A stretch of 53,241 bases of DNA from a virus: positions 1 to 53,241 of the IMG/VR virus record IMGVR_UViG_3300046804_001071, one strand, 5' to 3'. Shown here piece after piece: positions 1 to 53,241 of the stretch. Made by a program: the position numbers and the translations under genes. How positions within the stretch are numbered: position 1 is the stretch's first letter; every line of letters starts with the position of its first letter. The notes under the pieces were generated by a model. That model saw nothing but the letters and a program-made list of their open reading frames with translations, was not told the DNA's origin and did no database searches.

Positions 1-1
1 G

Positions 2-1666
2 GTCGAGGAAGCCCCTGCTGAAGAAGCCCCTGTAGACGAGACCCCGGCTGAAGAGCCAGGTCAGGTCGAAGAGGGTACCGCTGAGGAAGAGTCCAAGGAG
101 ACTGAAAAAGAGGAATCTTCTGAGAAGAAGAAGTCTGAATTCAGCTCTGACGAGGAAGCCGTTACTCCAGCTGAAGAAGTAGTAGTAGAGGCAGCTGACC
201 TAGCTGTTGAAACTGAAACTGCCGCTGAAGCATCAACAACTCAGGTTGAAGGATCTGAACTTTCGACCGAAGAAACAACCAACCAAGAAACATCTATTGA
301 GCCTCAGGCTCAGGAAGAGCAGGCAACCGTGACCGCCGCAGCAGAACAGCCTTTTGAGGCCCCAGCTGACCGTCAGCCTGTAGTTGAAGTTGTCGAAGCC
401 GCTCCAGTAGCAATTACTGCCGGTGCTGACATCCCAGGCTACACCGCTGGTAGCACAATTAACGACATGAGCGAAGTAGCAGTAGCTATGGAGAAGCGCA
501 TCCACTCGCTTCGCCGTGTCAACGGTGGAGATGGAGAGCAGCACATCGTTGCATCTATCACCACTCAGTTCCCAGAGGAGCGCATCCTCACCTCCGACGC
601 AGAGTCGAACGCACTAAAGATTGCAGCCGTTTCCGGCCCAGAGGCACTTGTTGCTTCGGGTGGTCACTCAGCTCCATTCGAGGTTAAGTACGACATCTTC
701 AGCATTGGTTCGACAGCAGTACGTCCACTTCGTGACGCACTACCTCGCTTCCAGGCTGACCGCGGCGGTATCCGTTACATCGTTCCACCTACGTTTGCTA
801 ACGTAACTTCGAACACCACTACCTATGCTGACGCTGTTGGCATCTGGACTGCTGCAAATGACTCGGCTGAGACCCCTAGCCCTTCGGCTAAGCTCTCGAA
901 GACCATTGCTGCTGCTTCGGAGACCACTGCTCAGACTGACGCTGTAACCCTACAGCTACAGTTCGGTAACCTAATGACCCGTGCTTACCCAGAACTAATC
1001 GCTCGCCACAACGAGCTAGCTCTAGTTCAGCACGCTCGTGAGGCTGAAGAGAACCTAGTATCGAAGATTGCTTCGGCATCGACCGCTGTTACCACAACCA
1101 ACCTAATTGGTTTTGGTCGCGACTTCCTAGTACAGGTACGTCGTGCAGCTGTTGCTTACCGTGCACGTCACCGCCTCGACTCGAAGGCTCGCCTAAAGGC
1201 TGTAGTTCCTTTCTGGATCTACGACGCTATGGCTGCTGACTTGTCGCTATCGATGCCTGGCGATGGAACCCTTTCGGTTTCTGAGTCGGAGATCAACGGC
1301 TACCTAGCTAACTCGAACGTTGACATTGTTCCAGTAATGGACAACACTTCGTCGACCCTAGCTGGCTCGCTGAACATGTTCCAGGACGCTGCTGCTCTAA
1401 ACGAGTTCCCAGACAGCTTCCGCTGGTTCTTGTTCGCTGAGGGAACATTCTTGTTCCTAGACGGTGGTACTCTAGACCTAGGTATCATCCGTGACAGCAC
1501 CCTAGTTGGTACCAACGACTACAAGATGTTCGTTGAAACCTTCGAAGGTTTGGCAAAGGTTGGTATCGAGTCGCTCGCTATCACCTCGACCATCTCGATC
1601 AACGGTGCAGCTGCTGCACTCCGCGACACAACCGGTAACACTGCTGCCGCTACTATCGAGCTCTAA
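2..1666 (+). CDS. Major capsid protein, 5' end outside the window
   Basis: The reading frame is open from the window edge, so the true start lies to the left. The visible part has two regions. The first ~105 residues are low-complexity and very acidic (repeats of the type EEAPAEE and VEE, then KEEK and SEKKK). A globular part of about 400 residues follows. It contains an HK97-type coat signature by overall character: an N-terminal arm with a polar E-loop-like stretch, AYPELIARHNELALVQHARE, a WIYDAM/VPFW segment and a C-terminal WFLFAEGTFLFLDGG stretch typical of actinophage coat proteins. It is the first of two coat-like genes, and the second is annotated pentamer-like. The acidic N-terminal region could be a scaffold or delta domain removed on maturation; this is inference. 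A 10-bp hairpin follows the stop codon. Confidence 0.75.
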   Translation, partial: VEEAPAEEAPVDETPAEEPGQVEEGTAEEESKETEKEESSEKKKSEFSSDEEAVTPAEEVVVEAADLAVETETAAEASTTQVEGSELSTEETTNQETSIEPQAQEEQATVTAAAEQPFEAPADRQPVVEVVEAAPVAITAGADIPGYTAGSTINDMSEVAVAMEKRIHSLRRVNGGDGEQHIVASITTQFPEERILTSDAESNALKIAAVSGPEALVASGGHSAPFEVKYDIFSIGSTAVRPLRDALPRFQADRGGIRYIVPPTFANVTSNTTTYADAVGIWTAANDSAETPSPSAKLSKTIAAASETTAQTDAVTLQLQFGNLMTRAYPELIARHNELALVQHAREAEENLVSKIASASTAVTTTNLIGFGRDFLVQVRRAAVAYRARHRLDSKARLKAVVPFWIYDAMAADLSLSMPGDGTLSVSESEINGYLANSNVDIVPVMDNTSSTLAGSLNMFQDAAALNEFPDSFRWFLFAEGTFLFLDGGTLDLGIIRDSTLVGTNDYKMFVETFEGLAKVGIESLAITSTISINGAAAALRDTTGNTAAATIEL

Positions 1667-1694
1667 GCCCTAGTAGAAATAGCAGAATTGTTGA

Positions 1695-1718
1695 GGGGGG
1701 CCTGGAAACAGGTCCCCC
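1695..1718 (+). terminator. GC-rich hairpin with GAAA loop after the capsid gene
   Basis: A 10-bp stem (GGGGGGCCTG at 1695-1704 paired with CAGGTCCCCC at 1709-1718, one G-U pair) closes a GAAA tetraloop. No T-run follows, so it may be a partial terminator, an mRNA stabiliser or a processing site rather than a classical terminator. It lies between two highly expressed structural genes. Confidence 0.55.
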
Positions 1719-1761
1719 GATACAAAACAAAATTAGACTTTTAAACTTTTAAGGATCAGAA

Positions 1762-2847
1762 GTGGCTCTTCCAAAGAATGGTGTTATTACAGCACCAAAG
1801 ATCGTGCCTTCGGCGTTCGGCCTACTTGCTGTAGTTGATGAGCAGACGGCCGACGAAGACCGTTGGATCCGTGGTTTCTCGCAAGAGTGGGAAACAGACC
1901 TATTTGGTCTTTACAACGTCGATGATACTAACGTAGCTGAAATCCACCTTGCAGGTGCTGGAAATGTAAACTACTACGACGAAATTAAGCCTTTCTTTGT
2001 AGAGGTCCAAGAAGATCGTTCAACCTTTGCATTCCTTGGCTTAGACCGCCTAGAGCGTCTAAAGCGTCAGTGTGACGCAGCTACCCAGCGGGCTGTGGAG
2101 CAAGAACTCTGGGATGGTGCTGTCCGTATTGGCCAAGGCCACTCAAACCGAGCCCTAACTTCTACTGGTGTTACCGTTGTTGATGGTACTGGGCTTTCCG
2201 CAAAGCGCGCTCTAGCCGCCCTTGAGCACGGAATTGCAACGGTATCCCACGCGGGTGAGCAGGGATTTATCCATGCTACTCGCGATGTTGTCGCTATCCT
2301 TTCAAGCAATAGCCAGATGCTTTTCCACAATAAAGTCAAGGACCACCTACAGACTATGGGCGGTACTCCTGTTGTTGTTGGTTCTGGTTACACTGGAAAT
2401 GGTCCTCGTGTAACGGCTGCTACAGCCTCAATTACTAGCACCAACACACTAACTATCAACACCTCTGCTGCCCACTACCTAGTGGCTGGAGACACTGTTA
2501 ACTACTCGGTTGTTGGTGCAAATATTAACCAGACTGGCACTGGAACCGTTGCTACTAAGGTTGATGCTGACACTATCACAATTACGATTTCAACTGCTAC
2601 TAACCGATCTCAGGAAGCGGTTACTGGCTATGTGCAGATGGTAGGAACTAACTCTGCAAAATGGATTTATGGTACCGGTGAAGTTCGAGTATTCCTCGGC
2701 GACGTCGATATCGTAAACGACAGTCTAAGCCAGGCTTATGACGTGTCGGGCAACGCGAATGACATGCGTATCAAGGCAATCCGCCCAGCCGCGGCTTTCT
2801 TCGATACATCCATCCACCTAGCTGTTCGAGTAGATCTAACAGCCTAA
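1762..2847 (+). CDS. Second capsid-like protein (pentamer-type coat protein)
   Basis: A 361-residue protein starting at GTG behind an AAGGA ribosome site. It follows the major capsid gene and matches the general pattern of the protein called major capsid pentamer protein in several actinophages: an early DRWIRGFSQEWE stretch, DRLERLKRQCDAATQRAVEQELWDG, a middle helix-rich part with GEQGFIHATRDV, and a C-terminal IKAIRPAAAFFDTSIH. Residues ~215-290 are inserted beta-rich sequence (LTINTSAAHYLVAGDTVNYS) that resembles the repeat domains in the tail proteins of this phage. Likely role: vertices or minor positions of the capsid. Alternative: a head decoration protein. The assignment rests on remembered family resemblance and position. 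Confidence 0.6.
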   Translation: MALPKNGVITAPKIVPSAFGLLAVVDEQTADEDRWIRGFSQEWETDLFGLYNVDDTNVAEIHLAGAGNVNYYDEIKPFFVEVQEDRSTFAFLGLDRLERLKRQCDAATQRAVEQELWDGAVRIGQGHSNRALTSTGVTVVDGTGLSAKRALAALEHGIATVSHAGEQGFIHATRDVVAILSSNSQMLFHNKVKDHLQTMGGTPVVVGSGYTGNGPRVTAATASITSTNTLTINTSAAHYLVAGDTVNYSVVGANINQTGTGTVATKVDADTITITISTATNRSQEAVTGYVQMVGTNSAKWIYGTGEVRVFLGDVDIVNDSLSQAYDVSGNANDMRIKAIRPAAAFFDTSIHLAVRVDLTA

Positions 2848-2868
2848 TAAAATAAGGAGAATAGCTTA

Positions 2869-4167
2869 ATGGCTACTCAAGATTATGCAGCCAGCATCCA
2901 GGGTGTGTCGATTCGTATCACTCGCCTAGACGCAGCTGGCAACCTACTAAATGGTCCTGGTGACAGCTATGTTACCTCGGCCTTCATGCGTGTATCGTTT
3001 ACCCCTGAATATGAAGAGGGCGACGAGATCACAGAGAAGAACGCTAACGGCGTTGTTTGTGTGACGTACAAGTCTCCTGACGTTCTAAAGCGTATTACCA
3101 TGGAACTCGCTATTTGTGAGCCAGACCCTGAAATTACTTCTCTAATTTCTGGTGGTCTATTGCTACGCAAGGGTAACCAGTCAATTGGTTGGGCTGCTCC
3201 TGGTGTAGGTGACGACCCTGCAGGTTACGGTGTAGCAGTCGAGGTTTGGTCTCACGCTATTGCTAACGGTAAGAAGAGCACGACTCTTCCTTACTTCCAC
3301 TGGGTATTCCCATACGCTAAGCTCCGTCAGTCTGGTGACCGTGTTATTGAAAACGGTATGCTTGCAACCACATTTGAAGGCTACGGCCTTGGAAACGTTA
3401 ACTTCAACAACGGTCCTGATGGTCGTTGGGAGTTCGATGTCGCTGCTGAGCGTCCATACTCTTATGCACGTGCTACCTGGGCTCCACAGGGTCTTAAGGG
3501 CTTCTACACCTGGAACTACGCTGGTGAGGGTTCGTCTGAGGACACGACCTACAATGCAGTTACCAACCTCAATGGTATCTCTGCACAGGTTACTGCAGCT
3601 GCTCTTACATCTAACGTTGCTACCATCACAACTGGTACGGCACATGGATTTGCAGTTGGCCAGAGTGTCACCCTAACTGGCGTCGAGTCGGCACTAGTTG
3701 TTACCAAGAAGGCTGTTGCTTCTAACGTAGCTACCCTAACTCTATCTAGCGTATCTGCTAACCAGGTTGCAATTGGTGACGAGGTTATCGTTGCTGGAGT
3801 CGACGAGACATTCAATGGAACTAAGACAGTTACTGGCGTAAACGTATCGGCTAAGACCATTACTTATGCTCTAACTACTGATGATGTAGCTGAGGCTAAT
3901 GCTACTGGTTCAATTGTTCGTACCTTCTTCAACACTACTGGTACAATTGACAGCGTTCCAAGCACAACTACCTTCACGTTCAACGACCGTGGTGGATCTG
4001 CTATGGCACGTACTGGTGGAAACATCACTACCATCACCTCACCTGCTGGTGCTGTAGCTTCTACAGACTCGCTAACAAGCTCGACAACCGGTTACAACGT
4101 TCCTGGTAACGTCAACTTCAACCCTGACGTAGCTATCGACCGTGTAATTCAGTCGAACGAGGGCTAA
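2869..4167 (+). CDS. Major tail protein (tail tube) with C-terminal repeat domains
   Basis: A 432-residue protein starting at ATG behind AAGGAG. Residues 1-~235 look like an actinophage tail tube protein: an early SYVTSAFMRVSFTP strand, EEGDEITEKNANG, PDVLKRITMELAICEPDPE and the typical LPYFHWVFPYAKLRQSG segment. From about residue 237 it carries two or three copies of a ~60-residue beta repeat of the form VATITT..AHGFAVGQSVTLTGV, also present in four other virion proteins here. The extra C-terminal domains would project from the tube surface. The gene precedes the neck genes, which is an uncommon order. It is followed by a long hairpin. Confidence 0.75.
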   Translation: MATQDYAASIQGVSIRITRLDAAGNLLNGPGDSYVTSAFMRVSFTPEYEEGDEITEKNANGVVCVTYKSPDVLKRITMELAICEPDPEITSLISGGLLLRKGNQSIGWAAPGVGDDPAGYGVAVEVWSHAIANGKKSTTLPYFHWVFPYAKLRQSGDRVIENGMLATTFEGYGLGNVNFNNGPDGRWEFDVAAERPYSYARATWAPQGLKGFYTWNYAGEGSSEDTTYNAVTNLNGISAQVTAAALTSNVATITTGTAHGFAVGQSVTLTGVESALVVTKKAVASNVATLTLSSVSANQVAIGDEVIVAGVDETFNGTKTVTGVNVSAKTITYALTTDDVAEANATGSIVRTFFNTTGTIDSVPSTTTFTFNDRGGSAMARTGGNITTITSPAGAVASTDSLTSSTTGYNVPGNVNFNPDVAIDRVIQSNEG

Positions 4168-4183
4168 TAAGTTAAAACTGATG

Positions 4184-4227
4184 AAGGCGGCGTGTGTCGG
4201 TATCGAAATATGCCGACCCGCCGCCTT
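4184..4227 (+). terminator. Long two-part hairpin after the tail tube gene
   Basis: An outer 9-bp stem (AAGGCGGCG at 4184-4192 with CGCCGCCTT at 4219-4227) encloses an inner stem of about 8 bp (GTCGGTAT with ATGCCGAC, one G-U) and a CGAAAT loop. There is no following T-run. It probably limits or shapes read-through after the most highly expressed tail gene. Confidence 0.6.
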
Positions 4228-4251
4228 AGTCACAGCTAGGAGATAAGACAA

Positions 4252-5364
4252 ATGGCAGTTAACTACTGGGTCCAGACCACTGATCTGGGCGACTATGCCA
4301 ATACTGAGTATGCAGACGAGGCCTGCAAAACAGCGTCATATCTTCTTTGGGCTATGTCTGGCCGTAAATATACTGGTACGACTATTGTTACTGAACGCTA
4401 CACTTGTACGCTTCGCAACAACCGAATGGGTCCGTCTACTAAAACAAACTCCCCTATTCTTTTTGGTGGAGATGTTTATAATATTCCTACCGATGACTAT
4501 GACCAATACTCTGAGCTAGTTAGTGATGGTATGTCCCCCGATGCCCGTATCAAGCTTCGTGGTCGTCCAATTATTAAAATTCACTCTATCCGTAATAAGC
4601 ACGGTGTGGTGATTAACCCCTCTCAGTACTACCTAGTTGATCACTCGACTATTCACATTACTTCCGGAACTCCCTGGACTCCATGTAATACAGAAATTAC
4701 CTATGAGTATGGTGCCGCTGTTCCTATGGCCGGGAAGATGGCTGCCCGTACCCTAGCTATGGAATTTGCAAAGCTATGGGCGGGTGATGATGACTGCCAG
4801 CTTCCTCAGCGTATTACATCGGTATCTCGTCAGGGTGTTTCGTTTACCATTCTTGACAACCAGGAGTTCATCGAAGAACTTCGTACTGGTCTCTACGCAG
4901 TCGACCTATTCCTCAAGACCGCGAACCCTGACAATGCTCGTCGCAAGTCGAAGGTATTCTCGCCTGACCAGCCTCGTGCTCGTCGCTATACTCCAAAGGG
5001 AGTAGTTCTTATAGCTGATGCCGACTATGATATCGTCTCGGTTAAGGGTGCTGCTACCTCATGGTCTTCGGCTGACATTGTAGGGCTAGACCTCAGCAAC
5101 TTCTTCCCAGACTCTGGCTGGGAGCCGAAAGTTACACTACGTAACTACGGTTCAAACAAGTCAGTTGACTTAGATTCGGCAGATATCACTGTAAACCAAG
5201 GCACCGAGGTTCTTTCATTCTCCGTGTCTTATGACAAAGCCTTCCAGGCACTGGGAATGGTAGACCCTGGTACTTGGACTCTCTACGCCACCAAGACAAT
5301 TGCTGGTGTAGAAAACGTCACCGAAATTGCGTCTGGAAACCTCCAGATTCAAATGTATAGTTAG
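4252..5364 (+). CDS. Head-to-tail connector/adaptor with C-terminal beta domain
   Basis: A 370-residue protein starting at ATG behind TAGGAGA. The N-terminal half (to ~residue 235) is rich in helices (ADEACKTASYLLWAMSGRKY, MAARTLAMEFAKLWAGDDDC) and ends with SVSRQGVSFTILDNQEF followed by a VDLFLKTANP helix. This pattern is common in gp6-like adaptor proteins that sit below the portal. The last ~125 residues (from VVLIADADYDI) form a separate beta-rich domain containing VTLRNYGSNKSVDL and GTWTLYATKTI, probably an Ig-like surface domain. It begins the neck gene run. The assignment comes from position and composition. Confidence 0.55.
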   Translation: MAVNYWVQTTDLGDYANTEYADEACKTASYLLWAMSGRKYTGTTIVTERYTCTLRNNRMGPSTKTNSPILFGGDVYNIPTDDYDQYSELVSDGMSPDARIKLRGRPIIKIHSIRNKHGVVINPSQYYLVDHSTIHITSGTPWTPCNTEITYEYGAAVPMAGKMAARTLAMEFAKLWAGDDDCQLPQRITSVSRQGVSFTILDNQEFIEELRTGLYAVDLFLKTANPDNARRKSKVFSPDQPRARRYTPKGVVLIADADYDIVSVKGAATSWSSADIVGLDLSNFFPDSGWEPKVTLRNYGSNKSVDLDSADITVNQGTEVLSFSVSYDKAFQALGMVDPGTWTLYATKTIAGVENVTEIASGNLQIQMYS

Positions 5365-5372
5365 GAAATAAA

Positions 5373-5576
5373 ATGTCAGTTCAGACAAACTTCCGTGCAG
5401 TTGACATGCCAGGCGCTGTTAAGCCAGTTGTTGCTGCTCCAGAAGTAAAAAAGGTTGCTTCCCCTAAGACCGCTAAGCCCGCTGCCCCTAAGGTAGAAGA
5501 GATTGTAGCCGAGGTTGTAGAGGTCGTAGAGGCTCCTGCAGTTGTAGATGTTGAAGAAGAAAAGGACGCTGAATAA
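5373..5576 (+). CDS. Small Ala/Pro/Val/Glu-rich protein
   Basis: A 67-residue protein with a TAGGAAATAAA ribosome site overlapping the previous stop region. After ~20 residues it is low-complexity: lysine/proline/alanine repeats (KKVASPKTAKPAAPK) and then an acidic EEIVAEVVEVVE stretch with tail EEEKDAE. It is probably disordered. Nothing identifies a function. Its place in the neck operon suggests a small virion or assembly protein. Confidence 0.5.
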   Translation: MSVQTNFRAVDMPGAVKPVVAAPEVKKVASPKTAKPAAPKVEEIVAEVVEVVEAPAVVDVEEEKDAE

Positions 5577-5580
5577 GCGT

Positions 5581-5586
5581 TAGAAT
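5581..5586 (+). promoter_or_regulatory. Candidate -10 box for a leaderless mRNA
   Basis: TAGAAT lies six bases before the ATG at 5593, with no ribosome site between. The same string TAGAATATA plus CT-ATG occurs before the gene at 48023. No good -35 box is visible. This would let the tail terminator gene be transcribed separately with a leaderless mRNA. Confidence 0.45.
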
Positions 5587-5592
5587 ATACCT

Positions 5593-6099
5593 ATGGGTAT
5601 TCCAATCAACATTAATGACATCTCGTCCGATGCACTCCGTCTAAAAGAAATGATGGACGGAGTGCTCGAACGTGTCCAAAATATTTACCAATCCTACAAT
5701 GTTCCTCTACCTTCTCGCCAGTACTGGACTATGGGAACTCCAGCAATCGACTGTGAGCAGTTAGTAGTTAGCTTTACTCAGATGTATCTAGGTGCCCCTG
5801 GTGACCAGGCAAACACCCCTCAGCGTTGTTACGTTCCTCGTACCGCTACTGTAGAAATTATGGTTGCTCGTGAAGTAGCTGTTGGCGGAATGAATGGTAG
5901 AGCACCATCGGCCGAATCTATTCAAAAATCCTCATGGATGTCTGCTGTCGACTCGTGGGTTCTAATGGACTCTCTTAATTCTTTCGATATGTGGGATGAA
6001 ACCGGGTATGGCTTGGGTGTTATTGCAACCCTAGAAACTGCCGGGTTTGAGGGCGGCTATAACGCTGTAATTTTGCAGCTAACTCTATCGGTGCCATAA
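5593..6099 (+). CDS. Probable tail terminator protein
   Basis: A 168-residue protein. Features common in actinophage tail terminators: an early ALRLKEMMDGVLERVQ helix, PSRQYWTMGTPAIDCEQLVVSF, and RTATVEIMVAREV strands followed by a WMSAVDSWVLMDSLN helix and a C-terminal GYNAVILQLTLSVP strand. It would cap the tail tube and join it to the neck. No SD precedes the ATG; a -10-like TAGAAT lies six bases upstream instead. The stop codon overlaps the next start (TAATG). Family resemblance is from memory. Confidence 0.55.
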   Translation: MGIPININDISSDALRLKEMMDGVLERVQNIYQSYNVPLPSRQYWTMGTPAIDCEQLVVSFTQMYLGAPGDQANTPQRCYVPRTATVEIMVAREVAVGGMNGRAPSAESIQKSSWMSAVDSWVLMDSLNSFDMWDETGYGLGVIATLETAGFEGGYNAVILQLTLSVP

Positions 6100-6659
6100 T
6101 GTACGGACTACCGGACAGCTGGTGGGGCTGGGGCCTCAAAAAAGTAGTTAAAGGTGCCATTAGAGCTACTGGCACTAAGGTCGCTAGTCGTATAAAAGAC
6201 GGTGCTAGACCGGGAGTTAGGTATAAGTTTAAAGAGCTTATTTTCTACCCTAATTACAAAGAATTTATTAACTCTCCAAAGGGCGAAATTGGTAGATACT
6301 TAGGTGCTAGGGCTGCAGCTATGCATAAGGAATCTAGAATCAAGGCTAAGAGTAGAAATGGAAGCGGAGAGCTAAGCGCGTCAATTTATCTTAGACACCT
6401 GGGAAATGTGTCTGGACAGTACATCACGATGGGATCTAATAGGAAATACGCTCTTGCCGTACATGAAGGAACGCGTCCACACGAGATCCACTCTCAGCAA
6501 AATAAGAAGCTTAAGTTTACTGGAAGAAGCGGAGCCGTGGTCTATGCTAAGGCGGTTATGCACCCTGGAACTAGAGCAAATAGATTCTTATATACCCCTA
6601 TGAAGAATAACTTCGGTGATCTCGGACGAATCACTGGAGGCAAAGGAATTAAGAAATAA
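6099..6659 (+). CDS. Neck / tail completion protein, HK97 gp10-like
   Basis: A 186-residue basic protein translationally coupled to the preceding gene (TAATG). It shows the pattern of HK97 gp10-type neck proteins: a basic N-terminal helix, a middle YALAVHEGTRPHEI segment and a closing VMHPGTRANRFLYTPM segment. These proteins act at the head-tail joint. Length is close to normal for the family (120-190). The order terminator then gp10-like protein then chaperone then tape measure fits siphophage synteny. Confidence 0.65.
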   Translation: MYGLPDSWWGWGLKKVVKGAIRATGTKVASRIKDGARPGVRYKFKELIFYPNYKEFINSPKGEIGRYLGARAAAMHKESRIKAKSRNGSGELSASIYLRHLGNVSGQYITMGSNRKYALAVHEGTRPHEIHSQQNKKLKFTGRSGAVVYAKAVMHPGTRANRFLYTPMKNNFGDLGRITGGKGIKK

Positions 6660-6750
6660 GTTCAAATAGCCCTATATCTACCTAGAGTACAATAGTAGGT
6701 GACAGTATGTTTCTGTTTAACTACAAATACAAATTAGAGAAAGATAGATT

Positions 6751-7086
6751 ATGGCAAAGTTCAAGGACTTCGGTGGAAATACCGCGGAGAATGCTGAACC
6801 AATTTCATTTAAAATTTTTGATGAAGAATTCCACTGCATCCCTCAGATTCAGGGTAAGGTTCTTCTAAACATGGTTGCTGGAAGTAATTCAGATGACCCT
6901 GCTGCTTCTGCTGGAGTTATTACAGAGTTTTTTGATTCTGTACTTAAAGAAGAAAGTCTAAAGCGTTTTAACCTTTTGGTTGAAGACAAAGACCGAATCG
7001 TTTCTGTAGAAACACTTAGCGAAATTGTTGGCTGGCTAGCAGAGCAGTACACCAACCGCCCCACCGAGGGGTCATCGGCTTCCTAG
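6751..7086 (+). CDS. Tail assembly chaperone, short form
   Basis: A 111-residue protein directly upstream of a second overlapping frame and the tape measure gene, the classical place of the G/GT chaperones. It is acidic and helix-rich (GKVLLNMVAGSNSDD, FFDSVLKEESLKRFNLLVEDKDR, LSEIVGWLAEQY), as in this family. Chaperones of this type coat the tape measure protein during tail assembly and are absent from the virion. Near its end are CCCC and GGGG runs that could allow a -1 shift into the next frame, which has no stop across this region. Confidence 0.7.
   Translation: MAKFKDFGGNTAENAEPISFKIFDEEFHCIPQIQGKVLLNMVAGSNSDDPAASAGVITEFFDSVLKEESLKRFNLLVEDKDRIVSVETLSEIVGWLAEQYTNRPTEGSSAS
7059..7071 (+). 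promoter_or_regulatory. Probable -1 frameshift region of the tail chaperone
   Basis: Two homopolymer slips are possible in the 0 frame: CGC-CCC-ACC (CCCC at 7059-7062) and GAG-GGG-TCA (GGGG at 7068-7071). Either would let the P-site tRNA re-pair one base back. The -1 frame is open from here to 7466 and reads VIGFLEWGIDLWPYVNG across the join. A canonical XXXYYYZ heptamer is absent, so the exact site is uncertain. Confidence 0.5.
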
Positions 7087-7466
7087 AGTGGGGGATCGAC
7101 CTTTGGCCCTACGTGAACGGAAAAGCAATAGTGAATGGACTACAACTCGCGGACATGGATGCATCAGACATGCTCGACGTACTTCACTATTACTTTGAAG
7201 AAGATTCTAGATATAGCACTGCTGAAGAAGCAGAGGCTGTAAGCGATATGAGACTTTCTTTGTACAGACAAATGTACGACGTTCAATATAAATATGCAGT
7301 AAAAACTAAATCATCATCGTCCAGGAATACTTATGCCAGTGGAACTGACTTTAATGATCTTCCTTTTGATGAAACAGATATGCAAGTAAAGCCATTTGTG
7401 CCTACAACATTTGACCCGGAAAAGGGCGTAGATAGCAATGGCGTACTAGATGGCCCTTTAGGTTAA
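7071..7466 (+). CDS. Tail assembly chaperone, frameshift extension
   Basis: The frame lies -1 to the short chaperone and is open well upstream of its first possible start (GTG at 7113), so it is best read as the C-terminal part of a frameshifted long chaperone. It contains GFLEWGIDLWPYVNG at the join, a DMLDVLHYYFEEDSR helix and a probably disordered serine-rich and acidic tail. An independent start at the GTG is possible but no good ribosome site precedes it. The tape measure gene follows after 15 bases. Confidence 0.6.
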   Translation, partial: VIGFLEWGIDLWPYVNGKAIVNGLQLADMDASDMLDVLHYYFEEDSRYSTAEEAEAVSDMRLSLYRQMYDVQYKYAVKTKSSSSRNTYASGTDFNDLPFDETDMQVKPFVPTTFDPEKGVDSNGVLDGPLG

Positions 7467-7481
7467 GTAGGTAGGTGAACT

Positions 7482-10400
7482 ATGGCTGTCGTCGGTGAAG
7501 CCCACATCGTTGTCCGTGCCCTCACGGACCGAGTCGCGGGTGATATCAAAAATGGATTTGATGGCGTCGACGGCAATAGTGCATCTAAAGCTGGTAAAAC
7601 CATTGCTGAAAAATTTCAGCAGGGGCTTAACAAAAACATTGATGCCAATATCTTTACCCGACTCGCTGATGCCATGGGGGAGGTCAACCCTAGGGCTCTA
7701 GAAGTTAGAGACGCTATTAATGGTGTAATTATGCAGGGCTATAAAATGCAGGCAGTTATTCCGCTTGTAATTGGCTCTATTGGTACTTTAATTGGTGGTC
7801 TGGTATCTGTAGTAGGTGCAGCAGGTGCAGCGGCTGTATCATTTACAGCTGTAATTGGCGTATTTATGGCCTTTAAAATTGCCTCGTCACTTGCTGGAAT
7901 GGCACTAGGGGATGTAGGTAAAGCAGTTTCTGCTGCTATACAGCAATCACAAACCGCTGCTAAGACTATGGCTGCCCTAAGAAAAGAACTTAAGCAGTTA
8001 AAATTTGATGCCGAGGCGGCAGCCCTAGCTGTAGAGGGTGCAGCACTTAATCTAGAAAAAGCAATTCAAAATCTGAATATGACTGCAGACTTGCCACCTA
8101 ACTCGATGGCAAGACGTCAGGCAGTTCTTGCCTATAAAGAGGCTGATCTTGCCTATAGACGTGCTCAGGAGCGAGCTAAGGATCTTGCAAAACAGGCAGC
8201 TAAAGGAATTAAAGGGCTAGCAGCTCTTAGGGGCAATGACCCTTATAAAGGGCTGACTAAAAGCCAAAAAGACTTTGCTAAATACTTAGTAACTTTATTC
8301 CCTCTACTAAAGAAACTTAAAGAAGCTGTTGCTAGCGGATTCCTACCAGTTCTCCAAAAACAGATGGAAAGACTTATCAAGGTTGGGTTTACTCCGCTTG
8401 AAAATGGATTTAAAAAGATTGGTACAGCACTTGGTGTTGTTACTCAGGCAATCGGAGATGCTCTATCTGATCCAACTACTATTGCTAATATTTCTCAAAT
8501 GTTTACTGACATGGCATTTGTTATTGGCGAAGTTGGAAAAGCACTCGGTCAGCTAATACAAGCTTTTACAACTCTTATGGCAGATTCTGGCCCGATTATT
8601 CAGGCACTAGGTACGTTCATACTCGATCTAGCTACTAAATTTAATAACTGGATTCAGGGGATGTCTAAAGACAAAAAGCTGAAATACTATTTCCTTACAG
8701 CTGCCAGCATGGCTACTAATTTTGGAAAAATTTTTGGCGGAATTTTTGATGGTTTAATTGCTATCATCGAGGCAAACTTTAGCCCGGGTACTGGTGGTTG
8801 GAGGATAATCGATTGGCTGGGTCAGGCTGCTCAGGGGTTTGGAGATATCTCAAAGGACCAGGCTGGGCTAAGAAAATTCTTTAATGCCATTGCCGATAAC
8901 TTTATGGCAATGTTTAGCGGCCTAGGTGGGCTAATTGGTCAGTTAGTTCTTCTCGGTACTGACCCGAATATTGGTAAGTTTTGGACTATTATTAAGGACT
9001 CTGCTCCGGCATTTGGAGAAATGATTTCAAAGGGTATGCCGCTTCTTCCAATTCTAGGCGAGATCTTTAATAATATTATTGGCATTCTTAATGCTTTCTC
9101 TGATACCGAGTCCCCTAAAGTCTTCCTTGAAATGATTAGAGACGCTCTTGGAGTAGTTAAAGATTTAGCTAAAAGCGATCTTGTTAAATGGTTCTTATCT
9201 ATGTCGGGACCTATTCACGCTTGGGTCCTTGGGTTTACCCAGATAAAGAGTGCGGCTCAGACTGCGCTTGACTACGTCATGGGAACTATTCAAAAAGGTC
9301 TTGGTACTGTTGGAGACTTTTTTGGAAATATACAAAAAATTAGAGATGGCTTTAAAGACATTGCAGATAGTAAATTTGGTGGCTGGATTGGGAACGTAGT
9401 CGACAGGTTTAAGCAGTTCGAATTCCCTAAAGATTTTAAAGAAATACTTAGAGAAATTCCTAGGATGGTGTTCCCTGAAGACCTTTTTGGTGATTTAACT
9501 CTAATTGAAGGCCTAGACTTTTCAAAACTAAAAGAAGCCTTTGACATAGGAAAGTTTGACGGCTTTAAGACCGGTGTCTCTAAAATGCTTACCGAGCTTG
9601 ATGGTCAGTTTGCAAACATGGGGAAGAGTGTAAAGACTGCATTTGCTGAAATGGGAAAGAGTACTAACCCTCTAGTTATGGCTATTGGAAGACTTGGTAC
9701 TCTTATAATGGCTAACCCGATTATCGCAGCTATTGCAGCAATTGTCGCTATTATGGTTATCCTCTATAACACCAGCGACGAGTTTAGAAAGTTTGTAGAC
9801 GATGCTCTAAAGCGAGTTATGGGATATCTAACTCGTGCATGGGAGCAATTACAAGAAGCATTCCAGCCAGTTATTGATGCCTGGAACCGACTTATGGCTG
9901 CTTTTGGTGTAGGTCAGGGCGGGAGTAACCCGTTGGTCATGTTCTTTGAGGCCTTAGTTAAGATCTTAGAAGTCCTACTTTCAGTCTTAATTCCAATTAT
10001 TACAACAATTGTAACTATGTTTATTCCTCAGATAACATTTCTTATTGATCTAGTAGCCTCATGGGTAAAGATTTTTAGGGGATTATATGACATAGTTACT
10101 GCATTCTTTACAGCACTATTTACCTGGAACTGGGATAAGTTTGGTGAAGTTGCTGGCAAAGCATTTAAAGATATAGGTAATGCTGCACTAGGTCTATTTA
10201 ATGGAATTGCAAACTTCTTTGTAGATATGATTAATAATATCATCAAGGGTATTAATGACATAAGCACGAACATTAAGGATGCTAGCGGTGGAACAATTAA
10301 CTTTGGAAAAATACCTACGCTCCCTCACGTGAATCTACACCTAGCAAAGGGTGGAGTAGTTATGCCATCTCCTGGCGGATCACTAGTTAACGTTGCAGAA

Positions 10401-10592
10401 GCTGGAAAGCCTGAAAAGGTTGTACCTCTGGACTCAGAGGGTCTGTCTGCTGGAGATCGAAAAGTTCTAGACGCTCTCAACTCTAGAAGTGGAATCAACA
10501 TTGCAATCAATGGTGCAGACATGGACAAGAATGAACTAGCGGCTGAAGTTTCTAGACGACTTGCTTTCCAGATGCGAAAGGGTGCTATCTAA
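7482..10592 (+). CDS. Tape measure protein
   Basis: A 1036-residue protein, the longest in this part of the tail operon and directly behind the chaperone pair. The N-terminal part has a hydrophobic segment (~residues 88-140, VIPLVIGSIGTLIGGLVSVV) and a coiled coil around 160-235. The middle is helical with amphipathic repeats. Further hydrophobic segments occur at ~750-770 (NPIIAAIAAIVAIMVILY) and ~825-865. The C-terminal part has the LAKGGVVMPSPGGSLVNVAE and AGKPEKVVPL motifs common at the ends of phage tape measures. It sets tail length and probably helps DNA cross the membrane. No peptidoglycan hydrolase domain is visible. The stop overlaps the next start (TAATG). Confidence 0.9.
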   Translation: MAVVGEAHIVVRALTDRVAGDIKNGFDGVDGNSASKAGKTIAEKFQQGLNKNIDANIFTRLADAMGEVNPRALEVRDAINGVIMQGYKMQAVIPLVIGSIGTLIGGLVSVVGAAGAAAVSFTAVIGVFMAFKIASSLAGMALGDVGKAVSAAIQQSQTAAKTMAALRKELKQLKFDAEAAALAVEGAALNLEKAIQNLNMTADLPPNSMARRQAVLAYKEADLAYRRAQERAKDLAKQAAKGIKGLAALRGNDPYKGLTKSQKDFAKYLVTLFPLLKKLKEAVASGFLPVLQKQMERLIKVGFTPLENGFKKIGTALGVVTQAIGDALSDPTTIANISQMFTDMAFVIGEVGKALGQLIQAFTTLMADSGPIIQALGTFILDLATKFNNWIQGMSKDKKLKYYFLTAASMATNFGKIFGGIFDGLIAIIEANFSPGTGGWRIIDWLGQAAQGFGDISKDQAGLRKFFNAIADNFMAMFSGLGGLIGQLVLLGTDPNIGKFWTIIKDSAPAFGEMISKGMPLLPILGEIFNNIIGILNAFSDTESPKVFLEMIRDALGVVKDLAKSDLVKWFLSMSGPIHAWVLGFTQIKSAAQTALDYVMGTIQKGLGTVGDFFGNIQKIRDGFKDIADSKFGGWIGNVVDRFKQFEFPKDFKEILREIPRMVFPEDLFGDLTLIEGLDFSKLKEAFDIGKFDGFKTGVSKMLTELDGQFANMGKSVKTAFAEMGKSTNPLVMAIGRLGTLIMANPIIAAIAAIVAIMVILYNTSDEFRKFVDDALKRVMGYLTRAWEQLQEAFQPVIDAWNRLMAAFGVGQGGSNPLVMFFEALVKILEVLLSVLIPIITTIVTMFIPQITFLIDLVASWVKIFRGLYDIVTAFFTALFTWNWDKFGEVAGKAFKDIGNAALGLFNGIANFFVDMINNIIKGINDISTNIKDASGGTINFGKIPTLPHVNLHLAKGGVVMPSPGGSLVNVAEAGKPEKVVPLDSEGLSAGDRKVLDALNSRSGINIAINGADMDKNELAAEVSRRLAFQMRKGAI

Positions 10593-12505
10593 TGGCTCTA
10601 AATACTAATCTTATTCCTAATCCATCTTTTAAAGACGGGACTACCTACTGGGCTGCTACTGGCGGAACCGGAACAATAGCGGCATCTGCCACGGGCGGAT
10701 ACTATGGTTCTGACTGCTTAACGGTAACAAAATCAGCAGATGCTAACGTAGGTGCAGTAAGTAATACTACCTCTATTACTGTTACAGTTGGTAACACTTA
10801 TGTTGCTTCCGCTTACATTAAAGTTCCGGCTGGAGAAGAGACTGGAAGTTTTAAAGTTGGTATTGGATACTATACTTCCGGTAACTCCCTAATCGGGTCG
10901 ATCTCATATTCAAATACAACCTCCATTACTTCGACTAGTGACTGGACTAGAGTATATAAGACTGCAGTTGCTCCAGAGACTTCCGCCTATGCAAAGGTCT
11001 ATGTAGTTCAGAGTAATACCGGAACTGCCAATAAAAAGTTCTTAATTGACGCAGTTCAGTTTGAAAACTCTTACGACCCAAATACATTTGTTGAGACTCT
11101 AACTCAGGCTCAGGAGACAGCCGCTGTCAATGACGGTCTACGTCCAGTCCCTATCCCACACCTTACTGGTATGGAACTCAATGCGGATATCATGCTGAAC
11201 GGACTGCTTCTCAACACTGTTGACCATAATAAGTGTGTCTGGGTTTGTACGGGAATCGAAGGCTGGTGGGGTGTCCCTGATCCAGAAGTTCCGGAGCTAA
11301 CTCGCGGTCTTGATGACGGTTCGTATGACGTTCGTGGCCGTTGGACTGCTCGTGATATGACACTAACTGGAACTATCCTTGTCCCTAATCGCAACTATGC
11401 TGAGGTAGCAAGGCAGCGTCTAATTGAAGCTATCAGCCTAGTCCATCAGGGGGGTTGGTTATTTGTTGGCGAAAGTCCGACTAAAGCCGCATATGTTCGA
11501 CTAAGCGGACGCCCTGAAATTACTAACGTAAATGCACGCGGGCGTATGGACTTTTCTATCGGTCTACGTGCTGCAAACCCAATTAAGTTCGACTGGAATT
11601 GGAATGACCAAAATGGCCAGGTAGTTACTACTACTAGCCCGGAAGCCAGCCCTAATGCAACGATTACAAATGCAGGAAATATCGATGTTCCTGTTAATAT
11701 AACGCTCAACGGGCCTCTAAATCATTACACGGATATCATCAATAGTACGACTGATCAGACGCTTAGGATTGTTAAAGATCTAAGAGCAAAGGTATCAATC
11801 TACGATATTACTAGATCATCTCAGACCGGCACCAGTGCTACAATAACCTCTGTCGGGCACGGGATTGAGGTTGGGAATACTATAGATGTCTTTGGTGTAA
11901 ATACATCTGGTAGGGCTAGTATAAGGGGGTATAGCTGTCCGGTGACTGCGGTAACTGCAGATACTGTAACTTATACGGTATATAGCTCTAATACCCTCGC
12001 GGATGGTGTTACTGACGGCACGGCTATTATCACTAATAGTCCGGGATACACAAGTTATACGCCTTACCAAACTGATCAAGTTGGTAACTCGGTAACGATG
12101 GTTCTATACCCTGCTAATCATTATTTTATGGTCGGCGACAAAATTTCAGTATCTGGTGCTCAGTCATCTGATGCCGATGTAACTGCTTTTAACTCTGATA
12201 GAGGGTGTACTATAACTGCGGTTACAGCTAACTCTATTACATATACCTCTACATCATCTAGGACATATTCTCACGATATGAGTGGAACCTACGCGTCTGT
12301 TACCTTAAATAATACAGATACCTTAGAAATTGATACCTATAATAAGTCTGCACTTTTCAATGGTAGTGCTGCTCTAGGTAGGTCTTATATCGATGCTGTG
12401 GTTGATTGGATCACCCTAAAGCCCGGTGCCAACGAGATATCTGTACAAACCCCTGATACTAATCAGCCTATAATCATCAAACACAGATCTGGTTGGATCG
12501 GCTAA
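10592..12505 (+). CDS. Distal tail protein with N-terminal carbohydrate-binding-like domain
   Basis: A 637-residue protein. Residues 1-~165 resemble a CBM4/9-type jelly roll (NLIPNPSFKDGTTYWAATGG start, GNTYVASAYIKVP, SDWTRVYKT). Residues ~185-345 match siphophage distal tail (Dit) proteins: WVCTGIEGWWGVPDPEVPEL, GLDDGSYDVRGRWTARDM, TLTGTILVP and RMDFSIGLRAANPIKFDW. Two FCCH-like repeats follow at ~405-565, then a short terminal beta domain. It would form the ring at the tail tip and could bind host surface sugar through the N-terminal domain. It lies directly after the tape measure, as Dit genes do. Confidence 0.7.
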   Translation: MALNTNLIPNPSFKDGTTYWAATGGTGTIAASATGGYYGSDCLTVTKSADANVGAVSNTTSITVTVGNTYVASAYIKVPAGEETGSFKVGIGYYTSGNSLIGSISYSNTTSITSTSDWTRVYKTAVAPETSAYAKVYVVQSNTGTANKKFLIDAVQFENSYDPNTFVETLTQAQETAAVNDGLRPVPIPHLTGMELNADIMLNGLLLNTVDHNKCVWVCTGIEGWWGVPDPEVPELTRGLDDGSYDVRGRWTARDMTLTGTILVPNRNYAEVARQRLIEAISLVHQGGWLFVGESPTKAAYVRLSGRPEITNVNARGRMDFSIGLRAANPIKFDWNWNDQNGQVVTTTSPEASPNATITNAGNIDVPVNITLNGPLNHYTDIINSTTDQTLRIVKDLRAKVSIYDITRSSQTGTSATITSVGHGIEVGNTIDVFGVNTSGRASIRGYSCPVTAVTADTVTYTVYSSNTLADGVTDGTAIITNSPGYTSYTPYQTDQVGNSVTMVLYPANHYFMVGDKISVSGAQSSDADVTAFNSDRGCTITAVTANSITYTSTSSRTYSHDMSGTYASVTLNNTDTLEIDTYNKSALFNGSAALGRSYIDAVVDWITLKPGANEISVQTPDTNQPIIIKHRSGWIG

Positions 12506-12537
12506 AATAGACTATAACGACGAAAATATAGGTAACG

Positions 12538-15500
12538 ATGGCCATCACTTCTAATGATTTCTCGACGAAAGTCGCTGAGTACAAGTACTTTGTCGTAGAC
12601 ATCTTAACTAATACCATCCTTGCTGAAATTCCTTTTACAGATGTATCATTTGAACGTGCTCTAAAAGGTGCTGGATCTTTTTCTGGTTCGATTTCCGTTG
12701 TTCCTGATACCAAGGATTATGACCTATACTCCAGCACTATGCCTGGAAAAACCGCGGTCTATGTAGTAAGAAACGGCGTCTGCATGTGGGGCGGAATTAT
12801 CTGGTCCCGTGAATACTCGATCACGTCTAGGCAGATTTCTGTAAGCGCATCTGAGTTTACTAGCTACCTCCACCACCGAGTTATTTGGAAAACCTATAAC
12901 TATAACCTATCTGCAAGACTTTACAAAACTACACAAGGCGGTAAAGTCAAGGTTGAACTTATCACTCGTAAGATTCTATTCCCGGCTACGGATACCGCTG
13001 GAAATAGAACATCTGTCATCCTAAATTTTGCTGAATATGGGTTTGTTAAGTACAACGGGACCTACAAAATTGTAAGCGAAGCTGGATACGAGCCAACTCA
13101 GGATTACTTCTACGTTGAGATTCCGTCTCTTCCGCCTCGTCCGGATAGCTACTACTCAAAGATTGAAGTAACAAGCCGTGTGGACACGTACCAATATGTT
13201 AAGGAACTAATTACAGAAGTTCTAAAAGATTTTACGGATGTTGATTTCTCTAACGAGGATATTAATCCTGGTGTTAGGGAGGCATTCAATGTGTCTAGAA
13301 AAGAAGTCTACAATAATACTGCTACCATCACCACCGAAGCACCTCACAATCTAATTGTCGGCCAAAGAGTGGACCTAAAAAATGTTGATTCTGCACTAGA
13401 TGGAATTCAGGTTGTAACAGATGTTCCTAGCGATACTTCGTTTAAATTCTCTGTTACCACTGGAGATATATCTAATACTACTGTCTCTTCTACTACATAT
13501 CCTATAAAGTATAGGGAAGTAACTACTGTTGCTAGACGGTCAGTTAAAAATATCAAGGCAAAAGATGGTGTAGTTACTATTACTACTGCTGTTCCTCATT
13601 TGCTCAAGGAGAATGATATTCTCACGATGCAGATTGAAAAAAAGCATAAAAGATTTAATAACAATGATATGGCTGTCTATGTCACTGCTGTTCCTTCAGC
13701 TACTACATTTACTTATAGTCTATCTACCGCTAATACAGCTGCAACTGGTATAAATGTATCGAACTCGTACTGTAAGTATGCAGTAGATGTAAAGGCACTT
13801 AGACTTACTATGTACCCCGGATATACTCATAATTTTGCAGTCGACTCTGAAATTTATGTAGATGGTGTAGATCTAGACGCTTGGGAAACTCCAATGTATA
13901 ATGGCTATCATTCAGTCACTGAAGTTGCCGGGGACAATACATGGGTTCAGTTTGAACCAAAATATGCTATGACTAAAGAACCTGGCTCGGTCATTGACAT
14001 CTCTAAGAGAAAATATAAAAAGAGCTCTAACCTAGTAACAATTACCACGACTACGGCTCATGGGTTATTTAAAGGCGATACGGTATCAATTAATACTGTA
14101 GCCTCTGGAACTGATAAACCATTTGACGGAACTGTAGAAATTAAAAATATCCCTAGCGGAGATACTACCTTCACCTATAAACCAATTAAAGCAATTGCTA
14201 GCAACGTTAATAATCAGAACTCCACCGGAACAGTTACTAGAATTAAATCCATCGTTGGTTCTATTGATAGAACTCCGTCTACTATTTCTAAAATTCAGCG
14301 TGTTGCTTCTACAGCAACCGTCACAACCGCGGCTGATCATAGCTTTGTTGAAGGTGACTATGTACTAGTTGCATGCAGTAATTCAAGTTTCAATAACAGT
14401 AACGTCCCCGTACAAGTTACAGATGTTCCTAGTGCAACTACATTTAGCTACTCGAGCCCGGGGTCTCCTGTTGCTGTTAATACGTCAGCTACAGGAATTG
14501 CCTCCGAAGTCTATACTGGTTTCGGTAAGGCTAGATATCCTTCGGCTGCCTCCGCATCAGGTACGACTAGAACTATTACGTGTACAAATCATGGACTAAA
14601 TACCGATGACTGGGTATCTATTTATATCGCCGGAAAAGACTCTATCTATAACAACGGCGGGGCTCCGGTCAAAATCACTAAGATCAATAGTGATAGCTTT
14701 AGCTACACTGTTTCTGGATCCGCTACTGATACCGCTAGTAGCCTAGACTCTTACAGCAATATAACAACGGCTGCGTACTGTACAAAGACCCCTGTTGTCT
14801 ATGCTAGAAGCTATGGAGAGTTTCCAGATAATGCTGATCTCGGCGGCCTAGACTTTGCCACTACAACGTACAGTCAGAAGGCTTTTATCAATGCAACAAT
14901 TACTGGTAGTGATCTACAAAATGTTGGAGAGCACCTAGATAAGTACTCTAATACCCCTGAAGGCTTTGACTATAGAATTGACTGCTCTGTTCAAACTGTA
15001 GATGGCTCCCAGTCGTTTAAACGTACCTTTGTTATTGTTCCTAGAAAACCGGCCGAGCTGACTGCTTATTTAGATGCTAATCCTCTTGATCCGGGTGAAT
15101 ATGCCCCTCCTAGTGCATTCGGAGCAGACCGACTCACTTTCGAATACCCTGGAAATATTTCTGATGTTACTCTTAACGAAAATGCTGAGAATGCTATTAC
15201 TCGTATGTTTATTGTTGGAGATGGCGATGGTGCAGGTAGCGGGGAGGCCAGTGCTCACTATTCTGGCTCGGCATTGACTGATTTGCTATCTAATGGTTGG
15301 CCGATTCTTGATGGTGGAGAAAAACAGTCCTGGCCTCAGTATGGATACAACCAGATTAACCGAGATAAATGGGACAACTTTGATGCTGAACTTGACTTCA
15401 AAAAGACAGCTGATCGCTATCTGAACGAGTCTAAGCCGCCAATGGGTGAGTACTCTATTAAGATCAATGGTTCGTTAGATCCTGTTGTTGGTACCTATAA

Positions 15501-15696
15501 TCCAGGCGATTGGTGTCAGCTGGTTATTAATGATGACTTCATTAGCGAGCGTCTAAATAGCTACCTAGAGCCGAGAAGCACTGCGATTGTTCGTAAAATT
15601 GAATCAATCAATGTGAGCGTCCCGAATAGTCCGGCATTTCCAGAGCAAATTACACTTAATCTAATTCCTGAATGGGAGGTTGACGTCCATGGGTAG
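12538..15696 (+). CDS. Tail hub / minor tail protein (Tal-like) with repeat insertion
   Basis: A 1052-residue protein. Residues 1-~230 look like the N-terminal hub part of a tail-associated protein: FVVDILTNTILAEIPFTDVS, FERALKGAGSFSGSISVV and an MWGGIIWSREYSITSRQISV segment typical of actinophage minor tail proteins. About six copies of the FCCH-like beta repeat occupy residues ~285-760 (VTITTTTAHGLFKGDTVSIN, then VPSATTFSYS). The closing part (~770-1052) returns to hub-like sequence, including NAENAITRMFIVGDGDGAGS and LDPVVGTYNPGDWCQLVI. The repeat block therefore appears inserted into a normal hub protein. The last bases overlap the next gene (ATGGGTAG). Confidence 0.7.
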   Translation: MAITSNDFSTKVAEYKYFVVDILTNTILAEIPFTDVSFERALKGAGSFSGSISVVPDTKDYDLYSSTMPGKTAVYVVRNGVCMWGGIIWSREYSITSRQISVSASEFTSYLHHRVIWKTYNYNLSARLYKTTQGGKVKVELITRKILFPATDTAGNRTSVILNFAEYGFVKYNGTYKIVSEAGYEPTQDYFYVEIPSLPPRPDSYYSKIEVTSRVDTYQYVKELITEVLKDFTDVDFSNEDINPGVREAFNVSRKEVYNNTATITTEAPHNLIVGQRVDLKNVDSALDGIQVVTDVPSDTSFKFSVTTGDISNTTVSSTTYPIKYREVTTVARRSVKNIKAKDGVVTITTAVPHLLKENDILTMQIEKKHKRFNNNDMAVYVTAVPSATTFTYSLSTANTAATGINVSNSYCKYAVDVKALRLTMYPGYTHNFAVDSEIYVDGVDLDAWETPMYNGYHSVTEVAGDNTWVQFEPKYAMTKEPGSVIDISKRKYKKSSNLVTITTTTAHGLFKGDTVSINTVASGTDKPFDGTVEIKNIPSGDTTFTYKPIKAIASNVNNQNSTGTVTRIKSIVGSIDRTPSTISKIQRVASTATVTTAADHSFVEGDYVLVACSNSSFNNSNVPVQVTDVPSATTFSYSSPGSPVAVNTSATGIASEVYTGFGKARYPSAASASGTTRTITCTNHGLNTDDWVSIYIAGKDSIYNNGGAPVKITKINSDSFSYTVSGSATDTASSLDSYSNITTAAYCTKTPVVYARSYGEFPDNADLGGLDFATTTYSQKAFINATITGSDLQNVGEHLDKYSNTPEGFDYRIDCSVQTVDGSQSFKRTFVIVPRKPAELTAYLDANPLDPGEYAPPSAFGADRLTFEYPGNISDVTLNENAENAITRMFIVGDGDGAGSGEASAHYSGSALTDLLSNGWPILDGGEKQSWPQYGYNQINRDKWDNFDAELDFKKTADRYLNESKPPMGEYSIKINGSLDPVVGTYNPGDWCQLVINDDFISERLNSYLEPRSTAIVRKIESINVSVPNSPAFPEQITLNLIPEWEVDVHG

Positions 15697-18600
15697 CCGT
15701 AGGATTGCCAAAACAAGAAGTCTTTCTTCATACTTAACCTCGCTAGACAACTCGGCGTTGTCTTCTGCTCTTCAAATCAATGCAAATAACTCGATTGCAA
15801 CTAACTCTATTGGCGAGAACTCGATTGCCGAAGAGATGCAAATCTTTGATAAAAGTATTCAGAGCGGTAACTATGTAGAAGGATACTCGGGCTGGAAGAT
15901 TACTGGAACAGGTAATGCCGAGTTCGGAAACGTTGTGGTCCGAGGAAATATCAATGCATCCTCTGGAAGCATCGGCTACTGGAACATTTCTAACCCTGCG
16001 GTAACGCGTGTTATCGGATCTACTACTTTGCTCGGTACATTTCTTGAGAGTGCTATTGCCGGAGATACCGATGATGGAATCACGTCTGGAACCTATGTAG
16101 GTCTATTTAAGTCTTACTCTCCAGATGCTGTTCAGATCTCTACTAAAGAACGTGTATCTAATATTGCTACTCTTACCTCCGAGGGACATGATTTCCAGGT
16201 TGGCGATAAAGTAATCGTAACTCTTGATGATGACACTACATTTAATAACTCCGGGACCTCGGTAACAATTACTGCTATTACCTTAAATACATTTAGTTAC
16301 GCTAACTCGGGCACGGATGTGTCTAGCTCGGATGCAGTTGGTATCGCGGAGCTAGATAATGATGATGTAGCTGGTCTATACCTTAGAGACTACGGTAAAA
16401 ATGAGTTTGACTATGGGTACTTCTCTAATAAGGGAATAGCGTATGTATCTGCTCGTAAGATTAATACTGTAAAAAACCCGAGCTTTGAGTTCTTTAATCA
16501 AAGCACTGGCAACACTACGGCAACACTTTCTGCGTGGACCTCTTCATCTTTAGCAAATGCAGCAGTGTCCTTGATTGGGTTTAATACTGTCTTAGCTAAT
16601 ACAGCCACGGCTACTACTGCCTACTACGACAGCCAGAGCTCTGCTGCCGCATATGTCTATGCTGCTGCAAGTGCCCCCTCTTCTTCAGAATATCTGGTTG
16701 CATCTATTGATTATGCAGAGGGCGAAAAATTTACCGCGTTCTCTGGAGGTAAGTCCCTCACCTTTGGCTTCGATATGTTTGCCAACTATACAAAAACTCC
16801 AATCACTATCTCGTCTGCTACGTATTCTGGCGGATATATTACGGTAAATACCGGCTCCGCCCACGGGTACTCCGCCGGTCAGACAGTATTTATAAACGCG
16901 TCTCTATATGACACTAATGGTGTCGACCACGCGGCTAACTCAAATACTGATGTCTGGGGGGCCATAGAGACCTCATACTCATATGATGTCTACTCCGGCA
17001 CTGAGGGGTACCTAGACTACCCGGACAACACGGAGCCTTGGCTCCCGGTCGGAAGAGCCTTTACTGTAGTAGATGCTCCGACGTCTACATCATTCAGATA
17101 CACTCCTGTATCTACCCCGACTGGAGGGCTTACAGTTAAGTACCCGGGCGATGATCCTATTTCTTATATCTCTAAGATAGAGAGTAGTTCTTTAACTAAA
17201 ACTATGACGGTATCGTTTGAGTCGGTATCTCTTAACAAGTTTGAAACTGGAGATCAAGCAGCGATTTCTGGAATTGTATCGACGGATGCTCCTACCCTGT
17301 ATAACTCTACCGTCACGGTTCTAACCTCATCTGGGAACTCATTTACAGCCCTGGATCCTACATATAAACAAGTAACTAACCGAGTAGTTTCTGCTGTAAA
17401 CGTAGCTACCCTTACCGTAGCTTCTCACGGATATTTGGTCAATCAGACTGTATTGATTGAAGGTGTAGATAAGGCGGTAACTACCGCATCCTACTCTGTC
17501 ACCGGAACAATTATGACGATTAACACGTCAGCCGCTCACTTAATTGTTGTTGGTGAATTATTTTCAATTACTCCCGACCCTGACTCTCCTTTGGCAGATC
17601 TGGAAAACTATGATTGGACTGCAACTACCGGAACAACAGGTACTGTACTAAAATTTGACCTTACTGAAAATGCAATGGAGGGGACGCACCCTGCGGTCGG
17701 GCTTACTACCCTAACTACAGACTCTGTTCTGCCTAGATGTTTTGATGGCGAAGTAGTAATCACTGCCGTAGCTACTAATACATTTAACTATGCAATCACT
17801 AGAAATGCCACTCTAGCAACTGCTGCTGTAACTGATGCCACTTCGGTAATCATAGGCGGGCCATATTACAACCTACTCGGCGGGTCACTTGGAATCGGAA
17901 GACGTCCAAATAAGAGCGTATACAGAGCATTTAGTTTGGCGTATGACCTCACAAACATTAAGATTCAGTATGGAAGCAATGTATCCGCAGTAGAAGATCT
18001 CAGTAATGTTATATCTACAAGCGACCTTTCTACCTGGGCGCAAAACAAATATAGAACTACAACTGCTGATAAGTATCTATTGGCTAGATTTAAACGAGCA
18101 CCGTCTCCAGCAAAAATTGGACAGCTAGAGCCATTTACAGCCGGTGCAAGATCTACTATTACTATTGATGGTAAAAAAATATACAGTTCTTATGCATCGC
18201 TAAACCCTACCGGTCAAGCAGCTCTAGAAGATATAAAAATCCTATTCCCGGCTAAAATCAGTTCCATAAATGTAGATGGCACGTACTCTACATCTGGCGG
18301 GCATATCTCTAATTCTGCCGCTACGTATTCTGGAGCAGCAGTCGGTTATTTATTAGATAATGTGTATCTATCAACTTCAGCCGACTATTTTGATGGTAAT
18401 TCTGGGGTCAGTGAGTTTTTATGGTCTGGCACAGGAACCTCTGCTAATGCCGCATCATTAAAGGAATCTAAACACTGGCTAGACATTAACTTAGATGATC
18501 AGACTTCTAGAATTGACGTCGATTTTATTGGCATCAACGAAACTAACTTTACCAAGAAACTGTTTAGTAGCCCTAGAATTGGGAATATTGACACAAGCGA

Positions 18601-19657
18601 TATTAGTTTGGAACTTCCTTCCTTATTCAGTGCAACTAACGGTGCTTCTAACTCAGCGGACCTATCTACAATCGGAGTGCTTAGCGGTGACTATTTAGTC
18701 TCGTCTAATGGATACCAATACACGTATGCAAAAAGCGGTCTAGTAGCCTTTACTGGAGTTGATTATGCTGGATTCGAGCTTCTAGCCAGAAAAAATATTG
18801 TCTCTCCTTCAGACCCGTCCGGTGAAGATGTAACCGTGGCTCCAGTAGGTATTGCTGGAAGAACGTACTACACTGGCGGCGGGTATGACACTAGTTCAGC
18901 CGGAGTTATTCCTAGTTCTGGAGTTCTTTCCGTTTTAGATTTATTTGGTGACCAGGTCGCATTCATTACCGAAAGTCCAAGCAAAAACTCCATAGTTTTT
19001 GACTCTACATATGCTAACTTCGGGTCTGCTAGAGTTCGTCTAGATTCAACGCACGATGTGACACTAACATCGACGATGCACCCGCTTCAATTGGGAGCTG
19101 ACGGTGCTACTCACATGAAGCTTGATGCTAATGATATTCAAGTCGTATCTGATACAAATACTGGAGCGTCATTCTATTTAAATTACAATGGTGGGTCCAT
19201 TGTTTTGGGCAATACCACAGTTGGTCTTGGAAAAATTGACGGTACATCTGACTACGTGTGGGCTAATGGTGTCTATGGGAATACCCTATCTACTTCTTAT
19301 CGCTCGGTTTACGTCTCATCCAGCGGTACTTACGATCAACTTGGATATGTTGCTTCTAGTCGTCGATTTAAGAAAAACATTGAACCGCTAAGCTATACAG
19401 CAGAGCAGATCCTATCTGTGAGAGCCGTTGAATACCACTATAATGAGGAAGAAGATACGGCACCTAAGCATGCAGGTATGATTGCGGAGGAGATGCATGA
19501 TGCAGGCCTACACGCTTTTATTTCGTATGACAAAGAGGGCCTCCCCGAGACCATTCAGTATGAGTTCTATGTGACAGCATTGCAACAAGTTGTTAGAGAT
19601 CAGGCTCAGAAGTTGGCCGATTTAACGGCACGTTTAGAGATCCTAGAAAGTAGATAA
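15689..19657 (+). CDS. Tail fibre / minor tail protein with C-terminal S74 self-cleaving chaperone
   Basis: I chose ATG at 15689 (MGSRRIAKTRS) because GGGAGG lies ~9 bases before it; a TTG nine bases earlier is also possible. The 1322-residue protein has an N-terminal baseplate-attachment part (GYSGWKITGTGNAEFGNV), about five FCCH-like repeats between ~160 and ~715, a CBM-like stretch (INTVKNPSFEFFNQ) and long beta-rich regions. It ends in an intramolecular chaperone domain: SSRRFKKNIEPL, then ILSVRAVEYHYNEEED and GMIAEEMHDAG, with a C-terminal coiled coil. Ser1224 and Lys1229 fit the S74 catalytic dyad, so the last ~99 residues should be cut off after trimer folding. Confidence 0.75.
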   Translation: MGSRRIAKTRSLSSYLTSLDNSALSSALQINANNSIATNSIGENSIAEEMQIFDKSIQSGNYVEGYSGWKITGTGNAEFGNVVVRGNINASSGSIGYWNISNPAVTRVIGSTTLLGTFLESAIAGDTDDGITSGTYVGLFKSYSPDAVQISTKERVSNIATLTSEGHDFQVGDKVIVTLDDDTTFNNSGTSVTITAITLNTFSYANSGTDVSSSDAVGIAELDNDDVAGLYLRDYGKNEFDYGYFSNKGIAYVSARKINTVKNPSFEFFNQSTGNTTATLSAWTSSSLANAAVSLIGFNTVLANTATATTAYYDSQSSAAAYVYAAASAPSSSEYLVASIDYAEGEKFTAFSGGKSLTFGFDMFANYTKTPITISSATYSGGYITVNTGSAHGYSAGQTVFINASLYDTNGVDHAANSNTDVWGAIETSYSYDVYSGTEGYLDYPDNTEPWLPVGRAFTVVDAPTSTSFRYTPVSTPTGGLTVKYPGDDPISYISKIESSSLTKTMTVSFESVSLNKFETGDQAAISGIVSTDAPTLYNSTVTVLTSSGNSFTALDPTYKQVTNRVVSAVNVATLTVASHGYLVNQTVLIEGVDKAVTTASYSVTGTIMTINTSAAHLIVVGELFSITPDPDSPLADLENYDWTATTGTTGTVLKFDLTENAMEGTHPAVGLTTLTTDSVLPRCFDGEVVITAVATNTFNYAITRNATLATAAVTDATSVIIGGPYYNLLGGSLGIGRRPNKSVYRAFSLAYDLTNIKIQYGSNVSAVEDLSNVISTSDLSTWAQNKYRTTTADKYLLARFKRAPSPAKIGQLEPFTAGARSTITIDGKKIYSSYASLNPTGQAALEDIKILFPAKISSINVDGTYSTSGGHISNSAATYSGAAVGYLLDNVYLSTSADYFDGNSGVSEFLWSGTGTSANAASLKESKHWLDINLDDQTSRIDVDFIGINETNFTKKLFSSPRIGNIDTSDISLELPSLFSATNGASNSADLSTIGVLSGDYLVSSNGYQYTYAKSGLVAFTGVDYAGFELLARKNIVSPSDPSGEDVTVAPVGIAGRTYYTGGGYDTSSAGVIPSSGVLSVLDLFGDQVAFITESPSKNSIVFDSTYANFGSARVRLDSTHDVTLTSTMHPLQLGADGATHMKLDANDIQVVSDTNTGASFYLNYNGGSIVLGNTTVGLGKIDGTSDYVWANGVYGNTLSTSYRSVYVSSSGTYDQLGYVASSRRFKKNIEPLSYTAEQILSVRAVEYHYNEEEDTAPKHAGMIAEEMHDAGLHAFISYDKEGLPETIQYEFYVTALQQVVRDQAQKLADLTARLEILESR

Positions 19658-19792
19658 ATGTACACAATTAAAGCAGTAACTATTGACGATGCAACTAAGT
19701 TTGTAGTAATCAATAAACTAACTAAAAAGGAAGTTATTTCTTTTGATAAGTATTCTGATGCTGTTGATTACGTTATAGAACGAAATAAATAA
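19658..19792 (+). CDS. Small protein of 44 residues
   Basis: ATG directly follows the stop codon of the fibre gene (TAA-ATG). The 44-residue product starts MYTIKAVTIDDATKFVVINK and ends in a helix YSDAVDYVIERNK. It has the look of a small alpha-beta fold (two strands and a helix). No ribosome site is apparent, so translation would be by coupling. No family is recognised. Confidence 0.45.
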   Translation: MYTIKAVTIDDATKFVVINKLTKKEVISFDKYSDAVDYVIERNK

Positions 19793-19847
19793 CCCTAGAT
19801 TTTTTGAGATAAACTTTACCTATACGAACTACAAATTAAGGAATACA

Positions 19848-20033
19848 ATGCCAAATAATAACGAAGCCGCCGTCTTTAATGAAGTACTAGCCATTACTCG
19901 TGAGCAGCTAGCTCGCTCCATGAGTCTAAATGCTGAACTTGAAGCTATGCTAAAAGTAGAGCAGGCTAAGAATGAAGACCTTCAGAAAAAGATTGCTGAA
20001 CTAGAATCTCCTGCTGACTCAGAAAAAAAGTAG
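19848..20033 (+). CDS. Small coiled-coil protein
   Basis: A 61-residue acidic protein behind an AAGGAA ribosome site. Residues ~18-50 form a heptad coiled coil (LARSMSLNAELEAMLKVEQA, then LQKKIAEL). It lies between the tail module and the replication block. No family is recognised. A small virion or scaffold-like role is possible, as for similar short coiled-coil genes downstream of fibre genes. Confidence 0.55.
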   Translation: MPNNNEAAVFNEVLAITREQLARSMSLNAELEAMLKVEQAKNEDLQKKIAELESPADSEKK

Positions 20034-20036
20034 CCC

Positions 20037-20507
20037 ATGATTGAAGTAAGAGACGGAAATAGAACGCTTTATGTTGACGGCGTTCTTCTTGGAAAGTCGA
20101 CTTCTCATAGGCGGGGATCTACACGCTGGATTGAGTTCGAACTTTACAAAACTGTAAGCGGTCAGTATGTCCTATCTCGCGTTGGTGTTTCACTTGTTTA
20201 TCATGGTGCTGCCTGTAGCCTTGTAACTACATACAACTTGCAGGAAGTTCCATTTGAGGACACTCATCGCGATAGTATTCCATGCGAACGCTGTAATCCG
20301 GATGAAAGTGCGGACTTGGTATTTCCTGAAAAGAACCGATACTGGGCGCAGGTCAGTGAGCAGGCTGGTGCAGTATTAGATGCTCTGTACAAGTATGATG
20401 ATGGCGGAGCTCGCTATCTAACTAACGTTGCCCAGCGTCTACTTGAAGATGCCGCTAAAAAGGATAAAAACATCGCCGAAGTGTATAGGTTTGAAATTAT
20501 CCAGTAG
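20037..20507 (+). CDS. Conserved-looking hypothetical protein with CxxC
   Basis: A 156-residue protein that starts three bases after the previous stop. The first ~100 residues are beta-rich (VRDGNRTLYVDGVLLG, RWIEFELYKTVSGQYVLSR, GVSLVYHGAACSL) and include one CERC pair that could join another cysteine in metal binding. The last ~50 residues are helical (RYLTNVAQRLLEDAAKKDKN). It resembles uncharacterised proteins of actinobacterial plasmids and phages, but I cannot name a family. It begins a cluster that continues into the DNA polymerase gene. Confidence 0.5.
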   Translation: MIEVRDGNRTLYVDGVLLGKSTSHRRGSTRWIEFELYKTVSGQYVLSRVGVSLVYHGAACSLVTTYNLQEVPFEDTHRDSIPCERCNPDESADLVFPEKNRYWAQVSEQAGAVLDALYKYDDGGARYLTNVAQRLLEDAAKKDKNIAEVYRFEIIQ

Positions 20508-20547
20508 ATCTGCTAACATAACTTAATACCAACGAAGAAAGACGAAA

Positions 20548-22365
20548 ATGACAAAAAGCTTAGATGGTGTTCGACTCGAACTAGTTGATAGCGTAGAAAA
20601 AGCTCAGGAGTTTATTTCCTGGCTTGGCGAGCGTCGCCCGTACAATGCTCTAGCTATTGATACTGAGACCGGAGAACTTCCTGGCAACCCGCGTGATCAC
20701 GCCCTTTCGCCTTGGCATGGACGTCTACGTCTAGTCCAGGTTGGCGATGGTATGACCGGCTGGTCTATCCCCTGGGATGACTGGAAGGGCGTCTTCTATG
20801 AAGCGATGGATAAGTTTGATGGTCCGCTAGTCTGCCACAACATTGCATTCGAAGCCCGTTGGTTTGATGTTCAATCAAGCTGGAAGATGCCTTGGCACCG
20901 TGCTCACGACACCATGATTATGGCTCACCTAATTGACCCACTTGGGTCTGGTGCTCTTAAGAATCTGACTTCTCGTTATGTAGACGCCAACGCTGCTCGC
21001 ATGCAGCAGGTCCTCGATGACGGTATGACCAAGAACGGATGGACCTGGGGAACGGTTCCTATGAACTTTCAGCCTTACTGGGCTTATGGTGCTCTTGACC
21101 CTGTCCTAACAATGCGCCTCTGGGAGATGTTCTGGGAGAAGTGCGGACCTGGTCAGCCTTACAGTAAGGCATACGAACTTGAAATGAACACCCGCCGCAT
21201 CGTTACCCGCATGGAGCTTAATGGTGCTCGTTTGGACCTTGACTACTCTAAGAAGAAGTATGACGAACTAGTCGCCTATACCGAGCAGGTTAAGGTCTGG
21301 GGCAAAGATAACTACGGAATTGCCATCACAAGTAACGCTCAGTTGGTGCGTGCGTTGGAGTCGCTAGGTGCTGAGATCACTCAGACTACTCCGTCTGGTG
21401 GGAAGTCAGCATCTGCTGACCAGCTAAAGATTCTAGTTCGCGACGGGTCTCCTGAAGTTCAGCAGCTGGCAGAGACTGTTCTAAAGCAGCGTAAAGCCGA
21501 CAAGCTGGCGTCTACCTACTTCTCAAACTTCATCAACGACAATGTGAATGGATTTGTTCACCCGTCTGTAAAGACCCTAGGTGCTCGCACTGGTCGTATG
21601 TCTATCCAGAACCCAGCACTTCAGACTCTACCTAAAGGTGACGATACTGTTCGCCGTGCGTTCCTGCCTAAGGATGACGACCACGTAATCATCACCTCTG
21701 ACCTCGACCAGGTCGAGTTCCGTATGTTCTCGTCCTTATCACAGGACCAGAACCTAATCAACCTATTCAATATGGCAGACGCCACTGGTTCAGATCCGTT
21801 CACCGAAATCGGTCGTGAAATCTACGCCGACCCTACAATGCAGAAGTCCGACAAGCGTCGTGGCCTGATCAAGGGTGTAGTTTATGGACGCCTCTATGGT
21901 GCTGGTGTTGCTAAGCAGGCTATTACTGCTGGTGTTCCAGAAGAACAGATGCGTGCAGTTTCAAATGCGTTCGACGAGCGATTCCCTGGAATGGCAATGT
22001 TCCAGAAGAAAGTTGAAGATGTTGGCATGCGCCGTCTAAAGTCCGAGGGCCAGGGTTACGTAAATACCTGGACCGGACGCCGACTACCTTGTGACGAAGA
22101 CCGCGTCTACACTCTTGTTAACTATCTAGTTCAGGGTGGTGCTGCCGAAGTGTTCAAGTCAAACCTAGTCAAGCTAGACCAGGCAGATCTGACCGAACTT
22201 TTAATCGTCCCTGTGCATGACGAAATCGTGCTCAATGCTCCGCGTAAGGATGCAGAAGAAGTTAAGCAACTTGTGCGTCAATGTATGACCACAACTGAAG
22301 GCTGGGCAGTTCCCCTAACTGCTGACGCCGATGGCCCTCTAGAAAACTGGGGAGAAAAGTACTAA
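20548..22365 (+). CDS. Family A DNA polymerase with 3'-5' exonuclease domain
   Basis: A 605-residue replicative polymerase, shorter than bacterial Pol I because the 5' nuclease domain is absent. The exonuclease starts with the DxE motif (AIDTETGE, Asp38 and Glu40). Motif A is TSDLDQVEFRMFS (~384-396), motif B is KRRGLIKGVVYGRLYG (~438-453), and motif C is VPVHDEIV (~554-561). The substrate is phage DNA. The stop overlaps the start of the RuvC-like gene (TAATG), which suggests coupled expression of replication and junction-processing functions. A phenylalanine or tyrosine at the O-helix selectivity position is not judged here. The upstream ribosome site is weak (GAAAGACGAAA). Confidence 0.92.
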   Translation: MTKSLDGVRLELVDSVEKAQEFISWLGERRPYNALAIDTETGELPGNPRDHALSPWHGRLRLVQVGDGMTGWSIPWDDWKGVFYEAMDKFDGPLVCHNIAFEARWFDVQSSWKMPWHRAHDTMIMAHLIDPLGSGALKNLTSRYVDANAARMQQVLDDGMTKNGWTWGTVPMNFQPYWAYGALDPVLTMRLWEMFWEKCGPGQPYSKAYELEMNTRRIVTRMELNGARLDLDYSKKKYDELVAYTEQVKVWGKDNYGIAITSNAQLVRALESLGAEITQTTPSGGKSASADQLKILVRDGSPEVQQLAETVLKQRKADKLASTYFSNFINDNVNGFVHPSVKTLGARTGRMSIQNPALQTLPKGDDTVRRAFLPKDDDHVIITSDLDQVEFRMFSSLSQDQNLINLFNMADATGSDPFTEIGREIYADPTMQKSDKRRGLIKGVVYGRLYGAGVAKQAITAGVPEEQMRAVSNAFDERFPGMAMFQKKVEDVGMRRLKSEGQGYVNTWTGRRLPCDEDRVYTLVNYLVQGGAAEVFKSNLVKLDQADLTELLIVPVHDEIVLNAPRKDAEEVKQLVRQCMTTTEGWAVPLTADADGPLENWGEKY

Positions 22366-22835
22366 TGTCAAAACTCGTATTAGCAGTAGACCCTGGAAAA
22401 GCAAGTGGTATCGCTCTTTTCTCTTACATTGATGGCGAAGAGCCGGAACTTCTTTGGTCTGGTGAGTATCAGCAGGACGAGTATGCTCTACCTATCCGTA
22501 AAGCTATTGGCGACGCCATTATGCGTTCAATACCTATCGAGGTAGCCTGCGAGCGATTTACTATCAATGCTCAGACCGTCAAGAACTCTCAGGCTCCTTA
22601 CTCTCTCGAACAGATCGGAATTCTCAAGCAGTGCATGATGGATATCGGTATGAAGGCTGATGATATCTTCCTACAAGCACCTGCTGATGCAAAGGCCTTA
22701 TTCCCTAATCCAGCACTAAAGAAGCTCGGCTATTGGCACAAAGGTGGCGAAGGCCACGCACTCGATGCAATTCGCCACGGACTACTTCGACTTGTAAAAA
22801 GTGGATGGCGTCCTGTAGGATTGCTAGAAGATTAA
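22365..22835 (+). CDS. RuvC-like Holliday junction nuclease
   Basis: A 156-residue RNase H-fold nuclease, translationally coupled to the polymerase. Acidic residues fit RuvC: LAVDPGKASGIALFS (Asp9), VACERFTIN (Glu near residue 64) and GEGHALDAIRHGL (Asp near residue 140). It would resolve branched replication or recombination intermediates before packaging. Length fits the family. A stretch with competing inverted repeats follows the gene. Confidence 0.75.
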   Translation: MSKLVLAVDPGKASGIALFSYIDGEEPELLWSGEYQQDEYALPIRKAIGDAIMRSIPIEVACERFTINAQTVKNSQAPYSLEQIGILKQCMMDIGMKADDIFLQAPADAKALFPNPALKKLGYWHKGGEGHALDAIRHGLLRLVKSGWRPVGLLED

Positions 22836-22850
22836 AAAGTATTAGCAAAA

Positions 22851-22881
22851 ATAAAACACAGCAGACTTTTTTTCTGCTAAT
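22851..22881 (+). promoter_or_regulatory. Competing inverted repeats before the SNF2 helicase gene
   Basis: ATTAGCA (22851-22857) can pair with TGCTAAT (22875-22881), and AGCAGA (22860-22865) can pair with TCTGCT (22873-22878) across a C(T)7 loop. The two hairpins share bases, so only one can form at a time. An AT-rich TATAAATATA stretch follows. It may be an operator, attenuator or weak terminator. Confidence 0.35.
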
Positions 22882-22911
22882 ATAAATATACAGAATGACG
22901 AAGGAGATTTG

Positions 22912-24708
22912 ATGTCGGTACATGTCGACCTAGACCCAGCAGGCGATCACATCATTATCAACGCTGAATGGCGTCTAAAAGAGCTATGCAAGAGCCTACC
23001 CGGAGCTTCATGGGATACTAAGGCTTCGCTTTGGCGTATCCCTCTATCCTGGGGTGGATGTCTCGCACTGCGTTCAACTTTCAAAGAGGACCTAGTGATT
23101 GGTCCCGGCCTTGCTGCCTGGGCTGCTAACGAAAAGGTTACCCGAATCGACCCAGCCAACGCACTTCGTGACGTAGACGTTCAAGAAGATGGCGACCAAG
23201 ACCTATTCCCGCACCAGCGTGCCGGAGTCGAGTTCCTATCTACCGCTCGTCGAGCACTGCTTGCAGACGAGCCTGGTCTAGGTAAGACTGCTCAGGCTAT
23301 TCGCTCACTTAAGAGACTGCACGACCGTGGCGAAGCAGTCTTTCCTGCTCTAATTGTCTGCCCTAACACTCTTAAGAAGAACTGGGAGCGTGAGTTTGAT
23401 AAGTGGTGGCCTGGTGTAAATGTGACTGTTATCAACGGTTCAGCTGCTCAGCGTCGTGCTCAGTTTGACCAGCAGTCTGATGTGATTGTGATCAACTGGG
23501 AGTCGCTACGCACTCACTCAAAGTTGTCGTCTTATGGTTCGATTGCCTTAGCTCGCTGCATTGAGTGTAAGGGACACGACTCTCGTATCACTCCAAGCCG
23601 CTGCGAAGTCCACCAGCGTGAGCTAAATGACATCGACTTTAAGTCTGTAATCGCTGACGAGATTCACCGTTCAAAAGACCCTAAGTCAAAGCAGAGCCGT
23701 GCACTTTGGGCAGCGACCGGAGACGCAGACATCCGCTTTGCATTGACCGGAACTCCTATTGCCAATAACGTAATTGATCTGTGGCCTATTCTTCACTGGT
23801 TGGAGCCTAAGGAGTGGCCTGGCCGTACCAAGTGGATTGACCGCATGATTGACACCATGATGAACGCTTTCGGTGGAATGATGGTTCTCGGCGTGAAGCC
23901 TCACATGGAGCAGGAGTTCTATGCTGCGATTAATCCTCGTATGCGCCGTATGCTCAAGTCCCGCGTGCTTCCTTGGCTTCCAGAGGTTATTACCGAGCGT
24001 CGCGATGTGGAGATGGGTGTCAAGCAGGCTAAGGCCTACAAGCAGATGCTCGAGCACATGATTACCATGCTTGAGACTGGCGACACCATTATGGCTGCTA
24101 ACCCTCTAACCCAGAGCCTGCGTCTTTTGCAGTTCGCTAGCTCGACCGCAGAGGTTACTGTAGACGAGGCTGGCCAGGAAAAAGTTATTTTGTCAGACCC
24201 GTCCTGTAAGGTAGATGCTCTGATGGATGATATGAAGAATGGCGACTTTGGCGATGACAGCGTGGCTGTCTGTGCTGTATCTCGTCAGCTAATTGAACTC
24301 CTAAGCGCACGACTAACAAAAGAGGGAATCGATCACGGGCTAATCACTGGTGCTCAGGACCAGGATGAGCGTCAGAAGGCTATCGATGACTTCCAATCTG
24401 GCAAGACAAAGTGGATTCTTTTCACTGCTCAGGCTGGCGGTGTCGGTGTCACCTTGACAACTGCTCGCCGTCTTGTTATGCTACAACGACCATGGTCTTT
24501 AGTCGACTACAAGCAGGCTCTAGATCGAGTACACCGAATCGGTTCTGAAATTCACGACTGCGTGATCATTACTGACTACGTTACTGAAAACACAATTGAA
24601 GAACGAGTTATCCAGGCCCTAGATACTAAGGCCGACAACTTTGAGCAGATTGTTCGCGATAAAGAGCAGCTACTCAAGATGCTAAAAGAAAGCAAGGTTT
24701 CAAAATAA
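22912..24708 (+). CDS. SNF2-family DNA helicase/translocase
   Basis: I start at ATG 22912, five bases after GGAG; a TTG three bases earlier lies too close to the ribosome site. The 598-residue protein has an N-terminal HARP-like substrate domain (~1-85, LPGASWDTKASLWRIPLSWG). The SF2 core then has a Q-like FPHQRAGVEFL, Walker A DEPGLGKTAQAI, Walker B IADEIHRSK, motif III ALTGTPIANN, and the helicase C motifs QAGGVGVTLT and QALDRVHRIGS. The HARP-type N-terminus plus SNF2 core resembles SMARCAL1-type annealing helicases, so a role in fork remodelling or strand annealing is likely. The stop overlaps the next start. Confidence 0.85.
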   Translation: MSVHVDLDPAGDHIIINAEWRLKELCKSLPGASWDTKASLWRIPLSWGGCLALRSTFKEDLVIGPGLAAWAANEKVTRIDPANALRDVDVQEDGDQDLFPHQRAGVEFLSTARRALLADEPGLGKTAQAIRSLKRLHDRGEAVFPALIVCPNTLKKNWEREFDKWWPGVNVTVINGSAAQRRAQFDQQSDVIVINWESLRTHSKLSSYGSIALARCIECKGHDSRITPSRCEVHQRELNDIDFKSVIADEIHRSKDPKSKQSRALWAATGDADIRFALTGTPIANNVIDLWPILHWLEPKEWPGRTKWIDRMIDTMMNAFGGMMVLGVKPHMEQEFYAAINPRMRRMLKSRVLPWLPEVITERRDVEMGVKQAKAYKQMLEHMITMLETGDTIMAANPLTQSLRLLQFASSTAEVTVDEAGQEKVILSDPSCKVDALMDDMKNGDFGDDSVAVCAVSRQLIELLSARLTKEGIDHGLITGAQDQDERQKAIDDFQSGKTKWILFTAQAGGVGVTLTTARRLVMLQRPWSLVDYKQALDRVHRIGSEIHDCVIITDYVTENTIEERVIQALDTKADNFEQIVRDKEQLLKMLKESKVSK

Positions 24709-25664
24709 TGACAACCGAAAACGACGAAACGACTCCAGCTCCGATTCGTATCTCTAACTCAGAGATTCAGACATTCAAGGACTGCCGTCGTCGCTGGTGG
24801 TTTACCTACTACCGTCGCCTACAGCCAAAGGTTCAGAACTACACCGGCGCATTGGCACTAGGTTCTCGTATCCACGAGGCTCTAGACCGCCACTATTCGA
24901 CCGGTCAGGACTTGCTAGAGGCTCACGCCGACCTAGTTGCAGCCGACATGAAGACTCTGACTGACGCCTACCGCGACACAACGGAGTTGGAGACCGAGGC
25001 AGAGCTTGGTCGAGTTATGCTGGAAGGCTACCTAGAATGGGTAGAGATCGAAGGCATTGACTCGGATCTCGAAATGATCTCCACTGAAGAGATTATTGAG
25101 CGTCCTATGCTAAATGGTCGTGTAACACTTCAGGGAAAGATCGATATGCGTGTTCGTCGTAAGATTGACGGCGTTCGTATGTTCCGTGACTTCAAGACTG
25201 TCGGAGGTTCATTCTCTGACTTCGGGTCTACCGCCCACATGAACGAGCAGATTCTGACCTACATGGTTCTAGAAGAAGCTCAAAACAAGGATGGTGAACG
25301 ATCCGAGGGAGGTATCTTTACGATGCTTCGCAAGGTAAAGCGTGGTGCTTATGCAAAGCCACCATTCTACGGACAGATTGAGGTCCGCCACAATGCTTTT
25401 GCACTTCGTTCGTTCTGGCAACGCCTAGAGGGGACGCTAGAGGACATGATGCGTGTGCGTGATGGTCTGGATGCAGGTGAGAGCCACTACAAGCTCGCCT
25501 ACCCAAAGCCATCTCGTGACTGCAAGTGGAAGTGCCAATTCTTCGCTATTTGCCCGCTGGTTGACGATGGTTCGGCAGCTGAAGCAGCGATTAGCGATGC
25601 GTTTGAGTCAAAAGACCCATACGGTTATTATGGAATCACCGAAGAGAAGAAAGGAAATGAGTAA
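24708..25664 (+). CDS. PD-(D/E)XK nuclease, RecB/Cas4-like, with Fe-S cysteines
   Basis: A 318-residue exonuclease coupled to the helicase gene (TAATG). Motifs: SNSEIQTFKDCRRRWWFTY near the N-terminus, ALGSRIHEALDRHY with the motif I histidine, then the FRDFKTVGG motif (Asp and Lys of D-x-K) and Gln in NEQILTYMVLEE. Cys27 with CKWKC and a further Cys six residues on (CQFFAIC) near the C-terminus fit the four-cysteine 4Fe-4S cluster of Cas4/AddB-type nucleases. It probably resects DNA ends for annealing by the next two genes. Confidence 0.85.
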   Translation: MTTENDETTPAPIRISNSEIQTFKDCRRRWWFTYYRRLQPKVQNYTGALALGSRIHEALDRHYSTGQDLLEAHADLVAADMKTLTDAYRDTTELETEAELGRVMLEGYLEWVEIEGIDSDLEMISTEEIIERPMLNGRVTLQGKIDMRVRRKIDGVRMFRDFKTVGGSFSDFGSTAHMNEQILTYMVLEEAQNKDGERSEGGIFTMLRKVKRGAYAKPPFYGQIEVRHNAFALRSFWQRLEGTLEDMMRVRDGLDAGESHYKLAYPKPSRDCKWKCQFFAICPLVDDGSAAEAAISDAFESKDPYGYYGITEEKKGNE

Positions 25665-25666
25665 GC

Positions 25667-26443
25667 ATGTCTGAAGTCGATCGCAGCTTAACCTTGATGG
25701 TTTATGGCGAATCTAAAGTCGGCAAGTCAACTTTTGCCGTTACAGCACCTTACCCACGCCTGATGCTCGATGTTGAGGGAGGCCACCGCTTCCTACCAAT
25801 CAACGTCAAGTATTGGGACCCAATTCGCGAAGAGCCGCCTGTAGCAGACGGCACCTGGGACACAGTAGTTGTTCAGGTTCGCGATTACGATGTCGTTATG
25901 AAAGCCTTCCAGTGGCTTCAGAGCGGTAAGCACCAGTTCAAGTCACTTATCATTGACTCCATTTCGGAGCTTCAGGTAAAGTGCATGGACAACATCGCTG
26001 GCACAGAGCAGATGAAGATGCAACAGTGGGGCGAGCTACTTCGCCACATGGGTGCTCTTCTTCGTGACCTCCGTGACCTAACGATGCACCCAACTCAGCC
26101 TCTGGAGGCTGTAGTCCTAACTGCTATGGCTCGTAAGGGTCAGGATGGCGTATACCGTCCTTATCTTCAGGGTCAGCTTGCAATTCAGGCTCCATACTTC
26201 TATGATGTACTTGGAGCAATTACTGTGGAGACGGTCCCAAACCCGGATCCAATGCAGGCACCATACAAGGTTCGTCGTATGTACGTCGAGCGCACGCCAG
26301 AGTATGAAGCTGGTGAGCGTGTACAAGGACGCCTTGGCAAAGTCGTCGAGCAGCAAGACCTCGGGGTCGAGCGTATGCTAGACATGGTTTTCGGAGAGAA
26401 GACCAAAAAATCAACAACAACAACAACTAAGAAAGAAGGTTAG
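25667..26443 (+). CDS. Sak4-like RecA-fold ATPase
   Basis: A 258-residue ATPase. Walker A is YGESKVGKSTFAV at ~residues 13-25; a Walker B-type strand is FKSLIIDSISEL (~95-106). A further strand, VVLTAMARKG, is followed by a C-terminal lysine/threonine-rich tail (KKSTTTTTKK). This is the organisation of the RecA-related phage annealing proteins of the Sak4 group (AAA_24). It sits between a RecB-like nuclease and an SSB-like protein, the typical phage recombination set. Ribosome site GAAAGGAAAT lies within the end of the preceding gene. Confidence 0.8.
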   Translation: MSEVDRSLTLMVYGESKVGKSTFAVTAPYPRLMLDVEGGHRFLPINVKYWDPIREEPPVADGTWDTVVVQVRDYDVVMKAFQWLQSGKHQFKSLIIDSISELQVKCMDNIAGTEQMKMQQWGELLRHMGALLRDLRDLTMHPTQPLEAVVLTAMARKGQDGVYRPYLQGQLAIQAPYFYDVLGAITVETVPNPDPMQAPYKVRRMYVERTPEYEAGERVQGRLGKVVEQQDLGVERMLDMVFGEKTKKSTTTTTKKEG

Positions 26444-26451
26444 TCACAGCC

Positions 26452-27015
26452 ATGTCATCTGTTAACTGGTCAGACCTAATCAAGGAAGCTGGCGACTCGT
26501 CGACCAACTTCGAACCACTGCCAGACGGCGATTACGAACTAAAGGTAATCGACTCGAAGGCAACCACTACCCAGACGGGTAAGACAATGTTCAAGATCAC
26601 CACTGAAGTTCAGGGTGGTCCACACGCTAAGCGTCGCGTATGGGACAACCTAGTTGTCTCGCCTGAAAACGGCAAGGCTCTTGGTATGTTCTTTATGAAG
26701 ATGACTGCCCTTGGTTTGGGTAAGACCTACTTCGACCAGAACCCAAGCAACGCTCAGATTGAGCAGGCTCTTATGGGTCGTTCGTTCCGTGCAACTCTAG
26801 GAACCAAAACCTACAACGGCAACCGCAGCAACGAGATCAAGCAGTATCACGTTATCCGCGCAGAGGCAGACGCTGCTTTTGCAGCAGCTGCTTCGGCTCC
26901 TGCTCCTGCTCCAGCCCCTGCTGCTCCTGTAGCCGCAGCTCCGGCTCCAGCTCCTGCTCCAGCTCCGGCTCCAGCACCTGCTGCCCCTGTTACCTCGGAC
27001 GACGCTCCGTTCTAA
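26452..27015 (+). CDS. ssDNA-binding-like protein (DUF669 type) with SSB-type tail
   Basis: A 187-residue protein. The core (~1-140) has the DUF669 pattern: FEPLPDGDYELKVIDSK, TGKTMFKITTEVQGGPHAKR, VWDNLVV and a helix KALGMFFMKMTALGLG. It is followed by a ~45-residue linker made almost only of Ala and Pro and an acidic tip SDDAPF, which matches the DDxPF end of bacterial SSB. The family usually partners phage Sak-type annealers, as here. The tip would recruit host or phage repair enzymes; this is inference from SSB biology. Confidence 0.75.
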   Translation: MSSVNWSDLIKEAGDSSTNFEPLPDGDYELKVIDSKATTTQTGKTMFKITTEVQGGPHAKRRVWDNLVVSPENGKALGMFFMKMTALGLGKTYFDQNPSNAQIEQALMGRSFRATLGTKTYNGNRSNEIKQYHVIRAEADAAFAAAASAPAPAPAPAAPVAAAPAPAPAPAPAPAPAAPVTSDDAPF

Positions 27016-27031
27016 TAGGTATGTAATGTAG

Positions 27032-27059
27032 TAGTGGGGCATCGAAAGGTGCCCCACTA
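27032..27059 (+). terminator. Hairpin terminator after the recombination genes
   Basis: A perfect 10-bp stem (TAGTGGGGCA at 27032-27041 with TGCCCCACTA at 27050-27059) and an 8-base loop with GAAA. The following bases are TTCACATCG, so the U-tract is poor. It closes the replication/recombination transcript. Confidence 0.65.
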
Positions 27060-27079
27060 TTCACATCGAAAGGAAAACT

Positions 27080-28111
27080 ATGAAAGTACTATTCACCGGA
27101 ATGGCCTCGTCCCATGCCAAGCCTTCTTCTGCCAGTACAACCTTTTTTAGCGTCTTATCTCAGCGGGTGGATGCTGTAGTTGATGATGTCGAATGGAAAT
27201 CTCCTAGCCTAACCTGGAGTAAGGACTACCTAGAGCAGTATGACGCTATTTTTGTTGGTATGCTGCCACCAACTAGCCTTAGTGCAAACAAACTTTACGG
27301 GGCTATGCATGTAATCAACCTAATGTTTGATTCTCCTAAACTTAATCTTGTTCTTGATCACCCTCAGCTGTGGCAATATAAGCATGGATTTAATGCCATT
27401 GACCGCTCTGTAGAGAATGTATTTGGCGGCTTCTATGCCAAGAGAAGTGAATTTTCTTTGGCTAAAGACTCGTACTCTAAGAGTATCGTCGGGGCTAATG
27501 CAAAACTTCTCACGAAGAAGTGGCCTAGAACTTTATATCCTAGCCTTCCTTGGAAGGTAACTCGACCTATAGATAAGTTTCTAGGTCTATACGCGGAGCA
27601 GAGCCTGACGGGCCTTAACTTTGATTCTTGGTTGTTGGATGGGATTGAATACAATCCTTTGGCCTCGCATGAAGCCCGATGGGTAGTTGACCACCCTAAC
27701 TCTACGTGGTCTAAGTCTATCTCTAAGCTCCTAGAGCTTCCTATTTCTCCTCTATCAACTAAGACCCGCTCGACTGACGCCGAGGCTTTGTCGGCTATTC
27801 AGGATGCGGCTGGTCTACTATTCTCGCCTCAGGACCGCGGAGTTGGGGGCTGGTGGTCGTATCGACTCGTCCAGGCTATCGCCAGCGGAACATTTGTTAT
27901 GTCTGATTGGAAGGAAACAGGGGTTCTAGGTCCAGAGTGGAATCTGCTTGGATATGACTGGGAATCTCTGCCAAAATCTGATAAGCTAGCTGTAGCTGAT
28001 GCTCAGCGGGAGTCTTACTCTAATTCAATTCCAAGTAAATCTGATTCGGAGAACTCTCTGAGTCTAATTCTAGAAAGCTCTCAGAAAGGAGAGAAGAATG
28101 CCCGAAGTTAA
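27080..28111 (+). CDS. GT-B-like glycosyltransferase
   Basis: A 343-residue protein behind AAAGGA. The N-terminal Rossmann start (MKVLFTGMASSHAKPS) with YDAIFVGMLPP and the C-terminal LLFSPQDRGVGGWWSYRLVQ plus AIASGTFVMSDW look like the donor-binding half of GT-B enzymes. The intervening FDSPKLNLVLDHPQLW is consistent. Substrate and donor cannot be told. Together with other sugar genes in this phage it could modify virion proteins, phage DNA or the host envelope. The last 14 bases overlap the next gene. Confidence 0.6.
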   Translation: MKVLFTGMASSHAKPSSASTTFFSVLSQRVDAVVDDVEWKSPSLTWSKDYLEQYDAIFVGMLPPTSLSANKLYGAMHVINLMFDSPKLNLVLDHPQLWQYKHGFNAIDRSVENVFGGFYAKRSEFSLAKDSYSKSIVGANAKLLTKKWPRTLYPSLPWKVTRPIDKFLGLYAEQSLTGLNFDSWLLDGIEYNPLASHEARWVVDHPNSTWSKSISKLLELPISPLSTKTRSTDAEALSAIQDAAGLLFSPQDRGVGGWWSYRLVQAIASGTFVMSDWKETGVLGPEWNLLGYDWESLPKSDKLAVADAQRESYSNSIPSKSDSENSLSLILESSQKGEKNARS

Positions 28112-28526
28112 TTTTGACTGGGTCCGTCAACAACTACAAGAAGCTCAGGCTAAGGTGGGTGCTGGCAATGCTGTGATTGAACTACTTAAGGTCTGGAGCG
28201 AGCAGAGCAAGCTCTCGGATAAAGGTGCTCGTGAAGCAGTAGAAATGTTTAGCAAACTTGCACTTGGTGTAGTCCTGGTAGAGCCTGCTGAAGCTACAAA
28301 TGAAGTCTGGGTTCCGGCTCAGCCTGGTCAGATTGTAGTTGGCGATGAAGTTCGTGTACTAAAAGACGCTTTCTCGGATAAAGTTGGCGTTACCCACAAC
28401 GGGCGTCGTGGAAGAGTTATTGCTATCCGCTACGGAGATGTAATTTTCAAGTCCACTGATGGAAAAGATCCTGAACTTAGCGGCGTCCACTATTCTCCTT
28501 ACAAACTAGAAAAGCGAATTCGATAA
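28098..28526 (+). CDS. Hypothetical protein with KOW/SH3-like domain
   Basis: A 142-residue protein starting inside the end of the glycosyltransferase gene with GGAGAG before the ATG. Residues 1-~60 are helical (VRQQLQEAQAKVGAGNAVIE). Residues ~75-135 form an SH3/KOW-like beta barrel (VGDEVRVLKDAF, HNGRRGRVIAIRYGDVIF). Such domains bind nucleic acid or protein. No specific function is recognised. Stop overlaps the next start (TAATG). Confidence 0.5.
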   Translation: MPEVNFDWVRQQLQEAQAKVGAGNAVIELLKVWSEQSKLSDKGAREAVEMFSKLALGVVLVEPAEATNEVWVPAQPGQIVVGDEVRVLKDAFSDKVGVTHNGRRGRVIAIRYGDVIFKSTDGKDPELSGVHYSPYKLEKRIR

Positions 28527-28750
28527 TGCGTACATCATTTGAACTAAAGTATTCTGCCTCTGACTACGAAGAAGCAAGAAAAGCAGCCAATCTTCATATC
28601 AGCCAGTTTCTAGGCATTCCTTCGGGATTGGTTGAGGACAAGGTTGATGTTGAACTTAAGGTGGAACTAGTCGAAGACAACTTCCAAGTAACTGCTTTTG
28701 GAAAAGTAAAAGCAAATTCATTTACTTTTGGTGTTGACAAGACTAGCTAA
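28526..28750 (+). CDS. Small hypothetical protein
   Basis: A 74-residue protein, coupled to the gene before it. A YEEARKAANLHISQFLG helix is followed by three strands (DVELKVELVEDNFQVTAFGK). It could be a small alpha-beta fold. A consensus-like promoter (TTGACA) starts within its last codons. No family recognised. Confidence 0.5.
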   Translation: MRTSFELKYSASDYEEARKAANLHISQFLGIPSGLVEDKVDVELKVELVEDNFQVTAFGKVKANSFTFGVDKTS

Positions 28751-28762
28751 TCATAGTACTAT
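28734..28762 (+). promoter_or_regulatory. Promoter for a leaderless mRNA
   Basis: TTGACA (28734-28739), a 17-base spacer and TACTAT (28757-28762). The next gene starts with ATG only six bases further on, where transcription should begin, so the mRNA would lack a leader. This is the best promoter of the leaderless group in this window. Confidence 0.7.
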
Positions 28763-28768
28763 CAAATC

Positions 28769-29260
28769 ATGCAAACATTTGTACCTATGACATCTAGCTT
28801 CTCCGATATCGCTAAGGTTCTTGACCGACAGCGTCTTAACAAGCAGGCCCTTGAGGGCTGGCAGATTCTTATGACTCTGCTCGAGCTTGACCCGCAGGGT
28901 AATCACCGTGTCCCCAAAGGCTGGGCTAATCACCCTGCTGTCAAAATGTGGCGTGGTCACGAGATGGCCTTATACCTATACATCGAAGACATGGTAACTG
29001 AGTGGAAGCAGCGTGGATATAAGTCCACTATTGCTGATAAAGCCCATGCCACAATCATGCAGGCAATCAAGCTGGGTCTTGTTGAGCCTGGTGTTGTTAC
29101 TTATCCTGATTGGATTGAGGACCACCACCAGTACAGCGAGATCGCATCTAGCCACCGTACTGCTCTTCTTAATAAGGATTACGAGTGGTATTCACAGTTT
29201 GGCTGGGACGAGGACCCTGGAAAGCGTCCAGAGTCTTATGACTATGTTTGGCCTGTGTAA
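28769..29260 (+). CDS. Pyrimidine-dimer DNA glycosylase-like protein (MSMEG_6728 type)
   Basis: A 163-residue protein that starts MQTFVPMTSSFSDIAKVLDR, followed by QRLNKQALEGWQILMTL, GWANHPAVKMWRGHEMAL and YIEDMVTEWKQRGYKST. This pattern is that of the MSMEG_6728-like proteins grouped with T4 endonuclease V (Pyr_excise). The family would excise UV-damaged bases; the N-terminal segment and the HP/W/RG motifs carry the fold's active-site side. The mRNA appears leaderless from the promoter at 28734. Function in this phage is inferred from family. Confidence 0.7.
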   Translation: MQTFVPMTSSFSDIAKVLDRQRLNKQALEGWQILMTLLELDPQGNHRVPKGWANHPAVKMWRGHEMALYLYIEDMVTEWKQRGYKSTIADKAHATIMQAIKLGLVEPGVVTYPDWIEDHHQYSEIASSHRTALLNKDYEWYSQFGWDEDPGKRPESYDYVWPV

Positions 29261-29306
29261 TTTGTAATTTACGGTAGTTCTTACACCAAAAAAGGGATTC
29301 GTCAAG

Positions 29307-29312
29307 TAAAAT
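29307..29312 (+). promoter_or_regulatory. Candidate -10 box for a leaderless mRNA
   Basis: TAAAAT is followed by exactly six bases (CTTTCT) and then ATG at 29319. No SD lies between. The -35 region is weak (TTACAC at 29281-29286 with a 20-base gap). Confidence 0.45.
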
Positions 29313-29318
29313 CTTTCT

Positions 29319-29660
29319 ATGAAAGATTTAAGAAAAGGCGAGTCCCTTTGGTTTATCTGGGATGGTTCTCCTAAGGAGGACGTGTCGCCTGACTCTTTAA
29401 TCTTCTACACTGAAGAACACATCAACATAGAAGAAGAAGTTGTAAAGCGTGCATTAGCCTCTTCTCTGCAAAGAGAAGGTCTGGTTCCATCGCTTGGAGC
29501 TGGTTTTTCTATTATTGATTCATCCACTAATGGTCATGGGTATATGAACGTTGGGGTTGATTTTCTGGTTTTTTGTGATGAAGATGGCCTAACTACAAAT
29601 GGAGATGTTGTGTCCGAAATAGTACCTATCACCTGGGTGGAGATTAAAGAAGTTGATTGA
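29319..29660 (+). CDS. Hypothetical protein
   Basis: A 113-residue acidic protein. Strands SLWFIWDGSPKED and GYMNVGVDFLVFCDEDG, with a central helix NIEEEVVKRALASSLQREGL, suggest one alpha-beta domain. No motif is recognised. Its mRNA is probably leaderless. The end overlaps the TTG start of the WhiB gene by eight bases. Confidence 0.5.
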   Translation: MKDLRKGESLWFIWDGSPKEDVSPDSLIFYTEEHINIEEEVVKRALASSLQREGLVPSLGAGFSIIDSSTNGHGYMNVGVDFLVFCDEDGLTTNGDVVSEIVPITWVEIKEVD

Positions 29661-30114
29661 ACCTGAAGACTGGCAATTTGATGCCGAATGCGCCAAACCT
29701 GAAAATGAAGAATTTGTAGAAAACTTTTTTGCAAATAAAGCATCTCAGCAGCATAAGGCTCTGAAGATATGTGCTGAATGTCCAGTTAGGGCCATGTGTT
29801 TACAATGGTCTTTAGAGACTAAACAAGTATGGGGAATCTGGGGAGGGCTAAACTATAAGCAGCTCAGACGCACGCTTTCCGTTAACTGGGAGGGTCAGGA
29901 GATGCGTCATAATCGATTCCCTCTCTGTCCTTACTGCAAAGCAAAGACTAGCTCTCTTGAGTCTAAAACTATAAGTAGGCCTAATGGTGGACGCTGGTCG
30001 ACTATGAAGGTTGTTGAGTGTAAAGATTGCTCATTTAGTTGGCAGAGTAGAACAAGTGCGAATGCTGTTGAGGCATACCACTCTCAGGAATCTCGTAAAA
30101 AGAAACCTAATTAA
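29653..30114 (+). CDS. whiB: WhiB-type Fe-S regulator fused to a C-terminal zinc ribbon
   Basis: A 153-residue protein from a TTG start (MIEPEDWQFDAECAKPE). The WhiB part has the four cluster cysteines Cys13, Cys40, Cys43 and Cys49 (KICAECPVRAMCLQWS) and the GIWGG turn (61-65). Normal WhiB proteins end soon after. This one continues with a basic stretch and two CxxC pairs (CPYC and CKDC, about residues 93-127), a zinc-ribbon pattern. WhiB proteins bind the primary sigma factor and redirect promoters; phage copies can block host WhiB2. The extra ribbon could add DNA or RNA binding. The end overlaps the converging gene by eight bases. Confidence 0.8.
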   Translation: MIEPEDWQFDAECAKPENEEFVENFFANKASQQHKALKICAECPVRAMCLQWSLETKQVWGIWGGLNYKQLRRTLSVNWEGQEMRHNRFPLCPYCKAKTSSLESKTISRPNGGRWSTMKVVECKDCSFSWQSRTSANAVEAYHSQESRKKKPN

Positions 30115-30526
30115 GTCGTTTCTTAATGTCTGTTGTACTGATCCCCTGGGTATATGGCACATAGATTAGTCCGATACCGCGCTCGTCGAGCCAATCCTGG
30201 GTGAATCCCATCTGCTTGTAGTAGTCCTTCTTCGCCCAGTCTGATCCGATGATAATGTAGTCCGGATCGACATCTTCAATCGCAATCGTAGAGTCTGCTC
30301 CGCCCGAGTTTGGGATTACAGCATAGACCCATTTGCAGGCCATCAGAATTTCTTCGCGCTCGGCGTAGCTCAGAACGGGTGGCTTCCCTTTATATTGCTC
30401 GATGAACTCGTCTGTATTTAGGGAGACAATCAATTTTCCGAGCGAGGCTGCTCTACGAAATAGTCTGTAGTGGCCGGGGTGCGGAAGATCAAAGGTTCCG
30501 CCGGTATAAATGATTAGATCGTCCAT
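30107..30526 (-). CDS. Cytidylyltransferase, glycerol-3-phosphate type
   Basis: A 139-residue nucleotidyltransferase. The GTFDLPHPGH motif (HxGH) is at residues ~10-19, and ISTTDIKKR near the end matches the second signature of TagD/RfaE-type enzymes. The middle has SLNTDEFIEQYKGKPPVLS and DYIIIGSDWAKKDYY. These enzymes make CDP-glycerol or related activated alcohols or sugars from CTP. The product is coupled to the glycosyltransferase-like gene before it (TGATG) and probably supplies a donor for it. The exact substrate is unknown. Confidence 0.8.
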   Translation of the reverse strand: MDDLIIYTGGTFDLPHPGHYRLFRRAASLGKLIVSLNTDEFIEQYKGKPPVLSYAEREEILMACKWVYAVIPNSGGADSTIAIEDVDPDYIIIGSDWAKKDYYKQMGFTQDWLDERGIGLIYVPYTQGISTTDIKKRLN

Positions 30527-31350
30527 CAGTAATCTAGTTCTCTCTCGTGTATTAGATTCGGATACGCTTTAACTACTGGATACTCTACTGATCTAAATTC
30601 AGTTTCTTTTTCCGAAATAGCATCATAAATTCTTTGGATTGTGTCTTCGTTATAGCCCAGCAGTCCTACGTACTTTTTAAACATACTTTTAATATGTGTA
30701 CATTCTTTAAAGGTTCGTGTAGTGTCGTAGCTAGTTCCTGGAATAGTTTTCATCCACATATCCCAGTCGCGGTAGATTTTTTTGTTGTTATAGAGAACCC
30801 ATGATGCGTAAACTACGTCTAGGCAGTGTCCGCTAGTCATTTCATAAAAATCCATGTGCTTATTTTTAAATAGCCATTGGTAGTACTCGTAGATAAATAC
30901 TGCAAGTTCTCGTCTAAGGGCCACGTAGATACCATTGATCAGAATGGATAATCCAACTGATCCGTAGTATTTTTTAGACATTTTTATTAGTGTAGACATT
31001 CCATCAGAATAGTCACCTTCCATTCGAGGAGACATTAGCCAAACGTCTTTATCTGCCTCCATTAGATGTTCTATCCTTTTTACTGCCTTAGCTTGTTTTT
31101 CGCATATGGCATCTCCGGCATTAAAAATAAAGATTTCGTGATCAGTGTTTACAAAATCAGCCAGGGAATTGTAAAAGTGTCCGTAGTAACGAACCTTCTC
31201 CGCCACTACCCAATTGGGGCGTGGCTCCGGATTAGTTGATACATCGAATACAAGATAATCAAGACCGGCTGCAGATAGCTGAGCATCGACATCTAATGCA
31301 TTGTATAGAAGTTCATCCCAGGTGACTATGTATGTCTTACTTGTTGCCAT
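30526..31350 (-). CDS. GT-A-like glycosyltransferase
   Basis: A 274-residue protein coupled to the cytidylyltransferase gene. The N-terminal part looks like a GT-A nucleotide-binding domain (TYIVTWDELLYNALDVDAQ, DYLVFDVSTN) followed by DHEIFIFNAGDAICEKQ at the position of the DxD motif. The remaining part is helix-rich with aromatic residues (FIYEYYQWLFKNKHMDFYEM). It resembles phage proteins annotated as glycosyltransferases of uncertain class. Confidence in the fold is moderate, in the reaction low. The start lies two bases after the stop of the phosphoesterase gene. Confidence 0.5.
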   Translation of the reverse strand: MATSKTYIVTWDELLYNALDVDAQLSAAGLDYLVFDVSTNPEPRPNWVVAEKVRYYGHFYNSLADFVNTDHEIFIFNAGDAICEKQAKAVKRIEHLMEADKDVWLMSPRMEGDYSDGMSTLIKMSKKYYGSVGLSILINGIYVALRRELAVFIYEYYQWLFKNKHMDFYEMTSGHCLDVVYASWVLYNNKKIYRDWDMWMKTIPGTSYDTTRTFKECTHIKSMFKKYVGLLGYNEDTIQRIYDAISEKETEFRSVEYPVVKAYPNLIHERELDY

Positions 31351-31352
31351 GT

Positions 31353-32552
31353 CTACTTAATTGGAAGTACGCTAATGAACTCTCGTGGATCGAAGTCTCC
31401 ACCAAATACCATTGTCAAAAGACCTGGCTTCGACTCTAGACCTGCACGGTCACGGAACCACTCTGAGCCTGGGTCTGTTGTTGGGCACTGTAGCCACAAA
31501 CGGTCTCCAATATCCATTGTGCGGAAGTTATGGAAGTGGCCTGATACCCAGATGTCTGCTAGACCTAGTGCGGTCTGACCTGCAGCCTGCCCTGATAGAT
31601 ACTTTAGAACGTTATTCTGGTTTGCCTGGTGGCCGTGGAACATACCGAGATGTACACCACAGATTTCGGTTACTAGCGTCTGGTGTCCAGATGCTGGATA
31701 ACGGAACTCTACGTGCTGTAGTGCAGGATTCTCGGCACAGGCGTCCTGAACTGCCGAGGCAATCTCTACGTTCCAGCCATCTGCCGGGTCTGTAGCCACG
31801 AAGCGTCCTGCTTCGTCGTGGTTTCCATTGATTACAGGGACAATCATGTTCTCGGCTAGCGGGGCTAGTGCCTTAATCTGCGACATTAAAAGGCGTCGAG
31901 CTACTCGAACCTGCTCTGTAATTCCCAGGTCGGAGGCAGCTTGGCCCTGTAGACGACCTCCCTGAGAGGTAGTTCCTTCTACGTGGTCGCCAGGAAGTCC
32001 TAGAGTGATGGTTCCTAGGTTTAGGCCCATCTTCTGATAGCTCTTGAATCGCTGAACTGCAGAGTCGGTCAGATATAAAATTCGATCAACCGACTGCTGA
32101 GTTCCTTGGCCTCCGGCCTTCTTACCTAGCTGCTGGTCCGCAGGAAATGCTGCAAAAGATCCTGAACCCGTGGCAGCCTTAGCTCCTCGCTCTGGACGCC
32201 ACTTCTTGATTTCATCAATTAGCTTCTCTGCATCTAGTTGATCCACATAAGAACCTCCAGCAGGAAGTAGATTAACGCGAACTGACTCTAGCCACTCGCC
32301 GTCGTGTTTCTGCCACTTACCGCGACGCATGGACGAGATGTTCCATTCGCGAGGGTCTAGTCCAAACTCTTCAATCACTGTTGAAGCGTCTGGCACTTCT
32401 GCCGAAGGACGTGGCTTAGAAATAATAAAGCCACCCTTTGCGGAGTCTATATCCATTCGTGGACGCCACTCTTCTGGGGTGTTTAGTGTCTTAAAGTCTG
32501 AACCCGAGTTTCCAGGTTTAGCTAAGTCTTCTAGTCGATCCGAAATTCCCAT
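31353..32552 (-). CDS. Calcineurin-like metallophosphoesterase
   Basis: I start at the ATG at 32552, just after the preceding stop; a GTG eight codons earlier would run into that gene. The ~399-residue protein has metal-binding motifs in order: DQQLGKK, GLPGDHVEG, VINGNHDEAG, MFHGHQ and VSGHFHNF. This is the metallophosphoesterase fold, similar to SbcD-type nucleases and to proteins of many actinophages. The N-terminal ~130 residues are extra, with a KPRPSAEVPDASTVIEEFGL segment like those in phage phosphoesterases that follow an HTH part. Likely a DNA or nucleotide phosphoesterase. The gene lies in the minus-strand block. Confidence 0.75.
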   Translation of the reverse strand: MGISDRLEDLAKPGNSGSDFKTLNTPEEWRPRMDIDSAKGGFIISKPRPSAEVPDASTVIEEFGLDPREWNISSMRRGKWQKHDGEWLESVRVNLLPAGGSYVDQLDAEKLIDEIKKWRPERGAKAATGSGSFAAFPADQQLGKKAGGQGTQQSVDRILYLTDSAVQRFKSYQKMGLNLGTITLGLPGDHVEGTTSQGGRLQGQAASDLGITEQVRVARRLLMSQIKALAPLAENMIVPVINGNHDEAGRFVATDPADGWNVEIASAVQDACAENPALQHVEFRYPASGHQTLVTEICGVHLGMFHGHQANQNNVLKYLSGQAAGQTALGLADIWVSGHFHNFRTMDIGDRLWLQCPTTDPGSEWFRDRAGLESKPGLLTMVFGGDFDPREFISVLPIK

Positions 32553-32554
32553 GA

Positions 32555-32821
32555 CTATTTGCCTACTCGTGTACACGCGCAGTCGCGTCGACGGTGTCGG
32601 TCCACTGCGCTATTGCTGATGTCATATCCTTCTTCACGCAAGATACGACCTAATGTTGTATTTGGAACGTGCCCCGCTGTGCCTGGGGCTGCTTTGAGTA
32701 CCGACTCTAAATTACTCTTGTCGGCAGATGATAGCTCTGGGTTAATCAAGAGATTGCCAATCTTGCATAGCTTGGCACTAGAGCTATTTTTTGCCGAGCT
32801 GAGTTTGTCTGAAATAGACAT
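32555..32821 (-). CDS. Small HTH-like protein
   Basis: An 88-residue basic protein with AAGGAG seven bases before the ATG. The C-terminal half carries TTLGRILREEGYDISNSAVD and then RHRRRDCAC, which reads as a helix-turn-helix followed by a basic arm. The N-terminal half is a short helix-rich segment. It may be a DNA-binding partner of the following phosphoesterase: the two lie stop-to-start and, in other actinophages, the HTH is sometimes fused to the phosphoesterase. That is a memory-based suggestion. Confidence 0.5.
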   Translation of the reverse strand: MSISDKLSSAKNSSSAKLCKIGNLLINPELSSADKSNLESVLKAAPGTAGHVPNTTLGRILREEGYDISNSAVDRHRRRDCACTRVGK

Positions 32822-32870
32822 GATACTCCTTACGTCTTGTTGTCATTAAGTATAGTACTAATTTTAGTTT

Positions 32871-33221
32871 TTAGCTGGCTTTTTTCTTTCTAGTTCTCTT
32901 TATTGGAGAAATTACTTCTGAAGGGTCCGTAGGTGTCAAGCTGGCACCTAGCACAAACTGTTTAATTAGTTCAATCTCTGTGGTTGATTTTACCACGTGA
33001 ACTTCGATATTGTTGACTCGATCTGCTAGAGAGCTTCCGCCGTTTTCCCAGAGCTGGTGCTCTACTCTGTCTAGGCGCTCGGCCAAAGTTCGGCCTTTCG
33101 CGTCGGTGCCGAGGGCTTGTCCGATTCTAGATACGATTCTGTATGTAGAGTAGACTCCGCCAAAGATGACACCGAGGGCGGTAATTACCGCGGCGATGGT
33201 TAAAATAAGTTCAGCTGTCAT
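32871..33221 (-). CDS. Small membrane protein with coiled coil
   Basis: A 116-residue protein. One transmembrane helix at the N-terminus (ILTIAAVITALGVIFGGVY, ~residues 6-24), then a coiled coil (LAERLDRVEHQL, NNIEVHVVKSTTEIELIKQF) and a basic tail (KRTRKKK). It resembles small phage membrane proteins of DUF2746 type, often near lysis genes. A holin or holin-partner role is possible. TATTAT lies five bases before the ATG, so the mRNA may be leaderless. Confidence 0.55.
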   Translation of the reverse strand: MTAELILTIAAVITALGVIFGGVYSTYRIVSRIGQALGTDAKGRTLAERLDRVEHQLWENGGSSLADRVNNIEVHVVKSTTEIELIKQFVLGASLTPTDPSEVISPIKRTRKKKAS

Positions 33222-33225
33222 GGCC

Positions 33226-33231
33226 TATAAT
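33226..33231 (-). promoter_or_regulatory. Candidate -10 box of the minus-strand block
   Basis: On the minus strand TATTAT is followed by AGGCC and then the ATG at 33221. With the usual six-to-seven base distance the transcript would begin at or near the start codon. No convincing -35 box was found. Confidence 0.4.
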
Positions 33232-33316
33232 AGAAGTTCCGGGAAGCAATTAGGTTTGCTTTCTCTATTTTACCCTACTAGGGTCGTCCTTATTTGACGG
33301 GCTGTTAGTTCGAGCC

Positions 33317-33345
33317 GCCAATAAGTTTTAGGCAGTTGCCAATAA
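33317..33345 (+). repeat. Two GCCAATAA direct repeats before the primase promoter
   Basis: GCCAATAA occurs at 33317-33324 and 33338-33345, 21 bases apart, so both lie on one helix face. They end 15 bases upstream of the -35 box at 33361. This is a typical spacing for an activator or repressor site. The rest of the 33222-33414 intergenic stretch shows no gene. Confidence 0.4.
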
Positions 33346-33360
33346 TTTTTTGACTTTGAC

Positions 33361-33389
33361 TTGCAGCGTACTCTGTTCAGGTGTATGCT
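33361..33389 (+). promoter_or_regulatory. Promoter of the primase-helicase gene
   Basis: TTGCAG (33361-33366), a 17-base spacer and TATGCT (33384-33389). It lies 25 bases before the leader ORF start and is the only good sigma-70-like pair in this divergent intergenic region. Confidence 0.6.
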
Positions 33390-33414
33390 GTTTGCATTAC
33401 CTATGGAGAGAACA

Positions 33415-33444
33415 ATGATTAAAGACGATTTGGCGGTGGCATAG
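33415..33444 (+). CDS. Nine-codon leader ORF overlapping the primase start
   Basis: ATG with a GGAGAG ribosome site encodes MIKDDLAVA, and its TAG stop overlaps the GTG start of the primase (TAGTG). The long gene has no ribosome site of its own, so its translation most likely depends on reinitiation after this short ORF. It could set the amount of primase made. Confidence 0.5.
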   Translation: MIKDDLAVA

Positions 33445-36032
33445 TGGGCACCTGGGAATCAGCAGGAAACGGTCGACTAGGCAAAGGAGCCGACTGGTAT
33501 GCGAAGAACGGATGGGTGCTCTTACCTGTCCACGGAATCACTGAAGATGGCCGTTGCACATGCGGTAAGCCTCACGGGGACGCTAAAGACATTGGTAAGC
33601 ACCCGGCTCTGCACAACTGGAACACCGAGGCATCTTCTGACCTGACTCAGGTTGGTATTTGGTGGAACCAAAACCCTGACTACAACATCGGTGTTTTCTG
33701 CAAGCCTTCTGGATTTTTTGCAATTGATATTGACCCTCGCTCTGGTGGCGACGATGCCTTTGATATCCTTGAACAGCGAGCAGAGGGAAACCTGCCTCCT
33801 ACAGTAGAGGCTATTACTGGTGAGTACAACGTAAAGGGTAAGGTAGTTCGCGGTCGACACCTCATTTACCGCTGCGACCCTAACGAAAAGTTTCTAGGTA
33901 ACCTCTCTAAAGAGGGCCTAAAGGGTATCGATATCAAACACAACGGCTACATTCTTATCGCTCCGTCGCGCCACTTCTCTGGTACTACATATGACTGGAA
34001 ACCAGGCCACGCTCCATGGGAGATTGAAATCGCCGAGGCACCAGAAGAACTGCTTGCGGTTCTACGAGCCAAGGCACTTCGCCAGAACAGCGGATCTTCT
34101 TATAAGGATGGCAGCTGGGACTGGGTCTCTGAGCTAGAGTTTGGCGGGGAACGCGTAGATGTTCAGAAAGTTCTTGAAGAGGGAATTGATGAAGGCCACC
34201 GTGCGGTCGAGATTTATCGACTAGCCTGCGCCCTTGCCAATAAGTTTGGAACTACTCCAGACTCTCGCCTAATGATCGAGTCGATGATGATTCGCTTCAA
34301 TCACGAAATGGTTCGTCCCCCGTTAGAGCTAGAGGGCCCGAACTCTCTACTTATGCACACTCACCGTGCTATCGACTTTGTTGCTTCTAGCCCTAAGACC
34401 GACCGTATGTGGCCTGGACTTTCTAACTGGGAGCAAGGTCAAAAGTGGGCCGAGCAGTCTCAGGCAGAGACTGCTGCAAATGTGAGCAGCCAGGTTGGTG
34501 CTTCTATTACCGCATTGGTTGAGAGTGGCGTTTCGATTAGCGAGGCTTCTAGCCACGGGAACCTAGATATTCCAGACGACCCTGATGCTGTAAATCCGGA
34601 AGATGGTGGACGCCCTGGTTATCGAACTCTTACTGATGTTGGTAATGGTCGTCGTCTAGTTGACTCCTACGGAAGTGCTATTCGTTACACCCCCGGTCTT
34701 GGTTGGTTCCACTGGGATGGTCAGTACTGGAAGCCAGACTCTGAAGAGATCGAGATGCGAGAGCTTTGCAAAAAGATTTCTCCAATTATTGCTAGCGAGG
34801 TTTCGAACCACGGTGCTGGAGATGACCAGAAAAAGGTTGAACTTGTAAAGTGGGCAAACCAGGCTAAGTCAAACTCTCGAATCAATTCGATGATTATGAG
34901 TGCCAACTCTGACCCTCGCATCGTTGTAGACCTATCCCTATGGGATGGTAACCCTCAGCTGCTGGGCGTGGCTAATGGTGTTATTGACTTGAAGACTGGA
35001 GAGCTAATGCGAGGTCGACCAGATCTACACATTACAAAGCGTGCTCCAGTTACATACACTCCTGGACTTCGTAATACCCGCTGGGAGGAGTTTATTAACT
35101 ACGCTACTGGTGGAGACAAGGAACTTCAGGACTGGATTCAGCGTGCAGTTGGCTATACGCTCACGGGTCTCAGCAACCAGGATGTGTTGTTCTTAGTTTA
35201 TGGTCCAGCTGGTTCTGGTAAAAACACGTTCGTTGAAACTATCTTCGAAGCACTGGGTTCGGACCAGTATGCCGGAATTCTTCCTTCTCAGGAGTTGGCT
35301 GCTAATACTGGAAGCGTTAAGTCTTCTAGCGAATACTATATGGCTGCACTTCGCGGTAAGCGTATGATCTGGGTTGACGAGCTTCCTGAATCTGAGCGTA
35401 TCAATGAAAACCAGGTTAAGGCTCTTACAGGTTCGTCAACTTTGAATGGACGTAATCCTGGTGGAGAGCCGTTCAGCTTCAAGGCTCAGGGTAAGTTGTG
35501 GATTACCACTAACCACCGCCCTATCATTAATGATGACGCTATGTGGCGTCGTCTTCGTCCAATTCCTTGGCTACACGCAGCCGAGAATCCAGACCCAGAC
35601 CTAAAAGCGTATCTTGCTGATCCCGAGGGCGGGCTTCCTGCAGTCCTTGCATGGGCTGTTGAGGGTGCAATCAAGTACTTAAGCTCCGGCGCTCGTGACC
35701 CTCTCGGTTGGTGTACTGCTGTTCGTGAATCTGCCGAAATCTATCGAAAGAACGAGGACCGTATTGGTTTGTTCTTAGATGAAGAAACTCGTGAATCAGA
35801 CGGGACTTCTGTGCTTGTTAAGCAGCTCTACACCATCTATCGAATGTGGTCGGATGAGCGTGGTGAACGTCCTATGACTCAAATTGCCTTCCAGCGTAAA
35901 CTTGCTGATCGTGGTTTAGCAATTGTTGGTCAGGGTTCTCGTGCTGAAATCAAGCACCGCACCTTGGTTCCTCGAGTTGTTCAAAACAGTGAAGTTGACT
36001 GGGGAATCGCGACACGACTCGCACAGATCTAA
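33444..36032 (+). CDS. Primase-polymerase / SF3 helicase
   Basis: An 862-residue protein from a GTG start coupled to a leader ORF. Residues ~15-215 form a Prim-Pol domain: WVLLPVHGITEDGRCTCGK (with CxC and a following PHGDAKDIGKHP), FFAIDIDPRSGGDD with the DxD metal site, and GRHLIYRC. A linker follows, then a D5_N-type part and an SF3 helicase at ~540-720: GPAGSGKNTF (Walker A, ~588), MIWVDELPE (Walker B, ~641) and GKLWITTNHRP (motif C). It would unwind and prime phage DNA for the family A polymerase. A terminator follows ~45 bases after the stop. Confidence 0.88.
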   Translation: MGTWESAGNGRLGKGADWYAKNGWVLLPVHGITEDGRCTCGKPHGDAKDIGKHPALHNWNTEASSDLTQVGIWWNQNPDYNIGVFCKPSGFFAIDIDPRSGGDDAFDILEQRAEGNLPPTVEAITGEYNVKGKVVRGRHLIYRCDPNEKFLGNLSKEGLKGIDIKHNGYILIAPSRHFSGTTYDWKPGHAPWEIEIAEAPEELLAVLRAKALRQNSGSSYKDGSWDWVSELEFGGERVDVQKVLEEGIDEGHRAVEIYRLACALANKFGTTPDSRLMIESMMIRFNHEMVRPPLELEGPNSLLMHTHRAIDFVASSPKTDRMWPGLSNWEQGQKWAEQSQAETAANVSSQVGASITALVESGVSISEASSHGNLDIPDDPDAVNPEDGGRPGYRTLTDVGNGRRLVDSYGSAIRYTPGLGWFHWDGQYWKPDSEEIEMRELCKKISPIIASEVSNHGAGDDQKKVELVKWANQAKSNSRINSMIMSANSDPRIVVDLSLWDGNPQLLGVANGVIDLKTGELMRGRPDLHITKRAPVTYTPGLRNTRWEEFINYATGGDKELQDWIQRAVGYTLTGLSNQDVLFLVYGPAGSGKNTFVETIFEALGSDQYAGILPSQELAANTGSVKSSSEYYMAALRGKRMIWVDELPESERINENQVKALTGSSTLNGRNPGGEPFSFKAQGKLWITTNHRPIINDDAMWRRLRPIPWLHAAENPDPDLKAYLADPEGGLPAVLAWAVEGAIKYLSSGARDPLGWCTAVRESAEIYRKNEDRIGLFLDEETRESDGTSVLVKQLYTIYRMWSDERGERPMTQIAFQRKLADRGLAIVGQGSRAEIKHRTLVPRVVQNSEVDWGIATRLAQI

Positions 36033-36077
36033 ATAATGTGTTAGTATGTAGTGTGTTTCCTGGGAGAGGTAAAGCAC

Positions 36078-36110
36078 CAGGGGGTCAGTTTTCTGGCCCC
36101 CTGTATCTTT
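36078..36110 (+). terminator. Rho-independent terminator after the primase gene
   Basis: An 11-bp stem (CAGGGGGTCAG at 36078-36088 with CTGGCCCCCTG at 36093-36103, one G-U) with a TTTT loop, followed by TATCTTTT. It separates the primase gene from the sugar genes. Confidence 0.75.
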
Positions 36111-36125
36111 TATAAAGAGGACTAC

Positions 36126-36890
36126 ATGCACATTAGAATCGCAACCCCTATGTACGGTGGGAACTGTAAGGGAATTTACGTAGACAGCATTCTAGGTCTA
36201 ACATTTCGACTTGCTCAGGCGGGACACCAAGTATCTTTTTCTAAGATTTATAACGAAAGCCTAATCACTAGAGCTAGAAATAACCTGGTTAGCGAGTTTA
36301 TGAATAGTGATGCGGATGTATTGCTTTTCGTAGATGCTGACGAAGGCTTCGAGCCTGGTGGCGTAATTAAAATGCTTGAAATGGATAAAGACATCATTGG
36401 TGGAATCTACCCGATGAAGAACTTTAACTGGGAAAATATTCGTAAGGCTGCCATTGCCGGTAAAAAAGATCTGACTCGTTACTCTGGGTTGTTTGCTATG
36501 AATCCGGTTCCTGGAACTACGCAAATCAACATCAATGAGCCGATGCCTGTTACTGAAGTCGGCACGGGTTTGATGGCAATCAAGCGAACCGTTTTTGAGC
36601 AAATGGAGCCGCACTGTGGCAAGTACGCAGTTAATGGGCCTGATGCTCAGTTTGATTTCAACAACATGGTGACTGAATATTTTGCAACCAGCATTACCGA
36701 AGAAGGGATTCTTCTCTCGGAGGACTATCACTTCTGCCGTAAGTGGCGTTCCATGGGTGGAGAGGTTTATGCTGCTCCGTGGGTAGTTGTTGATCACGCT
36801 GGAGAGTATATCTTCAATGGTCGATACGTCTCGGAACTAGAGCTAAATGCTGACCCTGTAGTAGATAATAAAAATAAAAAGAAGAAGTAA
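36126..36890 (+). CDS. GT-A glycosyltransferase
   Basis: The start is ATG 36126 with AAAGAGG seven bases before; the longer open frame from 36051 runs through the terminator. The 254-residue protein has IRIATPMYGGNCKGIYVDSI, an ITRARNNLVSEFM helix, and VLLFVDADEGFEPGG, in which DAD is the metal/nucleotide-sugar motif. A second-half signature GTGLMAIKRTVFEQM, SEDYHFCRKWRSMGGEVYAA and VVVDHAGEY fits GT-A enzymes related to Anp1/GT2-type proteins. Donor and acceptor are unknown. It begins the sugar cluster next to the collagen-like fibre. The stop overlaps the next start (TAATG). Confidence 0.75.
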   Translation: MHIRIATPMYGGNCKGIYVDSILGLTFRLAQAGHQVSFSKIYNESLITRARNNLVSEFMNSDADVLLFVDADEGFEPGGVIKMLEMDKDIIGGIYPMKNFNWENIRKAAIAGKKDLTRYSGLFAMNPVPGTTQININEPMPVTEVGTGLMAIKRTVFEQMEPHCGKYAVNGPDAQFDFNNMVTEYFATSITEEGILLSEDYHFCRKWRSMGGEVYAAPWVVVDHAGEYIFNGRYVSELELNADPVVDNKNKKKK

Positions 36891-37900
36891 TGACTGAAAC
36901 ACTTGTGAAGCTTGCCGCTTCGCGTGGTGGGAAGTTGGCTCCTATTGTTATTTCTGAGGGCCTTACTGCGGGAACTGGCTTAATGAATCCTTCGGTCTTT
37001 GTTACCGACGAGGACGAGATTTATGTAAATCTGCGCCACGTTAACTACACTCTTTTTAGTTCTGAAAACGAGCAGAAGTTCCCTAGCCGCTGGGGGCCGC
37101 TTGCCTATTTGCATCCGGAAAAGGATCAGACGCTTAGAACAACTAACTACATCTGTAAGTTAGATTCAGATCTTTCGATCATCGGATCTGGAGTTATTGA
37201 CACTTCTGATTTAGATGTAACCCCTCTCTGGGAGTTTATTGGTGAAGAAGATTGCCGACTAGTTAAGTGGGAAGGCAAATGGTACGCGATTGGCGTTCGC
37301 CGTGACACTACTACTAATGGCCAAGGCCGCATGGAACTCAGCGAGATTGAGATTGACGAAGATACTTGGACTATCAAAGAAGTCTCTCGACTTCGTATTC
37401 CAGCCCCTGGCGCAGATGACTCCTACTGCGAGAAGAACTGGATGCCAATTCTCGACAAGCCTTTCCATTTTGTAAAGTGGGCTAGCCCCACTGAGGTCGT
37501 TAAGGCTTCGCCAGATAAAAATGAATGTGTTCAGATTTCTCTTAATGATGGGATAGTTCCACCTAAAGACCAGCGTGGCGGGTCGCATGTTGTGGAGTGG
37601 AATGGTCACTATATTGCCTTTACTCACGAGGTTGATCTTTTTAAAAACTACTTAAACCAGAAGGACGGGATATACCGTCACCGATTGGCAGTCTGGGATG
37701 AGAATTTTAAGCTAATTGGTTTATCTCCGAGGCCTAGGACTTTCTTGGGCGGTCGCATCGAGTTTGTTGCTGGTGCTGCTAAGTATAAAAACGATCTACT
37801 AGTTAGTTTTGGATTTCAGGATAACGCGGCGTTTGTTCTACAAATGCCTGAAGATCTTGTTGATGGTTTGATGGCTGAGGCACTAGCATATGGTTACTAA
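36890..37900 (+). CDS. Five-bladed beta-propeller GH130/GT108-like protein, copy 1
   Basis: A 336-residue protein coupled to the glycosyltransferase. It has motifs of five-bladed propellers of the GH130/GH43/GT108 groups: LMNPSVFVTDED, EEDCRLVKWEGKWYAIGVR, YCEKNWMPILD, RGGSHVVEWNGHYIAFTHE and IEFVAGAAKYKNDLLVSFGF. GH130 and GT108 enzymes make or break beta-mannosides with phosphate or a nucleotide sugar. Which reaction this one does cannot be told. A paralogue lies at 45142, on the far side of the fibre cassette. The last 11 bases overlap the next gene. Confidence 0.6.
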   Translation: MTETLVKLAASRGGKLAPIVISEGLTAGTGLMNPSVFVTDEDEIYVNLRHVNYTLFSSENEQKFPSRWGPLAYLHPEKDQTLRTTNYICKLDSDLSIIGSGVIDTSDLDVTPLWEFIGEEDCRLVKWEGKWYAIGVRRDTTTNGQGRMELSEIEIDEDTWTIKEVSRLRIPAPGADDSYCEKNWMPILDKPFHFVKWASPTEVVKASPDKNECVQISLNDGIVPPKDQRGGSHVVEWNGHYIAFTHEVDLFKNYLNQKDGIYRHRLAVWDENFKLIGLSPRPRTFLGGRIEFVAGAAKYKNDLLVSFGFQDNAAFVLQMPEDLVDGLMAEALAYGY

Positions 37901-38462
37901 TGAAAAGATAGAAAAACTAATCTTCGAACTATCTGAAGATTCGTACAATCCTTCAAAAAATTTAGAAATTGCTGTTGAGTATGAAAAGCTCGGTCAAACT
38001 GCATCGGCTGTTGCTTTCTATCTTCGTGCTGCAGAATACGGATACGATTCTCATCGGGATGTTGTCTACTCGGCCTTACTTAGAATTTCTATTTGTATGG
38101 ACGGTCAGATGGGGCGTGATTTGACGGTAAGTAATTCGTTGCTTCAGGCTATTGCATATCTTCCTACTCGACCTGAAGCGTACTTCTTAATGTCGGTAAT
38201 GTATGAAAGAAGCGGTCAGTGGCAGGAAAGCTACACGTATGCCGTTCTGGCTGGAATGTATGACCGTCAATTTTTTGACTTATCTGTTGATGTTGGTTAT
38301 TCGCCTTGGTACTCTTACAATTTCCAAAAAGCAGTTGCTGCTTGGTGGATTGGTAGACGAGAAGAGAGCCTTCAGACTTTAAGAAAGCTGGCTGCGGACG
38401 AGCGTTGCCCTGAAGTCTATAGAGCAGCTGCTAAAGATAACTTAAACCGGCTCGATAGTTAG
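37890..38462 (+). CDS. TPR-like helical repeat protein
   Basis: A 190-residue protein starting within the end of the propeller gene. It is helix-rich with TPR-like pairs: YEKLGQTASAVAFYLRAAEY, YFLMSVMYERSGQWQESYTY and WWIGRREESLQTLRKLA. Phage and bacterial glycosyltransferases often carry such repeats C-terminally, so this may scaffold the enzymes of the cluster. It ends facing the minus-strand fibre genes and its last 21 bases overlap the small convergent gene at 38442. Confidence 0.6.
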   Translation: MVTNEKIEKLIFELSEDSYNPSKNLEIAVEYEKLGQTASAVAFYLRAAEYGYDSHRDVVYSALLRISICMDGQMGRDLTVSNSLLQAIAYLPTRPEAYFLMSVMYERSGQWQESYTYAVLAGMYDRQFFDLSVDVGYSPWYSYNFQKAVAAWWIGRREESLQTLRKLAADERCPEVYRAAAKDNLNRLDS

Positions 38463-38615
38463 TTCTTGCTGAACTCTGCGTTCACTTCCATAAGTGGATA
38501 GAAGATTAGTGTACTCCGGAGATGAGTTTATGCTCTCGATGTATGTTAATGCCTCTTCGTGTGTGTCCACTGTTGCTATTACTCTGGCCGTTGGCATCTC
38601 TACTACGTTAAACAT
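38442..38615 (-). CDS. Small protein downstream of the collagen-like fibre
   Basis: A 57-residue protein from ATG at 38615, nine bases after the fibre gene stop; TAGGAG (stop plus ribosome site) precedes it. It starts MFNVVEMPTARVIATVDTHE and has one helix EEALTYIESINS. The end overlaps the end of the TPR-like gene on the other strand. Good start signals and tight spacing support it. No family recognised; a small fibre accessory or chaperone is possible. Confidence 0.5.
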   Translation of the reverse strand: MFNVVEMPTARVIATVDTHEEALTYIESINSSPEYTNLLSTYGSERRVQQELTIEPV

Positions 38616-38623
38616 CAAAACTC

Positions 38624-41600
38624 CTAAGCGTGTATGTATTGAATAAATAGTGATGTTCCATACTGCCAGTTAGTGTCGGTACCTGCTGATAGAACGTTAA
38701 CTGTTGATGGCGACGTCTGATAGACACGTAGGTCAATAATATCGTTTGCTGCTAGATAGATATATTCTATTGTTGTTTCAGCAATGAAGTCGTAGGTCAA
38801 CCCACCGTAAGAGTTCATACGAGTAGCTGGAGACGCGTTGAGGTAGATGTAAATAACCTTGTTGTTACCAGTTGTAATGGCAGCGTCCCAGTAGGCGGTT
38901 CCCTTAATTCGGTAGTATCCTGCATTTGATACTGTTACTCGACCGGATGACATGGTAAATCCGCTTCCAGACGAGACTACGTTTGCGCTAGTACTGAAGT
39001 TGATAATGGTGTTGGTAGATGCGGCTGCGGTTTGTGTGGCAGTCTTTCTAACAATATATGTATTAGGTGCCGCTGGAAGACCTCCCTGAAGACCTTGAAC
39101 ACCTTGTAGACCTGTTGTTCCTTGTAGACCTGTTGTTCCTTGAGTTCCAGTAGCGCCTTGAAGGCCTGTCGCGCCCTGCGTTCCAGTGGCACCCTGAGCA
39201 CCAGTCGTTCCTGTAGAACCCTGAGCACCGGTAGCTCCTGTCGAGCCTTGTATTCCTGTAGTTCCGGTAGAACCCTGGATACCAGTTGCACCAGTTATAC
39301 CCTGAGCACCAGTTGCACCTTGAGCGCCAGTGGTTCCCTGAGCACCACCAGCTCCAATTGCAGAACCTACTCCAGCAGCACCAGTGGTGATATCTAGGTA
39401 GAAACCGCGAGCGGTTCCACCTTGTTCGAAGAAGCGAAGCCTATTTTGATAGACGTCAATGGTTACACCATTGGTAATGGTCGTATTGGTAACGGCATTA
39501 GCTAGGAAGATTTCTCCACCCTCGTCACCGGACCTGGAATTTACAAGTACTTTTCCGCTTCCAATTGAGAGGTCGGTTCCATCATAGGTGAGTCCGGAGC
39601 TTCCTGATGCTACGTTGCTAGCGTTTTTGTAGACAATCTGATTTGCGGAACCTGCTACAGGTCCAGTGATACCTTGCGTTCCCTGTGTACCCGTGGCTCC
39701 TTGTGCGCCCGTGGCTCCCTGACTTCCAGTACTTCCAGTAATACCCTGAGACCCTGTCGAGCCTTGTATACCCGTGGCACCCGTAGTTCCTTGTGCACCA
39801 TCAGTCCCATTAGTACCGCTAGTTCCTTGCGCGCCGGTGGCTCCGGTAGAGCCCGTGGCTCCCTGTGCGCCATCAATTCCTGCTGTGCCTTGAGCACCGG
39901 TAGTTCCCTGACTTCCAGTAGCGCCTGTTGTACCTTGAGCACCAGTTGAACCTGTAGCTCCGGTAGAACCTGTGGCACCCTGAGCCCCTGTAGCACCTGT
40001 AGTTCCTTGCGCGCCCGTTGAGCCTGTCGCGCCAGTTGCTCCTTGAGCGCCATTAGTTCCGTTTGTACCTGAAGTACCCTGAGCACCAGTAGAGCCAGTG
40101 GCACCAGTTGAGCCAGTGGTTCCCTGAATACCTGTTGCACCTGTAGTTCCTTGTGCACCAGTCGCGCCTGTCGAACCCTGAGCCCCTGTTGCACCTGTAG
40201 TTCCTTGTGCTCCGGTATCTCCCGTAGTGCCTTGAGCACCAGTAGAGCCTGTAATTCCTTGTGCTCCGGTTGTACCTGTTACTCCCTGAGTACCTGTCGC
40301 GCCTTGTGCTCCGGTGGCTCCAGTTGTTCCGGTTATTCCTTGCGAACCTGTTGCTCCTGTAGCTCCTTGAGAACCAGTCGTTCCTTGAGCACCGTCTGCT
40401 CCAGACGAACCGGTAGCTCCGGTGGCTCCTTGGGCACCAGTGCTACCTGTGGTACCGGTAGTTCCTTGTGAACCTGTGGTCCCTTGTACACCTGTCGAGC
40501 CAGTTGCACCTTGCGCTCCTGTAGAGCCGGTAGTTCCTTGTGCACCAGTCGCGCCTGTCGAACCAGTAGCGCCTGTAGTTCCCTGCGAGCCGGTCGCTCC
40601 GGTGATGCCTTGAGTACCTTCGACACCTTGTGAGCCTGTCGCACCCTGAGCGCCAGTAGCACCCTGAGCACCTGTGTCACCGATATCACCGTTACGAGCA
40701 AATGTAATTTGGATTGCTGTAGCATTGGCTAGGCTCGAGATGCTTCCAGAAACGTAGGCGACTGGAACCTCGAAGTAAGTGTCGTGGTGGTAGTGGTTAC
40801 CTACGATTGAGTAGTAGACAAAGTTAGATGCGTTTGCTGCATCTGAAATCTTGAACGTACCCTTAATAGAAGATGTAGAGTCGTCAATAGTTTGTAGGAA
40901 TGATGAGATGTCGGTCGATGTCTGGTCGTAGTAGCTAATGTAAAGCTCTGTCCCAGACGTTAGCGTGTTGTTGAAGTTTAGGTTTCCAGAGCCTGGGTTT
41001 TCATCAACTGTACTAGTTAGGTAGTGGTACGCAAATGTCGCTCCACCGAAAGTTCCGGTTAAACCTTGAACACCCTGAGTACCGGTAGTTCCTTGAGTTC
41101 CCTGAGCTCCGGTAGTTCCTTGTGCACCATCTAGCCCATTGGTTCCGGATGTTCCTTGGGCTCCAGATGTGCCCTGCGCTCCGACTGTACCTTGTGAACC
41201 TGTCGCTCCTGTCGTACCTTGGGCACCGGTCGAGCCAGTTACACCCTGTGTTCCGGTAGAGCCCGTGACACCTTGAGAACCTGTGTCACCTGTCGTACCC
41301 TGTGTTCCGGTTGCGCCAGTCGTACCTTGAGCACCCACTGCACCAGTTGTACCTTGAGCACCAGTTGAGCCTTCAATACCTTGCGAGCCAGTTATGCCTT
41401 GAGCGCCTGTTTGACCAGTTGCTCCTTGTGTTCCTGTGGCTCCCTGGGCTCCGTTGGTTCCGTTAGCCCCCTGTGCTCCAGTCTGGCCTACAGCTCCTTG
41501 AATACCCGTAGAGCCGGTGAGGCCTTGGACACCATCCTGACCAGTTGTTCCCTGAGAACCAGTTGAGCCAGTGGTTCCTTGTATACCTGTTGAGCCGGTT

Positions 41601-44600
41601 GTTCCTTGACTTCCAGTTGCTCCAACAGCACCTTGAATACCTGCCACGCCTTGCGCACCAGTTGAACCGGTGCTTCCAGTTGTACCTTGCGAGCCTGTTG
41701 TTCCTTGTATGCCTGCAGTACCTGTAGCACCTTGAGCGCCAGTCTCTCCCACTGCACCTTGAGCACCAGTTGAGCCAGTGGTGCCTTGCGCACCAGTTGT
41801 ACCCTGTGCTCCAACTTCTCCTGTTACACCCTGAGTTCCCGTAGTTCCCTGAGAGCCTGTGGCTCCCGTGGTTCCCTGAGTTCCGGAAGTACCTTGAGCT
41901 CCGTCATTTCCGGTCGCACCGGTCGCGCCTTGAGCACCATTGGTTCCCGATGTGCCTTGCGCACCAGTCAAACCCTGTAGACCTATTAGACCCTGAGCTC
42001 CGGCGGCTCCCTGAGAGCCTGTAATACCCTGCGTCCCCTGGGCACCCTCTGGTCCAACAATCTGTCCAACATTGTTCCAGACTCCGCCATCCCAAACGTA
42101 GAGGTCTCCGTTTTCTGCAACAATGTAAGCATCATTTACGTTGTTCTCATATAGAGGTAGGTCACCAGTTGTTGCAACAGTTCCGATGAAGTGAATAGAG
42201 ACACCTTGAGGACCCGTGGTGCCTGTGAATCCCTGAATTCCCTGGACACCCTGAGGCCCTTCAATACCTTGTGTACCAGTGGTGCCCTGAGCTCCAGTTA
42301 GTCCTGTCTCTCCCTGAACACCTTGAACTCCTTGAATACCTTCAGGCCCCTGAACACCTTGTGTTCCTGTAGTTCCCTGAGAGCCAGTGGTTCCCTGAAT
42401 ACCCTGGTCTCCGGTTGTTCCGGTTGTTCCCTGTACTCCATTAGCTCCTTGAGCACCGGTAGTGCCCTGCGCTCCAGTTGTTCCTTGAGTTCCGGTGGTA
42501 CCCTGTGTTCCTGTAGTTCCCTGGGAGCCTGTTGTTCCTTGTGCTCCGGCTGGGCCAGGAGTTAGTGAAATATTGTCCAGGGCGTCAGTAATGCTGTGGC
42601 CGGTGCCAGTATTGATTCGACTAGTGTCACCAATAATTAGGTCTAAGTATCCGTCGGTAACTAGTCCATTACCTGGGTTTGCTGCATTTAAGTAGACATC
42701 TCCATCAGCATTTAAGACAATGTCTCCACCCTCAGAGACAATAGAGATATTTGAAGCGTTGGTAATTGTTCCAGGGGTAAATGTGAAGTCGGCTACTGAG
42801 GCGTCAGCACCATTAGCTCCTTGAATACCCTGAATACCGTCAGTGCCTTGCATGCCTTGTAGGCCTGTTGTGCCTTGAACACCCTGTATACCTTGAGTAC
42901 CGTTTGTACCCTGAGGTCCTACCTGGGTGTACATAACCTGGGTGATGCCGAGGATTACAGATGGGGTCTCTGGGTATCCGTTAGTTGGGTTCTCTACAAG
43001 GGCAAGCTGAGTAGATGTTCCTTCCCAGAAAATCTGGACGTAGTCGTTTACTGCGGTCGACGTTCCTACAAAGGTGACGGTCACTAGCTGGTAGCTTGGC
43101 TGGTCAGAAGATTGACGTGGCTGTAGGGTGACAGACGTAGTTGAGTTTGGGTAGTTGGTTCCGTTTAGCTTCAACCAGAATCGTGCAGACTGAACAGCGT
43201 TAGTTGGGTTGGCAACCTGCATAACCGAGGTCATAGTGTATGTGCCAGGCTCAGCGATGGTTACTTTGCTGTTGTCAACAATTGAAATACCGTGACCGCT
43301 ACCATTAGGGTAGGTTGAGTTGATTGTTATAACTTGTTCAGTACTGACGTTTGCAAGAGTCTGAGTCTGTGAGCTGTAGAACGAGCCGTAGTGACCTACT
43401 GCACCACCCGAGCCTGTTGTACCTGTAGTTCCTTGAGTACCTTGGATTGCGGTTCCCTGGATACCCTGAAGACCAGTTAGACCCTGAGTTCCGTCGGTTC
43501 CTTGTAGTCCCTGAAGGCCTTGAATACCCTGATTTCCGGTGGCTCCCTGTGCCCCAGTAAGTCCGTCGGTGCCCTGCATACCTGTAGCACCTTGGACACC
43601 GTTAAGGCCGTTAGTTCCGGATGCGCCCTGAGTACCAGTGGTTCCCTGTGCACCTGTAGAGCCCTGAGCTCCTTGTGCACCGATAGCGCCCTGTGTTCCG
43701 GTAGCTCCTTGCGTTCCCGTGGCTCCCTGAGAACCTGTAGTACCTTGGACTCCCTGAATGCCCTGAGCACCGGTCTGACCTTGAATACCTGTGGACCCCT
43801 GGACTCCTTGACTTCCGGTCGTGCCTTGCGAGCCTATTGTGCCTTGTGTGCCGACAGCACCTTGAGTTCCAGTTGTGCCCTGCGGGCCTACCGTTCCTTG
43901 AGTTCCTTGAGCACCTTCAGGTCCAACAATTTGGCCCACGCTATCCCATGAGCTTCCGCTCCAAACATACAGGTCACCATCTGCGGACACGATGTAAGCG
44001 TCATTTACGGAGTTGCCGCTTCCCGGTAGGTCTACAACTTGTGCAACAGTGCCAATAAAGTGAATAGAAACACCCTGAGGCCCTGTGGCACCTGTAAATC
44101 CTTGGATTCCTTGAATGCCTTGCAACCCCTGCAAGCCTTGTAGTCCTTGTATCCCCTGCAATCCTTGAATACCCTGAAGCCCTTGAACTCCCTGAGTCCC
44201 CTGTGAGCCAGTGATACCTTGGACGCCCTGAGTGCCTTGGGTTCCTTGCGCTCCTGTTTGGCCTGTGGAGCCTTGTGCGCCTGTAGTGCCTTGCGCACCA
44301 GTTGCACCTTGGATTCCAGTGGCACCTTGGGTTCCAGTCTCGCCTGTTGCTCCTTGGGCACCTGTTGTACCCTGTGCTCCGGTGTTTCCTTGTTGTCCCT
44401 GGGCACCGTCTGTACCCTGCATGCCTGTTGCCCCTTGCATACCGGTTGCACCTTGCGTGCCTGTTATACCTTGTGGGCCCTGAGTGCCTTGGGTTCCTTG
44501 AGTACCTAATGCGCCTTGAGTTCCAGTTGTGCCCTGAGTTCCGGTGGTTCCTTGCGGACCTTGTACACCTTGAATACCTGGAGCACCCTGAGGACCACCA

Positions 44601-44704
44601 ATCCCGATTTCGACATGGTTTGGCTGCTCCTGAACAATAACTTTGTTCAGGTCGTGGGGGTTAACCGAAACTTTATTCGGGTTATCTCCAAAATCGACTG
44701 CCAT
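38624..44704 (-). CDS. Giant collagen-like tail fibre protein
   Basis: A 2026-residue protein, mostly Gly-X-Y triplets with X and Y dominated by Ala, Gln, Thr and Ser ([10 protein letters not shown] type) and very few prolines. The triplets are broken by at least six globular parts: two copies of a SIHFIGTVA...VNDAYIV.GDLYVW domain (~208-262 and ~828-885), a C1q/TNF-like beta domain (~440-600), a [11 protein letters not shown]-type beta domain (~640-715), a domain at ~1218-1345 ([17 protein letters not shown]) and another at ~1683-1790. The C-terminus (~1881-2026) is a C1q-like head starting [12 protein letters not shown]. It would be a trimeric receptor-binding fibre. Its Thr-rich triplets resemble those of glycosylated bacterial collagens. 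Confidence 0.85.
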
Positions 44705-45061
44705 TTATCGAGTTACCTCAGCTTTTACTTTGAAGTTTCCTTCAATAATTCGACTTACAACACCAGCCCCGGAGACTAGTTCTAAGTCATAGACGTATAA
44801 CCCTGGAGTTAGGGCTGCAGTATCTGCAGCAGCAATGGTTAGAGTGATAGTTCCAGCAGTTCCACCTAGGGTAATTCTTGAATTTGAGGTGGTTAATGTG
44901 ACAATAGTGCTTGAAGCATTTGCTGTCTCACGGACATGCATTCTGGCGGTATATCCAGTGATATTGTATGGGTTACGAGCGGAGTCGGTCCATGTAATTG
45001 TGCGTGAAAAAGTGGCACCTTGGTCACAGGTGATATTGTAAGTTCCGGCAATGCAAGTCAT
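44705..45061 (-). CDS. Small beta-rich fibre attachment protein (BppU-like)
   Basis: A 118-residue protein that ends directly at the fibre start (TAA-ATG). The pattern YNITCDQGATFSRTITWTD, then PYNITGYTARMHVRE, SNSRITLGGTAGTITLTIAA and PGLYVYDLELVSG is common in small phage proteins next to collagen-like fibres and resembles the N-terminal domain of BppU baseplate proteins. It may anchor the fibre to the tail. The gene is oppositely directed to the main tail operon. Confidence 0.6.
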   Translation of the reverse strand: MTCIAGTYNITCDQGATFSRTITWTDSARNPYNITGYTARMHVRETANASSTIVTLTTSNSRITLGGTAGTITLTIAAADTAALTPGLYVYDLELVSGAGVVSRIIEGNFKVKAEVTR

Positions 45062-45129
45062 GGGGGAGATCCTTCAGATAGTAGTATCCGCACCTTTAAT
45101 TTTACCTTATTTACTGGGATCTAAGTTGG

Positions 45130-45135
45130 TATACT
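45130..45135 (+). promoter_or_regulatory. Candidate -10 box for a leaderless mRNA
   Basis: TATACT lies exactly six bases (GGAAGG) before the ATG at 45142. GGAAGG looks SD-like but touches the start codon, so it cannot serve as a ribosome site. The region 45062-45141 holds the promoters of two diverging genes. Confidence 0.45.
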
Positions 45136-45141
45136 GGAAGG

Positions 45142-46083
45142 ATGACAACGCCGCTTTTCACTGATTTAGGGGGAGAAACCTGGCGTATTTGTCGTTTTGT
45201 CGATGAATCTGATAAGCGTTGGTCGGCTTTCAACCCCTCTGTGGCTTACTCCCCGGTAGAGGGCTATGTAGTTCTCGTTCGTGCCAGCAACTACTTTTTT
45301 GATCCTAAAACTGGTGACACCGTGGCAACTATTGGAACTAGAGTAAAAAATCGAATGTTTCTTGGGAATCTGACTTCCGATTGGAAGTTAGACCATAATT
45401 CCTTGCGTGAAATAGATTTTTCAGAAGTTGGTCAGTACTTGCGCGGACCGGAAGATGGACGCCTCTATTGGAGAGATGGCGGATGGGAAGTCCTATCTGT
45501 GATGAAGGAGCCGCATATAACGAATGACATTCCTAGACTTGCTACCTATAAAATCAAAGACAATAAAGCAACACTAATAAAAATACACACCGAAGGTGAC
45601 ATTCAGCCGATAGAAAAAAACTGGATGCCAACCTATGAAAAGAATTCAAACTTTGATTTTGTCTACAGTGCTACTTCCATATATAGCGTAGCTTCTGGAA
45701 AAGTCAAGCTACGTGAGGCCACGGAGGAGGCTGGAAATAATATTAGGGGCGGTAGTTGCTTATGGAATATTGGGGATAAGTATCTAGCAATTACCCATGA
45801 AGCGGTTATAAGGATAGAAAAGGTATATACGCCTCGCATGTTCGGCTACCGAAATAAAACAATTCGTACCTATCTTCACAGATTTGCTACATATGATAAA
45901 ACTGGAAAGTTATTAGAGATATCTGACCCGTTCTCGTTTCAGGGGGCGGATATCGAGTTTGCCGCCGGTCTAGTTTTGTCAGGGGATGATGTTATTGTCT
46001 CTTATGGTTATAAAGACGTTGCCTCATATCTTGGTAAAATTAAACTAGACGCAGTTATTGGAATGCTTAAGGCGGTGAAATGA
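45142..46083 (+). CDS. Five-bladed beta-propeller GH130/GT108-like protein, copy 2
   Basis: A 313-residue paralogue of the protein at 36890. The motifs occur in the same order: AFNPSVAYSPVEGY, RGPEDGRLYWRDGGWEVLS, IEKNWMPTYEK, RGGSCLWNIGDKYLAITHE and IEFAAGLVLSGDDVIVSYGY. The EDGRL motif corresponds to the EDxR metal/catalytic region of GH130-type propellers, and here Gly replaces Cys of copy 1. The mRNA looks leaderless. The two copies flank the fibre cassette in the same orientation. Function is inferred as carbohydrate transfer or phosphorolysis. Confidence 0.6.
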   Translation: MTTPLFTDLGGETWRICRFVDESDKRWSAFNPSVAYSPVEGYVVLVRASNYFFDPKTGDTVATIGTRVKNRMFLGNLTSDWKLDHNSLREIDFSEVGQYLRGPEDGRLYWRDGGWEVLSVMKEPHITNDIPRLATYKIKDNKATLIKIHTEGDIQPIEKNWMPTYEKNSNFDFVYSATSIYSVASGKVKLREATEEAGNNIRGGSCLWNIGDKYLAITHEAVIRIEKVYTPRMFGYRNKTIRTYLHRFATYDKTGKLLEISDPFSFQGADIEFAAGLVLSGDDVIVSYGYKDVASYLGKIKLDAVIGMLKAVK

Positions 46084-46307
46084 GTACTGACGTTTTAGAA
46101 AAACCTGAAGTAGATATCGAGTCTAAAGAAGATGAGCCGCTTGCTCATTACACTGATGCCGCTAGTGCTACTGAGGGCTACATCATGGGAACCCCTGTTA
46201 CCGCGCTCTGTGGTAAGAAGTTTGTTCCCACTCGAAATCCAGAGCGATTGAAAATTTGTCCGATTTGCCAAGAAATCGTTGACGCTGTATTCTTCTTTAG
46301 TGAGTAA
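46080..46307 (+). CDS. DUF3039-type zinc-binding protein
   Basis: A 75-residue protein coupled to the previous gene (ATGA). It contains HYTDAASATEGYIMGTPVTA, then LCGKKFVPTRNPERLKICPIC, which matches actinobacterial DUF3039 proteins (TGTPV.ALCGK.WVP..P...CP.C). The Cys of ALCGK with CPIC gives a zinc site. The cellular function of the family is unknown. Confidence 0.75.
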   Translation: MSTDVLEKPEVDIESKEDEPLAHYTDAASATEGYIMGTPVTALCGKKFVPTRNPERLKICPICQEIVDAVFFFSE

Positions 46308-46329
46308 AATCGCGTTTCGTTATTTCAGC

Positions 46330-46335
46330 TATACT
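46330..46335 (+). promoter_or_regulatory. Candidate -10 box of the nrd genes
   Basis: TATACT lies ~80 bases before nrdH and just upstream of a hairpin. No clear -35 box is present. If used, the nrdH mRNA would have a structured leader of about 75 bases. Confidence 0.35.
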
Positions 46336-46349
46336 GGTATAACGTCAAG

Positions 46350-46385
46350 CTCCTGTGACTCGATTAAATCGATTTTTCGCAGGAG
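46350..46385 (+). promoter_or_regulatory. Leader hairpin upstream of nrdH
   Basis: CTCCTGTGA (46350-46358) pairs with TCGCAGGAG (46377-46385), nine pairs with one G-U; inside, TCGAT and ATCGA form a second short stem around TAA. An AGGAG string is hidden in the 3' arm. No T-run follows the stem, so it is not a usual terminator. It may be a regulatory leader. Confidence 0.45.
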
Positions 46386-46416
46386 TTATCTCTATCTAGT
46401 TAGGAATCTCTCCCAA

Positions 46417-46638
46417 ATGGTTACTGTTTACACCAACCCGAGCTGCGTTCAGTGCGACATGACAAAGAAATTTTTAGACAAGAATGAGATCAACTACAAG
46501 GTTGTAGACCTTTCTCAGGATCAGGAGTCTCTAGACATGGTCCTAGGTCTTGGCTTTTCGGCTGCTCCTGTAGTTATCGCTGGTGACGACAAGTGGGCTG
46601 GGTTCAAACTAGATCGTCTACAGACTCTGGTCGTATAG
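46417..46638 (+). CDS. nrdH: NrdH glutaredoxin-like electron donor
   Basis: A 73-residue protein from ATG 46417; a longer frame starting at 46279 would run through the leader hairpin. It starts MVTVYTNPSCVQCDMTKKFL with the CVQC redox pair (Cys10, Cys13) and contains NYKVVDLSQD, FSAAPVVIAG and KWAGFKLDRL, the normal NrdH fold and C-terminal motif. It reduces class Ib ribonucleotide reductase through thioredoxin reductase. First gene of the nrdH-nrdI-nrdF group. Confidence 0.88.
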   Translation: MVTVYTNPSCVQCDMTKKFLDKNEINYKVVDLSQDQESLDMVLGLGFSAAPVVIAGDDKWAGFKLDRLQTLVV

Positions 46639-46643
46639 CTATT

Positions 46644-47048
46644 ATGTTAGAGATTGTCTATTTCTCTAACTACTCTGGTAATACTAAAAAATTTGTTGAA
46701 AAGCTTCCGTTTAAGTCTCATCGTATTCCGATTAGAGATACTGGAGAGCCTTTAGTAGTTACTAAGAAATACGTACTTTTTGTTCCTACCTACGGAGGAG
46801 GGGCGGAAGGTAAATCGGTGCCTAGACAGGTAGTTGACTTTCTGAACGATCCAGAAAATAGATCTTTTGCAGTTGGCGTGATCGGGCTGGGCAATACTAA
46901 CTTTGGTGAACACTACTGTCGAGCTGCAAAAGTGATTTCTGAAAAATTAAAAGTACCACTGCTGGCAAAAGTTGAAATTTTTGGAACTCCCGATGATGTA
47001 CTAAATGTCACTGAAATACTTAATAAAAAAGAAAAGGAATGCGAATAA
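46644..47048 (+). CDS. nrdI: NrdI flavodoxin-like protein
   Basis: A 134-residue protein starting MLEIVYFSNYSGNTKKFVEK, with the FMN phosphate loop SNYSGNT, the VPTYGGG turn and GLGNTNFGEHYCRAAKVIS. This is the NrdI pattern; NrdI supplies the oxidant that builds the dimanganese-tyrosyl cofactor in NrdF. It lies five bases after nrdH and directly before nrdF. ATG 46644 is chosen because it gives the family start. Confidence 0.85.
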   Translation: MLEIVYFSNYSGNTKKFVEKLPFKSHRIPIRDTGEPLVVTKKYVLFVPTYGGGAEGKSVPRQVVDFLNDPENRSFAVGVIGLGNTNFGEHYCRAAKVISEKLKVPLLAKVEIFGTPDDVLNVTEILNKKEKECE

Positions 47049-48002
<954 letters not shown>

Positions 48003-48010
48003 TCTATGAG

Positions 48011-48016
48011 TAGAAT
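48011..48016 (+). promoter_or_regulatory. Candidate -10 box for a leaderless mRNA
   Basis: TAGAAT-ATAACT-ATG, almost the same string as before the tail terminator gene (TAGAAT-ATACCT-ATG). It overlaps the region just after the nrdF stop. Confidence 0.45.
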
Positions 48017-48022
48017 ATAACT

Positions 48023-48211
48023 ATGCCTACTTACGAATATAAATGCTCTAACGGACATGTCTACTCCGAAGTTCGCAGTATTTCTGCAGAAGATACAGTA
48101 TCGACTTGCAAAGAAGAAGACTGTGGACTAGAGTTGAAACGAGTGTTCAACCCACCTCCGATTAAGTTCAATGGAACTGGGTATAGCACTGGCAACAACA
48201 CCTGGAGATAG
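48023..48211 (+). CDS. FmdB-type zinc-ribbon protein
   Basis: A 62-residue protein starting MPTYEYKCSNGHVYSEVRSI with a second pair spread over STCKEEDCG. This is the FmdB/CxxC_CxxC regulatory-like ribbon, in which the first pair is usually CxxC and here is KCSNGH (Cys plus His). Its function is unknown. The C-terminal KFNGTGYSTGNN is also typical of the family. Confidence 0.75.
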   Translation: MPTYEYKCSNGHVYSEVRSISAEDTVSTCKEEDCGLELKRVFNPPPIKFNGTGYSTGNNTWR

Positions 48212-48223
48212 AAAGAACTAAAC

Positions 48224-48553
48224 ATGGAATTCCTTCCAATAGACGCAGAGTATCCAAAGTTTATTGAGGGAGAGGATCCTCCTTGTGCGGAGACAGATCC
48301 AAATATGTTCTTTCCAGAGGACGGTAGTGAAACGTTCTCCCTTAATCCGAACAATAGCGAAGAGTATATCTCTGTAGTTCGTGCAACTTACTACAATCTC
48401 GAAGGGGCAAAAGCTATTTGTAATAGCTGTCCATTCATCAAAGAGTGCCTAGAATACGCTCTAACTGACCAGTATTTAGTTGGAATCTGGGGTGGAACTA
48501 CGGACCAGCAGCGTCGAGCAATCCGCAAAAAACGAAAAATCGCTAACAAATAA
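48224..48553 (+). CDS. whiB: WhiB-family Fe-S transcriptional regulator
   Basis: A 109-residue protein, the second WhiB in this window. Cluster cysteines are Cys21, Cys66, Cys69 and Cys75 (AICNSCPFIKECLEYAL), with GIWGGTT after them and a basic tail RRAIRKKRK. The 44 residues between the first and second cysteine are longer than usual. It should bind sigma-A and alter host or phage promoter choice. It lies between the nrd and the membrane protein genes. Confidence 0.88.
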   Translation: MEFLPIDAEYPKFIEGEDPPCAETDPNMFFPEDGSETFSLNPNNSEEYISVVRATYYNLEGAKAICNSCPFIKECLEYALTDQYLVGIWGGTTDQQRRAIRKKRKIANK

Positions 48554-48621
48554 GTGCGGTAAAATTGAAGTAGCTCTTGGGAGAGAGGGTCATTAAATCT
48601 ACTAGTCTCCCGGGAGAAAAA

Positions 48622-48906
48622 ATGGAAATTGTAAAAATGATCCTAAAGCGTACAGTCGCTTTGGTCATCCTTAAAGTCAGCGGTGTTCTAGCCGCAGGTT
48701 CCATCGGTGGCGTTGAGTTGTGGCAGTCTGCCCTAATCGCTGCTTTTGTTGGAATCATGGAAGTTGCTGAGTCTCTAGCACGTGCCTACGTTGTGGACGG
48801 TGTTCTAGACCAGGAAGAAATCAACATTGCCTTTGCTAGCTCGGCTGAAGCCGCACTTGCAGACAGCAAGAAGAAGGCAGCCCCTTCAGAAGATTCAAAC
48901 TTCTAA
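48622..48906 (+). CDS. Holin-like small membrane protein
   Basis: A 94-residue protein from ATG 48622 behind CGGGAG. Two hydrophobic helices (VALVILKVSGVLAAGS and WQSALIAAFVGIMEVAESLA), then a charged tail with GVLDQEEINIAF and a lysine/acid end. It resembles small actinophage proteins annotated as holins or membrane proteins. A holin would form the lysis pore. No endolysin is visible nearby. A terminator-like hairpin follows. Confidence 0.6.
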   Translation: MEIVKMILKRTVALVILKVSGVLAAGSIGGVELWQSALIAAFVGIMEVAESLARAYVVDGVLDQEEINIAFASSAEAALADSKKKAAPSEDSNF

Positions 48907-48919
48907 TATTCACCTCTGA

Positions 48920-48949
48920 CAAATCCCTCAAAGAAATTTGGGGGATTTG
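48920..48949 (+). terminator. Hairpin terminator after the holin-like gene
   Basis: CAAATCCCTC (48920-48929) pairs with GGGGGATTTG (48940-48949), ten pairs with one T-G. It is followed by TTGCATT; U-tract short. It ends the nrd-whiB-membrane protein transcript. Confidence 0.6.
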
Positions 48950-48985
48950 TTGCATTCTGAACTTATGTTTGATAGTCTTGTGACG

Positions 48986-49014
48986 TTGCAATCCCGCAGC
49001 AAATAAACATACAT
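48986..49014 (+). promoter_or_regulatory. Candidate promoter of the 49109 operon
   Basis: TTGCAA (48986-48991), 17 bases and ATACAT (49009-49014). It lies between a terminator and a long leader stem, so transcripts starting here would carry that stem in their 5' UTR. Confidence 0.4.
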
Positions 49015-49040
49015 TACGTCGTATGGGGTTAGAAATAACC

Positions 49041-49092
49041 TAGTCTGGCCAAAGCTGTCTGTTCAGGAACTTCAGGCAGCTAGGCTAGACGA
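49041..49092 (+). promoter_or_regulatory. Long leader stem-loop before the 49109 gene
   Basis: GTCTGGCC (49043-49050) pairs with GGCTAGAC (49083-49090), and AGCTGTCTG (49053-49061) pairs with CAGGCAGCT (49073-49081). Together they give about 17 pairs (two wobble pairs) with a small internal loop and an 11-base end loop. It ends about seven bases before the GTAGGAG ribosome site of the next gene. It may act as a cis-regulatory RNA element or mRNA stabiliser. Confidence 0.55.
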
Positions 49093-49108
49093 AACAGTAG
49101 GAGACAAA

Positions 49109-49351
49109 GTGGATTTTGAAGAATGGCTTCGCGTAGGTATTGAAAATGGCTGGGCTGGTCCTGCTGTTTGTTATACGCATGATGGTCTACCAACTAGTGA
49201 GGAGGAGGACCACGCATTTGAAGAGTCTGATCCTTGCATTCACATTATTCGTCTTTATGAAGATGAAGAGCACAAAAAGGATGTAGAATCTAACCATGCC
49301 CCTAGCGTTTGGCGTGCAACCAATCGTGGTATTGAAATTGAGGAGAAGTAA
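49109..49351 (+). CDS. Small acidic actinophage protein
   Basis: An 80-residue protein from a GTG start behind GTAGGAG. It contains DFEEWLRVGIENGWAGPAVC, YTHDGLPTSEEED, ESDPCIHIIRLYED and VWRATNRGIE, a pattern I have seen in hypothetical proteins of many actinophages. Function unknown. The stop overlaps the next start (TAATG). Confidence 0.65.
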   Translation: MDFEEWLRVGIENGWAGPAVCYTHDGLPTSEEEDHAFEESDPCIHIIRLYEDEEHKKDVESNHAPSVWRATNRGIEIEEK

Positions 49352-49482
49352 TGGCAAAAGGTAAAGGCGGAGGCGCAAAGCCAGCTGCAAAGGAAGTTTC
49401 TGACCGTAAGAACGGTAAGGCTTCAAAAAAGCGTCCAAAGGTTTTTGACGCAGTGAAGCGTCGATTGGTTACTCGCGACTAG
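49351..49482 (+). CDS. Small very basic protein
   Basis: A 43-residue protein, about one third lysine and arginine (MAKGKGGGAKPAAKEVSDRK start, then KKRPKVFDAVKRRLVTRD). It is coupled at both ends: TAATG with the gene before and TAGTG with the gene after. It could bind nucleic acid. No family recognised. Confidence 0.5.
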   Translation: MAKGKGGGAKPAAKEVSDRKNGKASKKRPKVFDAVKRRLVTRD

Positions 49483-50228
49483 TGGGAATCAAATTAGTAG
49501 CTTTTGATTTGGATGGGACTCTTGCACCTAGCAAGGGTCCTATTTCAAATGACATGGGAAAAGCCCTTAGAGATTTACTAGGGGTTGCTCAGGTCTGTAT
49601 TATCAGTGGTGGTACAAGAGAGCAGATTATGTCTCAGGTTGTGGACTTGCTTCCTGATAAGTCAAACCTTCGTAATCTACACATTATGCCTACCAGCGGT
49701 GCTCAGTATTTGAAGCGTCATCTTGGAGGATGGCGAGTTGTCTATTCCGAGAAGCTGTCAGAGGAAGAGATCGAACGCATTACTCAGAACATTCATGTAA
49801 CTGCTGCGTTACTAGGCGAGTGGCCGGAAAATCCTCACGGGGCAGTTATTGAAAACCGAGGGACTCAGGTAACATTCTCTGCTTTAGGTCAGAATGCTCC
49901 GATTGAAGAGAAAGAGCTCTGGGATCCTACTGGAGTTAGAAAAGATCGATTCCGTCGAACCCTGGCATCACTGCTTCTGGAGTTCGATGTTCGCTCTGGC
50001 GGGTCGACTAGTATCGACATTACAAAGGTTGGGATTGACAAGGGATTCGGAATTGATGAACTTATCAAGCGTACTGGACTTAAGCCAGATGACGTCCTGT
50101 TTGTGGGAGATCGACTAGACGAGGGTGGCAATGATCATTCGGTTATGCGAACTGGTGCAAACTGCTATCCAGTAGACGGACCGCTAGATACATTGCAACT
50201 TATAAAAGATTTGTTAAAAGCTACATAA
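49482..50228 (+). CDS. HAD-superfamily phosphatase, phosphomannomutase-like
   Basis: A 248-residue protein from a GTG start coupled to the gene before. HAD motif I is VAFDLDGTLAPSKG (nucleophile Asp10, Asp12), motif II is IISGGTREQI, and motif IV is VLFVGDRLDEGGND. A cap domain with AVIENRGTQVTFSALGQNA and LWDPTGVRKDRFRRTL resembles the type IIB cap of eukaryotic-type phosphomannomutases and sugar phosphatases. It would act on a hexose phosphate, possibly to make mannose-1-phosphate for the sugar genes; that is inference. Confidence 0.7.
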   Translation: MGIKLVAFDLDGTLAPSKGPISNDMGKALRDLLGVAQVCIISGGTREQIMSQVVDLLPDKSNLRNLHIMPTSGAQYLKRHLGGWRVVYSEKLSEEEIERITQNIHVTAALLGEWPENPHGAVIENRGTQVTFSALGQNAPIEEKELWDPTGVRKDRFRRTLASLLLEFDVRSGGSTSIDITKVGIDKGFGIDELIKRTGLKPDDVLFVGDRLDEGGNDHSVMRTGANCYPVDGPLDTLQLIKDLLKAT

Positions 50229-50268
50229 GTGTGCTATTCTGTAAATAGATAACTCAATAGTGACAAAC

Positions 50269-50602
50269 GGGGATGACTGGTTTCGACAGTTATTCTGAAG
50301 TTGGTGAAGCAAGCCGAGATAGCGGAGTCTCGTAAAACCGCTAAACAAAATAAATGCTGAATCTCGTTCTGCATTCGCTCTAGCTGCCTAACAGTAGTTT
50401 AGACGCCCCTGGCAAAGCACTAGTCTTAGGTGGGCAGCCAGGTTTTAAATAAGTAGGACAACCTGCAGTACGTCTATGCTGGAGACGTAAAACTGAAGCA
50501 CCACAGGATGTGGTAGTTCGGTCCTGGAAATATAAACTGCCTAAGCTTGTAGAAGAACAATGGATCCGTAACTGGACCGGGGTTCGATTCCCCGCATCTC
50601 CA
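50269..50602 (+). ncRNA. ssrA: Transfer-messenger RNA (tmRNA)
   Basis: The 5' end GGGGATGACTGGTTTCGACA pairs with the 3' end: GGGGATG (50269-50275) against CATCTCC (50595-50601), seven pairs with one G-U. The T-arm GGGGTTCGATTCCCC lies at 50579-50593. The tag begins at GCT 50356 and reads AESRSAFALAA, ending at TAA 50389-50391; it has the ALAA degradation end. CCA is not encoded (CACGG follows the acceptor stem). It rescues stalled ribosomes by trans-translation, probably with host SmpB. The gene follows the HAD gene by 40 bases; only a weak AATAGT -10 is seen. Confidence 0.93.
50356..50391 (+). other. tmRNA tag reading frame
   Basis: GCT GAA TCT CGT TCT GCA TTC GCT CTA GCT GCC TAA gives the tag AESRSAFALAA. 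The AAATAA just upstream of the resume codon matches actinobacterial tmRNAs. The LAA end would direct ClpXP-type proteolysis. Confidence 0.85.
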
Positions 50603-50943
50603 CGGAAAAGCTTGACACGACGGGAGAGGTCGTGTTAGGCTAATCTACTGGCCTAGACATGCAGCAGACGCATGGCCCATAGCAACCCTAGTAATACCAA
50701 TGGACAGCGAAGACCAACACCCTCTTAGAGGACGTAAGTTAGTACCTGAGACGTGAGCTAGGCTCTGCATCGGATTCGAGAGTCGCGCCTCGATCTGGGT
50801 CTTATTATGAGAAAGAAATAGTGAGCCGCTGACTCCACCAACTGATCAGGGTGAAGCCGGGCGACTTTATATATGTACCAGACCGTTAGGCGGTCGAACG
50901 GGTAATGGCTGTCCGGACGGACAGCTCGATGCCCGGGGCAAAC
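50603..50943 (+). ncRNA. Hairpin-dense gene-free region; candidate structured RNA
   Basis: About 340 bases with no convincing gene, between the tmRNA and a strong terminator. Local perfect hairpins: ACACGAC/GTCGTGT (50615-50635), TAGGC/GCCTA (50636-50655), CATGC/GCATG (50658-50674), CCTC/GAGG (50721-50731), GACCG/CGGTC (50881-50895) and GCTGTCC/GGACAGC (50908-50925). The first three follow one another almost without gaps. It is probably co-transcribed with the tmRNA. It does not match RNase P, SRP or 6S RNA signatures that I know. It could belong to a large phage RNA class found near tRNA or tmRNA genes (GOLLD or ROOL type), but it is shorter. Confidence 0.45.
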
Positions 50944-50969
50944 ACCCGTCACTTCGGTGGCGGGTTTTT
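50944..50969 (+). terminator. Strong Rho-independent terminator
   Basis: ACCCGTCAC (50944-50952) and GTGGCGGGT (50957-50965), nine pairs with one wobble, a TTCG tetraloop and a run of five T. It is the strongest terminator in the window and ends the tmRNA/structured-RNA transcript. Confidence 0.9.
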
Positions 50970-51003
50970 GTTTGTACAAACTTAGGATTAAGAATGTACA
51001 AAG
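50970..51003 (+). promoter_or_regulatory. TTTGTACAAA-type sites before the recombinase gene
   Basis: A perfect 12-base palindrome GTTTGTACAAAC (50970-50981) and a related ATGTACAAAG (50994-51003). Their TGTACA centres are 22 bases apart, two helix turns. They lie ~75 and ~55 bases before the recombinase start. They may be recombinase subsites or an autoregulatory operator. Confidence 0.45.
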
Positions 51004-51054
51004 CGTGGTACCATATAAACAGGAAAAGCGTAACTTTATACAAGAAGAGAAGTG

Positions 51055-51747
51055 ATGGACGCCCTTAACCCTGGTAAAGCCCTACTATATGCCCGAGTAT
51101 CCACTCAGCTGCAGGTAAACGACGGAGTTTCGTTGGATGTTCAGGAGCGAACCCTAATCACCGCCGCCGAGTTCCACGGGTTCAAGGATTTCGAAGTTAT
51201 CCGCGAGGAAGGCCGATCTGGTAAAAGTATCAAGGGTCGACCAGTATTAACAGACGCCCTTACTAGATTAGAGTCCGGCGAAGCAAACGCCCTTATTGTT
51301 ACCCGAATCGACCGACTTGCTAGGTCGACCACTGACTTCTTGGACATTGTGGACCGAGCAAGCAAAAAAGGCTGGCGTTTGATCATGCTGGACCTAAATC
51401 TGGACACTTCGACCTATCAAGGACGCTTTGTGGTCACAGTAATGAGTGCTTTGGCCGAAATGGAGCGCGGAATCATAGCCGCGAGACAGAAAGACGTCCA
51501 CAAGGACCGTAGAGACCGTGGCATAGTTTGGGGGGTAGATATGGGGCCGAAAAACCGCACTTTACCCGAAATCAAGGAAAGAATCGTGGCTGAGAGGGCT
51601 GCTGGAAAGAGTTTTGGCAAGATAGCCGACGGATTAAATGCAGATGGTATACCTACACAAAACAACAGAAAGTGGTATGCTTCGACTGTGAAGAACATAG
51701 TAGACGCCCTTATTGAAGGAGAAGCTGATGGCAAGACGGAAATCTAA
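51055..51747 (+). CDS. Small serine recombinase (resolvase/invertase type)
   Basis: I favour ATG 51055; GTG 51052 is in frame. The ~230-residue protein has a full catalytic domain: LLYARVSTQLQVNDGVSLDV with the nucleophile Ser, EEGRSGKSIKGRP, ALIVTRIDRLARSTTDFL with the active-site arginines, and a VMSALAEMERGIIAARQ E-helix. After a short linker there is one HTH-like part (AAGKSFGKIADGLNADGIPT, then WYASTVKNIVDAL). It is far shorter than large serine integrases (>400) and is close to resolvases and invertases. It may resolve genome multimers, invert a segment or integrate. The end overlaps the next gene. Confidence 0.85.
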   Translation: MDALNPGKALLYARVSTQLQVNDGVSLDVQERTLITAAEFHGFKDFEVIREEGRSGKSIKGRPVLTDALTRLESGEANALIVTRIDRLARSTTDFLDIVDRASKKGWRLIMLDLNLDTSTYQGRFVVTVMSALAEMERGIIAARQKDVHKDRRDRGIVWGVDMGPKNRTLPEIKERIVAERAAGKSFGKIADGLNADGIPTQNNRKWYASTVKNIVDALIEGEADGKTEI

Positions 51748-52060
51748 TGTTCCTGATGGTCCAAAGCCAAATGATGGTTGGACTGTTGTAACCGAGATGC
51801 AGATCAATGGACGACATGTTGTTAAGGGGACAGAACTTAAGATCAGCAAGGAGCGAGGACGTTTTCGCTTCGTAAAACACGTCACTACCGAGAATGGTAC
51901 CGAGTGGGTGGATGTTTGGGGTGGACCGAAAGGGATGCCTTGTCTCCGTAGCTTCCGACTCGACCGAGTGAAGCGAGTCCACTACAAGAACCAGACGGAC
52001 GAGAATTTGGCAGCTGAGTATAAACAGAAGCAGAAAGATAAGAAGGCTGAAGATGAGTAA
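51728..52060 (+). CDS. Conserved actinophage hypothetical protein
   Basis: A 110-residue basic protein; ATG 51728 is chosen because AAGGAG lies six bases before it, inside the recombinase gene. It has NGRHVVKGTELKISKERGRF, then RFVKHVTTENGTEWVDVWGG and a SFRLDRVKRVHYK strand, a beta-rich domain common in hypothetical proteins of actinophages. The end is a charged helix (LAAEYKQKQKDKKAEDE). Function unknown; tight overlap with the recombinase suggests they are co-translated. Confidence 0.6.
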   Translation: MARRKSNVPDGPKPNDGWTVVTEMQINGRHVVKGTELKISKERGRFRFVKHVTTENGTEWVDVWGGPKGMPCLRSFRLDRVKRVHYKNQTDENLAAEYKQKQKDKKAEDE

Positions 52061-52388
52061 TGAAGAACAGGCAGAAGGCACTGACTTTAAGACAAAGTGC
52101 GAGATTTTAGCCGAGCTTTGGCTGAATGAACGAGACAATGAAGACTTTGACGACTTCATCGAGTATAACGACCTGGGGCTACCTTTGGCGTATTGCATCT
52201 CTAGTGGAATTGTAGAAGAGACGGACCGTGCTCGCGGTTTCATCGAAGAAGCCTGGGCCCTGCTGCTAGGAAGTCTAGGTATTGACGAGGGCGAAGAATT
52301 TGAGTCCTTAGATGAAGTTCTGGCTGCAGGACTTGAATTCGACTTCGAGGGTGATTTTGAAGATGAAGAAGAGGAAGATGAAGAATAA
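52053..52388 (+). CDS. Acidic hypothetical protein
   Basis: A 111-residue very acidic protein overlapping the previous gene by eight bases. Helices CEILAELWLNERDNEDFDDF and GFIEEAWALLLGSLG are followed by a tail almost wholly of Asp and Glu (DFEDEEEEDEE). DNA-mimic or small assembly roles are possible for such proteins. No family identified. Confidence 0.55.
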   Translation: MSNEEQAEGTDFKTKCEILAELWLNERDNEDFDDFIEYNDLGLPLAYCISSGIVEETDRARGFIEEAWALLLGSLGIDEGEEFESLDEVLAAGLEFDFEGDFEDEEEEDEE

Positions 52389-52491
52389 TAAACGCGGCTA
52401 TCCCTGCCGGAGACATCGAATCAGGTTCATGGGAAGTTACTGTCCAGCTTGTTACAAAGAACGTAGAAAGAAGGAAAAAAATGTCCACTAA
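52378..52491 (+). CDS. Mini zinc-finger-like basic protein
   Basis: A 37-residue basic protein starting within the end of the acidic gene and overlapping the next start. CRRH and CPAC (with GYPC-RRH-...-SYCPACYKERRKK) give a possible four-ligand zinc site. The overlaps at both ends (ATG inside the previous frame and ATGTCCAC before its stop) are the same packing used elsewhere here. Confidence 0.45.
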   Translation: MKNNKRGYPCRRHRIRFMGSYCPACYKERRKKEKNVH

Positions 52492-52909
52492 TGAAGAGGC
52501 CATGGAATACAAGGAAGAATACGAGTCTTGGATAGAAGACTACGAGGTGGATGACTTTCTAGAGAATACTCCTGAAAACTGGGAAAAGGTCCAGAAGATG
52601 GACCCTCGTCTAGTGTGGACGGCTCATGGGACTTGCGAAGATCCTCAGGTTACTTCTGGTGCTCGTATGTATGGTGGTCGATGCTGCTGGGATACTTATG
52701 GGTGGCACATTGCAAAGAAGCAATGGGAAATCCAGGGCGATATCGATAGCACTTTCGAGTCATACAAGACTGGCATCTACAGCAACTGCCCTTCGTGCAA
52801 TGCTGACGGAGAAGATGAAATAGAAGAGTCGGACGTAGAGTGTCCTGGGGACGAGAACTTTCCTGAGTGCGAGTGCTACGACGGATACATCAACTACTAC
52901 TGGGACTAA
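52481..52909 (+). CDS. Cys-rich acidic hypothetical protein
   Basis: A 142-residue protein with helix EEAMEYKEEYESWIEDYEVD, then WTAHGTCEDPQVTSGARMYG and GRCCWDTYGWHIAKKQWEIQ. Later cysteines occur as CPSC, ECPG and ECECYDG near the C-terminus and may bind one or two zinc ions. No family recognised. The following nucleotidyltransferase gene starts two bases after the stop. Confidence 0.5.
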   Translation: MSTNEEAMEYKEEYESWIEDYEVDDFLENTPENWEKVQKMDPRLVWTAHGTCEDPQVTSGARMYGGRCCWDTYGWHIAKKQWEIQGDIDSTFESYKTGIYSNCPSCNADGEDEIEESDVECPGDENFPECECYDGYINYYWD

Positions 52910-52910
52910 T

Positions 52911-53241
52911 ATGAGAAAGATTGTTCTAGTTACTGGTGGGTTCGACCCTGTCCACTCAGGGCACGTGTCTTATATTAGGGCTGCCCGAAAGTTAGGCGAC
53001 GCCCTTATTGTTGGAGTCAACTCGGACTCGTGGCTGGTAAGGAAAAAGGGAGAGCCGTTCATGCCACTCGACGAGCGTGGGGCGATTATCGAGGAGTTCA
53101 AATCAGTAGACGCCGTTATTGTTTTCGACGACTCGGACGGCACTGCAATAGACGCCATTAATCAGGTATTAGAGATGTATCCAGAGGATGAAGTTATCTT
53201 TGCAAATGGTGGGGATAGAACACTTGACAATATTCCAGAGA
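52911..53241 (+). CDS. Nucleotidyltransferase (RfaE/TagD type), 3' end outside the window
   Basis: The frame starts at ATG 52911 and runs off the edge after ~110 residues. The start MRKIVLVTGGFDPVHSGHVS has the GGFDPVHSGH (HxGH) signature; VGVNSDSWLVRKKGEPFMPL, DERGAIIEEFKSVDAVIVFD and EVIFANGGDRT fit cytidylyl- or adenylyltransferases of the heptose/glycerol type. It is the second such enzyme in the window (the other is at 30107) and is more RfaE-like. It probably makes an activated sugar or alcohol. Confidence 0.75.
   Translation, partial: MRKIVLVTGGFDPVHSGHVSYIRAARKLGDALIVGVNSDSWLVRKKGEPFMPLDERGAIIEEFKSVDAVIVFDDSDGTAIDAINQVLEMYPEDEVIFANGGDRTLDNIPE

Follow-up and report, generated by a model that had tools for sequence, protein, structure and literature searches.

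A candidate small-RNA gene with covarying stems in the gene-free gap behind a phage tmRNA

In the virus record analyzed here (53,241 bases, hereafter the window), a gene-free gap separates the tmRNA gene from an intrinsic terminator, which raises the question of what this gap encodes. The tmRNA (50269-50603, plus strand), whose tag reads AESRSAFALAA, was identified by ARAGORN and matched Rfam RF00023 with 145 bits, while the 9-bp terminator (50944-50970, plus strand) is also present in the related locus L003. Upstream of the tmRNA (46593-50228) lie genes for a flavodoxin, the small subunit of ribonucleotide reductase, a WhiB-like regulator and two proteins resembling a nuclease and a hydrolase, and the WhiB-like regulator gene suggests an actinobacterial host. 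An earlier note on this DNA had described the gap as a hairpin-dense RNA region without a gene, starting at 50603, and had proposed a new structured RNA that might be processed from the tmRNA transcript. We consider it probable that the gap is instead an independent phage small-RNA gene and not a tmRNA trailer, giving rise to a promoter-to-terminator RNA that may act in trans.

The coding content of the gap was evaluated first, and no credible protein gene occurs in 50604-50943, in agreement with the earlier description. Open reading frames of at least 30 aa comprised the frame reading through from the tmRNA and three frames on the minus strand (41, 73 and 58 aa); none of these three matched a PHROG, and the 73-aa frame returned no match to phages by tblastn. 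Moreover, the indels among the aligned relatives have lengths that are not multiples of three, so that no conserved protein frame, which the earlier note had itself raised as an objection to an RNA, was found. The gap is made of several distinct parts and not of one uniform RNA, namely, in order, a promoter-like sequence, a domain of 152 nt that we called module A (50650-50801, plus strand), a linker, a second structured domain of 62 nt called module B (50877-50938, plus strand) and the terminator.

Folding calculations showed that the gap is more stably folded than its shuffles (z -3.1 to -3.6), thus bearing out its hairpin density, whereas the count of at least six perfect hairpins was reduced to five distinct ones with stems of at least 5 bp (50615-50635, 50658-50674, 50776-50793, 50881-50895 and 50908-50925). 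The scripted count was 7 with nested variants included, a value reached by 7 of 500 shuffles (1.9 +/- 1.6). When the pieces were compared individually with shuffles, the z values were -6.8 for 50604-50648, -3.9 for module B (50879-50942) and -0.1 for both the linker and module A (50649-50805, 157 bases). Hairpin density and stability are thus mostly due to the palindrome of the promoter, to module B and to the terminator. Module A on its own is no more stable than shuffles and yet is the conserved part of the gap, hairpin density being a poor guide to the conserved RNA part.

Relatives of module A were searched for in about 270 loci gathered via the downstream serine recombinase, the tmRNA-tag pattern, a neighbouring gene and motif patterns, a collection that contains some duplicates and chance matches. 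Module A was found in L001-L004, in L005 (whose contig is identical over 457 bases) and, strongly diverged, in L019, L021, L023 and L031, and each of these copies lies directly behind a related tmRNA. Including the window, the 12 records amount to five distinct sequences, all from one phage lineage, which fall into three groups, i.e., the window, the L003 type and the L021/L023/L031 type. The model R1, when used to search related loci totalling about 1.2 Mb, recovered the known groups only, with the best other matches at E 1.9-7.5, and a pattern scan for TTGACA behind the tmRNA 3' end gave no further recognisable member. Actinomycetia phage DSL-LC01, a lake-water phage that is the nearest isolate by its recombinase (64% identity), contains neither the tmRNA nor module A.

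The structure of module A was then predicted by RNAalifold on a MAFFT alignment. The program found, unaided, the three stems P1, P2 and P3, with two-sided changes in 13 of 32 pairs. P1 is the closing stem, formed by GGCCUAGA (50650-50657) and UCUGGGUC (50794-50801); hairpin P2 (50658-50674; CAUGC, a 7-nt loop and GCAUG) follows directly inside its 5' strand, and hairpin P3 (50776-50793; UCGAG, a loop with UCGCG and CUCGA) abuts its 3' strand. All three stems show covariation and, like the two segments given next, lie on the plus strand. The conserved segment CCCAUAGCAACC (50676-50687) varies at one base among the five sequences and GCAUCGGA (50767-50774) is invariant in them, while the middle of the module (50688-50766) returned no supported structure in the alignment. 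Pairing of the P3 loop (UCGCG) with an interior GCGA into a pseudoknot was considered and rejected, being possible in the window and L003 and inconsistent in the L021 type. In the alignment A4, 11 of the 19 pairs of P1-P3 showed two-sided changes, and 95.8% of the cells were paired, compared with 74.6% for shuffled alignments and 25-41% when the partners were slid. The covariation score was 0.737, against 0.306 in shuffles (0 of 500 reaching it) and at most 0.163 with slid partners; these values rest on five sequences of one lineage, and the shuffle control ignores their relatedness. The strands of P1 change from GGCCUAGA/UCUGGGUC in the window to GGCCUGGA/UUCAGGUC in L003 and to AACUGCUA/UAGUA-GUU, with one bulged base, in L021. 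Those of P3 read UCGAG/CUCGA, UUGAG/CUCAA, UCUGAG/CUCGGA and UUCAAG/CUUGGA, with UCGCG unchanged between them. The G-U pairs in P1 and P3 indicate that the RNA corresponds to the plus strand.

The first 45 bases of the gap contain the promoter-like sequence, and the RNA gene seems to start near 50648 and not at 50603 as previously proposed. The hexamer TTGACA (50612-50617, plus strand), a probable -35 element, is invariant in all copies of module A and lies 30-32 nt before P1. The probable -10 element, TAGGCT (50636-50641, plus strand), is weak in the window, where it shares 3 of 6 bases with the consensus, so that the promoter fell below the limit of the consensus scan and was not listed; the corresponding hexamer is TAGATT in L003 and TAATGT in L021. 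A TANNNT hexamer occurs 6-8 nt before P1 in every copy, a spacing that counts as independent evidence for the three main groups only. Bacterial -10 elements lie about 7 nt upstream of the transcription start, so that the transcript would begin with P1 or within a few nucleotides of it, and an RNA with a 5' end of its own is therefore most likely. As far as a small-RNA gene is recognised by its own promoter and terminator, the locus carries conserved candidate signals for these, the -10 being weak in the window.

Processing from a tmRNA precursor offers a different account of the same region, in which the gap would be a trailer or spacer co-transcribed with the tmRNA and cut off at maturation. 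Since the first terminator met after the tmRNA is the one at 50944, read-through into module A is possible and the tmRNA transcript probably runs through the gap; in addition, the W-type module A is always directly behind a tmRNA. However, the near-constant distance of TTGACA and TANNNT from P1 in every copy argues against a mere trailer, the covariation and the conserved unpaired segments go beyond the requirements of a spacer, and many related tmRNAs are followed by other contents. We therefore regard a trailer as unlikely, and processing from the tmRNA transcript, as put forward in the earlier note, is not the best reading of the locus.

The strongest of the hairpins, the palindrome CACGAC-GGGAGAG-GTCGTG (50616-50634), sits between the probable -35 and -10 elements and is therefore probably a DNA-level, operator-like site; it has the same sequence in the window and L003 and is missing from the L021 type. 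This palindrome, together with the widespread palindromic site resembling GTATAAACTTAGGATTAAGTTTATAC found at 50974-50999 before the serine recombinase, might suggest that operator and recombination sites explain all the palindromes with no functional RNA involved. Nevertheless, the recombinase-type site is located past the terminator, and DNA sites would not account for the stems of module A, in which pairing is kept by two-sided changes and by G-U pairs. These compensatory changes argue against a purely DNA-level role, which we judge very improbable.

The sequences following module A were also compared. In the window, the terminator is followed by a recombinase gene, in L003 module A is followed by a tRNA-Asn, and in L021 a terminator, placed about 60 nt after P1, is followed by a PHROG 1338 gene. 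A degenerate tRNA-Asn at the corresponding place in the window was sought by eye and none was found. Beyond the window terminator, the small serine recombinase gene occupies 51052-51747 and the palindromic site just before it reads GTACAAACTTAGGATTAAGAATGTAC; this site, of which 36 other distinct copies occur in related loci, is a candidate recombination site. A sub-threshold match to the FTHFS RNA (50945-51047; 30.4 bits versus a gathering score of 72.6) spans the terminator and the recombinase site and is probably due to chance.

A compact domain with conserved unpaired segments preceding a terminator could also be a cis-regulator, i.e., a riboswitch-like or attenuator leader acting via the terminator on the gene behind. 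The PHROG 1338 gene of the L021 type, which starts about 20 nt past the terminator, and the occurrence in the same loci of manA, a cis-regulatory candidate by its Rfam type, would fit such a role. On the other hand, the three groups have no constant class of downstream gene, and this variability argues against cis-regulation. Inspection by eye gave no indication that the terminator arm could pair alternatively. It did reveal promoter-like hexamers separating the terminator from the gene in L021, as well as a promoter-like pair immediately upstream of the PHROG 1338 gene in L191. A cis-regulatory leader is thus, in our estimate, as improbable as a trailer.

Module B was found elsewhere only in L133, where it follows the same kind of tmRNA and a different upstream sequence and again precedes a terminator. 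Comparing its apical stem in the window and L133 by eye, two compensatory pairs and one mismatch were observed. The window RNA is therefore probably a composite of module A and an exchangeable 3' domain.

On the whole, comparison of the available copies shows homology, three stems with covariation and a conserved promoter-to-P1 spacing, with no conserved reading frame. According to the small-RNA gene that we favour, transcription would most likely proceed from about 50648, off the TTGACA/TANNNT promoter, to the terminator at 50944, with a predicted transcript (50648-50970, plus strand, starting about 7 nt after the -10 element) of about 320 nt. Within module A, the 5' end would be locked into P1, with hairpins P2 and P3 and the conserved unpaired segments presented alongside, while module B would provide the second, exchangeable 3' domain. 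Through the palindrome between the -35 and -10 elements, the timing of expression in the window and in L003 may be under the control of a repressor. Because the RNA travels with tmRNA, tRNAs and other structured RNAs, we tentatively suggest, from its neighbours alone and with low confidence, that it might act in trans during infection, via its conserved loops, on a host protein or RNA of translation or RNA processing.

Two further groups of loci might contain distant relatives of module A. L143, L124 and L128 have UAGCAACC in common, together with a P1 and a P2 matching those of module A, and the L143 type scored 8.7 bits against R1 (E 0.037 in a search of 661 bases), falling outside the matches at E <= 10 of the 1.2-Mb search. 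Sequence similarity thus suggests a distant relative, to be taken as a lead and not as an established member. In L143 about 300 bases, containing other modules, separate the element from the tmRNA; if this relative is real, adjacency to the tmRNA, with which the RNA might work according to the earlier note, would not be obligatory. The element is near-identical in L124, L128 and L143 amid differing neighbouring modules, a pattern suggestive of cassette exchange. The L130 type (L130, L131 and L137) resembles module A in architecture and in position and synteny, with an nhmmer E of 7.2, and was not recovered by R1 (0.4 bits); it is a possible distant relative and a lead only. A larger covariation count including L130 and L143 was set aside as partly circular, their helices having been picked by eye for pairing.

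The contents differ behind the 34 tmRNA loci listed, near-duplicates included, where tRNA-Asn, tRNA-like elements ending in CCAC, manA RNA (RF01745) and several recurring gene-free modules were found. The manA RNA scored above its gathering threshold in L006 (1476-1656), L013 (1180-1362), L143 (1645-1822) and L147 (8533-8710, minus strand); in its 2010 description, this RNA was reported from marine metagenomes, cyanophages and gamma-Proteobacteria (PMC2864571). Other gene-free modules occur within 1.5 kb behind the tmRNA in L006, L008, L012, L018, L122, L126, L140, L143, L146 and L147. Recurring examples are AAAGGTC...GACCTTT (about 70 nt), TTTGAGCGTGACTGCTCA... (about 210 nt) and GGCTCTTTACTGCTGAGT..., in combinations that vary by phage. 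In L124, L126, L133, L143, L146 and L147, elements not called by ARAGORN were recognised by eye behind the tmRNA as tRNA-like, with an acceptor-like stem of 7 bp that terminates in CCAC and a hairpin similar to a T-arm, whose loop reads, for example, TGCAAAT, TGCGATT or TTCGATT. A broader and more doubtful proposal, which we advance with less conviction than the small-RNA gene itself, is that the tmRNA anchors a combinatorial island in which unrelated structured RNA cassettes, in part equipped with promoters of their own, are exchanged among genomes like defence and counter-defence gene cassettes. Module A and its variants, module B, manA RNA, tRNA-like minihelices and others would be such cassettes, module A belonging to an RNA toolkit directed at host translation or RNA processing.

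Module A thus represents a candidate family of RNAs whose stems covary and which is absent from Rfam, and the position of its 5' end can be stated as a concrete hypothesis. The locus also draws attention to a tmRNA-anchored position where related phages gather different structured RNAs, which protein-centred annotation misses; if these RNAs act in trans, the phages would carry an RNA toolkit at a translation-rescue locus.

Finally, the locus was compared with known RNAs. Among 4227 Rfam 15 families, GOLLD, ROOL, manA and wcaG included, the tmRNA alone passed the gathering score. At E <= 10 nothing matched module A, and weak chance-level matches touched module B and the terminator. Given its homologues and covarying pairs, the proposal of a new structured RNA is supported. 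DNA similarity searches against GenBank phages returned as sole match a tmRNA piece in Streptomyces phage Mildred21, and the L021 RNA matched none of these phages. Scans of one genome from each of 84,980 prokaryote species gave no match to either the module A motif or the tmRNA tag context. A literature search of partial coverage retrieved no description of this RNA, and an earlier description is possible. Module A is a family new to Rfam, while phage RNAs near tRNA islands are already known as a kind. GOLLD and ROOL are structured RNAs of phages and prophages, often located near tRNA islands, that assemble into a multimeric RNA cage (PMC12286853), and manA and wcaG RNAs occur in cyanophages (PMC2864571). 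A tRNA or tRNA-like identity was rejected, as ARAGORN and Rfam returned the tmRNA only, the P3 loop has 8 nt and no CCA-type end follows P1. The tmRNA and permuted tmRNA (RF00023, RF04321) are directly adjacent and of related size, but 50606-50943 matched neither beyond edge overlaps, and no tag frame or tRNA-like domain was recognised. The window RNA is reminiscent of GOLLD and ROOL in its phage record, its place behind a tmRNA and the tRNA-Asn that follows in L003, a setting insufficient for membership; it differs in its length of about 150-320 nt (many GOLLD members exceed 800 nt), its stems and its position behind a tmRNA. The manA RNA is likewise structured and takes the same position downstream of the tmRNA in relatives of the window phage; however, the window has no manA match, and the P1-P2-P3 arrangement with its conserved segments is module A's own.
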